A stretch of 64,000 nucleotides of DNA from Purpureocillium takamizusanense (lineage: Eukaryota > Ascomycota > Sordariomycetes > Hypocreales > Ophiocordycipitaceae): positions 4,526,001-4,590,000 of the forward strand of contig NC_063069.1 in the NCBI RefSeq assembly GCF_022605165.1. Reading direction: 5' to 3'. Positions 1 through 64,000 of this stretch are shown piece after piece (positions within the stretch are counted from its first letter, which is position 1; every line of letters starts with the position of its first letter). Position numbers and translations under genes: made by a program. Below the pieces are notes generated by a model. The model was not told the DNA's origin. It was given only the letters and a program-made list of their open reading frames with translations, and did no database searches.

Positions 1-310
1 AATTATCTCACGGTAACCTTGCTCGCCGTTGCTCGTGCGCTCGGCGCGGCCCTGGCCCTGCCAATGCTCACCCTGGTGTTGGCAGTACTCGACATCTTGC
101 TCGGCATAGCTCGTTCTGAGGTGATTGACGGCGCCCGTGACACGTGCAGTCAGTCGTAATAAACCACAAGATGTATGTCGAAGCGTCAATAGCCGATTAC
201 ATCAACAGACAGCGACAGAAGGGTACCCCGAGTGGCAGGGTTCGAGGAGTTCCCCTGCTTCAGAATGTTTTGCGTCCCGTCCACGCTAAGCCGCAGCGGG
301 CCCGCGCCTA
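1..310. other. no recognisable gene
   Basis: I see no coding sequence that I can support in this stretch. It ends in a fragment shared with 25402-25465, annotated separately. Confidence 0.5.
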
Positions 311-371
311 CGGATGGATGGATGGATTTTATTACGCCCGGAGGGAAGTCCCTATAGGGCCTTGACACTAT
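311..371 (-). mobile_element. LINE 3'-end remnant with (ATCC)n tail
   Basis: This stretch of about 60 bp is almost identical to 25402-25465, where it lies in the 3' flank of a LINE fragment. Read on the minus strand it ends in GTAATAAAATCC followed by repeated ATCC, which looks like the 3' end and simple-repeat tail of a non-LTR retrotransposon. Only the tail end remains here; no coding part of the element adjoins it. Confidence 0.6.
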
Positions 372-488
372 GTCGCACAGAGGACAGCCACAGGCCGTAT
401 ACTGTCGTACAGTGGGCCAACCCACTGTAGGAACGGCTGCCTAGCAGGCAGCCGTCACTGCCTAAACTGGCATAGCTTTCCTTTGTGT

Positions 489-541
489 ACAGGGGAAGGC
501 AACCCGGTCGCGGGTTGCGCAAAAGGCCTTGAGGAACGAAG
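489..541. repeat. hairpin-bearing repeat, copy 1
   Basis: About 50 bp here recurs at 2291-2341 with few changes. Both copies contain a perfect 8-bp hairpin (GCAACCCG, loop GTCG, CGGGTTGC; here 499-518) followed by GCCTTGAGGAACGAAG. Each copy stands about 300 bp upstream of a MYND-finger gene copy. The motif GCCTTGAGGAA also occurs, reversed, in the tandem repeat at 6120-6183. A hairpin near an end together with PIF1-type helicase pieces recalls Helitron termini, but no CTRR end is evident, so the role is unknown. Confidence 0.6.
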
Positions 542-842
542 TTGGGCAGTTTATCAGCTCTGGTCGTGAAGTTGAAGTTCGGATAAAGATCTGCGTGGAA
601 TGTAGTGATTAGGAATCTGCAGGAAACGCGAGCGAGTGAAGGCGCCTGTTGGATTGGCTGGGATACCCCTAAGTCACTAGTGAGAAGTGGGCGAATGATC
701 CGGTGCTACGTATTGGGAAAAAAAGCACTCAACGGGCAGGAACAAGCGGTATAAGAATATTAAAAGTGCCAGAAAGGCCATCAAATCGGAGTCTACGTCT
801 ATTGTGCTGTTTGTTCTCTTTGGTTCTAAATTCGGATAGGCT

Positions 843-1397
843 ATGGCGATACTACCTGTGCGATTCGAATTTTATTGCAATGGAGGGGAAGAAACGTTAA
901 ATTTCGTGCACGACATCCCTCATGAGCTCGTTCGACAGAATCAGTTCGTCGGAGAAGGCAGTGCATATGATAATTGCTTTTTGGCGGCGGTGACGCCCGT
1001 CTTGAAGGCGCGAGCGCAAGCCTGTCAAGACGCGTCAGGCACATTCTGCGAGAACTGTGGATCTGTGGCAACAAACATCCTACAGCATGTCATGTCGTGG
1101 CTTAACAAGGCGGGCGACCCGTTCATTGGGGTCTATGTTTGCGCCGTATGTGAGGGGGCCGGCGGGTGTAAGATAGAGCTACGATAGGAACTTGGGGTCA
1201 TCATGGCGGAAATGAGGCGTACTCCAAGCAAAGAACCTTCGGCACAGTACAGAGAGGTTGTCATGTGCAAGGTTTGCGGAGAGACAGCTAGGGTGAAGAA
1301 ATGCGGGGGATGTCGGACGGTCGGAGACTATGGCAGAGATCACCAAAAAGGGGACCGGAAGGTTCATAAGGGAGCCTGCAAGCGGTACACGTCATGA
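843..1397 (+). pseudogene. MYND zinc-finger protein, copy 1 (broken)
   Basis: This is a diverged duplicate of the intact gene at 2651-3199. The N-terminal part (843-1187) matches it closely, starting from the same RFEFYCNGG region. An in-frame TAG at 1185-1187 stands where copy 2 has a Gln codon, and reading resumes in the same frame to 1397. The MYND part keeps CKVC and KKCGGC, but the later YC pair has become YG and the conserved Trp has become Arg, so zinc binding is probably lost. I read it as a pseudogene; a stop-codon readthrough or a shortened protein without the finger is possible but less likely. Confidence 0.7.
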
Positions 1398-1486
1398 GCG
1401 TTACCCGACACATCAGAAGGAAGTCGCGAGAGAGTGTTGTCCTAGTATATTTGGTTCATTTCTTCTGAGATAGCCGGTTTGTTTCC

Positions 1487-2017
1487 ATGGTCTTGCCCTT
1501 GACGACGAGGGATCTCCACTTCGTCGGGATGCCGCCCGGAACGGTGCTGCTGACCCCGATGAGTGTGAAAATCCAGCGCCAGCGAAAGCGACCGTGGCAA
1601 CAACACGACGTCAGCCGGAAAGGGCTACCGTGCACGGCGGCGTTCGCGTGCACCGACTACAAGGTGCAGGGCAGGTCGCTCGATCGGGTGGCGCTGGAGC
1701 TGCGAGGCACGCGGACGACCACCATCGGCGGCAGAGTGGTGCCTGCGCAGTGCGACCCGTGCAGCTTGTACGTGCAGCTGTCGCGCTGCCGAACGCTAGA
1801 CGGCATCATGCTAGTGTCCAAGGTGCGGGAAAGGGACCTTGTCGGCAACCGTGTGCCGGAAGAGATGCGGTCCGCCCAGGCAAGGCTGGAGGAGCTGAGC
1901 GACAGGACGATGGGGGAGGCGATCGAGTGTCTTGGCGCTGAGTGGTGGAGTGGTAATGAAACTGGAGAGAAACGAGAAGCAGTTAGGGCCAGGGCCGGCG
2001 CTGGACGGGCAACGTAA
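1487..2017 (+). pseudogene. PIF1-like helicase, C-terminal fragment
   Basis: The reading frame encodes the last part of a PIF1-type superfamily 1 DNA helicase. It shows TDYKVQGRSLDRV, corresponding to the motif V region, and YVQLSRCRTLDGI, the usual motif VI of PIF1/Helitron-type helicases. The Walker A and B motifs and all upstream domains are absent. A similar tail ends the broken helicase at 5731-5914. In fungi such frames usually belong to transposon-borne or amplified helicase families. The piece begins abruptly after the MYND copy 1 gene and is probably non-functional. Confidence 0.7.
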
Positions 2018-2290
2018 CTGACCAATCACATCACATCACCAGGAGGGGTGCTTCCTCTTTTTTTCTGCGTACGTACGCGCGGGGAAGGACAGGGGAGCGG
2101 GGGAGCGGCAGGTGTCCAAAAGCCAAAAAAGGTCCTACGGCTAAGGGAAGGCCCGATGAACGAGAAGGAACCAGGAACGGAACGACTTGAGACAGAGGCC
2201 AAAAAAGGCGAAGAGAGATGCCGAAAAGGGCGAAGAGAGAGGCAAACCAAACGGAAGGGTTCCCGGAGGGGGGGAAAGGCGGTCACGTAG

Positions 2291-2341
2291 ACAGGGGAAG
2301 GCAACCCGGTCGCGGGTTGCGCACAAAGCCTTGAGGAACGA
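2291..2341. repeat. hairpin-bearing repeat, copy 2
   Basis: Second copy of the repeat at 489-541, with the 8-bp hairpin at 2301-2320. It precedes MYND copy 2 at about the same distance as copy 1 precedes MYND copy 1, so hairpin and MYND gene were duplicated together. Confidence 0.6.
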
Positions 2342-2650
2342 AGAAGGCATTTGCAAGCTCGAGATAAATGTTGGAGGGTTGGAGGAGGATATTTAGGCAG
2401 TGAAACGGTAAGCAGTGGGCTTGGAGGACCCTGCATGCAGTGTGGGGCATTGTGTGCAGGTCAGGCTGGGGAATCCCGGATTCTCTGTCGCCCGTTGGGC
2501 AAATGGGGTGATGCTACGTGTTGGAGGAAAAGCAAATACAGTCACGGCACGAGAACGAAGATTGATAAAGCGTGGGGGAGGTGCCAGATGGGCGTCCAGG
2601 GCCAACACGCATGTTCTATCTAATGGGCCATTGACCTTATCTGCCGAGCC

Positions 2651-3199
2651 ATGTCGGTTATGCCCATACGTTTCGAATTCTACTGCAATGGCGGCGAGAA
2701 AACATTACGCTTTATGCACGACATTCCGCAGGACCTTGTTCGTCAAAGCCAATTGAGCGGAGGCGGAAGTGCATACGATGATTGGATTGTGGCTACAGTG
2801 GCGCCCATCGTGAAGGCACGGGTTCAGGCTTGCCGAGATGCATCGGGCGCATCGTGCGAAAGTTGTGGATCCAGAGCAACAGATGTTCTGCAACACACAA
2901 TGTCCTGGCTGCATAGAGTGAGCGACCCGGCCATTGGGGTTTACGTCTGTGCGGTGTGTGAGCAGGGAGCGTGCGAGATGGCGATCCGACAAGAATTGGG
3001 GGATATCATGGGAGAGATCAGGCGAGATGCCAACAATGGCGCGGGTCTCTGTAGGGAGGGTCTATTTTGTAAAGTTTGTGGGAAGGTGACGGGGGTGAAG
3101 AAGTGTGGAGGATGTTTAACAGTGGCCTATTGTAACAGGGAGCACCAGAGGGCGGATTGGAAGATTCACAAAACGGTTTGCAAGCGGTATACGCCATAG
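2651..3199 (+). CDS. MYND-type zinc-finger protein
   Basis: An uninterrupted 182-residue frame. The first 110 residues contain CNGG, CESCGS and CAVCEQGAC, pointing to further Cys-paired metal sites. The C-terminus (about 139-179) is a complete MYND finger: CKVC, KKCGGC, AYC, then NREHQRADW with His in place of the sixth Cys, and HKTVC. MYND fingers bind zinc and mediate protein contacts; the partner is unknown. No SET domain is present, so a methyltransferase is unlikely. The gene lies between helicase remnants and is a duplicate of 843-1397; the pair may be carried by a mobile element. Confidence 0.75.
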   Translation: MSVMPIRFEFYCNGGEKTLRFMHDIPQDLVRQSQLSGGGSAYDDWIVATVAPIVKARVQACRDASGASCESCGSRATDVLQHTMSWLHRVSDPAIGVYVCAVCEQGACEMAIRQELGDIMGEIRRDANNGAGLCREGLFCKVCGKVTGVKKCGGCLTVAYCNREHQRADWKIHKTVCKRYTP

Positions 3200-3228
3200 T
3201 CGGGCAGCGGAATGTAGCAGATTGCCCG

Positions 3229-3609
3229 TCACGACAAAGGCCCGTGGTACGAGTGAACACGGCCGGTCATGAAAAACCACTGGTTTGCCCACTCGGACGC
3301 GTTTATCTGCTGATTGTACAAGGAGATGTTGGGGCTGAAGAAGATGTACGGCGAGAGGGGTTCAGCGTCTCGTAGGAAAGGGGCGTACTCTGGCGCGGAC
3401 AGCCACGGGGGGCCCGGAAGTTGGATCTTGGCGAGGGTTTCGGCGTTGAGTCCCTTCACGTGATGGTCGTCTGGGTAGGCGAATCTGTTTGGGACAGCGG
3501 CAGGCTGAACAAAGGCCATCATGAACATGTCTCCTCCGACATACTTCTGGCTTTCCAAGAGTTTCCGTCCGAGGACGGCCGTGTTCTGATCATGGTAAGT
3601 GGCAGCCAT
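3229..3609 (-). CDS. hypothetical protein, 126 aa
   Basis: An ATG-started frame without stops encodes a balanced protein-like sequence rich in Pro, Tyr and Phe, for example PPWLSAPEYAPFLRDAE and PYIFFSPNISLYNQQ. I do not recognise a family. It is convergent with the MYND gene (30 bp between the stops). No signal peptide or membrane segment is seen. It may be one exon of a longer gene, since 3610-4060 contains no clear coding continuation. The function is unknown and it may be a chance frame. Confidence 0.35.
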   Translation of the reverse strand: MAATYHDQNTAVLGRKLLESQKYVGGDMFMMAFVQPAAVPNRFAYPDDHHVKGLNAETLAKIQLPGPPWLSAPEYAPFLRDAEPLSPYIFFSPNISLYNQQINASEWANQWFFMTGRVHSYHGPLS

Positions 3610-4063
3610 TGTATGAAACGGCGCGCGGTGACTCTGTTGGAAGGCATGATGCGGCTGGTGGTCAACGTCTTTAAGGGTAGGCGGTACAGCGGGAAGCGAA
3701 GAGCTAGAAGGCGAGAGCGCAGTGGCGAGAGCGTTTGCTCAGGTCGATAAAAGGGCGGTGGAGGATTTGGGGAAGTGTCTCACCAGGGAGTTGCATGCAG
3801 CATGGGTGTCTTGTCTTTGGCTTTGGTTGAGAGGCGACCGACGCTGCCAATGGCAATTGCCGTCTCGTAATGGAAGAAGGTCCAAGGCGAACGTTGCTTT
3901 TGCCATGTGACCGGTCGGCACCGAGACATATCTTCAATGGTAGATGATCCGGGGTTTGCTGGAGTGCCAGTGGATGTCGGGTCAGCCACGCTCAAGGGTA
4001 TGCGGGGAAGTGTAGATAAAGGCATGTGGTTGGGACGGCGCTGATTGTGGACGCCTCCTGTCC

Positions 4064-4591
4064 ATGTTCTTGAGCAGCCAGGAAGCTTCGGGGAGTAAGC
4101 GGCATACCTCGACCATGGATGATTCCAGCAGGCCATTGCTGCCGAAGGAGGCAGGTCCGTTCCGACGCGTCAGACCGAACGGGCCAGTGGTAGGTAGCCT
4201 GCAATTGCAAACGATATCGTTTCATGACGAAACAGAGGCCGTGAAATGTGCCTTCCACAGGGCTGCGGGGGCGGCAAACGGAGCGGAGGGAGGCAGTGGC
4301 CTTCAGCTGCCCCGGTCAGGGGCTGAGGCCGGCTCGGCATTGTCGAGCGCAACAGCGGGTGAGCCTGGGTCAACCCGTGCTTCGAACACGTTTCGACGCA
4401 TCGAACCGAAGGCTGCAGCGCAGGGGATTTCTTTCCAAGACGAAACGGCGGCATTGAAACAAGCATATGGGGTGGCGCAGTGGAACAAAGCCTTTCAGGA
4501 GAAGACAGGGGCCGTGGCAACAGCCTATGGCAGAGCGCGATTGCCACCGCCGGCGCCAGGCGGTGTTTGGTCGCGATTCAGACTTGTATAG
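4064..4591 (+). CDS. hypothetical N-terminal region with a repeated FxDET motif
   Basis: The frame, probably started at the ATG at 4115, has an internal repeat: ISFHDETEAVKCAFHRA, then ISFQDETAALKQAYG, then FQEKTGAVATAYGRA. The repeats and the position just upstream of a DUF6570/PIF1 helicase remnant suggest it is the N-terminal part of that helicase-type element gene. I know no function for the motif. It ends at 4591 where the downstream frame (4598-5254) begins, so an intron or a frameshift separates them. Confidence 0.4.
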   Translation: MFLSSQEASGSKRHTSTMDDSSRPLLPKEAGPFRRVRPNGPVVGSLQLQTISFHDETEAVKCAFHRAAGAANGAEGGSGLQLPRSGAEAGSALSSATAGEPGSTRASNTFRRIEPKAAAQGISFQDETAALKQAYGVAQWNKAFQEKTGAVATAYGRARLPPPAPGGVWSRFRLV

Positions 4592-5179
4592 ACGCGTTTG
4601 CCGTTCAAGTCGACGAAGCCGGCACCAGGCACGGGGGCGGGGCCACAACCCCGGCCGGCTCCACATGGGAGGCCGAAGACACGAACGAGCTCCGAGGTGC
4701 GGCAACGGGGAGAGTACCTGCATGGCATGCGGCCGATCCAGCCAAGCGAAAGGCTGCCCGAGGAGGGTTGGACGTCTCGTAGCGTTGCAGGAGGGACCGT
4801 GGGAGGCGCCATATCGCGAATTCCGATAACTAGAAGCAGGCAGCCGATAATCAAGGCGAAAGGCTCCAGCGGAGGTGTGACTCCGAGCGGCGAGAGCGGC
4901 CGAATGGAGGTGCAGGGCACACGACCGGTTAGGGGAATGCAGAAGGCAGTCCTGAAGAACATTCGGGCAAGAGAAGGAGGCGATACTTTTGGCAGTCATA
5001 TGGAGGTAGTGGATCCGCAGGCGCCGCAGCCACTGCAAGAGCAAAGGGTTAGAGCTCTCGGCCTCCAACGATCAGTTGACGATGATGCAGGTGTGGCACG
5101 GGCGTCAATAACAACAAGGAATAAGCGGAAGCGGGTTCGCAGACCCGATTGGAACGAGTCGTCGGCTAAGCGAAGTCGA

Positions 5180-5914
5180 ACAGCCCTCCGAGAACCGAGA
5201 AACTGCGATGGAGCAAGCAAACGATCTTGCGGAAGCCTTGAAGGCCCTCGATGACGAGTTCGCCTTGAGAAAGAGACTTTCAGACGAGCAGGAGTGGTGC
5301 ACCCCCATCTCGCTGGAGACGAAGATATCGACGGTTCGTGCCTTCTACAACGCGTTCCACGACAAAAGCACGCTATCGATACGGACCTGCGCGATATGTT
5401 ACCGGAAATGGGCCGAACAAGAGCTGTGGAAGCTGAGTTGGGACGAGTGGCTAGGGAGCCGCGTGCCTATGGACGGCACGTCCCCATTCGGCTGTAGCGA
5501 TTGTTTCCCTCAAGGGATGCCTGTCTCGGCGTGTGCGGAGTGCGTCCGATGCCTGGGCCGGGATGTGTTGTCGCCGGCAGCACAGCTCCACAGACGCCTT
5601 AGTTGTGAGCACATGTTCCCGGAAGAGTTGAAGGGACTGACGCCAATGGAGGAGAAGCTGATCGGGCTGAACTCGTGCTACGGGTTCTTCGCCACGTACA
5701 CCATACCGGGCAGCAAGAAACAGACGGCCTTTACGTGCAGCTGTCGCGGTGCCCGACGCTGGACGGAATCATGCTCGTGTCGAGGGCGAGAGAGAGGGAC
5801 CTCATCGGAAACAGAGTCCCCGGGGAGATGAGCGCGGCGCAAGGAAGACTCGAGGAGCTCAGCGCGAAGACGGTAAGAGAAGCGGCTAGCTGGCTGGGCG
5901 AGACGGGCGGATGA
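5180..5914 (+). pseudogene. DUF6570-like / PIF1 helicase, internally deleted
   Basis: The first part (about 5180-5730) encodes CAICYRKWAE, CSDCFP, CAECVRCLGRD and PEELKGLTPMEEKLIGLNSCYG, which resembles the DUF6570 region found near the N-terminus of Helitron/PIF1-type proteins. At about 5730 the sequence switches in another frame to YVQLSRCPTLDGI, the helicase motif VI region, and runs to a stop at 5912-5914. The whole helicase core is therefore missing and the junction is out of frame. This is best read as an internal-deletion derivative of a transposon-borne helicase. The DUF6570 call rests on memory of the family pattern. Confidence 0.55.
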
Positions 5915-6119
5915 GAGGGAGGTGGCGGTGATGGACAGGGCAGGAAGATGTGAGGGGCTAAAGGCAAAAATGGAGGGGTTGACTTCAAGGGTTGGCGAAC
6001 CGGGAGGCGCGGGGAGCCCCCGGAGGGCTAGCGCGGGAGGGCGAGCACCAACGAAAGCGAGCGGAGCGGGCCAACAGGAGAGGCGGAAAGCGAGGGGGGG
6101 AAAGAGGGCCGCGGGTGGG

Positions 6120-6183
6120 GCATAAAACCTCTCGGAACTACGTTCCTCAAGGCATAAAACCTCTCGGAACTACGTTCCTCAAG
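6120..6183. repeat. 32-bp tandem duplication
   Basis: Two adjacent identical 32-bp units (GCATAAAACCTCTCGG to CGTTCCTCAAG). The end of the unit is the reverse of the GCCTTGAGGAACG motif that follows the hairpins at 499 and 2301, so this may be an element end. Confidence 0.7.
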
Positions 6184-6515
6184 GCAAAGGCATAAGAGCT
6201 GCACGGTTCCCGTGCAGCCTTCGATGGAGTTTTTGCTCCTCAAGATAATTCTCATCAATTAACACGATGCCAACTGTGATCCCTGTGGAGACAATTGTCT
6301 GACACACTACCTAGTCGACAATCTGGTTCGTTTGGTTCGTAACACCCCAAGCCCCACAGATAAAACCGTCATAGCACTTGTAAGCCAACCTCGTCGCTCT
6401 TGATCCCATGACAGGCCTGCTTGAAGGCCAAGTTCTTCAAGTGTTCAGCATCCTATTCTCAGCAACTGAAGCACGGTCTGCCACAGCCGAGGCTGTTTGT
6501 TAGTGTTGTCGCATG

Positions 6516-7545
6516 TTAAAGGTTCACGTCCTGAGTGACGCCGGTCGATTCCAGCCTTTTTGTCGCCATTGCAAATCTGATCGTCGCACGCACGGCCTGC
6601 ATGTCCGGTTCCCATCTGTCGTCATCCGACGCAGCTTTGCCTCCCAAAAAGAAAGATAGATTCCCAATCTTTGTTCGTGCGCACTTGAGCAAGATTTCCC
6701 GTTGTGCCGTCCACTTCTTGCACCGAAAGAGAAAGTGTTCTACCGTCTCTGTTGCTTGTCCGCAATCGCACAGGCCCGATTCCGCTGCTCCTATCCTGCG
6801 GAGATAACTGTTCAGTCGCATCATGCCGGTGCGGAGCTGCACCAGCACCTCTGCTTCTTTCCTTTCCAGCGAGTCGTATATAGCACGGATATGCCTGCCT
6901 GGCAGTGCCTTGTCAATTCGCTTCGAGTATTTTCCGACGCTTTCCGGTAGTTGTTCGCGCGTCCCTTCTTGGGCGAGAGCTAGCCTGAGCGTTGTCACCT
7001 TCGCTTGGTACCAGGGCACTTCCGCCTCGCATCCCCTCTCCGTGGCTCGTTTCGCGGCGGCCTTGGCCAAGTGCCGCGATGCGAGCTCCTCTTCGCCGGC
7101 CGGTGCGTACCTAAGTCTGATAGCACAGCCTCGCTTCTGAAGGTGCTTCATCTGATCGTATATCCCGCGGATAGTGCATTGTCCAGATTGCTGCTGGGGC
7201 CGCCTGACTGCCGCCACTACCGAGCGGTTGCCCACCACGACCGTCACGTCCTGAGGGACAAGGCCTGGTGGTATAGACCTGAGCGCTGTCGCTATCGCTT
7301 CCAGCTCTGCTGTATACGGATTTTGTTCGGTTCCAGGTCCGACGGTGACAGAAAAGGTGGCGAGGATGTGGTCCATGCCGCCATGCGTTGCGTCGCAAAC
7401 AACGCCTCCCATGCCCACAGCGCCATGCCTCAGTGACGCAGCTGTTGCTATAAGGATGTCCTGTACATCATATGGCGTCCGCGTCTCTTCTAGGTCATCC
7501 TGACCCAACACAGGGATGCGGTCCGTCCACGGCCGTAATGCCGCG
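6516..7545 (-). mobile_element. LINE fragment, RNase H domain and zinc knuckle (copy 1)
   Basis: The minus-strand frame (to 7754 including non-LINE sequence) encodes the C-terminal end of a LINE ORF2. It has an RNase H-like region (GGVVCDATHGG, NPYTAELEAIATAL, TVVVGNRSVVAAV) and a terminal CxCG-ETxEH-C knuckle (CDCGQATETVEHFLFRC). The segment about 6305-7540 is nearly identical to 25797-27020. Homology stops at about 7540, where unrelated sequence begins, so the reverse transcriptase is lacking. The combination suggests a Tad-like fungal LINE. Confidence 0.75.
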
Positions 7546-7546
7546 C

Positions 7547-9055
7547 CTACGGAGGCCGATAGGGCGCACTGGCGCAAAACCCATTTCGGGCTTAGCATGG
7601 GTGCGCGCCAGCGTCCTGCAGGTACTTCAGGCCGACTTCGAACAGGTACCGAACCTGCTGCAGGGCAGCGGGGTGAGGATGTGCGAAACGGTTGGCCCAG
7701 GGAACAAGGCTGCAAAGCCGCCAGTGCCTTAATGTCTACAGAGTTATCGCACATCTTGCGCTGGGCAATTGATGGCTGGACATTCCAGGCGTTTTATTGA
7801 GCCATGTATGGACTTCGTGTGTTACCTGTTACGCATTTTCCCCTTGGCAGAAATTCCAGAGAGCAGGTCACAAGCAGCCGCAGCCCGCCCACAGCACTAC
7901 CCTGCACGCCGGGCCTAAAAGCGGCGGACATCAACACTTACATCATTTGCCCCAATACGGGCTTCAGCTGCGAGGTTTCGTGACGTAAACTAATTGCTGA
8001 ATATCGACCCTTTGCGGCGGGCGGGATCCGGCTCCGTGTGTGGGCTTCGTGTTCACGGTGGTATGGCTTCGGCTACGGCACCCGGATTCGGTACGCTGGA
8101 GGCCCAGCATGGCGTGGGCGCTAGTAAACCAAGAACTCAGAGGCTTCGGCCGTGTAACGATTGCCAACAGACGTGTCACACACTTAGGGAGGGATCCCAT
8201 GGGCCAAGGAATGCTTGATTTCCTATCTGATACCGACATGAAGCTGCTGTTCTTATACCTGTGCCATTTCATAGACATGACTCACTGTAGGCAACAGTGC
8301 CGTGGCTGCAGGCTGCACTTGTGCAGCCTGAAGCCATACCCGGTTGTTGGCCTGAGGCTCATTTCTTGCAACAGACCGCTTCACAAGTCAACAAAATGAA
8401 CAGGCCAAACTTCCGACGAACGATCATAGACACCCAAAACTGATGTGCAACATATTCCAGCTCATTCGTGACAATTTTCTTCGCGTAGGGATTACTTCCC
8501 ACCACTGTGTTTAATGTCGTACGGTAGAGCGAACCATGGTAGGGCGGACCGTTGCCGTCCCTGATTCGCGCAGCGGGCGCATTGGTCAGTTATGGCACAC
8601 TCAAGGGCTCATCAGCGGTCATGCCCCGCGAATGCCGCTACGATTCAGGTTGCCGGCCACGGTCGGCGCTGGGCCACTCGCCCGCTCTCCCATCGGCCGG
8701 GTTTCCGCACAGGGCGATGGGAGTTGCGGGAAAAAAAATTCTGCCAACTCCTGGTGTAGAAGCTCACTAATCCAGGTATTTGGACGTGGAATCCTTGCGA
8801 GGATGGCGACATTCGCATTGCCACTGGGAAGCTTGATATGGTGAACAATGGCCGCGGACCAGCGAAATGTTGGCCAGCGTGTTCCCGCCCCTGAGAGCCC
8901 ATCCTGGCACGGGCTGAAATCGTGCTCCAGTTGGTAGGGTACAAGGCTTGATGTACTACACTGTGTAATTGTGAAGCCTCTAGCCCGTTTTGTCCAATTT
9001 TTGGTGCGATTTTGAGTTTTGCGCCAGTGACCTCTATAGGCTGCCGTAGGCGCGT
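7547..9055. repeat. inverted short repeats around an unassigned stretch
   Basis: About 39 bp at 7547-7585 (CGCGCCTACGG ... CACTGGCGCAAAAC) recurs in reverse orientation at about 9018-9055. The intervening 1.4 kb (7760-8990) has no gene I can support. The ends could be terminal inverted repeats of a decayed element, but no transposase is seen between them. Confidence 0.4.
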
Positions 9056-10120
9056 TCTGGTCGCGCTCCGCAACCACGAGCCGTCGCGAACAATTGAGTC
9101 AACAGCGGAGTCGCCATGGCCCAACCGACCTTCGTCACAACAGCGTGCAGCATGGTAATGACGGGGAGTGCAGCCTAGGGTTGCGCCTACCAATCTTGCG
9201 CAATTTTGTATTGAGTAATGAGGGAGGGTTATGGTCCCCTCCCTAACTCCTTAAAGGGCATTGAACACGAGTCCAGCGCCTAAGTGTTCTTATATAGTAA
9301 CTCTGCCTAGATGGAGTCACAAAGGAACCACAAGAACCAATGCTCTGGAAGAGAGGCCTGTCCGTCAACGCGTATATTGGAGCACATGCCGAGCCAAGCA
9401 CAACAGAAACCCTTTAGGTCATCAACGGCATAAAGGTTCCGGGAGAATACCATGATAGTATAGGATGACCTACAGCGAGAGCAGGTTCATGCCATAGTCG
9501 CCAGCATGAATGGCGAGACACGGTTGCATAAATGGATCACTATGCGCCGACGACACGCCTCCTCCGGAGTGGTGCGGAGCCGCTTTCCGTGGTACCTCCT
9601 CCCCTTAACCTTCGAGGACGCTGGGAGACATCGCTGGGGTAAAGCCTGTAGTAGGTAATTAGTGGCACAAGGCTGAGATTATCCACCAAGCTACAAAGAA
9701 CGCATCCCGACACCCGATCTTACCAACCGTGTCTCCCAAAGGCACAGTCGTAGAGCCCCATTGCCTCTCTCAGCTAGAATATTTGACCCAAGCCTTCAAA
9801 AAAGCGCGGCCTATCCACAGGCTAGGCGCTGGATCACAGTTGGGAGCTCAGTTGTAGTCTGGCCGCCAGGGATTTTGCGATGAGGGGGTCCAGCCTGTGC
9901 CTTCGACATCGCGGGCAATCTGCCTATTACTGCCGCTTTCATGTTCAAAGCTATCCCCCCCACTGGTACTGCCTGCGACAGCAGGGAGCAATCGGGTTCT
10001 CTCGGTTTCGGCCAGGGCGGAATGTCCTAGGACTCGCTTGTTGCGTGAAGTAAATGCGGTGAAATTGCTCGCCATGAACAAGATACTTGCTACCTGCGTA
10101 CCTTCCGTTGTCGGTACTAC
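9056..10120. other. no recognisable gene
   Basis: Short frames only, with no recognisable domain. I see no clear repeat or element end. Confidence 0.5.
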
Positions 10121-10837
10121 TCACTTCCTTGAATGCTTTGGAGTTAGTACCTGGAAGAGACCGACTACAAGTACGACACCAAAGCCAAGGCCCGCATCCC
10201 GTTGCAAAGCCATCTGCCATGGTTGAGCGCATGGTGTGACCCGCCCATAGGTTTCAGCGCAACTACGCGATGTACGCTGGTTCGGAAACGGCCAAGGTCT
10301 GTCTTGCACCGTATTGAAGCCGCAACAGCCGAAGGAATCTTGGATCCGCCGTATTGAGTTTGCATCGTGGGCGCTGAACAGACGTTGCCAAGTGGTGCTC
10401 AAAAGACACCTACGAGCGGCAGAGGGCAATATGCGGGAGAACAGCAGCGTTCCCAGAACTGAAGTAGCGACAGCTTGCAAAGTCTGCAGCACGATGGACA
10501 GCATGCGAGAACGTATGCTTGAGCCAGCCGATCTACATAGGCGAGTCGATGTCAGGGCATTGATGGCGGCTGCGAAAGGAAGTATAATGACGATGATGGT
10601 TAGCGCTCGGGGAATAGGTAGAGACAGCCTTGCTGCGTCTATGTGCACGTAGCTAATATTGCAAGTTAATACACGAGTTGGCCTTGCGCCTGGGGGGGCG
10701 GGTTAAGCGGGTGAATGTACATTGTGCCGCAGACGAGAGCGACAAGGAGGCAGGTGAGCTGCGACCATTAGTTCAGACCATCGTCGGCGAGCTGCAGCAC
10801 GCACCAAAGCATACGAAAATAGGATTCTAGTCGCCAT
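10121..10837 (-). CDS. tetraspanin (fungal Tsp3-like)
   Basis: Three exons join in frame: 10805-10837, 10721-10758 and 10121-10652, giving about 200 residues. Intron 1 has GTGCGT and an ACTAAT branch; intron 2 has GTACAT and an AG at TATTAG. The protein begins with TM1 (SYALLTCLLVALVCGTIY), continues with a second hydrophobic segment (RALTIIVIILPFAAA), then an extracellular loop with the tetraspanin CCG motif (IQDSFGCCGF), further Cys residues, and a last hydrophobic segment (GFGVVLVVGLFQ). Tetraspanins organise membrane microdomains. The gene looks intact although surrounded by transposon debris; the extreme C-terminus could be spliced differently. Confidence 0.75.
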
Positions 10838-11124
10838 GATGAGTGGATTCTTCGAGGGTACAGAAGTGCGTTGCAGGAAGTGGAAGTTTGGAGCCAAACG
10901 TTCGCGATGCTGGGTGTCCTGCCCTTTGTTGTCGCGTTTTCTCCCCCACTTTTGCGCCTGCAGCTGACATCAGATTGTCGTCACGTTAGGGCTGCGGTCT
11001 CAAAGCTTGCGACAGAAGTCGTAGTGCTGCATCGTTCGCCACATCTCGCAACTGCGACTTTCGTGGACGCCAATCTTCCACGCCCGTGTTAACGTCTTCC
11101 CTATAAGCTCTGGCGCAGCAAGAC

Positions 11125-12075
11125 ATGGCTGATCGCAGCGGTCGAGGTGGGCCCGGTAGAGGAGCAGGTAGCCGTCCGCGTGGTCAGGCAGACCGAGACC
11201 ACCGCACCAGTCGGTCCAGGATCCACCGCACCCTCATGCTGAGCCTGGACGACACGTGGATGCCCCCGCCTATCACCAACAACACCAACGAGTTCAAGTT
11301 CGTGAACTGCGTCGAGCCGGGATGTGCTAGTACGTCGGCATTCTCGGAGTACGGGGCAATGACCCTCAGGGCCGGGTACAACACCTGCACCATGCACACC
11401 ACGCAGGACACCATCAAGTCCAGGGTCGAGAACATAGTCGTGTCCCCCAACACCACGTTCATCTTCTACGCCCTCGAGGTGACAAACACCAACGAGATCG
11501 ACCAGCTTTCGGCCATCACCAGCACGGGGGACCACATCGACCTGGTCGTGAAGACCACTACGAGGAAGAACAACAGCCCCATCATCGGGAAGTTCCCGCC
11601 CTTGGTCTACATGATCATGGCAACCGAGCCCGCCACGGCCATGAGGGCCTTCATCGAGTGGGTGCGCAACATACACAGGAGAAGCTCCAGGGGCAACGGA
11701 ACCGAGTCGGACGTCGTGCTGGTGGCCCACAACGGCATGAACCACGACCACGTGCTACTCTTGAAGACGATGCTGGTTTGGGGCATCAACCCTCCCAAGT
11801 GGAAGTTCGCGGACTCGTTGCCGATCTTCAAGCTGGTGACGGCCCCGGGGGAGACCGCCAGCCTGGACGTGTTGGCCAACGAGTACGCGCCCTGGTTCCA
11901 GCACATCCACCACGATGGTCTCAGCGACGCCACCGCCATCATGCACGTGGTCACGAAGAGTGTTCCCAACTGGCAGATGGCCTGCTTGGCGTTCAGCACG
12001 CCCTGTGACGACTACACCACATCGGTGGGCCTCAACACCCTCAGGGCCAGGTCGCCGCTGCCGTTCCCGGACTGA
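11125..12075 (+). CDS. DEDDh-type 3'-5' exonuclease domain with RG-rich N-terminus
   Basis: An uninterrupted 316-codon frame. Residues 1-30 are rich in Arg and Gly (SGRGGPGRGAGSRPRG), like the N-termini of many Argonautes. About residues 105-285 resemble a DEDDh exonuclease: FIFYALEVTNTNEIDQL (motif I, where the first Asp is Ala), VLVAHNGMNHDHVLLL (motif II, Asp kept), FADSLPIFK, and HHDGLSDATAI (motif III, His and Asp kept). Loss of the first acidic residue suggests weak or absent catalysis. Codons end in G or C far more often than in the Argonaute part that follows. The stop at 12073-12075 lies where the downstream Argonaute frame starts, so the two were probably one gene separated by a frameshift or splice. 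In Neurospora a separate exonuclease, QIP, works with Argonaute QDE-2, which makes a link plausible; this is inference. Confidence 0.6.
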   Translation: MADRSGRGGPGRGAGSRPRGQADRDHRTSRSRIHRTLMLSLDDTWMPPPITNNTNEFKFVNCVEPGCASTSAFSEYGAMTLRAGYNTCTMHTTQDTIKSRVENIVVSPNTTFIFYALEVTNTNEIDQLSAITSTGDHIDLVVKTTTRKNNSPIIGKFPPLVYMIMATEPATAMRAFIEWVRNIHRRSSRGNGTESDVVLVAHNGMNHDHVLLLKTMLVWGINPPKWKFADSLPIFKLVTAPGETASLDVLANEYAPWFQHIHHDGLSDATAIMHVVTKSVPNWQMACLAFSTPCDDYTTSVGLNTLRARSPLPFPD

Positions 12076-12647
12076 CCTCTTCGGCTTCGGCGGCGGCGGT
12101 CTCTACAGGTAGGCAGACGCGGACGGGATTCTCTACCAGAGTGAGCTTCGCAAATGAAATGATCTTGCTCTTGAGCTCCGTTGCCAACGTCACCCATGGG
12201 GTATTCCGCCCTTCGGCCAAGCTGGATAACCTGTTCGATAGCTTCGAACCTGGGCCTGTCCGGGCTACCGACGGTTTTGGGATGCGCAAACTGGAAGCGT
12301 TCGCAAAGTTCATGCCGAAGACGCCAGTCTGGATCGACCTTCTACTGGCAAACGGCATGGAATCACGCAAAGCGAAGACTGTTCGAAGTATTGTGACGGC
12401 GTCCGAGTTCTTGAGACGGCGGCTCGCAGCTGAGAGACCGCTCTGGTTCGCGCCGGGCTATGAGTGTCTCAGACCCAAACAGGTAGAGTTCTTCCTGAGC
12501 GACAACGCAGGGGGCGGGAAACACACCACTATTGTCGAATACTTCAGAGAAAGTACGTTCTCCATTGATTTGGCGCAGCCAATTCTATTGTTGCAGAGTA
12601 CTGGAGGGACCTCAAAGACTACCCTGTAGTGGATTTTGCGTTCTCGT
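12076..12647 (+). pseudogene. Argonaute, linker 1 and PAZ region (5' part of broken gene)
   Basis: The frame containing VANVTHGVFRPSAKLDNLF matches the Argonaute linker-1 region. LEAFAKFMPKTPVWIDLL and then HTTIVEYFRE correspond to the start and middle of PAZ. A short intron (12553-12596, GTACGT to TTGCAG) appears to join YFRE to KYWRDLKDYPVVDFAF, the usual PAZ continuation. A one-base loss at about 12647, just before the retroelement target, breaks the frame towards the next Argonaute segment at 14411. The Argonaute N domain is missing; its place is taken by the exonuclease frame at 11125-12075. Confidence 0.65.
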
Positions 12648-12659
12648 GACAAGTCAATG
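12648..12659. repeat. target-site duplication, copy 1
   Basis: GACAAGTCAATG, repeated exactly at 13730-13741 and 14399-14410, marking the edges of two insertions. Confidence 0.85.
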
Positions 12660-13729
12660 CACAACTCTCCCCTGTAAAAATTTCTGCTTGCCTGGCGCTG
12701 TTAGCGTCTCGCTAAGCCATGGGTTTTTCACAGGCTAATTGACAGCACCTGCAGCTGGGCGCCCATCGTGGCCCTAACAGCTGCCTCGACGAAGGGATTT
12801 GGAGAGTTGACCTTCGCTCGAGGTGCTCGTCGTCACAATCAGAGCCTTTGCGCTCGCGCCTTTCGCTACAGCCTCGGCCGCTCGGACGCAGCATTGTCTG
12901 CTCCTCTGGCTCACCGCCGCTCGCGACCTTTCGGGCAAGACTGCCCTTCGACCACCTGGGACCATGCGATCTCAGCTACCTTCGCGGCTCGCCTCCGCTC
13001 CGACAACATCTGCAGCACCTGCTGCCCAGATAACACTGGTGCTTCCAGCCTGACTGGCCGGCTTCTCACCGCTACCTTTGGGCCTCGATAGGCTCCCCGA
13101 CTCTGGCTTCCACGGCCTACGACTTTTTGGGCCTAAAACACCCCCGAACCCCCGACGCGTCATCTTGATGCCACCGCTCACAGCGGCCACAAAAAGCCGC
13201 CCCGACCGACCTCTGCAACACCGGTTGCCCAGAGACAACATTTCCCCTTCAGCAGCTTCGGCTGCCGCCTGTGCCATTGCCGGGCTTCGCAAATACCACA
13301 ATGCCAGACAAATCGCTGGGTCACATGATGCAGAGCTCTCATCGATGACCCTGGATTGGAACGAGATTCCATTCAGACAACAGCGTCCTAGCTGCCGTGG
13401 GTTTTTGGCCCCTTGAGGGATTTTCCCCATGGCTGCACAGCTGCCATCGTAGCTACTGGCGATGGAAGAAGACACGGCTTCTGGGCGCTATGGGCTCGGG
13501 ACTCGTTTGCGTCTACCTGTGCAAGAGAATTCTAGGCTGGGCGGGGTCCTTTCCCGCTGACGGGAATGCCCCTTCGCCGACACAGCGCCTTCGTGCCGTT
13601 GAGATGCTGGATAGAGAGGCGGGATGTTCCTGTACCTTAGCTAGCCCAGCACGTCCTTTGCTCCAGTAGGGGCTTTTAGCTATCACTATAGCTCCCGGAC
13701 GTTAAATAATTATCGTATCGTATCGTATC
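12660..13729 (+). mobile_element. non-LTR/SINE-like insertion 1 inside the Argonaute gene
   Basis: A segment of about 1.07 kb bounded by the exact 12-bp target duplication GACAAGTCAATG. The 3' end is (TATCG)n after TTAAATAATTA, as in retroposed elements with simple-repeat tails. The sequence resembles insertion 2 at both ends (CTCTCCC near the 5' end, GCCCATCGTGGCCCT, and CAGCACGTCCT near the 3' end), so both belong to one family. No convincing protein is encoded, so it is either a SINE-like element or a non-coding part of a LINE. Confidence 0.7.
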
Positions 13730-13741
13730 GACAAGTCAATG

Positions 13742-14398
13742 CACTCTCCCATTCTGTCCCTTGGAGAGCTGTTAGCGGCTTGCTAGCTGGGGCCAGAATT
13801 TGCAGGCCACCCGACCGCGCTTCCGCCCTCTGGGCCCATCGTGGCCCTGACAGCACAGAGGAAGACCTTAGGAGAGTTCATGTTCCGCTGCGAAGCCGGT
13901 CTTGACAATTGCACTTTGGCCCATAGCTTTTCTTCGGAACCAAGGAGCTTATTAGGCAATTGGAAGGTTCGCCCTTCCAATCACGGTGACTGGTTGCGGA
14001 GGGTTTTCTCCCTGAAGGCAAGCTGCGCGACAGCCTCTGATTCCTTCCGACGGTTTTTCCCTGCCGCCGCTCCTCAGGCATTTCCTTTGCTTGGTTCCTG
14101 GAGCACGGGACTGCGGCAGCAGCGTTGGCCGAACGAGCGAGAGAATTCTGACCGGTGAAAACCAAGGGTTGACCACACTGCCTGGACGTCCCGCTGACGG
14201 GCAACAGACTTCAACACGCAGCGCCTTCGAGCCGATGATATGCTGGATAGACATCTGGGGAATTGCTATGGGTGCCAGCCATAGTCACTTGTTCTGGATA
14301 GTCTAGCTCAGCACGTCCTGTGCCCCGTCTCGGGGACCTGAGCGACCTAAGGGTCGCTGGACGAAAAATACAAAACAAACAAAACAAACAAACAAACA
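13742..14398 (+). mobile_element. non-LTR/SINE-like insertion 2, same family and same target
   Basis: About 0.66 kb flanked by the same 12-bp GACAAGTCAATG on both sides. It shares GCCCATCGTGGCCCTGACAG and CAGCACGTCCT with insertion 1, but ends in an A-rich (CAAA)n-type tail. Because all three copies of the target are exact, the second element must have landed precisely at the duplicated target left by the other. I see no coding capacity. Confidence 0.7.
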
Positions 14399-14410
14399 GA
14401 CAAGTCAATG

Positions 14411-15794
14411 TTATTCCCCGCGGAACTCATCGAGGTTCAGCCGGGGCAGTCCGTCAAGGCAAACCTTTCCATGAACGAAACGACCGCCATGCTGAATATG
14501 GCGTGCCGCTCCCCGTACGCCAATGCTCTGTCCATCAGCACCGGTGCACGCGAAACTTTGGGGCTTGACGACAGCCGGCTGGAGCACTTTGGGATCGCGG
14601 TTAACAAGGCCTTGCTCACAGTTACTGGCCGAGGAATCGATGTGCCTCTGATTATTTACGCCGTCACCCAGCAAAGGTTATCCTGCGTACAACCCGCAGC
14701 GGCAGTTGGAATATGCAGGGCGTCCGTGTCGCTCGCCCCGGCAAGATGGTGACCTATTGGACTTTTATGAGCATAACAAAGGCTGGGGCCGATAGCTACC
14801 GTGTTGGAGTCGATCAGGGCTGTATCAAAAGATTAAGACCCTTGGGGACTGCGTTTTTGGCACACATACAACCGTCAGCACCATCAAGCACATGCAAAAG
14901 GAGAGCAATCTCATGTACTGGGCCAAGGTCGGCATCAAGATCAACCTGAAAGCCGTTGGTGCCAACCACAATCTCCGGGATGAACTGAGGAAGTTGGAAA
15001 ATAGGAACATGATCGTGGGGTACGATGTGACCCATTCCACCAATATGCCATTCAAAGCAGCCGGAGAGCCTAGCTTGCTGGGACTGGTTGCGAGCATCAA
15101 CATAGAGTTGGCACAATGGCCCGCTGTGTCTTGGGAGCAACCGGCAAGGCAGGAGATGCTCAGCGATCAACTTCTCGACGCATTCAAGTCGCGGTTGGAG
15201 CTTTGGCAAAAGCATAACGACGACCGCTTGCCCGCGCACATTCTCATTTTTCGCGACGGCGTCTCTGAGAGTCAGTTTACGCAAGTCCTCGACAGGGAGC
15301 TACCAACGATACGGCAGGCTTGCCGAGCGAAGTACACGGCGACTCAACCCAAGCTGACTGTTGTTGTCTCGGCCAAGCGCCATCAAACACGGTTCGATCC
15401 CACTACCAAAGAGGACATGTCGGCCTCGGGCAACGTTCTCAACGGCACAGTCGTGGACCGCGGTGTCACCCAAGTAAGGTATTGGGACTTCTTCCTCACA
15501 GCACATCATGCGATCAAGGGCACTGCGCGCCCCGCTCACTACACGGTGCTTTTAGATGAGATTTTCCGGGAGCGGTATAATGCAAAGGCAGCTGACGAGC
15601 TGGAGCGACTGACGCACGAGCTGCGTTACTTGTTCGGCCGCGCGACGAAGGCTGTGAGGATATGCCTACCGGCATATTATGCTGACATTGTTTGCGAGCG
15701 AGCCCGTGTTCACAGCCTGACACGGTCTGGGAAGCTGGACTGGGAAGTGATGATGAGATATAGCTTGTATTCCTCTGGAAGTGGGGTTATCTAG
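14411..15794 (+). pseudogene. Argonaute, PAZ end to PIWI domain (3' part of broken gene)
   Basis: It starts with FPAELIEVQPGQ, the end of PAZ, followed by the linker-2 motif ACRSPYANA ... LGL ... LEHFGIAVN. The MID region is damaged: the frame must shift near 14680 to reach GSWNMQGVRVARPGK, and a TAG interrupts it at about 14793. From 14892 the PIWI domain is one intact frame: KVGIKINLKAVGANHNL, GYDVTHS (Asp), IFRDGVSE (Asp), RPAHYTVLLDEI (His) and the C-terminal VRICLPAYYADIVCERAR. PIWI slices RNA paired to a guide. The catalytic residues look kept, but the gene cannot give a full protein in this state. Confidence 0.8.
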
Positions 15795-16440
15795 CAAGGC
15801 CGTAGGGCAAGTTAATTAGGTATTGGGTCGGCAGAAGAAGATTCTAGGCGTCTCCAATTGGTGAGAGACTAGTAGTGTAACCGCGGTCAAACCGTGGTTT
15901 GCGGTTCGGTTCGGCTTGAGAATTGGCCAGGGACTATTAGTGCGGTTTGCAGAAGCCAAATAAACTGGCAGTTCGGTTCGTCAAAATGGTTCAAACTGGT
16001 GGTTCGGTTCGATCTAGCTTGTCGGACCGTTAAGACGGTTCGGGATGATTTTTCGAACCGGTCACACTATTAGGAGCGCTCTGAGGCTGTAAAACTGCAC
16101 CCCAGTTGGCCTCTAAATGACAAACTGCAGCAACCAAATGAGTGGACATAGGGAAACGTATGCTTAGTCCTGCTGGTCGTAGAATCTACACGTTTTGAGC
16201 CATTGCAGATCAGTTCAGTTGAGTTCACTAAGTCTGTTCTTTTATGAAATTTTCTTTCCGTTGACCTAGTCGTGATACCTAACGAAGACAGAAACGCGCT
16301 AATGGTCGGCCGAGCTTAAACTCCTAGGGAGAACTCCATACAACGACCAAAAGCATCCTTAGCATAACCCGGTCATGTACCCCGACCTCGCCGAATTCAG
16401 CTTCCGGAAGGAATCGACTTTACTATAGTCACCGACCTTG
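15795..16440. other. non-coding, with GGTTCGGTTCG-type simple repeats
   Basis: No gene is seen. At 15880-16070 the motif CGGTTCGG or GGTTCGGTTCG and its relatives recur several times in both orientations. The stretch would be the 3' flank of the microexon gene (minus strand). Confidence 0.5.
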
Positions 16441-19400
16441 TTAACTTATTCGCAGCTATCATGCATTCATATTACGAGCAGTCAAGGCTCATAGCCCATC
16501 ACGCGGACGGCACTTACAACCTAGAGTTGCCACGGCTCTTAGCATAGGGCGAGCAGTAAAGACTCATGGCCCATCACGTGCTAGGCACTTACACACTAGA
16601 GTTCGCACGCGTATTAGCATAGGGCGAGCAGTCAAGACCCATGGCCCATCACGCGGAGGGCACTTACTCCCTAGAGTTCCCATAGACATTAGCATATGGC
16701 GAGCAGTCAAGACTCATGGCCTATCACGCGGAAGGCACTTACAAGCTAGAGTTCGCATTAATATTAGCGTAGTGCGAGCAGTCAAGACTCATGGCCCATC
16801 ATGCTAAAGGCACTTACGACCTAGAGTTCGCATGCGTATTAGCATATGGCGAGCAGTTAAGACTTCTTACCCATCATGCGGAAGGCACTTACTCGCTAGA
16901 GCTCCCATGCGTATTAGCATAGTGCGATCAGTCAAGTCCCATGGCCCATCACGCGGAAGGCACTTACATCCTAGAGTTCCCATACTTGTTAGCATACGGC
17001 GAGCATTCAAGACTCATGGCCCATCACACGGATGGCACTTACAAACTAGAGTTCCCACACGTATTAGCGTAGGGCGAGCAGTCAAGGCTCATGGCCCATT
17101 ACGCGGAAGGCACTTACACACTAGAGTTTACATGAATATTAGCATAAGGCGAGCAGTTAAGACTTCTTACCCATCATGCGGAAGGCACTTACTGGCTAGA
17201 GCTCCCATGCGTATTAGCATAGTGCGATCAGTCAAGTCTCATGGCCCATCACGCGGAAGGCACTTACTCCCTAGAGTTCCCATAGACATTAGCATATGGC
17301 GAGCAGTCAAGAATCATGGCCCATCACGCGGATGGCACTTACAACCTAGAGTTGCCATAGATATATTAGCATACGGCGAGCAGTCAGGACTCAGAGCCCG
17401 TCGCGCTGAAGACACTTACACACTAGAGTTTGCATAAATATTAGCATAAGGCGAGCAGTCACGACTCATAGCCCATCACGCGGAAGGCACTTACAAGCTA
17501 GAGTTCCCATAGACATTAGCATATAGCGAGCAGTCAAGAATCATGGCCCATCACGCGGAAGGTACTTACTTGCTAGAGTTGCCATGGATATATTAGCATA
17601 CGGCGAGCAGTCAGGACTCAGAACCCATCACGCGGAAGGCACTTACAAGCTAGAGTTCCCATAGACATTAGCATATAGCGAGCAGTCAAGAATCATGGCC
17701 CATCACGCGGAAGGTACCTACTTGCTAGAGTTCCCATAGACATTAGCATATAGCGAGCAGTCAAGTCTCATGGCCCATCACGCGGAAGGTACTTACGTCC
17801 TATAGTTCCCATTAGCATAGGGTGAGCAGTCTAGACTCATGGCCCATCACGCGGAGGCCACTTACATTCTAGAATTCCCATATATATTAGCACACGGCGA
17901 GCATTTAAGACTCATGGCCAAACATGCGGAAGGCACTTACAAGCTAGAGTCCCCATGCGTATTAGCATAGTGCCAGCAGACAAGACTCATAGTCCATCAC
18001 GCGGATGGCACTTACAAGCTAGAGTCCCCATGCGTATTAGCATAGTGCCAGCAGACAAGACTCATAGTCCATCACGCGGATGGCACTTACTTGCTAGAGT
18101 TCCCATGCGTATTAGCACACGGCGAGCATTTAAGACCCATGGCCCATCACGCGGATGGCACTTACATCCTAGAGTTCCCATAGACATTAGCATATGGCGA
18201 GCAGTCAAGACTCATGGCCTATCACGCGGAAGGCACTTACAAGCTAGAGTTCGCATTAATATTAGCGTAGTGCGAGCAGTCAAGACTCATGGCCAAACAT
18301 GCGGAAGGCACTTACAAGCTAGAGTCCCCATGCGTATTAGCATAGCGCCAGCAGTCAAGACTCATAGTCCATCACGCGGAAGGCACTTACAAGCTAGAGT
18401 TCCCATGCGTATTAGCATATGGCGAGCAGTCAAAGACTCAAGGCCCATTACGCGGATGGCACTTACATCCTAGAGTTCCCACGTGTATTAGCACACGGCG
18501 AGCACTCAAGACTCATGGCCCATCAGGCGGACGGGACTTACTTTCTAGAGTTCCCACGTATATTAGCACACGGCGAGCATTTAAGACCCATGGCCCATCA
18601 CGCGGATGGCACTTACATCCTAGAGTTCCCATAGACATTAGCATATGGCGAGCAGTCAAGACTCATGGCCTATCACGCGGAAGGCACTTACGACCTAGAG
18701 TTCGCATTGATATTAGCGTAGTGCGAGCAGTCAAGACTCATGGCCCATCACGCTAAAGGCACTTACTCCCTAGAGTTCCCATGGACATTAGCATATAGCG
18801 AGCAGTCAAAACTCATGGCCCATCACGCGGACGCCACTTACACACTAAAGTTCCCGTACGAATTAGCATACGGCCAGCAGTGAAAGACTCATGGCCCATC
18901 ACGCGGACGGGACTTACTTGCTAGAGTTCCCACGTATATTAGCACACGGCGAGCATTTAAGACCCATGGCCCATCACGCGGATGGCACTTACATCCTAGA
19001 GTTCCCATAGACATTAGCATATGGCGAGCAGTCAAGACTCATGGCCCATCACGCGGAAGGCACTTACTTGCTAGAGTTGCCATGGATATATTAGCATACG
19101 GCGAGCAGTCAGGACTCAGAACCCATCGCGCTGAAGACACTTACACACTAGAGTTTGCATGAATATTAGCATAAGGCGAGCAGTCAAGACTCATAGCCCA
19201 TCACGCGGAAGGCACTTACTTGCTAGAGTTGCCATGGATATAAGCATATGGCGAGCAGTCAAAGACTCAAGGCCCATCACGCGGAAGGCACTTACTTTCT
19301 ATAGTTCCCATGCGTATTAGCATAATGCGAGTAGTCAAGACTCAAGGCCCATCACGCTGAAGGCACTTACAAGCTAGAGTTGCCATGGATATAAGCATAT

Positions 19401-22400
19401 GGCGAGCAGTTAAGTCTCATGGCCCATTACGCGGATGGCACTTACTTGCTAGAGTTGCCATGGATATAAGCATATGGCGAGCAGTCAAAGACTCAAGGCC
19501 CATCACGCGGAAGGCACTTACTTTCTATAGTTCCCATGCGTATTAGCATAATGCGAGTAGTCAAGACTCAAGGCCCATCACGCGGATGGCACTTACTTGC
19601 TAGAGTTCCCATGGACATTAGCATATAGCGAGCAGTCAAAGACTCCTAGCCCATCACGCGGATGGCACTTACGGCCTAGATTTCGCATTGATATTAGCGT
19701 AGTGCAAGCAGTCAAGACTCATAGCCCATCACGCGGAATGCACTTACAAGCTAGAGTTCCCACGTATATTAGCACACGGCGAGCATTTAAGACCCATGGC
19801 CCATCACGCGGATGGCACTTACATCCTAGAGTTCCCATAGACATTAGCATATGGCGAGCAGTCAAGACTCATGGCCTATCACGCGGAAGGCACTTACAAG
19901 CTAGAGTTCGCATTAATATTAGCGTAGTGCGAGCAGTCAAGACTCATGGCCCATCATGCTAAAGGCACTTACGACCTAGAGTTCGCATGCGTATTAGCAT
20001 ATGGCGAGTAGTCAAGACTCAAGGCCCATCACGCGGATGGCACTTACTTCCTAGAGTTCCCATGGACATTAGCATATAGCGAGCAGTCAAAGACTCCTAG
20101 CCCATCACGCGGATGGCACTTACGGCCTAGATTTCGCATTGATATTAGCGTAGTGCAAGCAGTCAAGACTCATGGCCCATCATGCTAAAGGCACTTACGA
20201 CCTAGAGTTCGCATGCGTATTAGCATATGGCGAGCAGTCAAAGACTCAAGGCCCATCACGCGGAAGGCACTTACTCCCTAGAGTTCCCATGTATATGAGC
20301 ATACAGCGAGCAGTCAAGACTCATGGCCCATCACGCAGAAGGTACTTACTTTCTAGAGTTCCCACGTATATTAGCACACGGCGAGCACTGAAGACTCATG
20401 GCCCATCACGCGGAAGGCACTTACTCCCTAGAGTTCCCATGTATATGAGCATACAGCGAGCAGTCAAGACTCATGGCCCATCACGCAGAAGGTACTTACT
20501 TTCTAGAGTTCCCACGTATATTAGCACACGGCGAGCACTGAAGACTCATGGCCCATCACGCGGAAGGCACTTACTCCCTAGAGTTCCCATGTATATGAGC
20601 ATACAGCGAGCAGTCAAGACTCATGGCCCATCACGCAGAAGGTACTTACAAGCTAGAGTTCCCACGTATATTAGCACACGGCGAGCACTGAAGACCCATG
20701 GCCCATCACGCGGACGGGACTTACTTTCTAGAGTTCCCACGTATATTAGCACACGGCGAGCACTGAAGACTCATGGCCCATCACGCGGAAGGCACTTACT
20801 TGCTAGAGTTCCCATGGATATCAGCATACAGCGAGCAGTCAAGACTCATGGCCCATCACGCTAAAGGCACTTACAAGCTAGAGTTGCCATGGATATATTA
20901 GCATACGGCGAGCAGTCAGGACTCAGAACCCATCGCGCTGAAAATACTTACACACTAGCATTTGCATGAATATTAACATAAGGCGAGCAGTCACGACTCG
21001 TAGCCCATCACGCGGAAGGCACTTACGTCCTATAGTTCCCATTAGCATAGGGTGAGCAGCCTAGACTCATGGCCCATCACGCTGAAGACACTTACACACT
21101 AGAGTTTGCATGAATATTAGCATAAGGCGAGCAGTCAAGACTCATGGCCCATCACGCAGAAGGTACTTACAAGCTAGAGTTGCCATGCGTATTAGCATAT
21201 AGCGAGCAGTCAAGACTCATGGCCCATCACGCGGAAGGTACTTACTTGCTAGAGTTGCCATGTGTATTAGCATATAGCGAGCAGTCAAGACTCATGGCCC
21301 ATCACGCAGAAGGTACTTACAAGCTAGAGTTGCCATGGGTATTAGCATATAGCGAGCAGTCAAGACTCATGGCCCATCACGCGGAAGGCACTTACTTGCT
21401 AGAGTTCCCATGGATATGAGCATACGGCGAGCAGTCAAGACTCATGGCCCATCACGCGGAAGGCACTTACTCCCTAGAGTTCCCATGTATATGAGCATAC
21501 AGCGAGCAGTCAAGACTCATGGCCCATCACGCGAAAGGCACTTACTTCCTAGAGTTGCCATGCGTATTAGCATATAGCGAGCAGTCAAGACTCATGGCCC
21601 ATCACGCAGAAGGTACTTACAAGCTAGAGTTGCCATGCGTATTAGCATATAGCGAGCAGTCAAGACTCATGGCCCATCACGCGGAAGGCACTTACTTGCT
21701 AGAGTTGCCATGGATATGAGCATACGGCGAGCAGTCAAGACTCATGGCCCATCACGCGGAAGGCACTTACTCCCTAGAGTTCCCATGTATATGAGCATAC
21801 AGCGAGCAGTCAAGACTCATGGCCCATCACGCGAAAGGCACTTACTTCCTAGAGTTGCCATGCGTATTAGCATATAGCGAGCAGTCAAGACTCATGGCCC
21901 ATCACGCAGAAGGTACTTACAAGCTAGAGTTGCCATGCGTATTAGCATATAGCGAGCAGTCAAGACTCATGGCCCATCACGCAGAAGGTACTTACAAGCT
22001 AGAGTTGCCATGCGTATTAGCATATAGCGAGCAGTCAAGACTCAAGGCCCATTACGCGGATGGCACTTACTTGCTAGAGTTGCCATGGATATAAGCATAT
22101 GGCGAGCAGTCAAAGACTCAAGGCCCATCACGCGGAAGGCACTTACTTTCTATAGTTCCCATGCGTATTAGCATAATGCGAGTAGTCAAGACTCAAGGCC
22201 CATCACGCTGAAGGCACTTACAAGCTAGAGTTCCCACAGTTATTAGCATACGGCGAGCAGTCACGACTCATGGCCCATCACGCAGAAGTCACTTACACAC
22301 TAGAGTTCCCATATGAATTAGCATAGGGCGAGTAGTCAAGACTTATCGTCGCTTAAACGGGAGAAACTAACTGGGCTTGCTAGCCCCAGTCCAACAAGGG

Positions 22401-22428
22401 CTGTGAAGAGGATGAAGGTAATCTTCAT
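16441..22428 (-). CDS. secreted cysteine-rich protein encoded by 78 one-codon microexons
   Basis: Exon 1 (22372-22428) encodes MKITFILFTALVGLGLASP, a typical signal peptide, and is followed by a GTTAGT donor. From there each repeat unit is an intron of about 72 nt: GTAAGT donor (77 of 78 after microexons; one GTAGGT), branch point mostly GCTAATAC with CTCAT, CTTAT or CTGAT variants, and a YAG acceptor. Between acceptor and donor lie exactly three nucleotides, 78 times, at 22297-22299, 22222-22224 and so on to 16518-16520. All are phase 0 and none is a stop codon. They give 19 Leu, 13 Gln, 8 Gly, 8 Cys, 8 Asp, 7 Lys, 6 Val, 3 Glu, 2 Ala and one each of Arg, Phe, Pro, Asn. Cys fall at microexons 1, 17, 19, 43, 47, 66, 70 and 77. 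The proposed last exon (16441-16455) reads LRIS and stop, after an intron with a weaker branch point. The product is about 101 residues, about 84 after signal removal. Function is unknown; an effector or toxin-like secreted peptide is possible. The 5' and last exons are less certain than the array. Confidence 0.8.
16456..22371 (-). repeat. 75-bp tandem array (72-nt intron plus 3-nt exon), about 79 units
   Basis: The unit is 75 bp with occasional 69, 76 or 77 bp. Length changes fall inside the intron part (for example CAGTCAAAGACTC against CAGTCAAGACTC), never in the three-base slot. Higher-order repeats show recent local expansion: a 150-bp dimer at about 20275-20725 and a 300-bp tetramer at about 21420-22020. 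Flanking intron sequence is highly alike between units while the three-base slot takes 15 different values. Units at both ends of the array (16.5-17.4 kb and 22.2 kb) are the most diverged. Read on the plus strand the unit can mimic a 25-residue repeat (MAHHAEGTY...), but that frame breaks repeatedly. Confidence 0.95.
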
Positions 22429-24654
22429 TTTGACCAGTAAGTAGTGATTAGTTACAACTAAGGTGTATAGAAGAAAGTTGACCTTGTCGCGGTGTTACTC
22501 CGCGGCGGGGTTTCGCTGTCTTAAAATATTTCATCCAACGAAGGCTTACGCAGATCCAATATACTTAGTATAGCTTAGTCATTTAGAACGTCTTAAATAC
22601 GTCTTAGGTGGCGCGAAAGTCTCAGTTGTCGCTTTTGGGAATTGTGTAATATCGAGTGTGTGTGTATTTGTCAAACGTACGGTGTGGATACCAGCATAAA
22701 AGGCGTCACGGTCTAAAAGATGGGGTATGAGCTGTCGGTTTTGGTCACGGGGAATTGTGTAAGTTCGGGTGTGTGTGAATTGTGTGTCTGTGTGAGCCAC
22801 ACTGCCTGTCCAATGGACTCTTTTAGACCGTGACGCCTTTTGTGCTGGTATCCACACCGTACGTCTGACACACACACAGACGTACGGTGTGGATACCAGC
22901 ACAAAAGGCGTCACGGTCTAAAAGATCGGGGGTATGAGCAGTTGCTCGAGTGTATTGATCGTGATCTTCATTGCTCCCTCTCTGCCAATTCTCGTTGCCA
23001 TTTTCCTCTTGTGGACAAGTGAGACATGCAGCTCGCTGATAGATTCACGACGTGTTGGATCCGCGACGGGAATTATGAAGGCGCACACAACGTTATGAAG
23101 ACATTGAGATCATCTTCGTCATCAAGAATGAGGTTATTATTGGTCCCTTCTTGAGGCGCTTGAGGATTGTGTATTTCTCCTCGTCATCACGCTTGTTTTG
23201 TGCGTGAAGTGGCGGTGTGGCTGTTGACCTTCACCATATTGCAAGGTCTCAGTCCACGCTTGGAATACGTCCACACCGTTTTGTCATCGAGTCACCCGTT
23301 TCAGTGTTTGTTAAAACTGTGAGGGAGCGAGGTTGCATAAAGTATCTAACAGCTCATGCATACGGCTAGCGCGTCCATCTAACAAAAAACGACGAGAGGC
23401 TGGGTAGCGTTGGAGTGTGGCGGTGCGCCCAGGGCGTCGGGTTGTTGGCCGACGCCCCGTCCGAAAGATCCCACAGAACACACACTTCTCAAGCAATGAA
23501 ATCACCAGTTCTCGCCAATCATTGACTACAGTGACCCCCTCGGGTAATCGGTGAAACCAGCGCGTATCCAACATTATCAGCCTTCATTTAGTTCGTCAGC
23601 TTATCAGGTGACCCGAGTTGGGTATGGCTGGCCTGCGGTTCCACCCCGCCTCTGTGCCGTGCGCCACCGTCGAGCCGTCCGGCAAGCCATCGGCGCTAGT
23701 CTGAAACCGCTTCCACCGGAGCATCACTTCCGCCATTTGGACACAAAGGCGTCACCGTTGAAAGAAGCTTGAGTGTACAAACACACGAACTGATTGCGCC
23801 CAGTGGCCAGCTGGCCAATAGAGCAACTATCGCTTAGTGTACATGTCCGGGCGTAAGCCACTAAATAATTATAGACCATTGGATAGGCCTCGAGGCCAAT
23901 TAGCCGTGGCGTTTGGCTCGTCAACACTATGATTGCGTCGTAGCGGCTCGTTCGCAGACAGCAGTTGGCTGGTGGATCAATTATGGTGATGAGCACTACC
24001 TTCGCACTGAATTTCACTGGCATACCCTAAGACAATGTTTGAGCTTGCGATTTGGTGCTGATCTGACTGTCTCCGAGGTTGTGAATGCTGCAGTTGGTCG
24101 CGTTGTGTGTTTGTAAATTGTCGTTCAGTTTGACGAACACTTGTCAAGAAGTAGTGCATATGAGCGAGACGTCGAGGATCACAAGGGACTTCCCTCAGTG
24201 CGAAAACAAAGCCATTCCTGGTACGGTACGCAGCTCCCGAGCTGGTAAGTCGCCGCTGGCATAGTCAATTACAATGTGGCGGCATGCATTCTAGCCATTC
24301 ATCACAAGCACAACTTACACGCCGGAACTGGTTAGTCCATCCAATCACCCAATATCGTCGTGACCGGCGACCTGGGGTTGACTTAGGAGAATCTCGCGAC
24401 GGACTTAGTGGTCACGCGGCTCGCGATGCAAATACAAAGCGTATTGTCCAGCTGCCACGTAAGCAGTCAGAACACACACTGTCTAATCGGTGGTCCGTGG
24501 ACAGGGTCTGCTTAAAATTGCGCAAACCCCACTTACGAAAAACTCCAAGAAATGATCCAAACTCATCCAGCCTCACACCCAGATCAGTTGGATAGCAACA
24601 ACAGCCTCACTCCTGGTCCGAATTACAACTAACTGCTATACTTACATCAACAGC
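22429..24654. other. spacer between two divergent microexon genes
   Basis: About 2.2 kb separating the start codons of the two head-to-head microexon genes. It should hold both promoters. It contains the inverted repeat at 22674-22925. Several short frames (for example 23311-23574 minus) show no recognisable domain. Confidence 0.5.
22674..22925. repeat. near-perfect inverted repeat with a third direct copy
   Basis: A segment of about 45 bp (ACGTACGGTGTGGATACC ... GGTCTAAAAGA) occurs three times: direct at about 22675-22720, inverted at 22819-22866, and direct at 22877-22925. The last two face each other across about 10 bp of (CA)n and would fold into a hairpin of about 46 bp. GAATTGTGTAA followed by GTGTG also recurs at about 22640 and 22751. 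It resembles the end of a foldback or MITE-type element. Confidence 0.8.
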
Positions 24655-25306
24655 ATGAAAACCGGAATACCAGTGCTTCTTGCCACAGCGGTGTGTGCGG
24701 CAGCAACACCGACCGCGCACTTAGCAAAGCGGCAGGTAGGACTCGTAACTCGTTAGCAGCTTTGTATTCCATGTGCCGACCTACTGATGCTCCCGTGCAT
24801 GTCTAGGATGTAAGTATCCGCCCGTGATGAGACTTAAGGGGCCAAGGGCATGCTGACGCGACTATACAACTTTAGTAAGTATCCGCCAGGTATTAGTGAG
24901 AGTTCAAGCGGCTAGCAGCATATTAATGTATTTGGCTACTTTCAGAACGTAAGTATTGTTAAAGAATTAATTACTATTTGATGCAGTTATATATATACTA
25001 ATATGCGTGGATATATCTAGTTTGTATGTTATTACCTATAAGCAGTATCTCAGTTTAGTCAGAGCATGCTAATATGCTTGGGCATTTCTAGTGTGTAAGT
25101 ATCTACCTAGTATTTATATAATTCTAAATACCGTGGCCATCACTGCCGCCACCGACACGGCGTGCCACTGCCGCGACCAAAAGTTCATGGCCTTTATGCC
25201 GTGCTGCCTGTTGGGCGCACGCTACGTACCACTAAGGGACACCCGATGGCCGGACAACGCCCATAACTTTGGGATCGAGTCGCTACGTCGAAGTATGGCC
25301 GGCTAG
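24655..25306 (+). CDS. second microexon-type secreted peptide gene (short, diverged)
   Basis: Exon 1 (24655-24735) encodes a signal peptide (MKTGIPVLLATAVCAAATP) followed by TAHLAKRQ with a KR processing site, then a GTAGGA donor. Next come GAT (24807-24809), AAC (24946-24948), TTT (25021-25023) and TGT (25091-25093), each lying between a YAG acceptor and a GTAAGT or GTATGT donor, all phase 0. Branch points CTGAT, CTGAC, TTAAT, CTAAT and CTAAT are visible. One unit at about 24876 has fused acceptor and donor (TTTAGTAAGT) and has lost its codon. The 3' end is unresolved. The last exon could read on from 25091 to a TAA at 25118-25120, or an acceptor at about 25183 could join a Cys-containing exon (FMAFMPCCLLGARY) ending at 25306. 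Confidence 0.55.
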
Positions 25307-25401
25307 GCGAACGTTTCAATTTGCCGCGCCTATCGGTTTCGCTAGCGCCCCATACCTAATGCCGGCCACTAAAGTAGAGTTTGGAAACAGTGGGTCGGGT
25401 A

Positions 25402-25465
25402 CGGATGGATGGATGGATGGATTTTATTACGCCCGGAGGGAAGTCCCTATAGGGCCTTGACACTA
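25402..25465 (-). mobile_element. LINE 3' end with (ATCC)n tail
   Basis: Same sequence as 311-371. It lies downstream (minus strand) of the LINE fragment at 25797-27528 and is probably the end of that or a related insertion. Confidence 0.65.
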
Positions 25466-25796
25466 GCTAATTATCAAACATTTGGGTCCACTGGGTCCAT
25501 GTTTGGCATCGGTCAATTGATGAGAATTATCTTGAAGAGCTCGAGCTAGACGCACGTCAGAGCGCGGCTCTTTGTAGACAAAGAAGAGACCTGCTTTGTG
25601 GTGCAGAATCCTTGGAAACGAGGCTGTTGGCGATGCCTGATACAGGCCGTGTTTGAGCTTTGACCCCAACGAGGGTCCAAAACACCACGCATGCAGACGC
25701 TCGACCTTAACATGCGTGTTAACCCATCCGACTTCCGTGCGCAAGTTTGCTGAGTATGTAGGGTATGCGGCCTGAGCCTGGCTCGCTGTGCGACAC

Positions 25797-27528
25797 TAAT
25801 TGACAATCTGGTTCGTTTGGTACGTGGCACCCCAGGCCCTACAGATAGATCGTCGCACCGCTTGTAGGACAACCCCGTCTCTTGATCCCATGACAGGCCT
25901 GCTTGAAGGCCAAGTTCTTCAAGTGTTCAGCATCCTATTCTCAGCAACTGAAGCACGGTCTGCCACAGCCGAGGCTGTTTTGTTAGTATAGCCGCATGAT
26001 AAAGACCCACACCCTAAGTGACGCTGGTCGGTCCTAGTCTTTTCGTCGCAATTGCAAATCTGATTGTCGCACGCACGGCCTGCATGTCCGGTTCCCATCT
26101 GTCGTCATCCGACGCAGCTTTGCCCCCCAAAAAGAAAGACAGATTCCCAATCTTTGTTCGTGCGCACTTGCGCAAGATTTCCCGTTATGCCGTCCACTTC
26201 TGGCACCGAAAGAGAAAGTGTTCTATCGTCTCTGTTGCTTGTCCGCAATCGCACAGACCCGATTCCGCTGCTCCTATCCTGCGGAGATAACTGTTCAGTC
26301 GCATCATGCCGGTACGGAGCTGCACCAGCACATCTGCTTCTTTCCTTTTCAGCGAGTCGTATATAGCGCGGATATGCCTGCCTGGCAGTGCCTTGTCAAT
26401 TCGCTTCGAGTATTTTCCGACGCTTTCCGGTAGTTGTTCGCGCGTCCCTTCTTGGGCGAGAGCTAGCCTGAGCGTTGTCACCTTCGCTTGGTACCAGGGC
26501 ACTTCCGCCTCGCATCCCCTCTCCGTGGCTCGTTTCGCGGCGGCCTTGGCCAAGTGCCGCGATGCGAGCTCCTCTTCGCCGGCCGGTGCGTACCTAAGTC
26601 TGATAGCACAGCCTCGCTTCTGAAGGTGCTTCATCTGATCGTATATCCCGCGGATAGTGCATTGTCCAGATTGCTGCTGGGGCCGCCTGACTGCCGCCAC
26701 TACCGAGCGGTTGCCCACCACGACCGTCACGTCCTGAGGGACAAGGCCTGGTGGTATAGACCTGAGCGCTGTCGCTATCGCTTCCAGCTCTGCTGTATAC
26801 GGATTTTGTTCGGTTCCAGGTCCGACGGTGACAGAAAAGGTGGCGAGGATGTGGTCCATGCCGCCATGCGTTGCGTCGCAAACAACGCCTCCCATGCCCA
26901 CAGCGCCATGCCTCAGTGACGCAGCTGTTGCTATAAGGATGTCCTGTACATCATATGGCGTCCGCGTCTCTTCTAGGTCATCCTGACCCAACACAGGGAT
27001 GCGGTCCGTCCACGGCCGTAATGCATGCTCGTGGATGACTTCCATCCGCTCCGTGGACTCTTTAGCCATCATCGCAGCAATGCGTTGAAGTGGTGAGAGA
27101 TAGCGCTTGCTTGCTTTGTTCTTCAGTGCTGCCAGTGGGTTCGTCTGCGGCAGCGTCCGCAGCCACGCAGAGCCTCGTCGCAGCCTGCTTATCCCGTTCC
27201 CCTACTGCGCGGATGCCGGCCTCGACCTCGGCCACCGCGGTTGAAACGGTCTGGAACGATCCTGTGATGGCCTGCGCGCCGATCCGTTGCGCTTCGTTCA
27301 ACGCGCGTGTATCCAGACATTCGACGCATAGTCCATCGCCGGGGCGACCGTCGCCATGAACAACTGTCTCGCTACCCTCGGTGAGAGCAACTTCAGCCTC
27401 CTCAAGTGGATGCGTGATCGTAGAGTTACACGCGACCGACGTGAGAGCTTAAACGCGCTCGCTGAACGGAGCACGGAGAAGACTCCGACGAAACGTCGCA
27501 GGGACAAAGTAGACAAATGTGTCGCCAA
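25797..27528 (-). mobile_element. LINE fragment, end of reverse transcriptase plus RNase H (copy 2)
   Basis: From 5' to 3' on the minus strand it encodes the reverse transcriptase C-terminal region (PRVARQLFMATVAPAMDYAS, QRIGAQAITGSFQTV), then RNase H and the zinc knuckle. A frameshift near 27180 separates the two parts: the original frame reads RTLPQTNPLAALKNKASKRY after the break. The RNase H part matches copy 1 (6516-7545) almost exactly. It is 5'-truncated at about 27528, the usual result of incomplete reverse transcription. Confidence 0.75.
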
Positions 27529-28608
27529 AGAAGGGGGTCAGGGGGGCTGCGTCCCGGGCATCCAAGCTCACCTTTGCTCTTTTCCTCCTGCAGCGTTGAC
27601 AGGCCATGCGAACCTGATGTCGTCGAGGCATGTCTGGCGCGTCGCGTCCTCGTCTCCCGCTGAAGCGTTCGACGGCGGTGACACTTTACACTGATGGGTC
27701 AAAATGCGCAGTGAAAGCGTCGGAGTTTCATGTCCATGTGGATAGTGATGGGGTATGCCGTCAGATCAGTGACAAATCGTTTTGCTGGTCGTGATGCGAT
27801 ATGAGGCAATGCGCGGTCCCAGGCCTTTTTTTGTGTGATGCCCTCGTCCGACGACGCAGCACACTTGCTCGGCGAACAAGGGCCGGAACTCTTCTAATAC
27901 TGTCGTCGGCAGGCTTACAGGATTTGCTGAGGTGGGCGACAAGGGTGAGGGGTGCTCAGTGCGACGTATGTTGACTGGTTCTGCACTCGAACGCGTGTTA
28001 AAGCAAGTGGCCCCCTGGTGGTCCGTGGTCCCTCCCTGGAAGCCCAGTGTCCTTTTCTGGCTGAACCTTGGAGCTAGGAGACGGAGAAGGTACCGGTACT
28101 CAAATCCTGGTACTCGCGGGCGACGGTCGCAGTGTCGTTTTGGTGGGCGGACATGCATATGTTTGAGTGAGGATGCGACAGAGACATGGGCTTCTGTGAG
28201 TGCTGACAAGGGCCAAGACCAAACATCCGCCCCGTCTCTCTTCCTTCCTTTCTCTTCCTCGACGTTTCCGCGGAGACGAGCAAACGATGCTGTTTAAACG
28301 AACAGACCTCTGGCTGTGTCGGTAGAATTCTGGCCCCGCCCTACATAATAGTATCAGCGCTGGACACCTATCCCACCGTATTGATAGCTCGGGTGCGGCG
28401 TGCCTGCGCCAGCTCGAGCTTCCCGTACAGTTGCTGCACCGGCACCAGGAACTGGGCGCCGCGCCGTCGGTGCGCGTGTGTCCTCGATACCATGTTTTGG
28501 TCGGATCAAGCGTACGCAAGAATTCGGATCAGTACGCGTTCTCAATCAGTCAACTCATCTACTCTACTGTTCCAAGTCTTTCGTATGGTGCATGACCATG
28601 TCCATCAG
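27529..28608. other. no recognisable gene
   Basis: Short frames without domains. This is the 3' flank of the DUF3435 gene. Confidence 0.45.
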
Positions 28609-31600
28609 TTATCTCGTCCTCAACAGAATCCTCCGCTTCTTATGAGACTGTCCTTCATCTTCCTTGTATCCTGCATCTTGACACAGGGCCATCCGTCTCT
28701 TTACTGATCCGGTCTTCAGTGTAATTCGAACTCGTGGACGTGCTGTGGCTGTGGAGGGTGAGAGAACAGACTGTGGACGGCTGGTGACCGAACAAGGTGC
28801 ACCGCCGGACGTTGGCCTGACTCTCAGCTTGATGCGTGGCCGCTTGAGTTCGTCATGAAGGGCGCACACCGGCGGCGCCTCTGGAGCGAGTCCATTGAGT
28901 TCCTCATCCGCAATTGCGGATGCGATAACTGGCGTGGATGGCGATAAGCCACTGTGAAGCGTCTTGGGACTGCTTGGCAACGGAGTGCCGCAATCGCCAT
29001 CGTCATCAGTCATGGTCGCATCCATTGCATCGAGCACGAACAGTGCATCTGACGCGTATGACGCGAAGTCGGTGGCCGATTCCATCGGTGGAGTGCGAGG
29101 ACTCTCGCCCGTCGCCGGTGACGATGGCCTCGAACTATCCCCGAGGTCGGGCCAAGCAGTCTCAGACCCACAGTCGGTGGCTCCGAGGCTGATGCTGTCG
29201 CATCGCCGGTGCAAATGTTCTTCACCAGGTATAAAGGAATCGATCGTCTGCAGTGGTGTTGGGCACTCGTTAGGGGATGTGGTGCGTTCCACGAGCTGTG
29301 TCGACATGTTTGGCGCGTCCGCTGCAGCATCTGGGCATTGCATCAACACTGACGGTGCTAGACAGTTAGATGTTGTGTTGCGCGAGTGCTTCGGCGATGA
29401 TGTCGCTCCCGAAGGAGGTGTGCTCGGAAGAGAGCTTAAGTCGATCATGGTCTGATCCCATGACTCAACGTCGGAGCCGACCGCTTTGCTAACAGAACCC
29501 GTTGCTGGATCGAGAAGTGCCTCCGATTCAGGCACCGTGGAAGGTCTCGTCTTCGTAACCAAGTTAAGCTTTGGGATGTTGTAATGATGCACATCGTGCA
29601 GATGGCTATACCCTGACTCTGGTCCGTCAGCCACGAAGTCACAGGCCCGGCATGTCCATTTCCATCCGTGACACAATTCGACGTGTTTTCGAGCATCGGC
29701 GTCACGTTCCCAGTACTGCAGTCTGACGCTAGGGCGCGCGTCTTCCGCCTGCATGCAAAGAGGACAGAATGCCGGTCGAATCAGCGTATGCTGGTATGTT
29801 ATTGCGCCGCAGCGTTTTTTGACTGTTGACAGATGATGACGGCAATGTTCTTGCCATTCATCGGCTCGGAAGAACTCCATGCAGAAGTAGCAGAATTCCA
29901 CCTCGGATTGGAGGACACCGAGGAGCTTGGCCGTCGCGGATTTCCGACACCGATGAACGTGATTACATCTGTCTCGCTTCTTGATGCTACCAACTCCACC
30001 GTCAGCGAACATCCTTGAGCAAAATGGTATGCACACTCACCTAGCCAATGCCTTGTGGCAGAATCGACAGGTCCCTTTTTCGGGCTCTTCTCCTGGGCGG
30101 TAATATACACTCCAGTCGTTCTCCAGCAAAAACAGAGCATCTCGCATGTAGCGCAGCTGTTCATCGCAGCTCAAGGCCGAGGTGCCATCCATCGCCCGCG
30201 CAAGACGGCTTTTCTCCGGGATAAGGTCATCAAGCGAATCGTAATCATCGTCCACATCTGACGGAACTCCGTGCAGGAGCCTTTCGTGCTGCTTTGCTTC
30301 CATTGCCTCTACCCTGTGTCGTTTGAGAGCACTTCTTCTGTGCCGTTTGATGGTGTTCTGTCGGGCAGTCATTGCTTTGGCCCTGGCCTCCTCATCGACC
30401 GCATTCTGGATCTGTCGATCGCATGCGGCAATCTCTGGATGTTCGAGCACTTTCCTCTCCAAAGAAGCAGGCAAACTGGTTGGCAGATTGGGTTGCCAAA
30501 ATTGACCCAGTCCCTGGAAGTAATCGATGACCGAGTGGTCTGGACTTTCTCGCATGAAAGCGGCAAACCCATCGCATGATGAGACGAAGGCAACGTAACT
30601 CGTGCCAAATATTTTGTTATCTTTGTGCAAGATGTGTTGCGATCGTTCGGTCTCCGTATATCGTTCTAAGCATCACATTAGCCCTGATGAGCAATGCGAG
30701 TCTTGCATAATACCTACCATCAAGCTGCTTGCCGAGTTCCCGTCGAATAGCATGCATCGACACCGTGTCGTAGCTATACTCAGAGCCCAACAATCGCTTG
30801 AAGATTCCCATGAAGGCGCCTTCGCCCATGGCTTTTGTCGGATGAAGGACCCCCTGTCGGTCAACCGCTCGGCAGACAGGCACGTCTTGCCAGGCATCAT
30901 GCCAAGGAATGGGTCCGTCACCCTTACCTCGCATAATCTTGAGGAAGAGTTCACAGTCCAAGGCGCCGTCGACGAAGGCAAGCTGCAGCAGGAAGAAGAC
31001 AGCGTTATAACGGAGCAAGTGATGCTCTCGACCGGTAACCCCAAATCTATCGCAGCATCAGCATCCGTTGCCCCCCCACCCAATGAGAAGATACTGACTT
31101 CGTGTTCTCCGGGTCTGGGTTATTCTTGACATGTCGCTGGTCAACTTTGAAGAAAAGTTCCGGATCTCCCTTGGGCGTTCGGCGCAGAACGAGCTGAATG
31201 TCCTGGAACAGTCAACTCCTGCAGCTTCTGCGGGTACACCATCACGTACCTTGTACTTTACCCCGGGCTTGAGAAGTGCACTTATGCGAGCTCCACTATG
31301 ACAAAAGAGAAGGAGAAGGAAGTGAAACTGGAACAGAGTCCTCGGATGGACAAAATCATGGCCCTTGCATTGCCAAAGAGCTTTCAGGTTTCGCTCCAGG
31401 TCCGCCGGTTTGTAGTTGTACTTGGGCTTGGTTATATTCTTGACGCCGCTTCCCTCTTCGAGAGGCAGCACTCGCCTCAACCACTGCGCATGGGTTGGTC
31501 AGCTCTGTACGCTGTAAAAGCAGGCAGACCTACATGGTTGATCTCTGCGACAGTCTCATTTTCGATCCCCGTTCCCGTGACACGTTTATAGCCGGCGTTG

Positions 31601-32011
31601 AATTGTTTCGCGCGAGCCAGGAGGGAAACAACACTGGCGTGTTTGCCAAGATTGCCAGTCGACTGATCCTTGTAGAACCTCCAGAAGTCCTTCAACTCGA
31701 AGATGTCGGGCGCGTTTGACCCGACGCAGAGGACACGCTTCCTGCACTCGTCGAAGCTGTCTCGGGGGTCCGTTCTGTTCCAATTCCATCTGGAGGATCG
31801 ATTAGAGGAGATACAGCTCGACAAAAGAGGCCGCTACCCACACGGCATAGATATGCAGGACCGCGTCTTGCTCGGCAAGTATCTTTGGCGAGTACTTCGT
31901 AACGCCTATCTGTCTGTCGCGCTCCTCGTGTTTGCCGCTCTCATAACCGTTGCCTCTGGCTCGACTCGCGATTTGCTCAGGACATTGGCGTTTGGCGGAC
32001 ATCATCGACAT
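28609..32011 (-). CDS. DUF3435 tyrosine recombinase (Starship captain-type)
   Basis: Seven exons join in phase: 31842-32011, 31534-31774, 31250-31483, 31099-31202, 30718-31046, 30041-30665 and 28609-29986, about 1026 residues. Introns have GTAGGT, GTACGT, GTCAGT, GTAGGT and GTGAGT donors; only the first junction is uncertain. The protein shows the family landmarks: KDFWRFYKDQST near the N-terminus, FHFLLLLFCHSGARISALL (Arg box), DIQLVLRRTPKGDPELFF, FGVTGREHHLLRYNAVFFLL, MHAIRREL, RSQHILHKDNKIFGTSYVA (presumed nucleophilic Tyr), and a C-terminal Cys/His-rich region (CYFCMEFF, CRHHLS, FCPLC, CRACDF). Database entries often call such proteins FluG-domain proteins. Captains catalyse integration and excision of Starship elements and lie at one end facing into the element. 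Here the gene faces left, into the repeat-rich half. No stop or frameshift is seen. Confidence 0.85.
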
Positions 32012-33532
32012 GGCTTGGGCCAAACTCAAATGCAGATGGCGAAGGGATCAAAGGGTGCTGCCAGTCGCTGGGGAGAGGGGGGTCGCCTTTGGATGGTTTT
32101 CCCCCTCCTCCAGACGCGACTGTCATCGACGACATGCTGGTGAATTCCCTGTTTCCTGGCAGCTGACATGCGGATGTTGGTTGCTGGATGCGTCGTCAAG
32201 GTCGCGCGACGGTCGCGCGACCTTTCGGGGCGGCTCGCCCCAGGCATCCATGCATTGCTCAGTCAGCTCGCGCGACCCCACCGGAGCCAAATCCGCATCT
32301 TCCACCGAGTCACCCGGGACTCTGCGACGGCGAGACTCGTTGGCTACGCGCCGGCGAGACACACGGGCATGGCCCTGAGGATGCTAGAGGAGCTCCGGCG
32401 GTTGCCGTTCGTGTGGAAGCCGCGTCGGGGTCTCCGCTGCGGATACAGCAAGACGCGGACACGGAAGCAAGTTTACTGCGGCGGCGGCGCGAGGTCACGA
32501 CACCCCAACCCCGCGAGCTGGGCGTCCGTCCCGTGACTTGCACGACCACAGATTGGTGGGCAGGGCGGCGCTGTGTGACTTTAAAAAACGGCACGGCACA
32601 GCCTCCGGTAGTGTCGGCAGCCTGGGCAGCGAGCAGGGCGGGACAAATAGGAATGGATGCAGACACCAAAAGAGAGAGGGCTGCTCGATGGATGTTTTGT
32701 TGTCGCCGCAGATGTCGGGTTGGGGTACGTGGAGCTGCTGGCGGGTGTCAGTCGTGGCACGGCCCGGGGGCGCTTCGAAACGTGTGCGGGCCGCAGTATC
32801 TGTAACTCGGTCAAGAGAGGAGTGGCCGGTGATGCGCATGCACTCGTGGCGCTGATGTCGGGATGAAGCGCCGAGCACACTCTTTTCCCGCCGCGCCCTG
32901 GACGGCTGTGATGTTGATGGCGTCGGAGCTTGACTTGAAGCCTCCGCGGCGGCCGCCCAAGAGACTGACGAACTATAGGTACCCTGGCTTGCCTGTGTGG
33001 CTTTTTGGTGGGGACTGACGACCGCCTGGGGGTCATCGATTTTGGATCAGGGCCAGGGGTGCCCCCACTGCGACCCCAGGCGGGCTGCCTCTGCCTGTTG
33101 GGGCACTGGATGCTCTGCGTTGCGGGCTGCCCTGTTCCACTACACCGCCAGGGATTCAGACGGGGGGTTCCGTTGCTAGGGTGACCTTAGGGTAGTTGCA
33201 GATAGTGCTAGCGTGGGACAGGGAGTCAGCAGGGCCACCTTGCACTCGAGGCACTACCGTATTACCAGCAAGTCCTCGTGCAGGCGTTGCAAAGACGCGA
33301 GATGGATAACAGGGAAACTGACGAAGCAATCCAGTGGCGACGGCACCACCACAAAGACGGCCACGGCGCGGGAACTCAACCGTCACACTAGAAATAGATT
33401 TTCTTCTAGTAATGACAAGTATTATAGCCCCTGCTGCACGTTGCACATGCCTTGCTCGTCCACTACTACTCCTCAGTTATCAAACTGTCTCAGCACTCGT
33501 CCCCGCCTCCCTTTCCTCCAACGTGACCTAGA
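32012..33532. other. boundary region between accessory and conserved parts
   Basis: No gene is recognised. If a Starship lies to the left, its 5' end should fall here, upstream of the captain; I could not identify a terminal repeat or target duplication by eye. Confidence 0.45.
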
Positions 33533-34061
33533 TTAAAGGCAGTACGCAGTCTTGTCGGACATGTTGTCGATGCAGTCAGAGTCGGTTCGCGAACACTAGA
33601 TGGTTACAGTATCGTGAGCCAATCCATCATTCACGTCGTACGTTTTGCGGACGAGGGGGGGGGGGGGGTTGAGATCCATGGAACACCACCATCACCGCCA
33701 CCATCAAACCCCCGCCGAGGAAAGGGGAAGGGCTGGCTTGCTTACCTTGGGTTCGCAGGACTTGGTCCACTGCTTGCCGTTCTTGGAGAGCGTGCACAGG
33801 TTGGTCTCCTTGGAGCACGTCTAATCAACCGGGAAACCCCAAAACGAAGGCTGTCTGTCAGCCGGCTGCCACGCGTATAATTCGTACTACCTCTTTTCGA
33901 TGTGCGTGCCCCGGTGGAGGAAAGGGGAAAGAAAAGGGGAATCTTGTGCTGCGGGCCATTTTGCTTACGCCAATAGTGTTGAGAACCGGCTCTTTGTTAC
34001 ACGTCGCCGAGACGGCCGCCGCCAGGGCGAGGAGGAGGAGTGCGGCAGCAGAGTTCTTCAT
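33533..34061 (-). CDS. small secreted cysteine-rich protein, 76 aa
   Basis: Three exons: 33969-34061, 33746-33820 and 33533-33595, all phase 0, with GTAAGC donors and YAG acceptors. Exon 1 encodes a signal peptide (MKNSAAALLLLALAAAVSA) followed by TCNKEPVLNTIG. The mature part carries seven Cys (positions 21, 33, 40, 53, 57, 64, 75) in about 57 residues. The second intron contains a run of G at about 33655-33668. I do not recognise a family; the size, secretion signal and Cys content fit an effector-like or antimicrobial-type secreted protein. Confidence 0.75.
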
Positions 34062-34792
34062 GGTGGTTTGTGGTTTGTGGTGGCTTGGGGCAGCTTCAGG
34101 AGGATAGCCTCTTGTCGTAATTATCGAGATGCACTAGTAGAGAACCTCTTTTTTGTTCTTTCAGTTCGGCAAAGAACAAAGGGTGTAGAAAGGCCGTCTC
34201 TGCACCCGGGAACACCGAATATATAGGTAAATATATAAATATAATATGCAAAGTACATGTAGACGTGTATAAGAGTATTGATTGATCGTCACGTAATGCA
34301 AGCCTCCCTTGGTAATCGTCATGTCACGGCCACGAGCAAGGCCTTCTTCGCGCGCGACACGGGGTTCGTCACTGTCCTCGTCGTGCCACTGACCGACTCA
34401 AAAGACCGTTGCGCGCGGGCACTGCCCTGTCTCTGCACCTTCACCGTCCAGGTGCCAGTGGAAACGCGGCATGGGCCACTCCTTTCTGCAGTCGACGTCG
34501 TCAGCGGTTAAGGCCACAGCTTAAATCCACGGCAGCACCATCCCACGTCAGGACAACTGTGCACCCAGAGATCCATGCGATGCCACCATGTCATCATATT
34601 ATGTTCGTGACAACACGTCTATTCGCGTGGGGTTCCCCCCTAGGTGCCCGGTGCACCCGTGTCATGATTTCCGTATGCTTGCGCAACGCCATCTTCTTGT
34701 CCGGACCAATTCTTCCGTTCTCATCCGGCCGCCCGGCCGGCCGCCCGTCACTCGTAAAAGCCTCTGCGTATCAAAAACGTCGAACTCTTGGC
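34062..34792. other. no recognisable gene
   Basis: Intergenic between two minus-strand genes; it should hold the promoter of the secreted-protein gene. Confidence 0.5.
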
Positions 34793-35755
34793 CTAGGCCT
34801 CCCTACTATAGTAAGCGTCCTGTTGCACACTCCGCTCGTTCGTCACACCGCCGTCGACGCCCTGCTCGCCGTGGACGTGCGCCGCACCCGCCCAGAAGCG
34901 CTCCCGCTCCGCCAGCAGCTCGTCAGCCCAGGCGCGCGTCTCGGGCAGTGTCATCTTCCGGGCCACGTAGGCGAACTCGCCCAGGTCCAGCTGGCCCTTG
35001 GCGCGCTTCTCGTACTCCATCATCTGCAGCAGCAGCTCCATCTTGTCCACGTCGTGCACGAAGTGGCTGTCGAGCGTCTGCGAGTCCTCGTACTCCTGCC
35101 AGATGGCGCGCATCTCGTCGCCCGTCGTGCCGCCCGCCACGCCGCCCAGCAGCGTCTTGGTCAGGTAGTCCATGGTCGCCGCCTCGCGTCGGTTCTTCTC
35201 CGGCTTGGCCACGCCGTCGACGGGCGTGATGTCGCCGACCAGCAGCTCCGCCATGTCGTGGATGAGGCACATCTTCATGCACTTGGGCAGGTCGAGGCGC
35301 GGCGCGAGGGACGGGGGCGCGAACATGGAGATGAGGGACATGCGGTACATGTGGTCGGCGATGGACTCGCCCCTGCAGAACCCGGAAATCAGCATGACAT
35401 TGACGCCGTAACAGACCAGTCGCTTTTCGGGTCGGGCTGTTCCCCTTCCACAGAGACTGACCTCTCGATGCCGAACCGCCGCCAGCCCTCACGCTTCGTC
35501 GTCTTGAGCCTCTCGAGCATGTGGAAAAAGGCCAGCGGCGAGCTGGAGTCCTGCACGGGTGCGTCTCCGGGCAGCGTCTCGAGGACCTTTTCGACGGTCC
35601 AAGGCTCCGACACCTTGGCCATGGGCGTGTATCCGAGGTCTACCAGCCGCGTCAGTCAGTCCCCGAAGCCTGCCTCCTCAGGCCGAGGCCGCAGGGTCGG
35701 ACATACTGGCTACGTCAGCCTTGGAGCCCTCGGGCTGGTCTGGCTGCGATCCCAT
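34793..35755 (-). CDS. HD-domain 5'-deoxynucleotidase, HDDC2/YfbR family
   Basis: Exons 35707-35755, 35462-35639 and 34793-35372 join in frame; donors are GTATGT and GTCAGT. The protein reads LERLKTTKREGWRRFGIERGESIADHMYRMSL, the standard HDDC2 start of domain, with metal ligands in ADHMYR, CLIHDMAELLVGDITP and the later HFVHDVDKMELLLQMMEYE. Family members dephosphorylate deoxynucleoside 5'-monophosphates with a divalent metal. Start chosen at 35755 because exon 1 gives an in-phase N-terminus before LGYTPMAKV; an internal start at 35622 is the alternative. Confidence 0.85.
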
Positions 35756-36257
35756 GTCTTCTTGCAGTCAAGTCTGTCTTGTCAATGTCTCGGAATGCGG
35801 CCGTCAAACGTCGTCGTCGAGTAGGGTCCGGTCTCGCGGGGCAGCCGAAGCAGATAGAAGTCGTGGGCACTTTGGCAGCGGCGGCGGCGGCGGCGACTGC
35901 AAAGAAGAGTAATAGTGGCGGAGCTGCAGGAGACGGTCTGCTATGTGCTGTATAGACAGACGAGGGAGTCAACGGCGGGGAGAGCTGTGAGCTGTAAACA
36001 GAAAAAGCAATGGAGGGGCCGTCTGCGTTTGGGTCTGACGCAGCCTTCAATGCGATGCACAAGCGGGAACAACAAACACCCAATTTCCAATGCTAGCGCC
36101 CTCACTTGCCGGTAGGGTTGCCTTCTCCACTGCCGGCGCCGCGGCCCAGGCACCTGGGTAACGCGCCAAACTGGACGCCCAGATGCATGGATCGCGTTAC
36201 TAATGTTACCCTACACCACCCCTCCGGAATGGGAAAATCACCACCACCGGCGAATAC
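35756..36257. other. no recognisable gene
   Basis: Intergenic; contains the promoter of the HDDC2 gene. Confidence 0.5.
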
Positions 36258-37456
36258 CTATTCCCTACCGTCTCCTCCAAACCGCTCTTCGTCGATCCGT
36301 ATCTTCCTGTCCATTGCTCGGCCCGCAGAATCCAGCCAGTCTTGCTCGGTGACATAGTTCAACGGATCGAACACGTCGCGGAGCCGGAAGTCCCACGCGT
36401 CGTCCGGCCACGGCTTACGCTCCCACAAGTCCCGATAAATGCCTGTGATACGCATGTCTTCCTCTGGATCAACCCTGCATCTGTTCTCGCTGCCGGCAAT
36501 GATGGGGAGGGGACCAGCAGCCAGGGCCTCTTCCCCAGCAAGCAGGAAGCGTACCATTGCGTGCTTCTGTTCATCTAGGAGCTTGACGATGCGATATGTC
36601 ACATCGTGCCGGTCCGGATGCAGGTAGATGCTCTCGGGCTGTCGCTGTGAGCAGAAGACCATGGCGTTTTTGCAGAGACTAGAGCGTAAAACGTCCTCAC
36701 GTACATCGACGTCCGGAGCCGAGGCCGGTTCGCGGAGGTCAAACAGCACCACGCCGCCAAAGATGCGTCCCTCGGCCCATTACCCCACGCTGTCGGCCAC
36801 GCCACGCGGATACTGCGCGTAGTCGCAGTACCACTTGTGTCGAAGCAATGTCGGCGGCGGGCCGTCCGGAAACGTGTACCACCAGACGGCGTCGCCCTCG
36901 GGCGCGGTCCAGGACTTGATATCGCGGGTCCAGTCTGGGTCGGCTCTGGCGTCGGACTCGTGTAACAAGGCGGCGATCTGGTGGATCGATGCGGCGACAA
37001 GCTCGATGAGCCGCGTGCTGAACGCTCTCGACCTCGGCGCAGCGGCCTGGTACTCGCGGCAGAGCTGTTTGCAGCACTGAGTGACCTTTTGTCGACGTAG
37101 AGCGCAAGACGCTCCCGGAAGGGAAAACCACGCACCTGAGGCTTAAACTTGAGAACACGGGGATCAAATGTACTCCGGAACCGTTCAGCCCGGTCGACAG
37201 CTTGTGGGCATAGCGTCTTATGCAGTGTGTGAAGAGGATGTCTGTCAGACGCCGTCCCGTCGTACGTGTCCTTGTCTACCTCTGACAACGGGAGGCCAGC
37301 CGCTATCTGGCCGACAGTGAGTCTCGCAGCTTCGCAGGAGGCGACGTTGGATACCGCCCGGAGCAGCGTCTCGCGACGAGAGTCATCGAGGGATGCAATG
37401 GTAGCAGGCCGTAACGGCTGATAGCGCGTGGGCGGGGTTACTGTGGGAGGGGACAT
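36258..37456 (-). pseudogene. conserved-looking hypothetical protein, disrupted by one frameshift and one stop
   Basis: The ATG at 37454-37456 opens a frame that runs to about 37090 (ERLALYVDK). There the frame must shift by one base at an A run to continue as VTQCCKQLCREYQAAAP and LVAASIHQIAALLHES, DPDWTRDIKSW, then AVWWYTFPDG and RHKWYCDYAQYPRGVADSVG. A TAA at 36780-36782 then interrupts the line before WAEGRIFGGVVLFDLR, after which the same frame runs open to 36258. Both lesions look recent because the surrounding sequence still reads as protein. I do not recognise the family. A sequencing error could mimic one lesion but hardly both. Confidence 0.65.
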
Positions 37457-38223
37457 TGTCCTGCGTAGGGTTCTAGTATTATGCGTGGAGGCAAGATGTT
37501 TGGAGCAAGAGAGGAGGCATCAATCCTACGTCTATCGACTATACAATCGCAATGCTGAGTTGCCTGGGGTCTTGACCTGAGATTTAAGCGCCGGGCGCGG
37601 CCAGCCCGCGGCAATCACTGGGGGTAAAGCGTCTCCGACCCAACAGGAGTTCGTACCGGCGGTCCATTAGCAGCAACGGGCGCTTCGTGTCTCCAGTGTG
37701 AGGGAGGTAGCTCGGCGATACCTAAAGTTAGTTACTTCGTACACTGCCTTATCGTGCGAGTCGCAACCCGGTTAATTTACTTCCTCGACGACCAAGGTAT
37801 CGGCTCTCAGGCAGCAAGCTTCAGAGGATTTTACTCCCTGTAGGATGAACATCTCTTATAACGTTGATTCGAAAATGTCTGAGCAAGTGGCGCGAAAGCA
37901 CTGAAAGTCGCGAGTTAGCGAGGTAGCTGTTTCGTATATCGGAGCTACCTAATAAGCATTACACGTAGTCCTCATGCCAAATCAGGACCTAGTCTCGAGG
38001 AAAGACGCAGATCCCACATGATGGCAGTGCCTAAATCCATTGTCCATGCCCATGCGCCTCGCTATTTGTCCATGGAGAAGCGTTGCCACCCTCCATGTGT
38101 TCGCGCCGACCGCTCACACGGCAAGTCCCAGACCATATAAAATCCCCAGCAACCCACACCGGGACTCGAAGCTATGCACTCTAAAGACCGTACCAAGACC
38201 GACGGGGGAAACCAGGGCGCCGG
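37457..38223. other. no recognisable gene
   Basis: Intergenic; nothing recognisable apart from the upstream region of the pseudogene. Confidence 0.5.
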
Positions 38224-39186
38224 TCAGTAGAACATGATGGCGGCGGCGCGATACCTGTCATTCTCGCCGTCCGCCGCCGCGCCCAACAGTCTGCGTCTGT
38301 ACGCCGCCACCCGCTCGGCATCCCGACGGCGCGCCCTTTCGGTGTGCCGCGCCCTCCACTGGCGCCACCGATCGTCGCTGTCCACGAGCGAGAGCCTCGT
38401 CGCCGACTGGGAGGATGGCGGCAGGCCGCTGGCGAGCGCCATGGCCGAGTAGTGAGAGTTGGGGATTGGGAGGACGACCTCGGGCCTGCGGTAGTTGCTT
38501 CGCCACCACTGCCAGGTTCCCCCGTTATGACCATAGGAGGAGGAGGAGGAGGCGGTGGAGAAGGATGCTCCTGGCGGCGCGAGCGCGCAATGAGGCAACG
38601 GCCGGACCCAGCTGCCGTACGCGGGCGGGGGCAGTTGCGGTGCCTCCTCGGAGAGCAGGTCCTCGTACCGGGGGATCTCGCTGTACATGGACGACGCGTG
38701 TGCCGGGCCGGCGTCGAGGAAGGGCGTGAACGGCATGTAGGCGGCGTGCATCTGCGCCGCGCGCATCGTCGCCTGGTGCTCCCACTGCTGCCGGGCATGT
38801 CCAGGACGCGGCGTGGAGGTCGTGTATGTCATCTCATGCTCCTGGGCCTGGTGTCGGGCGTGGCCGTCGGGGCGCCGCCGCCGACTCGAGCGGCCGCCGT
38901 AAGGGACGGCATGTTCAGGGTCCCGACGGCTCGCGGCGGTGCGTCCACGTCCGCGTAGCTTATCCCACCCTCGCGAGAGCCAAGCGCTGAAGCCGCAGGG
39001 GGCGCGCCTCGTGCCACGACGGCATTTCTGGTGGATGTAGGTGACGAGGATGAAGAGGAATATCGCGCTCGCGATGGTGATGAAGGCGATGGCTCCTGCC
39101 GTGTCCTGGCTTGGCCGAGAGAGATCGAAGGTCGGGTTCGCGGTAAAGCCACGCGGATAGTGTTCAACAGCAAAGGGTGGTGCCAT
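38224..39186 (-). CDS. single-pass membrane protein, 320 aa, unknown
   Basis: One exon. After about 29 residues comes one hydrophobic segment (AGAIAFITIASAIFLFILVTY), then a basic HQKCRRGTRR stretch, and a long low-complexity tail rich in Pro, Ser, Arg and Tyr (PRYEDLLSEEAPQLPPPAYG is a PPxY-like region that could bind WW domains). The positive charges after the membrane segment suggest an outside N-terminus and a cytosolic tail. Start chosen at 39186, the first Met before the hydrophobic segment; longer upstream frame sequence is low-complexity and unlikely to be translated. Such proteins are common in ascomycetes but uncharacterised. Confidence 0.65.
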   Translation of the reverse strand: MAPPFAVEHYPRGFTANPTFDLSRPSQDTAGAIAFITIASAIFLFILVTYIHQKCRRGTRRAPCGFSAWLSRGWDKLRGRGRTAASRRDPEHAVPYGGRSSRRRRPDGHARHQAQEHEMTYTTSTPRPGHARQQWEHQATMRAAQMHAAYMPFTPFLDAGPAHASSMYSEIPRYEDLLSEEAPQLPPPAYGSWVRPLPHCALAPPGASFSTASSSSSYGHNGGTWQWWRSNYRRPEVVLPIPNSHYSAMALASGLPPSSQSATRLSLVDSDDRWRQWRARHTERARRRDAERVAAYRRRLLGAAADGENDRYRAAAIMFY

Positions 39187-39865
39187 AGGTAGGAGTCGTG
39201 ACACGTAATGCTGAATGTTCCCAGCGGGGAGGATTGCTCTCTTAGGGGGGGTCTCGATATCGGCCGGCCTTGGGTACCTGCTGGACTTCCGGCTCGCGAC
39301 GGCTTTGGACACGAAACAGGGCGAAATGACAAAGTGCATCCCTAGCCGAGGGCGAGGGACAGAGTATATGTAGTCTGGTGGAGGGCTTCTCCTGGCGAAA
39401 CCCCTGTGGCGTCGCGTAGAGCGCTGCGTCGTCGAACCTTGAGGCATTAGGTTGGCCTGGATATCCTCGCCAATGCAGGTCCAAGTTCTGTGTAGCGAGG
39501 CGAGGCGAGGCGAGGCACAAGCGTCTCCGCCATGCACACACCACGCGCACTTCTCTTTGGGGCTCCGGGACAGACATCGAGGGCGGCGCGGTAGCTCGCC
39601 AGCGAGACGAGGCATGTGGGCGAACAAACCCTATGATGCTGTCTTGATCCAGCCCTCGTGTATATGCCAGGCGCGTTCATGTCCATCGCGCCCCCCTCGT
39701 GGCCAACACCAACAGTCTGCCCGAGGCTTGCCTCGTCTTCCATCATCATGACGGGACGGCTCCCACCACTCCCCTCCCAACCTCCCCGTCTCGCACCGCC
39801 GCCACCCACCGCGGCCGGCCCGATCCAAGCCCATGCAGCAGCAGCTGCCGCTCAGCCCCCCCCTC
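39187..39865. other. no recognisable gene
   Basis: Intergenic between two minus-strand genes. Confidence 0.5.
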
Positions 39866-40475
39866 TCAGTAATTCTCCCAGAGCTCCTTCCTATACCCCT
39901 CCGTCAACCGCTCGTCCGTCCCGTACGCCTCCTGCCACCCGGTGAAGCCCTTGTCCAGGACATACACGGCCTGGGGCTGGTCGTCGGGCCGCGCCCTCGT
40001 CTCGCCCAGCGACTTGAGCAGGCCGTCCCTCTCGCGCAGGTAGCGCAGCGCCGCGCTCGGCCCCCGCTGCTGGCTCAGCGCGCAGTGGAAAACGACGGCG
40101 TCCTTGTCCTTGAGCCTGCGCACCAGCGTCGCCATCATGGCGTCGAGCTGCGCGCTCGGCACGTTGGTCGAGCCCCGGATATGTCCGCCGATGTAGTCTG
40201 GCTCTGCTGGTTAGCCGCAAGTCGGGTCCATCTGGGCGCGGCAAGGAAGGGGGGCGCATGAGGGAGTGCTTGGAGCCGGGGGCTTGGGAGAACATGCCGT
40301 CGTCGCGTACGTCAATGACGGCAAAGGTTGGGTCCTTGGACTCGCTCTCTTGGAGCATCTTTTCCGACAGCGTCTTGGCCGTCATGCGCTGCAGCGTGTG
40401 GATGTTGGCGGAGGACATGGCACGTGAGGTGATCGTGGCCGTGAATGCTATCTTCAAGACCCTCGAGATGGACAT
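39866..40475 (-). CDS. rhodanese-domain phosphatase, Cdc25/Ych1-like
   Basis: Two exons: 40298-40475 and 39866-40197, 169 residues. The domain reads FAVIDVRDDDYIGGHIRGSTN, then the active-site loop FHCALSQQRGPSAA (Cys-x5-Arg), typical of the Cdc25-type small rhodaneses such as yeast Ych1 and the arsenate reductase Acr2. The intron starts with GC instead of GT (GCATGT) and has a GCTAAC branch and CAG acceptor; joining there restores the family sequence exactly. The first 20 residues could be a mitochondrial leader (start at MSISRVLKIAF) with an alternative start at MSSANIH. Confidence 0.85.
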
Positions 40476-40905
40476 GAGCTGGGGCGTATAGGAGTCGGGT
40501 AGGATTGTTAGATGAGTGTTGTAGTGATACGGATGGAGCGTTGTGCCAGGGTGAGATGGAGCAACTGCCGCGACCTAGCAAGACTCCACTTTCACTGCCA
40601 TTGTGGGCTCTGCTGCTGGGCACCGCACCACGACATCCAAGCCCACGATTCACTGCCGTTACTCCCACCAACAGTGTCACGGCAACAAGACTCGAGACAT
40701 TGTCCGTGGTCGAACTCGTGCTTCGAGCATGTTCAATCGACTATGGATATCATTAAAATCACACGCTGTCCGGCTCCACCAGGCGCTGAAGCGCCAGCCA
40801 GCCAACTCAAGACAAACCCATGCTAGCCACCACGGGTGTTGCAAGACAATACAGGGCCGATCCTCCTTGACGCCGTCGCAGCAACATTAATCATCGCATG
40901 AATCC

Positions 40906-42532
40906 TCAAGCCTTACCCAACCACCCGGCATTGATGAAAAAGTCAAAAATGCGCGCCCCCTTTTGAGAATCCAAGCGACAAATCTCCTTGGCCTGCTTCT
41001 TCTTCAGAGTGCCATTGGTCTTGAGGGCCTCCTTGAGGATCTGCTCTTTGATCATCAGATACGGCTTGGGCTGCAGCCTCACCACTTCACAAAGCTTAGC
41101 CTCCTCGGGTGTCAAGAGGTGCAAGTCTGGCGCATTGTCCTGGCTCAACTGCAGAGGCTGCACGCCGGAAATGGCCTGCGGCGTGATCTTGGGCCTCGAA
41201 GGCGCATGGCCGTTTACTCCATTAACGCCGTTTGTGTGTCCGTTCGTGAGAGGCTTGCTGTCACCGTTCACCTCACCGTTAGTCTGGGGCGCCGGCCGGA
41301 TGGCCAGCTCTGGCGCGATGAGGAGGGCGGCACCGCTCGGTGGATCAGGAGGCGGAGCTTGCTTGGACCGTTGATTCGAAGCAAGCCGTTCCCTATCCAT
41401 GGATCCCATAGGTATGGCCTTTTGTATGCGCTGAGCCTTCTCCGTCTCGTACTTTTCGCCGCTCTTAAGGTCGCCGATGCGCATGTTTCGCCAGTCCTGC
41501 AGTTGGGTAATGGCCTGACGCAGATTCAGCTCATCGACGAGGCCCTGGTTCAGGTCCTCGAAGTCCTTGTGGTTCATGATGCGAGCAAAGGGCTTGGCTT
41601 TTTGCAATAGGTCCTTTTCGTCTTTGCTCCGCCTCTTTTCGACTTTTGTATTTTCCCTGTATTCCAGTAGGTCGTGCTCAAATATAACCTTTTTGCGTTC
41701 AACACGCTGAGTGAGACGACTATTGTAAATCTCCATGACGGTCAACTTGAGCTCCATTTCCGGTTCGAGCTCCCCGGTCCGAGGGTTAACGCCGTCGCCG
41801 GGATCGAACTGCATGTGCTGCACGGCTTCTTCCGCCTCGTTGGCGTATTCTGTTTCGAACTCCAACCGACCAGGCATGTAGCCCTGGATTTCGTGACAGC
41901 TTGGAACACTCGCAGTCGGTTTGGTCTTAGGCTGAAGGGCTGGGGCATTCTTGGCTGCCTCACGACGGTCTTCTATACGCCTTTTCTTGCGCGACTGGAA
42001 CTCTTCGCGCCGCACTTCGTTGGCCAGCTCGCAGTCGTGGGGGCTGCATCGTTTCGGGAGGGGAAAATTGGGAGATTCGACGTAGGTAGCTAGGTAGTGG
42101 TCGCGCACCTCATCCTTGTCGCGAAAGCCGCCAATGTGGTCGGCGATGTCAGCCCAGGACCCCAGGCCATACGTCTCGGCGCCCTCTAGGAGCAGCAGCT
42201 CCTCGTCGGCGCCCCATTCGCGATCGAAGATGGGGAACGAGTTTTGCTCGATCACGCGAAAGGCATGTATCGCGGGGTCGTGAGCGTTTCGAGACTCGCC
42301 TTTGGCAAAGCACGAGACGCAAAGGTCGAAGTCGGAACATGCCGGGTCAGCACACCTAATGCGGACCTGTCTTTTATGTCAGCGATGGGCGAGCCACCAG
42401 GATACGGGTGTGCAAGCGGCGCCTGGGAGGAATACACACCGTCGACGTGATGTCGGACGAGCAAACGTCGCAAACATATTTGACACCCCCTTCGCCCCCC
42501 CTCGTCACCGTCTTCTTACGAATGACGCCCAT
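40906..42532 (-). CDS. ADA2: transcriptional adaptor ADA2 (SAGA subunit)
   Basis: Exons 42440-42532 and 40906-42366 give 517 residues. The N-terminal ZZ zinc finger spans both exons (YVCDVCSSD, then [22 protein letters not shown]). Next come the SANT/Myb domain ([34 protein letters not shown]) and a C-terminal SWIRM domain ([30 protein letters not shown]). ADA2 binds the acetyltransferase GCN5 and stimulates histone H3 acetylation in SAGA. The linker before SWIRM is low-complexity ([14 protein letters not shown]). Length is normal for the family. Confidence 0.95.
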
Positions 42533-43690
42533 CTCCCTTCGGGGCCGAGGTCGCGGGCTGGTGGGGGCTCAGACGTGGTTGCGAGCGCTTCAGAAGCTGA
42601 TGACGTCGGCCCAGGGCGCGATGGAGGCGCAGAACCGGGGCGACGAAGGAGGCCCGCGGCCACTGGGCGCAATTTGACGTGTATTTTGATGAAACTTGAG
42701 GAGCGCGGGGCAGGATTTGATGGAGGTTGCGCGTCCTCGTCCGTCGCTTGTAGTTGGATATTTGGCGGAGCGTCGCGATGCGATGGTCCAACCGCCAATG
42801 AGCGACTGCGCCGCAGGATGGTGACGGGAAGGATGCGAGGCGACTGTGGAGGGGCGCCTTTCCGATTCGGGCGGCTTATCAAATCAGCCAGCCCACCTGG
42901 GAGAGTTATCACGTGATATCGGCTTTCCATCCCGCTGGCGTCGCTGGCCGGGGGTTTCTTCGGTGCAGGTGGGGTGACTGCTTGGCCTGGATGGGCCCTG
43001 TGACAGGGCGGGATGGAGGGGCAGCCCCGCCAGGCCTCTTGAACCGTACTATGGATTGCGGCGCTCGACGAAGTGCTCATCGTCTGATGCTACACTTGAG
43101 AAAAAGGCCCAGAGAGATAGCAGAGGCTTCTATTTGGCAGCGTTAGCGTAGTTTGAGACCCGGATGGGATAGCGCCGCTCGATGGTTAGTCCTTGATAAT
43201 CCGACTGTTCCTGGAGCTGTGCGCGGCTCCTCAACGTCAGTGTCTGGTAGGTACGCAGCGCTTCTTGACAGCTCCAGCTTGCCCAAGCGCCTGCTGGAGG
43301 AGGCCCCCGCCATCCCGTTCCCCAGTGCGTGTAAACGTACCTGGCCAGGCCCTGACGCCCAGCGAATCGCCAGCGCCCGAGCGCCACTGGCGAACGGAGC
43401 GAGGCCCGAAATCATCGCCGAGACGGACCCAGCGGGCGGGCGCCGCAAGCGGGTTCGGCGTCTATAAGCGCACCAAACAGAGAGTCGGCCCGCACACGTC
43501 GCGCGTTGTGGAATGCCATGTTGCACCTGATGTCGTCCGTCCCTGTCGCTCGTCCAACTTGCCATTATCGTGCTCAATTTTTCTTCTTCTTCTTCTTCTG
43601 CTCTCTCATAAAACGGGCAGCGCATCCCGTTATACTTCTGTCAAGACGTCCAGGTGCCAAGCAGGCCCCAACAAGCATCAGATTCTAGCC
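42533..43690. other. divergent promoter region of ADA2 and GAL7
   Basis: About 1.2 kb between two start codons pointing away from each other. A TTC/TTCT-rich run at 43576-43600 lies about 90 bp upstream of GAL7, as often seen in fungal 5' leaders. No gene is seen. Confidence 0.5.
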
Positions 43691-45062
43691 ATGCCGGACA
43701 AGATCCTTGACGACATCTCCCACAGGCGGTATAACCCGCTGACCGACAGCTGGCTGCTCGTGTCCCCCCACCGGACGAAGCGTCCATGGCAGTGAGTAGA
43801 CACACCAACCCCTCCGGTCCGACGCTGAGGCGGCGAGGGGACGATCCGAGCGCCGTGTGAAGGGCAGGATGGACTGCGTCTCTGACTGAGATCAAGGGGC
43901 GCGCAAGAGGCTGCCGCCGCCAACACGCTGCCCGAGTATGACCCCAAGGTGAGTATCCCTTCGCCTGCACCGCGTGGAATCTGGGTTGTGCTCACCGACA
44001 TAAGTGCTACCTCTGCCCCGGCAATACTCGCGCTGCCGGAGACCGGAACCCCAAGTACGAGAAGACGTTTGCTTTTGTCAATGACTACAGCGCCGTCAAG
44101 GAGCAACAGCCCGATTATGAGGCAGAGACCTCCTCCGATAGTGCGTGTTGATATTTGCGAACGACGGTTGCAGGACAGACTCTGACAGCATCGCAGATCT
44201 CGAGTCTCTGCTGCTCCGCGCCCAGGGCGTAAAGGGCGTTTGCTACGTCCTCACCTTCTCTCCCAAGCACCACCTCACCCTCGCCGACATGCCCGCCACC
44301 GACATCCTCCCGGTCATTGAGCACTGGACCCGCATCTATGCCAATCACCTCGCCGCCTCAAACCCATTATCCAAGCTGGTCGACGGCCTGCAGCTTTCAC
44401 TGGCCAAAGGGGACGCGCCACAGCCCAAGGACGAGTACCGATACATGCAAATATTCGAGAACAAGGGTGCCGCTATGGGATGCTCGAACCCGCACCCGCA
44501 CTGCCAGGTCTGGACCACGTCTACCATGCCCGAGGAGCCGGGCAAGGAGCTCGCGCAGATGACAAAGTATCGCAAGCAGCACGGCGGGCGCCACCTGTTG
44601 GGCGACTACGTGCAGCTGGAGCTGACCAAGCAAGAGCGCGTCTTGTGGCAGAACGACGGCTTTGTGGTTGTGTGCCCGTGGTGGGCCGTCTGGCCGTTCG
44701 AGGTGCTCATCCTGTCGCGGCGGCACATCCGCTCGCTCGTCGACTTCAAGCTCGAGGAGCGGCTGCAGCTCGCCGAGGCCATCCAGGAGGTCACGCGGCG
44801 GTACGACAACCTCTTTGAGTGCAGCTTTCCCTACAGCTCGGGCATCCACCAGGCGCCGCTGCAGGGCACCGAGGAGGAGGTCGAGAACTCGTATTTCCAC
44901 ATGCACTTTTACCCGCCGCTGCTGCGGTCTGCGACGGTCAAGAAGTTCCTTGTCGGGTACGAGCTAATGGCAGAGCCACAGCGAGACATTACGCCGGAGC
45001 AGGCCACAGCTCGGCTGCGCAACTGCGGCGGAGAGCTCTACCGAAATAATCTGAAGCAATGA
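43691..45062 (+). CDS. GAL7: galactose-1-phosphate uridylyltransferase
   Basis: Four exons: 43691-43791, 43897-43948, 44005-44140 and 44197-45062. The protein starts [20 protein letters not shown], followed by [18 protein letters not shown], the zinc pair [27 protein letters not shown] with the HPH catalytic histidine, and a C-terminal [13 protein letters not shown] with further zinc/iron-ligand histidines. It transfers UMP from UDP-glucose to galactose-1-phosphate in the Leloir pathway. No clustering with GAL1 or GAL10 is seen. It is convergent with ERG28 (138 bp between stops). Confidence 0.95.
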
Positions 45063-45200
45063 ATCCTCCCATAGAACTCTTCCGTACCTCTATTAAGCCT
45101 GTCCGTTCCAGGTCCTTGTACACTGTGACGATGTCGCCAGCCCTCCTCTTCTCTCGATGTCTCTCTCTCACTCTCTCACTATCTTTTTTCTTCGCGTCGC

Positions 45201-45777
45201 CTAGTTGAACTGGACGTAGTGGTCCCGAACCATGGGCATCCAAATCAGGGCGCAGCTCGCGAGCGTGAACGGAAAGATTTGAGGCAGGCCAAACGTCATG
45301 CTCTTGAAGACGAACAGCTCCGTCGCAAAGTGACCGAGCGCCACAACGTACGTCCATATAGCGATATTGTACACGGGGCCGAGGTGCAGGTGGTATGCGG
45401 CGTAGCAGCGGACGATGCAGGTGATGAGCGTCCACGTTCCGAAAAGCCGGCCGGCGAGGGGCGTCAGCTGGTCGGCCGCCTTGGGGTCCGTCTGCGACTT
45501 GGCGGGCACGAGCTTGTTGACCGAGTCGTCGGGGTTGAACGTCGCCGAGGCGGGCGGCAGCTGCGAGTTGCGGACGAACCGGCCGTTGTAGACGCGACGG
45601 GAGAAGTGTAGCGTCGCGTAGGCCTGGAGGGAGTTGCCAATGGACACGACGGAGAGCTTTCGACGGAGGTTAGTTGGGGCGGGTGCCTTGCGCTTTCGGG
45701 GTGTGGGCACTCACCACGAGCATGTAGTAAGGAAGCACGCCCTGGGCGGGTGGAAGGAGAGACTTAAGGACGTCCAT
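45201..45777 (-). CDS. ERG28: ergosterol biosynthesis scaffold ERG28
   Basis: Two exons (45715-45777 and 45201-45656; intron GTGAGT, ACTAAC branch, AAG acceptor), 172 residues. It starts MDVLKSLLPPAQGVLPYYML and continues LSVVSIGNSLQAYATLHFSRR, RLFGTWTLITCIVRCYAAY and YNIAIWTYVVALGHFATELF, matching ERG28 with its four hydrophobic segments. ERG28 is an ER membrane protein that tethers the C-4 demethylation enzymes (ERG25, ERG26, ERG27). The insertion after RRVYNG is usual for filamentous fungi. Confidence 0.93.
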
Positions 45778-46185
45778 GGCTGCGGAAGAGGCCACGGCGC
45801 GAGACTGGTGCGCTGTCGAGCTCGGAGCGTTGGGCGAAGTGGCCGCGGTGACGATGAAGGCGTAATAAGGGTTTCAGGGGACGAAGCCCCCGTCGTTGCG
45901 GCATTGGATGTGGGTGGGTTCATCAGCTGCTGTCCCGCTGTATTCCATACTATCGGGCCGCCCCCGCCGTCTGCCGGCGTCCGACGGAGAGCGGGTGCAG
46001 AGGCGCCAGTGGAGCAACGAGGAAACTCCCTGGACGCTAATTATTAATCGCGGTCGCTGCACCTCTCGTTACTAACTTCACACTGCAGTACGGAGCGTAC
46101 CTATCATTGTCACATTTCAGCTCGTGAATGTTAGAGCTGTAATTCGTGTGCTACGTATCTCGTACTACTGGAAAGTACCCGCAGC
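45778..46185. other. no recognisable gene
   Basis: Upstream region of ERG28 and 3' flank of the RidA gene. Confidence 0.5.
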
Positions 46186-46689
46186 TTACGCCGTCGACTT
46201 GGAGCCCTCCGGATCATGCGCCACCACCTCAATCTCGACGCGCATATCATCCTCGGCCAGCCTCGTCACCCCGACGCAGGTCCACAGCGGCTCGTGGTCC
46301 GGCATGTACTTTCTGAAGTTGCGAACCATGGCAGCCAGCGCCTCGTCGTTGATGGGCACATGGTACGAGTTGACGCGGAACACCTGTGACCAGCCCTTGC
46401 AGCCGGCGTCCTTGAGGCAGCGCTCGACGTTTGCGAATGCCAGGTCGATTTGCGCGTTGATCTCGCGCTCGAACACGCCGGTGACGGGGTCCCAGCCTCC
46501 TGTATCCGCGTGTCAGACGCTCGTCACGCCCGCGCCGACATCGAGGGATGGGGCCCGGGGGTATCGGCGTCACTTACCCTGGCCGGCGCACTCTACCCGG
46601 TCACCGACCCGGACGGCCTGGCTGTAGGAAAAGTTCCTCCTCTTCTGCTCCCCCTGCCCCTCGTAGGCGTAGTATCTCAAGTGTGACAT
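46186..46689 (-). CDS. RidA/YjgF/YER057c/UK114-family protein
   Basis: Exons 46578-46689 and 46186-46499 (intron GTAAGT to ACAG) give 141 residues. Sequence FSYSQAVRVGDRVECAGQGG, WDPVTGVFEREINAQIDLAF and EPLWTCVGVTRLAEDDMRVEIEV follows the family, whose members deaminate reactive enamine/imine intermediates or have related roles. The usual catalytic Arg of RidA would fall near RLAEDDMRVE, where Arg is present but spacing differs, so activity is uncertain; it belongs to the subgroup annotated as endoribonuclease L-PSP-like. Confidence 0.85.
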
Positions 46690-47799
46690 GTGAACTGCCG
46701 CTGTTGATGTCTGTCTGCCTGCCCAGTGCAAAGGCGGACGCTTGTACAAGGAGCAACGACGGCGAGTATATACATATATATATATATATATATACCTGGG
46801 GCGGGCAGCGTCAATTTGGACCCATCGCTCGCGCAGCTACGGCAAAAAGTAGTTTCGCGCATCGCCTCCAAGCTAAACATCGCTATGCATTAGTAATTAC
46901 GATCGAGTGCGGTCGGCGAAACCCACGCGTGTACGTCATGCAGTGCGGAAAGCCGTTCCGTTCCGAGTTGCGAAACTTACTTCGTGATTCTAGACGCTAT
47001 CTTTGTCCGCGGCGGTCGGCATTCGCTTATACCTTTCATCTGGGGTAGTATTTGTTTTATCCAGACCATCCGGCTGGTTGTGGAGTCAATGCCGATTCGG
47101 TGCATCAGATATTTGCATTTCTTGTCACGTACGAAGTAGGATGGGGAAACCATCCCGATGCCCCATGGACGCCAGCATGTGTGATGCGTCAAGTCTGTCT
47201 GCGCGTCTTGGTAGATAACGGGTGTTGGAAGTCCTCCACTTAGAAACAGGATCTACATGAGATGTTGAAACCCCGTGGTCAACCTGGCGGCCCAATCTCG
47301 CAATATCGTCAAGGCGCATCGTCTTCGGCAGCCCATGCCTGTGTCAAATTCTGGTGTTACCGCTTCTTTGAAGTCTAGCTCACTTACGTTACACACATGT
47401 ACCAAGCACAAGGTCGTACACTCGAGTTCACCGGCCAGCCAGAGTGCCCTTTTTCTTCTTCCTCTTTGGGCATACTCAGCCTTGCGTAAATCGTCTTGTC
47501 CTCGTCTCCGCGCCGCGTTTCCTTTCATTCTGTCAGTTCGTTTGTGACGAAGCCATGGCCGATCGGATGTGCACTGCGCCGCGCCATGCACTGTGCCTCT
47601 TCCAAGGTCGATCTAGACAAGAACTAATCCTTGATCTACGCTGCACGATCTCCATTCAAGCTTAAAGACTGGTTTCGCAAAGCAATAGAACATATTTGCT
47701 ATACACCAAGTTATAAAGTAAAGAAGTAGCATCCTGCCAGTTAGCCAGCCGCTAAGCCCCAACCGTATCAAAGGCGTGTAATACTCATTTAGCACCGAT
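46690..47799. other. intergenic with a (TA)n microsatellite at about 46770-46795
   Basis: Apart from the TA repeat (ATATACATATATATATAT...), nothing is recognised. Confidence 0.55.
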
Positions 47800-48394
47800 T
47801 CAACCCTGAGGTTTCCTATCATATCTTTGATATTTCTCAAGCCGGACCAATTCGGCTACCCGTAGTGTACACTCCTGTTCAACCTGAGCCAGTACCAACG
47901 GGTTCGTAGGCACTTCTATCTTCGGCAGTGTGCAATCCGCCAATTGTTTTGCGCGTGCGAAATGGGTTTGACAGCCTCCGCCGCCGAGGGGGCACTGCAT
48001 TTATGACATCCGTTAGCCGCTGCTGAACCCGTCGCGCTCATTACATTATAGGGATGCAAGTCGTCATGTTGGTACTTCGTATAATATACGTACCTTATAG
48101 TACTCGTGGCAAGCTCTGTCCGACCATAGGAGTTCGCCGTACGCACGCTTGCCGGACCGCTTGATTTCCAAGAGCTGGTATGTACACACGCCGTGTGGGC
48201 AGTCTGGTAAGGATGCGTTATAGAAGCAGGTCTTGGAAGGATGTCTCTTAGTAAGAAAACGTTTCGAGTTTATAGATGCAGTCACTTACCCCGTATCGAT
48301 TTAGGTCGTAATAGTGCTTCCTGACTTGCACCGCCTGCTCCCAGCTATCGAACCAGACGCGCTCCTCCATGTCGCGTGTAATTTTCACAGCCAT
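47800..48394 (-). CDS. hypothetical protein, 145 aa, three exons
   Basis: Three exons found by splice signals: 48290-48394, 48094-48231 and 47800-47994, all phase 0, with GTAAGT and GTACGT donors and a GCTAAC branch. The product begins MAVKITRDMEERVWFDSWEQ, has TCFYNASLPDCPHGVCTYQ and RACHEYYK in the middle exon, CPLGGGGCQTHFARAKQLADC in the third, and ends with a charged helix-like stretch. Its Cys/His content suggests a metal site. No signal peptide. I do not recognise the family; consistent splicing and codon continuity argue that it is real. Confidence 0.6.
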
Positions 48395-49920
48395 TATTAC
48401 TCTGTGAGGTCCGGCACTGAGGTCTAGTAGAAGACTCAGGTATTACCGGCTATGGCTCTGCGAGCATCTTAGCTTGGGGCTTTTATATTCAGATGGCGCA
48501 CTATAAGGCCACGTCATATGGATTGATCGGCAAATGAATTAGTAAAATATATCGGTTAAGTATAAAGTAATAGTCTACAGATATGTATCTATATTTAGTT
48601 CTTATATAAGCTATAGCCGTGAAGCGCCACCGTAGTTAGGGAGGCCGTGTTTCGAATCGACGTTTGCAGTGTTATAATGGTATCGCCGGGCGAGTAGGTG
48701 GTGCCAAGACGACTCCTACTCGCCCTAATACTATACCTACCTGAGGGACGGAGCCCGTGTGTGTTTTAATTGTTTCCAATTACAGTTGTTAAGACTAATA
48801 AATCTAGAGTTGTTGTGGCTGGTGCCTCTCTCGACTGTGAGCGAAAATCTTTCGTTTTAGTCAAATGTTTTGGCCGCGGGGGGGCGTGTCCGCTCCGAGA
48901 GGTCCGCTCCGACGGCGACGGGCTTCTCTTTTGCGTGCCTGCGCACCTTACAACACGGAGTGTATCTGCCTATGAATATGTCTATATTCTCTTACTATTC
49001 GCCTGGTCATTCGTAAGGAGCTATACTCTGTTTCGCATAGGAGAATACGCGCGTAACGGGCCTCATCCTCCATTTCTCGAGAGGCCATCTGGGAAATATG
49101 GGAGGACTGAGGCTTGACTCTTTCGGCTCTAGCATATTCTTCAGGAGTCTCATACTGGGATCTTGGAGTGATTTTGGTCCCAACAGCAGGGGTTCGTGAT
49201 TGCAACAATGAACGGGGGCCTCCATTAGTGTAAATGCAAGGCTTCGCGGGAGGGCAATGCTCCTTAACGTACCTTCAAGAGCATGCATCGAAGTTCTTAC
49301 TCTTATCCTTCGGCACTGCATCAAGGAAAAAAGCCAAAAGACCCGTTATTGGGCTATTCCCGTATTTGAGTTGGAATGTGACGGGCCTCAGGCGGGGTAT
49401 AAAGCACGTCCAGGCGAAGACTCTAGATGGCAGAATGCGTCGTCAATCGTGATGGAAGGGGCATTGTTCTGGTGGTATGTTGACGGTGCGGCTATCGCAA
49501 ACGAGGAACGCTCAATTACTTATTGACGTTGTCTTACTCTCAAGCCCTGTTGACATGCAGCGCAGCGTGGAAAGGCCAGTAATTCAAAAGCGGATGAAGT
49601 TGGGGCGCAGTAGAGTCGGCTCGCTCGACCAAACGAGGAGAGCAATGGGGTAACTTATGTAGTGTCAACCCGTGGCCGAAACAGGGTTAGCCAGGTCCTT
49701 CCAATGCCTGGAGTTGGTGCTGCCGCAGCTGCGGGCTTTGAGCTTAGCGCCCGTGCGCCCAACTGAGGAAACTGCCAAGCACCTTCTCTGGAGGCTGGTT
49801 TAGCACACGGCAGCTTGCGGATCGTTGGGAATATCCGACCGTCTCTGGGTTCCTTCGAGCCGTCTTCCCCCCAAAACATCATCCTCCACCATCGGCTGCT
49901 CGTCGCCTGCTCCCGCTACA
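48395..49920. other. no recognisable gene; one inverted repeat
   Basis: Nothing coding is supported. At about 48688-48724 an 11-bp inverted repeat (GGGCGAGTAGG / CCTACTCGCCC) could fold into a hairpin. The sequence around 48640-48660 has a TTCGAATC motif but does not fold as a tRNA by eye. Confidence 0.45.
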
Positions 49921-51023
49921 ATGGACCATCCGCTCGTGCAGAAAGCTCTGAGTTATATCCAGCAGATCCCTCCTGTGCCGGAGCAGGTCCAATTGGGTTT
50001 TGCTGCCATCGGCGCGCTTTACCTCGGGACCAAGCTCCTGGGCTACCTGTCGCTCCTCCTCAGCGCCTTCGTTTTTGTCGGCCACCCTGTGCGTACCCAG
50101 TCAAGCTACACAACGCAGATGACCGGAGCAAACGTTCTCATTGCTAATGCGTCTCTGCACAGCTCCGCAGGTATGGCCGCGCCGGCTCTTGGGCCGTCGT
50201 CACGGGCGCCTCGGACGGCCTCGGCAAGGAGTATGCGACGCAGCTCGCCGCCAAGGGCTTCAACCTTGTCCTCGTCTCCCGAACCCAGTCCAAGCTCGAC
50301 ACACTCGCCAAGGACATCGAGCAGAAATACCCCGGCAAGGGCCTCCAAGTCAAGACGCTGGCTATGGACTTTGCCAAGAATGACGAGCGCGACTACGACC
50401 TGCTGCGCGAGCTGATCCGCGGCCTCGACATTGCCGTGCTCATCAACAACGTCGGCCAGAGCCACAGCATCCCCGTGTCGTTCCTCGAGACAACCAAGGA
50501 GGAGCTGGAGAACATTGTCACCATCAACTGCATCGGCACCCTCAAGGTTACCCAGATCGTCGCCCCCGTGCTGAAGGCGCGCAAGCACGGCCTGATCCTG
50601 ACCATGGGCTCCTTCGGCGGCTGGACCCCCACCCCGTACCTGGCCACGTACTCGGGCAGCAAGGCCTTCCTACAGCAGTGGAGCAACGCGCTCGCTTCTG
50701 AGCTGGCCGACGACCACGTCGACGTCTACCTGGTCTTGAGCCACCTGGTCACGACGGCCATGAGCAAGGTCCGCCGCCCCAGCCTGCTCATCCCCAACGC
50801 GCGCAACTTCGTCAAGTCGGCCCTCGGCAAGATTGGCCTTGGAGGCTACCAGACCGCGCCCAACACCTACACCCCTTGGTGGAGCCACGCCGTCATGTTG
50901 TGGCTCATCGAGAATGTCCCTGGTGTCAACAGCCCGATTACTATCTGGTACAATAAGAAGATGCATGTTGATATCCGCAAGAGGGCCCTGCGGAAGCGGG
51001 AGCGCGAGGCCAAGAAGCAATAG
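49921..51023 (+). CDS. very-long-chain 3-oxoacyl-CoA reductase (KAR)
   Basis: Two exons (49921-50088 and 50163-51023; donor GTGCGT, branch GCTAAT, acceptor CACAG), 342 residues. An N-terminal membrane segment ([16 protein letters not shown]) precedes a short-chain dehydrogenase domain: [16 protein letters not shown] (NADPH site), INNVGQSHS, and the catalytic TYSGSK (Tyr-x3-Lys). The C-terminal KKQ-like basic end fits ER retention. The enzyme catalyses the second step of fatty-acid elongation in the ER (yeast IFA38). Confidence 0.93.
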
Positions 51024-51653
51024 GCGTCTTGCAGATCCCTTGAGATGTCCTGATAGGAACTAGAAGACTGGGCATGGGGAGGAGTTGGAACTGCACCAGA
51101 GTGCAATATGGTTTGGAGTCATAGCAGGGAGGCTTCTGCTGCCGCTGGGGGCCGTGTATGCTACCAAGTACCGGGTAATGGGGTAAAAGCACAAGAATGA
51201 CACGACGTCTACGGGTACGTGTATGGGGCTTGTCCATGGTGCTCGAGCGGCTTGCGAATTGAGCACGAGACCATTATAGGATATGATGGACTTGTAACCT
51301 AGGGTTGGAAAGGAAACTAGTAATCTTCGGACTAATCGTTATGCCTACGAAACCTCAGGTAGCTAGAGTGAGGCTTCCAGGCTCCCATCCTGTGGGCGGA
51401 TTAACACGATGCCGGAGGGAGCGCTGAGAAGAAAAAAAAATTGGTGTCCCAGGCCGCCACAGACCATGAGGGTCTGGCACCCACCCACCATGGATACGCC
51501 CAACGCCACCAGCACCAGCACTGCTGCCCACCCTCCACCACCCCACTCGGGCGCCTGGTCTGCTGCACAGTTGGCGATGACTCAAGTGCCAAAACGCGCA
51601 CAAAGTCGACGACCCTCTTTTCCTTCTATCTTGCGTGACGAGCTGGCCCAGGC
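51024..51653. other. no recognisable gene
   Basis: Intergenic between two plus-strand genes; includes the HTS1 promoter. Confidence 0.5.
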
Positions 51654-53412
51654 ATGCTGTTTGTGATCAGCAAGATCCGTCCCGCGTTGATTCGAGCCGC
51701 TGTCGCACGCCCTGGCCTGACGCTATCGAATTCACTCTCCCTCTCCGGTCCGAGAAACTTTGCGACGTCGCGATCCTTGCAGACATCACCCCTCGCGTTC
51801 GACCCCGCGGTGCAGGACCAAGAACACACAATGGCGACTCAAGAAGGAGGAAAGGAGGGCAAAAAGTCCGGTGGCGGCGTCACGCTCAAGACGCCCAAAG
51901 GCACACGCGACTGGGCCGGCGAGGACATGCTCTTGCGAGACGACGTCTTGTGCGAGCTTCCACCCCAAGACTGCGGCCCAAGTCCAACGCTGACAAGCTT
52001 CCAGCAAGACAATCACCGACATCTTCAAACGCCACGGCGGCAGCCCCCTCGATACACCCGTCTTTGAGCTCAAGGAGATTCTCGCCGGCAGTACGCCTCC
52101 CCCGTTGTCGCCCGGATCGAATATGGGGGACATAATCTAACATAAGCGTGTAGAGTATGGCGAGGACCAGCGTCTCGTGTATGACCTGGGCGACCAAGGT
52201 GGCGAGATTTGCTCCTTACGATACGACCTGACGGTTCCTTTCGCCCGCTGGCTGGCCATGAACAACGTCCAGCAGATCAAGCGCTACCACCTCGCCAAGG
52301 TCTACCGTCGCGACCAGCCTGCGATTGCCCGTGGCCGGTATCGCGAGTTCCACCAATGCGATTTCGACATTGCTGGTGTTTACGATCCCATGATTCCCGA
52401 CGCCGAAATTCTGCGCATCATTGTTGAGGTCTTCGAAGCACTCGACCTTGGCATCACCATCAAGCTCAACCATCGCAAGATCCTCGACGGCATGTTTGCT
52501 GTTGCCGGCGTACCGGCCGAGAAGACCCGTACCATCAGCTCTGCCGTCGACAAGCTGGACAAGATGGCATGGCCAGAAGTCAAGAAGGAGATGGTCGAGG
52601 AGAAGGGGCTCGCCGAGGAGGTCGCAGACCAAATTGGCGAATACGTGCTGAACAAGGGCACGGTCTCCCAGATGGTTGATTATATTCGAGGAAACGAGAA
52701 GCTTATTGCCAACGAGACTGTCAAGGCTGGCGTTGATGACATGGCCCTGCTCGGCACTTACCTGGACGCCATGGAGGTGTCGGACAAGATCACATTTGAT
52801 CTGTCTCTGGCGCGTGGTCTGGACTACTATACCGGCTTGATCTACGAGGTCATCAACCTCCCGCCAAAAGAGGACGAGACGAGCGGTAAGAAGAAGCTCA
52901 AGAAGGATGACCCGGCAAACCAAGTTGGCAGCATAGCGGCCGGCGGTCGCTACGACAACCTGGTGGGCATGTACGGGAAAAAGACGATTCCCTGCGTCGG
53001 CATCTCGTTTGGTGTGGATCGCATTTTCACCATTCTCAAGGCCAGACGCGAGAGAGAGAACGCCGCCAAGACGCGCACCACGGATGTGTACGTCATGGCC
53101 TTTGGTGGCAAGGAATTCAATGGCCTGCTGCCAGAGCGCATGTCGGTTGCGAGCCGACTATGGAAGGCAGGCATTCGCGCCGAATTCTCGCCCAAAGTCA
53201 AGCCCAAGCTGCCCCAGCAGTTCAAAGCTGCCGAGGACAGGGATGTGCCGCTGGGCATCATCCTTGGCCAGGATGAGCTTGCGGCCGGACAGGTGCGGTT
53301 GAAGCAGCTTGGCCAGGGCACTCAGGCCGGGGCATCAGGTGATGACGATAACAGAGGCAAGCTGGTGAGCCTGGATGATCTGGCGGAGGAGGTTAAGAAA
53401 CTGTTGCTATAG
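51654..53412 (+). CDS. HTS1: histidyl-tRNA synthetase, mitochondrial and cytosolic
   Basis: Exons 51654-51949, 52005-52090 and 52154-53412, 546 residues. Class II motif 1 region [20 protein letters not shown] and [12 protein letters not shown], motif 2 [22 protein letters not shown], the histidine A site [14 protein letters not shown], motif 3 GVSFGVDRI (here [10 protein letters not shown]), and a C-terminal anticodon-binding domain. The first start gives a Ser/Arg-rich presumed mitochondrial leader ([19 protein letters not shown]); a second in-frame ATG at 51831 ([10 protein letters not shown]) gives the cytosolic form. Yeast HTS1 makes both forms in the same way. Confidence 0.95.
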
Positions 53413-54068
53413 ACGATTTGCTAGAGCCAAGAACTGGAAGAGAACGGCATAGACGAATGTTCGCATGCAATGGATGGCCCGCCTGCCCATGGCTTCTGTT
53501 TGCTGTGCTTCGCGTCAGTTCTGCGCGTCAATTGGAGAGAGCCGTAGGACCGTTTGACCTATACTTATGAATGATATCAATGGGATGACAATGGCAAAAT
53601 TTCCCCAAGCTATTCAAGACGAAAGTCAATTGTTCTCGGTCAATGTCATGCCATGAGCTCTCAACGTCGCCCAAGTTTGGGGGTTTGTGACCCAAACAGG
53701 TTTAGCGCCACCGCCCCCGGCCCTGTCGCGAAAAATCCAAGCTGGTTCCAGCCTCCCCAGCTCCGGCCTCACACGCATCTCTAAACCTGTTTACCGCATC
53801 ATCACCACCATCTCTTGCGCCCTCTTTTAGCTTCACGAAACTGCTAGAGGGGGCATAACACGTGCGCCGCGACATCTCTGCAAGTATTGCGACCAAGACA
53901 AGCTTCGGAACCTCGACAAGGACGATTGGCTGTGCCCCTTGCCGACGGGATTCATGCAGCGCCGCCAGCGCGTGCCGCTTCTTCCATCCACCTCGGGATA
54001 GGCGACCGATCTGCCACAGCGCACGCCCGTTACTGGGTATCAACCGATAGACGACAACGTCGCCTGGC
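53413..54068. other. intergenic, 5' leader of NUP170
   Basis: A minus-strand frame at 53702-54262 overlaps the NUP170 start but shows no family features and is treated as chance. Confidence 0.5.
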
Positions 54069-57000
54069 ATGTCTTTCCCGCAGACCACGCCTATGCGGCC
54101 GGTGCCCGGCGCGTTTATGAACACGCCAGCTCTCGCCTCGAGGTTCCAACCCGGCAACGACCCGGTGCGACGGCAGCTATTCCCCGTCTCCGAAGATGCA
54201 CATGCGGGCTCTGGTATCCCTGCAAAGTCGGCACCTTCCAGCTCGCTGGCTCCTCCCGCCACAAAGTCTTCGCCTGGCGCCTCAGCGGCTATAGGTCAGG
54301 CTGGCTCCGGACAGCAGAGCTTGGTGGCTACGACGCCTCTTCCGGCGCCCCGTGCTGAGAATGCCCCGCCGGTGGGTAAGGCGGCCAAGGCCATTAATGC
54401 CTTTTTGCAGCTTGACGAAAGCTTCCCCGACCTGGACTCGTACTGCAGACGTAAGTTCAGCTTTGGGGGGGTTCACTGTGCCAGTGGCTTTGCTAATTCT
54501 CCTTGCAGAAGGCGCCTCGTCAGATTATGAGCTTCCCGGACCCGACTCTGCTTGGGCCCCATTCCATAAGACCCAAATGTACCCTATACCGAATCAAGTC
54601 TTCGACCACTACAATGCGGGCGAGCTCCAGACCCTGATGGGTCTCTTCGCCGAGATCAACCATGCTTGGGTCGTCATCGACAACTCATTGTTCCTCTGGG
54701 ACTACACGCACCCTGACCCGGAGCTCATCGGCTTCGAGGACCAGCCGCATACCATCAACGCTGTGGCTCTAGTGCCCCCCAAACCCGGCATCTTTGTCAA
54801 CACAATCAACCATATACTTGTGGTCGCTACCTCCTCCGAGATGATCCTCCTCGGTGTCTCTGCGACAGACACGCCCGCAGGCACCAAGTCTGTCGCGCTG
54901 TATCAAACGAAGTTGACCCTACCCCTCCGTGGCGTCGACGTGCGGATCATCTCTGGATCCGCAGATGGGCGAATTTTCTTTGGTGGCAGCACGGACATCG
55001 ACATCAACGAGCTGTATTACCAGTCAGAGGAGAAGTGGTTTTCGAACCGCTGTGGCAAGATCAACCACACAAATCCAGGTTGGTCTTCGGTTGTGTCTCT
55101 CCAGTCGTCCCTCTGGGGAACGAAAGCGCCCGAACACCTGGTGCAGATTGTCATCGACGATTCGCGGAGGCTTGTCTACACACTTTCCAGCAAATCAACT
55201 ATCCGGACATACCATATGGACGCGCCCGACCGCCTTAATAAGGTCATTGAAAAGGAAAAGGTGTACTGCCTGCGCGACATAGCGCACATGATCACACAGT
55301 CGAAGCTTCTCAGCGACCGCATGAACATTGTCTCCATCAGCACCATCGCAAAGCAGGAGGCGTCGAAACTACACCTCATGGCTCTAACCGACACTGGATG
55401 CCGACTCTTCTTTAGCGCAACGAGCGCGTCCAGCTACCTCTACGGCTCCCAGTCGAACATGGCGCCGCAGAGCATGCAAGTTCAGTTCATCAAGTTCCCA
55501 CCAAGCGCGAATCCGCGAAGGATCAGCCAACTCGCACAGCCCGGACAACCTGGCTCCGAGTCCGTTGTCGACCTCGAGTCGGTCATGTTACTAGGCAGCC
55601 GAAAAGGTGCTCGTTTCGCGCCAGGCTTTTTCCTGGACTTTGTGAGCAGCACAGAGAATACCAATGTAGACACCCTGTTTGTCTCAGGACCAGAGACTGG
55701 TCGGATAAAGCGAACGTCGCCGACAACCCCTCTCCGATACTTTGAGCAGGCTAGTTGGATAGATATTGGAAGCCGCGCCGAGGCTGTCGGTCTCATCACC
55801 AAGCCTTTTGCTGCGGCGCAACAGCCTTTAGGATTTGGCAATGAGCTGGCGGTTCAGTTTGATGAACCGCCGAGCGAATTCGCTGTTCTTACCAACACTG
55901 GGATCCACATCATCCGTCGACGCCGCTTGGTGGACACTTTCGCTGCGGCCATTCGTGATGCGCCTGGCGATGAAGCTTTGGACGTCATCACGCGCCGTCT
56001 CATTCAGCTATACGGCCGCGTCGAAACCGTATCAACGGCTCTGGCTGTGGCTTGTGGTCAAGGTGGAGATGGGCGACCGGGTGCAGCCAGGGCGATTGAT
56101 CAGGCCACTCAAGACCGTGCAAGAGGCCTCTTTGTCGATTTCGGTGGACAGCCGACTATCACAGAGACGGATGGGACAGCCCTGACTACCGATTCCGTGA
56201 GACTGTCATCCCGCCACGATGCCCTCGCCCTGTACCTTTCCCGCCTCATCCGCAAGCTTTGGAAGACCCCGGTTATCAAGAGCGGAGTGTCGCCAGCAGG
56301 CGGTATTATCATTGACTCAGCCGTTCCCATCGGCAAACTCGTCTCGACGCAAGAGAACCTCGAGCGACTGCGAAAGTTCATCGACTCCAACCGCGGATTG
56401 ATCCAAGGCATGTCGGGCCCTTCAGATCTTCAGCGAGTGGCCAGTAGGCAGGAGGAGGTGGCCCTGCAAGCTGAGCACCAGGCACTCTATGCACTCCAGA
56501 AGCTCATGGAGAGCATATCCGAGGGCATCTCGTTCGTACTGATGATGTTTGACGAGCGCGTGTCCGACATTTTTGTCAGACTGGACGAGACATCGCGCCA
56601 GCACCTCAAAGACCTAACCTATGAGAAGCTTTTCTCGCAAGCCGATGGCAAGGAACTCGCTAAGTTGCTGGTAAAGGCCATTGTCAATCGCAATATCGAA
56701 AGTGGTTCGAACGTCGAGACAGTGGCGGACGCGCTGCGGCGGCGCTGCGGCAGCTTTTGTAGCCCCGACGACGTGGTCATCTTCAAGGCCCAAGAGCAGC
56801 TCAAGAGGGCATCGGAGCAACCACTTAATACGAATCTGTCAAGGGGTCTGTTGCATGAGAGCCTGAAGCTCTTCGAAAAGGTGGCTGGCAGCCTGACGTT
56901 TGCGAACCTGCAGACTGCCGTTGCCCAGTATATCAGCCTGAAATATTACGCCGGCGGCATTCAACTCTGCCTGGTGGTGGCTCGAGAGGCGGATAGAGGG

Positions 57001-58437
57001 AACACGGCGCTGCAATGGGTCAATGATGGTAAGCCCACCAATGACCCTAGGGGCACGGCCTTTGCGGAGCGAAAGCGGTGCTATGATCTCATCCATGACG
57101 TGCTGCGAGACCTGGACATGGCGTCGAGCAAGGAGCCCGAGTTGATCGATGGGAAGCTCACGCTCATTGCGACCAAGAGGCTGGAGGCCTACGACGTGGT
57201 TAACAGCTCTGACGACGAGGTCTTCCACTTTGGCTTGTACGAGTGGTACATCCAGCAAGGCTGGACGGACCGCATTTTGGCCATTGAATCGCCCCATGTC
57301 ATCACCTTCCTGCAACGGCTGGCTGCCACGAACGTGGAGCACGCAGATCTTCTGTGCCGCTTCTACACCAACCGAAGCCGATTCTTTGACGCGGCCGAGG
57401 TGCAAGCCGAGCTTGCCAACTCAGCCTTTGCTCTGGGCATCAAGGACAGGATCCGGCTGCTGAGTTTGGCCAAGGCTAACGCCAACGTGGCCACCGTGGG
57501 CGTAAGCCGCCAGCAGCAGCAGATGCTCAATCATGCGGTGACGGACCTGCTCGAGGTTGCCAACATTCAGGACGACTTGCTCGGCAGATTGAAGGTGGAC
57601 GAGAGGATTAGCCCCGAGCGCAAGCTGGAGATTGAACGGGCCCTTAACGGCAAGATCCTGGATCTGTCAGAGGTACATGGCATTCCCTACACCGGCGGTG
57701 AAGTTCTTGTGCACTAACATGCTTGGAAGCTTTTCAACGACTACGCCGACCAAGCCGGATACTACGACCTTTGTCTCCTCATCTACCACACGGCCAACTA
57801 CCGCAACCCGACGACGATTTCTGGGACGTGGAACAACCTCATTCAGCAAACGCACGACGAGGTGATTGCGATGCAAGAGAACGCCGGGGAAGGGGAGCCT
57901 TCACCCCCAATGCCATACGAGGCCGTGACGAGCAAGATTCAGAACATTGCTCACCACACGTCTCTCGACAGCTTTGTGTTTCCCATCCAGACGCTCCTCC
58001 CGGAACTGTGCCGGTATGCTGTTGCGTACCAGCAGGATATGACCATTGGGGCAGACCCGACGTGGCCCGTACAGCTTTTCCTGTCGCTGGGCGTCTCCCA
58101 TGACATGATCGTGAGAGTGCTGGAGAACACGTTCGACACGCAAGATTACGGGTTTATTGGCACAGTGAGGAGTCGCATCATTGAGGTCATTGTCGCGGTT
58201 GTCAACAACTGGGTGTCGGATGTGCGACGCCGTGGCGGCACGGCCAAGGGCGGGTCGATCGGACCCTGGGTGGGTGAACTGCTGGCTCGGTGCGAAGCCG
58301 CGCTGCCGCCTCCGGGCCAGGGCAGCAACATCGGCGGGGCGGACCTGGCAGATATCAGACGGGTTCTGAGGACATTGCGTAGGGAGGTCTCTGGGCTGAT
58401 TGAGCGGGCGCCTACGGGCAGCCTGAGGTTCATGTAG
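54069..58437 (+). CDS. NUP170: nucleoporin NUP170/NUP155
   Basis: Three exons (54069-54450, 54509-57672, 57730-58437; branch points CTAAT and CTAAC) give 1417 residues, the usual length. After a Pro/Ser-rich N-terminus come SDYELPGPDSAWAPFHKTQM, the beta-propeller region (NHAWVVIDNSLFLWDY, VDVRIISGSADGRIFFGG, DIDINELYYQ) and a long alpha-solenoid ending RREVSGLIERAPTG. NUP170/155 is an inner-ring scaffold nucleoporin needed for pore assembly and anchoring. The third exon uses a GTACAT donor; reading through would end at a TAA at 57715-57717. Confidence 0.95.
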
Positions 58438-58813
58438 AATGGGCGAGCGATACCTTCCCTTATTTTTTTCTTTTGGTGTAAGAAAGACGGGAAATGAAAC
58501 CAGAACGTCGACGGGGCGTCAAGGTAAGGGGTCATGATGTACAAGGCTTGCACATAGCATAATTGCAAGGGACGGTGAATGCTTTTGATCTTGATTACGC
58601 CGATCTTGGAGCTCGGATCATTGACGCGTGGGCGTTTGAGACAAATCTGTTTGTCAATCAAGCTATCAAGGTCGATCGGGCCATAGCGTTAGGCCCCAAC
58701 ATTACGGCGACTTTTCGGACACTTGATGCGTGGTATCTGGGGTGGCGCGATGATGTGGTGATAGCAGAACGACAACTTATATCCTGCGAGCGAGAGAGAG
58801 AGAGAAAGAGAGC
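58438..58813. other. intergenic, with a GA-rich run just before the next gene
   Basis: A GAGAGAGAGA-type run at about 58788-58812 lies directly upstream of the methyltransferase start. Confidence 0.5.
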
Positions 58814-59076
58814 ATGACTTCTTTCCTCGCCAAACACATTGTCAAACTGCGCACATCACCCAGCCTTCATCCGTGCTACCACACCGCCGCGAGGAATATG
58901 ACGACCACCAACGACGAAGCCACGCGCCTCGAGGAGGCGGCGGCTCGGCTGTCGAAGCACTACCACAGTGCGGGCGCACGGACAAGCGCGGCAGAGGAGC
59001 GGGAGCGCGCGCGTACGTCGTCGGGTAGCATGATGGGCGGGCTGGCGGCGCCGCTGCTGGAGCAGATGGGCCTGTT

Positions 59077-59111
<35 letters not shown>

Positions 59112-60233
59112 TCCACGATGTGACGGGCTCGCCGTCGCAGCCGCAGAAGCAGCCGTCGATCCGGCTGCTGGACAGCGCGTGCGGGCCGGGCGTGTTCACG
59201 CGCGAGGTGCAGGGCGCGCTGGGGAGGACTGCGGAGGGGAGGGAGGTGCTCGCGCGGAGCCGCTTCGTGTGCGCGGATAGCTCGCCGGGGATGGTGGAGG
59301 CTGCGAGGAGGAGGATGGAGGAGGAGGAGTGGGTAAATGCTGAGGCGAGGGTTGCGGATGCGATGGTGAGTGACGCATTGTTCGGTCTCCGGGCGTCGTG
59401 TTGTCTACTTTATATTACGTGAGTTGCGCGGGGGAGTGGAGAGACGAGCTGATGATGGTGATGACAGGATACGGGGCTGCCGGATGATGCGTTTACACAT
59501 GTGGCCATCACGCTCGGGTTGCATCTGATACCCCAGCCGGATGCCGTTCTTGCGGGTAAGAGAACGTCCTCGCCCCTCGCTCTCTCTCGCTCTCTCTCGC
59601 GCTCTCTCTCCCTCTTCCCCGATATTCGCGCACATCTACCAAAGCATACAAAGCGCACGTTTTGTCGGGGGGTGGGGGTTTTAAGTAGACTGACGATGCT
59701 GATGATGGGCGTTCGTTCCCCCCCCAGACGTCAAGCGGGTGCTTCGGCACGGCGGCATGTTCGGGGCAACCACGTTCCCGGCGTCCAACGCGGACAAGTT
59801 CTGGTTCGCGGACCTGCGGGAGGCTTTCGCGTCGATGCCGTTCGAGGCGCCGCTGCCGGCACGGATGCCGATGCAGGTGCACGGGAGCGGACGGTGGTAC
59901 GACGCGGGATGGGTGGAGGAGCACCTGACGACGACGACGCAACAGCAGCAGGGGACCTTCCGCGACGTGCGGGTGAGGGTCGTGCCAGGGCGGTACCGCG
60001 TGGAGAGCCCCACGGCGTGGCTGCGCACGTTTGGCGGGATGCTGTCGTGGGTGACGGGCGCGTGGTGGCCGGAGGAGCTGCGCGCGGAGCACGGCGAGGA
60101 GGAGGTTAGGGGGTTGGTCAGGAGGTTCCTTGAGGAAAAGTATGGCGATGTCGAGGAGGGGTGGGACGTGGAGTGGGAGGTGATTTGCATGACGGCCGTG
60201 GTGGACAAGGGACAGCAGATGGGTGATGCATGA
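58814..60233 (+). CDS. class I SAM-dependent methyltransferase
   Basis: Exons 58814-59365, 59468-59555 and 59728-60233, 381 residues. Motif I is IRLLDSACGPGVFTREV; RFVCADSSPGMVEAAR follows as motif II, and DTGLPDDAFTHVAITLGLHL as the post-II region. The substrate is unknown; such proteins in ascomycetes are often small-molecule methyltransferases. The first exon has a (GCG)n-coded Ala/Ser run. A start at 58898 (MTTTNDEAT) is the alternative; the longer form has a basic N-terminus that may be mitochondrial. Confidence 0.8.
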
Positions 60234-60238
60234 GGTGG

Positions 60239-60268
60239 GGGAGAGAGAGAGAGAGAGAGAGAGAGACA
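60239..60268. repeat. (GA)n microsatellite
   Basis: About 14 GA units immediately after the methyltransferase stop codon. Confidence 0.9.
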
Positions 60269-60934
60269 CGATGTGCGTTGATGGAATGACGGTCTGGTTT
60301 GGGGGAGGTGCGCTGCGTTTTGATACAGGTATACAGTATACAGTATACGTAGTAGACTTGAAGACCTCGGAGGCTTTCCCAATAGACGGTCACATAGATC
60401 ATGATCCTTGGAAACCGATACGGTCAGTGCCGTCAGTCATCGTATCGGACGGGTGTTTGTTTGGAGACCCGCTGATCGACGGCTGTCGAGAATCGGGACC
60501 ATTCCGGCGTCATCGTAGGTTGGAGGCAGCGTGTATTCGTTGATGAGCGGACATGTCGCGAATCGTGCTCGTTCTGGAACTCGTCCACGTGTCAGAATCG
60601 CAACGGCCCCTGGCGAAACGAACGAATCCTGGAACCGTCCGCCCACCACGCTTCAGCGCTCCCCACGCACTGCCTACCTAGGTAGGTAGATGAGGTACTA
60701 AGGGACTACTGCGAAACCCTATAACCATCCAAAGTCAGGGGCCGCGTACACTCACACGGGGTACAAAAAGCCCCGCCACGTGATCCACCTAGTATCCAAG
60801 GAACTTACCGATCCCCTATAGATTCCCTGCTAGATCCCCGTCACGACGGGTTCGATCCATCCCATCTTTCTCGCCAGCCTCGTCATGTCTTAGGCCCTGG
60901 CCCCCGCGCCCGCTGTATCGCCCGCCAGCACGTC
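60269..60934. other. no recognisable gene
   Basis: Intergenic; contains the promoter of the following gene. Confidence 0.5.
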
Positions 60935-61906
60935 ATGATCGCGCTCTATGCCGCCGCGCTGTTCGGCGCGCTGTCGACGAGCGTCGTTGCGTCGTCGCAG
61001 GCGCTCAGCGCAGAAACCCTCCCGTCCTATCACTACGGCGCGCCCATCCACGTCGAGTGCATGAATCGCAGCTCGTATGTGCCCCCCCCCCCCTTCTTCG
61101 CGCACATTGCTTCTCGCCCCGTCTTGTCCGTCAGCTTACCAGCGAGCCCCTCCAGTGAAACCGGCGAGCACATCGAAGACGCCAACCACGAGCTGCAATG
61201 GGTGCCGTTCCCCCTCTGCAACGAGACGGGCAAGCCGCTCGAGTTTCACTACGGCACTGAGGGCGAGGTCAACTGCACCATCCCCTTCGTCTCCGACCCC
61301 TTCTTCCACCTCCTCGAGTTCTACATCCACAACGACGCCCCCTTGTCCTGTCGCCTCCCCGCCCGTCCGCACGGGCACGTCGAGGTGGTCGGCGAGGATC
61401 CGCCCAAGCAGGAGTATATACCGCTCGTATTTGCGCTCGCCGGCACGCTGCAGCTGAGCCACATGCACATCAGCACGCACATGAACGTGCTGCTGCACAG
61501 CACGCCCAAGCACCATCTACGCCCGCACGATAGCGGCGTGCTCGACTCGGGCGTCGCCTACAGCACCAGCCCGCTGAGCCACATGGAGGGCACGCAAAGC
61601 CGGCGCCTCATCATCGGCGACCCGCTGCCCCTGTCCTTTTCCGTGCGCTGGTTTCCCACGCCCGCGCTGCCCAAGACGGAGGGCAAGGTGGAGTGGCAGG
61701 GCGTCGGCGGCCACGTCTACGCGAGCACCGTCTTCTACAGCATGGTCTCGTTCGGCGCCGGCGTGTGCCTGGCCGGCATGTACACCCTGGGCGTGGTACT
61801 GCCGCGGAGGCTGAAGAACAGAGCGCTGGGAGGGGCCACGCCGTTGGGATACGGCCTGAACGGCGTGGGCAACGGCTGGGGCTACGCGTCCAAGAGGATA
61901 GACTGA
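60935..61906 (+). CDS. conserved fungal single-pass membrane protein with signal peptide
   Basis: Two exons (60935-61074 and 61156-61906), 296 residues. The intron (GTATGT) carries a run of 12 C. Residues 1-20 form a signal peptide (ALYAAALFGALSTSVVASSQ). The lumenal part has IHVECMNRSSETGEHIED, WVPFPLCNETGKPLEFHYG, DPFFHLLEFYIHNDAPLSC, with N-glycosylation sites and paired Cys. A membrane segment (STVFYSMVSFGAGVCLAGMY) lies near residue 255, followed by a basic cytosolic tail. I recognise it as a conserved ascomycete protein but know no function. Confidence 0.7.
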   Translation: MIALYAAALFGALSTSVVASSQALSAETLPSYHYGAPIHVECMNRSSYVPPPPFFAHIASRPVLSVSLPASPSSETGEHIEDANHELQWVPFPLCNETGKPLEFHYGTEGEVNCTIPFVSDPFFHLLEFYIHNDAPLSCRLPARPHGHVEVVGEDPPKQEYIPLVFALAGTLQLSHMHISTHMNVLLHSTPKHHLRPHDSGVLDSGVAYSTSPLSHMEGTQSRRLIIGDPLPLSFSVRWFPTPALPKTEGKVEWQGVGGHVYASTVFYSMVSFGAGVCLAGMYTLGVVLPRRLKNRALGGATPLGYGLNGVGNGWGYASKRID

Positions 61907-62157
61907 TTGATTACATGGAAAAGGTACGGGGGCATCACGACGACATGTATGATTTTTGCGGCGTTGTATGGCTGTGTAGGACTATCTATTGTGCTGGACA
62001 CCTCCTGGCGTAGAAAAACATTAATACCGTTGCCGCTGCGCATAGGCCGCAAGCCATTTACCAACGCGACCAAACTACTAGATACGTTCACTCTCGTTTT
62101 GCTGCGCATCGGCCGCAGGCGCTGTGCCGCCTGTGCGGGAAAGCTACCAAACTACGA

Positions 62158-63027
62158 TCACTGTCGCTTTCCCTTGTTAATGACCGCTTCTGCTCGCTGG
62201 AACCGGAGCGCTAGTCGCGTGTACATGTCGATGCCCATAATGGCGGCTGTTGGCCGCGGTTAGTATCTCAAAGTGCACTCAAAACCAATGCGGCGAGAGC
62301 CATGGAGGGAAGGGGGGAAAGAAAAGAGGAGGAGGCTTTCTTACGAATAATGACAAACGGGAGATAGGTCCCGTAAAACAGAGAAGACTTCTTCTTGGCG
62401 GACAGCTTCAGGAAGCTCATGCTCCACAGCTCGGCGCAACACGCGACGGAGCCCATGAACGTGAGGCAGCAGAAGACGACGGCGGCGAGCTCGACAAAGG
62501 GGGTGGTGCGGCGCCAGAGGGAGGAGAGGCGCCAGACGAGGTAGACGGCGAGGGGCAGCTGGACGAGGAGCTCGACGTAGAGGAAGGCCTGGAGCCAGGG
62601 GGAGTGCGGCGAGGCGGCGGGGGAGGCGCTGAAGAAGGGGTCGCTGGTGGCGCGGATGTACCTGCGCCGGATGGAGATGAGGAAGTGCAGCGGCGCCGAG
62701 GAGCCCGCGTAGAGGGCCTTGGGGTAGAAGGCGACGAGGTCGAGGACTGGCGGGGGGGAGACGTCTGTTAGTATATGTAGATGGATGGAGCTGGGAGGTG
62801 TTGAAGCAACACGCCGGTTGGGGGTTGGGAGTTGCGCAAGCGCACCGAAAAAGGAGAGATGTCCGGTGATGGATGAGGGAGAGATCATGTCACGGAAGGT
62901 AATTGTGCTTGTTGGACGACTTACATATCATGCCCAGGAGCTGGATCGAGATGATGGCCAAGTACGCCCAGTCGCGGCGGTACTTGGACGACATGGCGAA
63001 GAGCGTGTCTGTCCACATGCACGTCAT
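62158..63027 (-). CDS. EXPERA-domain membrane protein, TMEM97/sigma-2 receptor-like
   Basis: Exons 62925-63027, 62345-62746 and 62158-62246 join in frame to 197 residues. Family features: IISIQLLGMIFLDLVAFYPK, RYIRATSDPFFSASP, WLQAFLYVELLVQLPLAVYL and the end SLFYGTYLPFVIIPAIMGID, giving four membrane helices. EXPERA proteins bind sterols; TMEM97 influences cholesterol handling in animals, and the fungal role is unknown. Both introns have GTAAG donors; the second has a perfect ACTAAC branch. A 5'-UTR intron is possible. Confidence 0.85.
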
Positions 63028-63814
63028 CGGCTAGGGCGATGGTCAGTGGGAGGGGTTATCAGGCTACCAGGGATGCGACGATGGGCAACCCTGAATGGAG
63101 TTGAAGGAGGAGTTGATGGTGGTGGTACGAGGGTGGATGACAGACGGGGCGTTGACGAATTGCGAGATTGTGTGTGTGTGTCGACTGTGGAGTGAGTGAG
63201 ATCAACAGAGAAGAAAAAAAGAGAGTCCAGCAGGGGCTGCCGTCAATGGTGCTGGTTGGTCCCCCTGTAAGTCAATGGTGGTGGGCATTGATCTCCCTTT
63301 TGTATGAGTTTCTCAGGTTGTGAAGCATCAAGAAAGTCTGCCGACCTCTACTTTATTCATGACTTGTTCTACTCTTGTTTGCGCGGGTAGATCCTTTGTT
63401 CTCTAGCGATTCGCTCGCGCGACAGGGGCGTGCGGCCCTTGAAGCTTTTGAAGGGTCCCCCCTGCCCGCTGTGGGCGCGGCTGGATTGGCCGCTGAACGG
63501 GACGACCAGATGCTGAACTGTGCGGTTCCAAATAACTAACTACCTGCTGTCTTCGACAATGGGATGTATGCTGTACTGTATACATCTGACTGCGTTCAAG
63601 AAAAAAAAAAACTACCTTGGGGCTGGTTGGTATCATGCAAACATACAGGATCGTAGCACGCCAGCAACATACGCAAGGTACAGTAGCAGACGACCTCGCC
63701 GCCTGTCCATCCGACACTGGCTCCGTCTTATTTCTACTTGAACTGTTTCATCTGCTTATAGTACCAAGACTAGATGGAAGAAAGAGGCAGTAAAGTCAGC
63801 GTTGCCTAGTCTGC
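63028..63814. other. no recognisable gene
   Basis: Intergenic; upstream region of the EXPERA gene. Confidence 0.45.
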
Positions 63815-64000
63815 CTACAAATATGACGACTGAAGGTAGTGGAGGGGGCAAGATATTACGCTTTCGACGCCGGCACCCAGCGCCTTGACGCCCAGATACT
63901 TGACGATCCACGGAATGGCAACGTGCTTCGTCGGCACCTGCGCATCGTCGTCCGACACGTCGCGGTTGAGGATCGCGTCCCTCGGCAAGGACGGCCGCAG
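63815..64000 (-). CDS. C-terminal end of an unidentified gene, cut by the window edge
   Basis: On the minus strand from 64000 the frame encodes LRPSLPRDAILNRDVSDDD, then KHVAIPWIVKYLGVKALGAG, and could end at a TAG at 63815-63817 or splice at a GTAATA near 63856. Codon use looks coding. The family cannot be named from this fragment. Confidence 0.4.
   Translation of the reverse strand: MRPSLPRDAILNRDVSDDDAQVPTKHVAIPWIVKYLGVKALGAGVESVISCPLHYLQSSYL

Follow-up and report, generated by a model that had tools for sequence, protein, structure and literature searches.

A candidate fungal gene in which the mature peptide is predicted to be spliced codon by codon

Introduction

Can a gene be divided so finely that nearly every residue of its mature product has an exon to itself? 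The question is raised by a repetitive tract in a 64,000-nucleotide stretch of the genome of the entomopathogenic fungus Purpureocillium takamizusanense (contig NC_063069.1, positions 4,526,001 to 4,590,000), the whole of which is referred to here as the window. A first-pass annotation had read what looks like a 75-bp satellite as a single minus-strand gene, in which a signal-peptide exon is followed by 78 consecutive one-codon exons. Here we ask whether this reading fits the sequence better than simpler accounts of the tract, and whether the locus stands alone in the genome.

Results

Organization of the predicted gene

On the minus strand, the pattern YAG-NNN-GTA[A/G]GT runs from 22299 to 16518 and delimits 78 triplets, each lying between a YAG and GTAAGT (once GTAGGT). 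This is exactly the number that had been proposed, and the GTAAGT, CTNAY and YAG signals are present as described. All of the triplets are in phase 0 after exon MKITFILFTALVGLGLASP; none is a stop codon and eight encode Cys. The satellite-like appearance was also borne out, with a spacing of 69-77 bp in the unit alignment (75 bp in 63 of the 77 units) and 78.3 copies at 83% match according to TRF. A 150-bp probe of the unit gave 57 matches in the genome, none of them outside the array. The proposed exon ahead of the array was found as well, its signal peptide being recognized by eye. The features of the locus are listed below.

22372..22428, minus strand: exon 1 (57 nt), with the start codon and putative signal peptide MKITFILFTALVGLGLASP, followed by a GTTAGT donor
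22300..22371, minus strand: intron 1 (72 nt), the 3' part of which resembles the array units
16518..22299, minus strand: the array, 78 one-codon exons alternating with 77 introns of 66-74 nt, predicted to encode CLKQLLEGQLEGQLQLCDCLQKLGKGKGVAEVLDLAQKQLKQCQDQCGVDKDLLLDQLLNDQLQLCVGPCFDRVLGCV
21249..21923, minus strand: clearest higher-order duplication, in which units 6-10 recur at lag 4 as units 10-14
16455-16441, minus strand: candidate last exon, LRIS-stop (CTGCGAATAAGTTAA), in the first-pass model of 101 residues
16422-16420, minus strand: rival stop codon, TAA after CTATAG, read by eye and giving 97 residues
16302..16349, minus strand: 3' hairpin element GGTCGTTGTATGGAGTTCTCC..GGAGTTTAAGCTCGGCCGACC, common to five other loci

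The lag-4 duplication shows no more than two mismatches per unit and yields LEGQ LEGQ L. At the 3' end of the coding sequence, the eight Cys residues of the first-pass model stood, but its length of 101 residues is one of several candidates: a variant of 99 residues, in which translation reads on past the 77th codon, scored level with it in the splice model (227.3 versus 227.1), and the rival TAA would shorten the product further. The C-terminus is thus uncertain, at 97 to 101 residues. Exons of 3 nt make up 78 of the 80 exons in the 101-residue model and 76 of the 78 in the 99-residue variant. The lengths of 66 of the 78 introns are multiples of three, and every one of these 66 contains an in-frame stop; six introns are free of in-frame stops, none of them a multiple of three, so that their retention would shift the frame.

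The spliced window peptide had no homologue among 5.8 billion proteins and no match in Pfam or the PDB. For one protein of the window, the best 120 of 530 matches were led among named species by Purpureocillium lilacinum (90% identity over 100%), with a sequence lacking a species name at 96% identity over 70% and the following named species at about 70-75%. Its helical amphipathicity was not above that of shuffled sequences, 25% of which reach it. When positions 15900-23000 were scanned against Rfam, only three matches were returned; each was to a microRNA family, fell short of the gathering score and lay on a palindrome at 22835-22909, and the 3' element was not matched. Transposon-like inverted repeats lie close to the array.

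Constraint on the splice signals and variation of the triplets

In an alignment of the 77 window units, the donor columns are invariant save for one A to G change (GTAGGT). The TAG acceptor and the T and A columns of the branch site are each present in 77/77, and a CTNAY lies no more than 34 nt from the acceptor in 76/77. Changes per cell amount to 1/847 in the splice-signal columns, 513/4685 in the other intron columns and 129/231 in the exon columns. Correspondingly, invariant columns number 10 of 11 among the splice signals and 7 of 61 elsewhere in the intron (Fisher 3.6e-7), although the 78 units are duplicates of one another and array statistics such as this one are therefore not independent trials. 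Within the unit, no 3-nt window varies as much as the triplet itself (4.84 bits), and the next is an intron window (4.44 bits). Even in unit pairs with only one to three differences per 60 flanking bases (61 pairs, 3.9%), 45.9% of the codon sites differ. When near-identical units are compared, the largest divergence is that of the exon triplet (0.475), the next window, an intron one, reaching 0.337 and the median 0.052; parts of the introns therefore vary too. Judged from its columns, the array is more than a chance satellite.

We considered whether the array might be the fossil of a one-codon-exon gene that once worked and is now silent or a pseudogene. Such a history would fit the failure to find a homologue of the window peptide. 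We regard it as improbable, since the splice signals have stayed all but unchanged while 2207 of 3003 unit pairs (counted ungapped) show between 7 and 15 differences in their 60 flanking bases, and since the 78 triplets have remained free of stops with exon 1 and the 3' element in place.

Two related loci with dissimilar introns

To search the whole genome, we used the pattern GTAAGT..CTNAY..YAG NNN GTAAGT. It gave 83 matches, of which 74 fall in the window array, six in a locus on contig 1 (L029), two in a locus on contig 10 (L030) and one elsewhere, as compared with 0 and 1 matches for the reversed-pattern controls. The lone match, at C8:930373, has a stop codon as its triplet. When the pattern was opened with GTGAGT there were three matches versus three in the control, two of the former being within L030. 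The motif YAGNNNGTAAGT occurred 414 times genome-wide, arrays included, versus 430 times for the control; many further arrays of this donor type are therefore unlikely.

Both L029 and L030 have the layout of the window gene, and their introns are mutually unlike. The best intron-to-intron score was 21 in L030 (shuffles: mean 22.4, maximum 26) and 34 in L029 (shuffles: mean 31.2, maximum 34). These loci are not satellites or tandem repeats. Signature triplets, of which L029 has 16 in 1910 nt and L030 16 in 1400 nt, number 0.18 and 0.20 on average in the respective shuffles and are absent from the opposite strand of either locus. The control, 385,716 nt of other sequence read on both strands after removal of arrays and overlapping loci (three stretches being counted twice), contained 62. 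Cys codons account for 11 of the 32 signature triplets in the two loci versus 2 of the 62 in the control (Fisher 8.6e-5), whereas the difference in stop codons, 0/32 versus 4/62, is not significant (Fisher 0.30).

Gene models for both loci were made by hand. That of L030 has 21 exons, including 18 consecutive one-codon exons, and gives MKLIYVALAAFVGLAAANPLGERSLDLVLDKR then ACDPSCNCCKCAPPPCRCCDDVKRAHATTL; the one-codon exons start directly after KR, a placement that depends on the hand-chosen weak donor GTTGCG. That of L029 has 26 exons, 21 of them of one codon, and 76 residues. Cys is encoded by seven of these one-codon exons in L030 and five in L029, together 12 of 39. Some of the sites used are weak, namely the acceptors AAAG and GAAG in L030 besides its GTTGCG donor, and the donors GTAATA and GTATAA in L029, where two introns measure 42 nt and 345 nt. 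Left free, the splice model placed fewer one-codon exons, 13 in L030 and 15 in L029, and filled the remainder with longer exons. Since the free and hand-made models disagree, the exact peptides of the two loci are uncertain. In-frame stops are found in seven of eight introns of 3n length in L030 and in five of seven in L029, an incomplete pattern unlike that of the window gene. Within the AT-rich middle of L029, the 13 one-codon exons have a GC content of 44% as compared with 18% in the introns (Fisher 5.6e-4), which is what coding triplets would predict. The reading as a gene of one-codon exons is thus supported, and it extends to a small family where the first-pass annotation had seen one gene.

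Avoidance of AG-ending codons

If a codon directly ahead of GTAAGT ended in AG, it would form a NAGNAG double acceptor with the preceding site and could erase the exon. There would be no reason to expect avoidance of such codons unless the triplets were real exons. Over the window array and the hand models of L029 and L030, none of 117 one-codon exons ends in AG. AG-ending codons make up 12.2% of 3135 codons in seven other ORFs, taken unspliced from the window's ORF list. For Lys, Gln and Glu, all 27 one-codon exons use AAA, CAA or GAA, while only 118 of the 501 codons for these residues in the seven other ORFs end in A. As 23 of the 27 come from the window array, where some are copies of others, we also considered the four from L029 and L030 alone, for which the probability is 0.003.

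A 3' hairpin element common to six loci

The arrays of the window, L029 and L030 are each followed by the element GTCGTTGTATGGAGTTCTCC..GGAGTTTAAGCTCGGCCG. Genome-wide, its 3' half gave 86 matches at up to three mismatches (50 and 49 in the controls), and six of these matches were perfect or had a single mismatch. Its 5' half gave 13 at up to two mismatches (controls 8 and 7), namely the same six and seven others that all carry two mismatches. The two halves occur together at six places only. The element folds into a hairpin of 17 pairs, five of which are changed on both sides, and the outer stem is broken in one member, the contig 8 copy in the alignment. None of 500 shuffles reached the observed number of paired cells, the number of double-change cells or the covariation score. 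Four shuffles reached the number of pairs with double changes, and 394 that of further pair types, which are thus not in excess. These comparisons involve only six sequences, from which the structure itself was derived.

Of the remaining three loci, L062 is a knottin gene (Pfam PF11410, E 1.9e-10, 40.9 bits against a cut-off of 22; E 9.4e-9 against ALO3) with three ordinary introns, all in phase 0; its product, too, had no homologue among 5.8 billion proteins. L063 encodes a signal peptide and four Cys, together with a series of GGNDR repeats. In L061 no signal peptide was recognized by eye, and its first 199 codons matched no Pfam family above cut-off. The signal peptides of the window gene, L029, L030, L062 and L063 all extend over 19 residues to a Pro, with pairwise identities of 6 to 10 out of 19. 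Signal peptides of this kind are common in fungi, and their likeness alone therefore proves little. Cys counts are even in all five (8, 6, 8, 6 and 4), so that a signal peptide together with an even number of Cys is found in the window gene and in five of the six element loci overall.

Non-coding and plus-strand readings

We weighed the proposal that the array is a non-coding minisatellite, merely intron-like in appearance, beside which the gene consists of a short signal-peptide ORF. It draws support from the tandem 75-bp structure, the proximity of the inverted repeats and the confinement of the unit to the window array. We find it very improbable: L029 and L030 share the layout without being satellites, the invariant columns of the array fall on the splice donor, the branch point and the acceptor, and a minisatellite would account neither for the Cys enrichment nor for the lack of AG-ending codons nor for the 3' element that the loci share.

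A further possibility is that the array forms one giant intron removed by recursive splicing, with each YAG-NNN-GTAAGT acting as a ratchet point and the product consisting of the signal peptide and a short tail. Recursive splice sites are of the type in which a YAG adjoins GTAAGT, and the junctions of the array resemble them. Ratchet points require neither a codon between AG and GT nor an enrichment in Cys, and the Cys exons of the L030 and L029 hand models and the GC-rich triplets of L029 amid their AT-rich background speak against this account, to which we assign very little likelihood. Finally, a plus-strand repeat protein with a usual repeat of 25 codons is scarcely credible, despite open stretches of 209, 212 and 236 codons across the array, in view of the 14 of 77 units that are not 75 bp long (12 units of 76 or 77 bp shift the frame, two of 69 bp keep it), of conserved columns that are minus-strand splice signals and of relatives that are not tandem repeats.

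Discussion

Taken together, the sequence comparisons suggest that the window very probably contains a working gene of a small P. takamizusanense superfamily of secreted disulfide-rich peptides, the mature part of which would be spliced codon by codon. The one-codon-exon reading is supported because relatives with unlike introns exist and the 3' element is common with a knottin gene, because the triplets change fast while the splice signals are frozen and AG-ending codons are absent, and because the L029 triplets stand out in GC content from AT-rich introns.

According to this model, members of the superfamily would combine a signal-peptide exon with a rapidly changing mature part, and their 3' untranslated regions would hold a conserved hairpin. 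In three members the mature part would be cut into one-codon exons, 78 of them consecutive in the window gene. The array is presumably transcribed, with splicing by intron definition on short introns provided with strong GTAAGT donors, CTNAY branch sites and YAG acceptors. The spliceosome would thereby assemble, one codon at a time, a coding sequence about 300 nt long from about 6,000 nt of DNA. The predicted product is an 8-Cys peptide of about 80 residues, probably secreted, folded and disulfide-bonded; by analogy with its knottin relative L062, it may have an antimicrobial or host-directed role. Duplication of intron-plus-codon units very probably enlarged the array, adding or removing whole residues with the frame unharmed. 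Public RNA-seq of P. takamizusanense PT3 exists (SRR16888993, PRJNA685267; PMC9302088).

The model makes heavy demands, in that some 80 successive splicing events must succeed and introns this interchangeable should invite skipping. All of the one-codon exons are in-frame cassettes, and skipping would therefore give shorter in-frame peptides. Indeed, with exons of 3 nt in phase 0 and introns that could almost stand in for one another, any exon could be skipped in any combination with the frame kept. It is conceivable, though we think it rather unlikely, that the gene makes a combinatorial set of peptides in this way and not one peptide. If so, one locus could give rise to a very large set of related disulfide-rich secreted peptides, each residue being at once a splicing cassette and an evolutionary module, with unit duplication inserting or deleting single residues.

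If the codon-by-codon reading is true, codon-sized exons are possible along an entire mature protein. The gene would then represent a limit case for intron definition, in which donor and acceptor stand three bases apart about 80 successive times, and a natural test bed for the order in which the spliceosome acts on near-identical introns and for the avoidance of NAG codons. It would likewise offer an instance of residue-by-residue peptide evolution by way of a minisatellite.

The first-pass annotation knew of no described family of this kind, and among the matches listed in our literature search there was none either. It covered titles and the openings of abstracts, with preprints and most subscription papers outside its scope, and returned no gene class with consecutive one-codon exons among the entries listed. 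Phrases such as single-codon exons matched nothing, and further phrases matched only microexons in mouse and plants.

Exons of extreme shortness are known from fungi. Fusarium belongs to the same order as the fungus studied here. In the CYP621A gene of this genus a 1-nt exon is spliced, as SRA reads from two species show (PMC12940212). The likeness lies in an ultra-small exon in a fungus and the difference in its being the single such exon of an ordinary gene, outside any array; a 3-nt exon is therefore not excluded by its size. In Trichoderma a 20-nt micro-exon has been described, and the abstract states that functional micro-exons were undescribed before in filamentous fungi (PMC11121469). 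Very small exons are often missed, according to that study and to one on plants (PMC8831610). Annotation could thus overlook a class of secreted peptides, if the present reading is true.

Among genes with many small exons, the micro-exon genes (MEGs) of Schistosoma encode secreted proteins in many tiny exons, mostly of 3n length, and generate diversity through splicing. They have 10-20 exons, mostly of 15 bp, with a range given as 3-81 bp in the abstract and as 6-81 bp in the text, and introns of up to 5 kb (PMC10526429). The window gene is like a MEG in carrying most of its coding sequence in many short 3n exons, and also in its N-terminal signal peptide, recognized by eye. It is unlike a MEG in belonging to a fungus and in having 78 exons of exactly 3 nt with introns of about 72 nt, which lie outside both the exon sizes (6-81 bp, mostly 15 bp) and the long introns described for MEGs. 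The bicycle and megacycle genes of aphids, which are putative effectors, have many small exons of uniform phase, more than 100 micro-exons in one gene. A megacycle protein has about 2000 residues over its exons, as opposed to one residue per exon in the window gene (PMC9168663). The internal exons of bicycle genes are described there as being in phase 2, whereas the one-codon exons of the window are all in phase 0.

With respect to overall plan, the conotoxin superfamilies offer a parallel, in that a conserved signal peptide and 3' untranslated region flank a hypervariable Cys-rich mature part, as in the window family. Conotoxins are animal venom genes, unlike the window gene, and to our knowledge they are not split codon by codon. 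Within the genome there is a likeness to ALO3-type knottins (PF11410), since L062 is one of these and has the 3' element of the window gene and a similar signal peptide; the window peptide differs in the spacing of its eight Cys and has no PF11410 match. Spliceosomal introns and micro-exons are thus familiar, and, as far as the literature searches go, it is a gene class in which the exon equals the codon that would be new.

Repeats and mobile-element-like sequences around the array gene

The minus-strand gene with 78 predicted one-codon exons lies among the following features of the window.

6516-7754, minus strand: ORF on one side of the gene
14892-15794, plus strand: ORF with a Piwi domain, near the 3' end of the array
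22658-22925: inverted repeats, directly upstream of the gene
26185-27072, minus strand: ORF on the other side of the gene

The two minus-strand ORFs that flank the gene have a long stretch in common, which is almost identical. Visual inspection suggests a likeness of both to the RNase H region of non-LTR retrotransposons; a comparison of ORF 6516-7754 with Pfam gave no match. The inverted repeats comprise 49-nt arms with 100% complementarity, separated by a gap of 9 nt, and a further pair of 63-nt arms with 92% complementarity, and the whole looks like a foldback transposable element. In the plus-strand ORF, the Piwi domain was matched over profile positions 44-298 of 302 (E 4.6e-60). This ORF may be a fragment, or part of an intron-containing Argonaute gene.

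Composition and repeats at related loci

At L029, another locus of this genome with the one-codon-exon layout, the middle introns (L029:4880-6250) are extremely AT-rich, many having 7-25% GC, whereas the predicted one-codon exons are not. The GC content of the genome is 58% (PMC9302088). Directly downstream of the L029 gene, a short tandem repeat with the unit ATATATAGTGCAGAACG was seen by eye (L029:6925-7085).

Two further genes carry the 3' element, a covarying hairpin downstream of the reading frame.

L061, from ~2697 downwards, minus strand: gene with the 3' element
L063:7774-8445: secreted-protein gene, single open frame, with the 3' element

As judged by eye, the L061 gene is without a signal peptide; its second part is very Lys-rich, and its first 199 codons gave nothing above the cut-off against Pfam. 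The L063 gene contains GGNDR repeats in a long run, which is a different type of repeat expansion within the same proposed family of secreted Cys-rich peptides.
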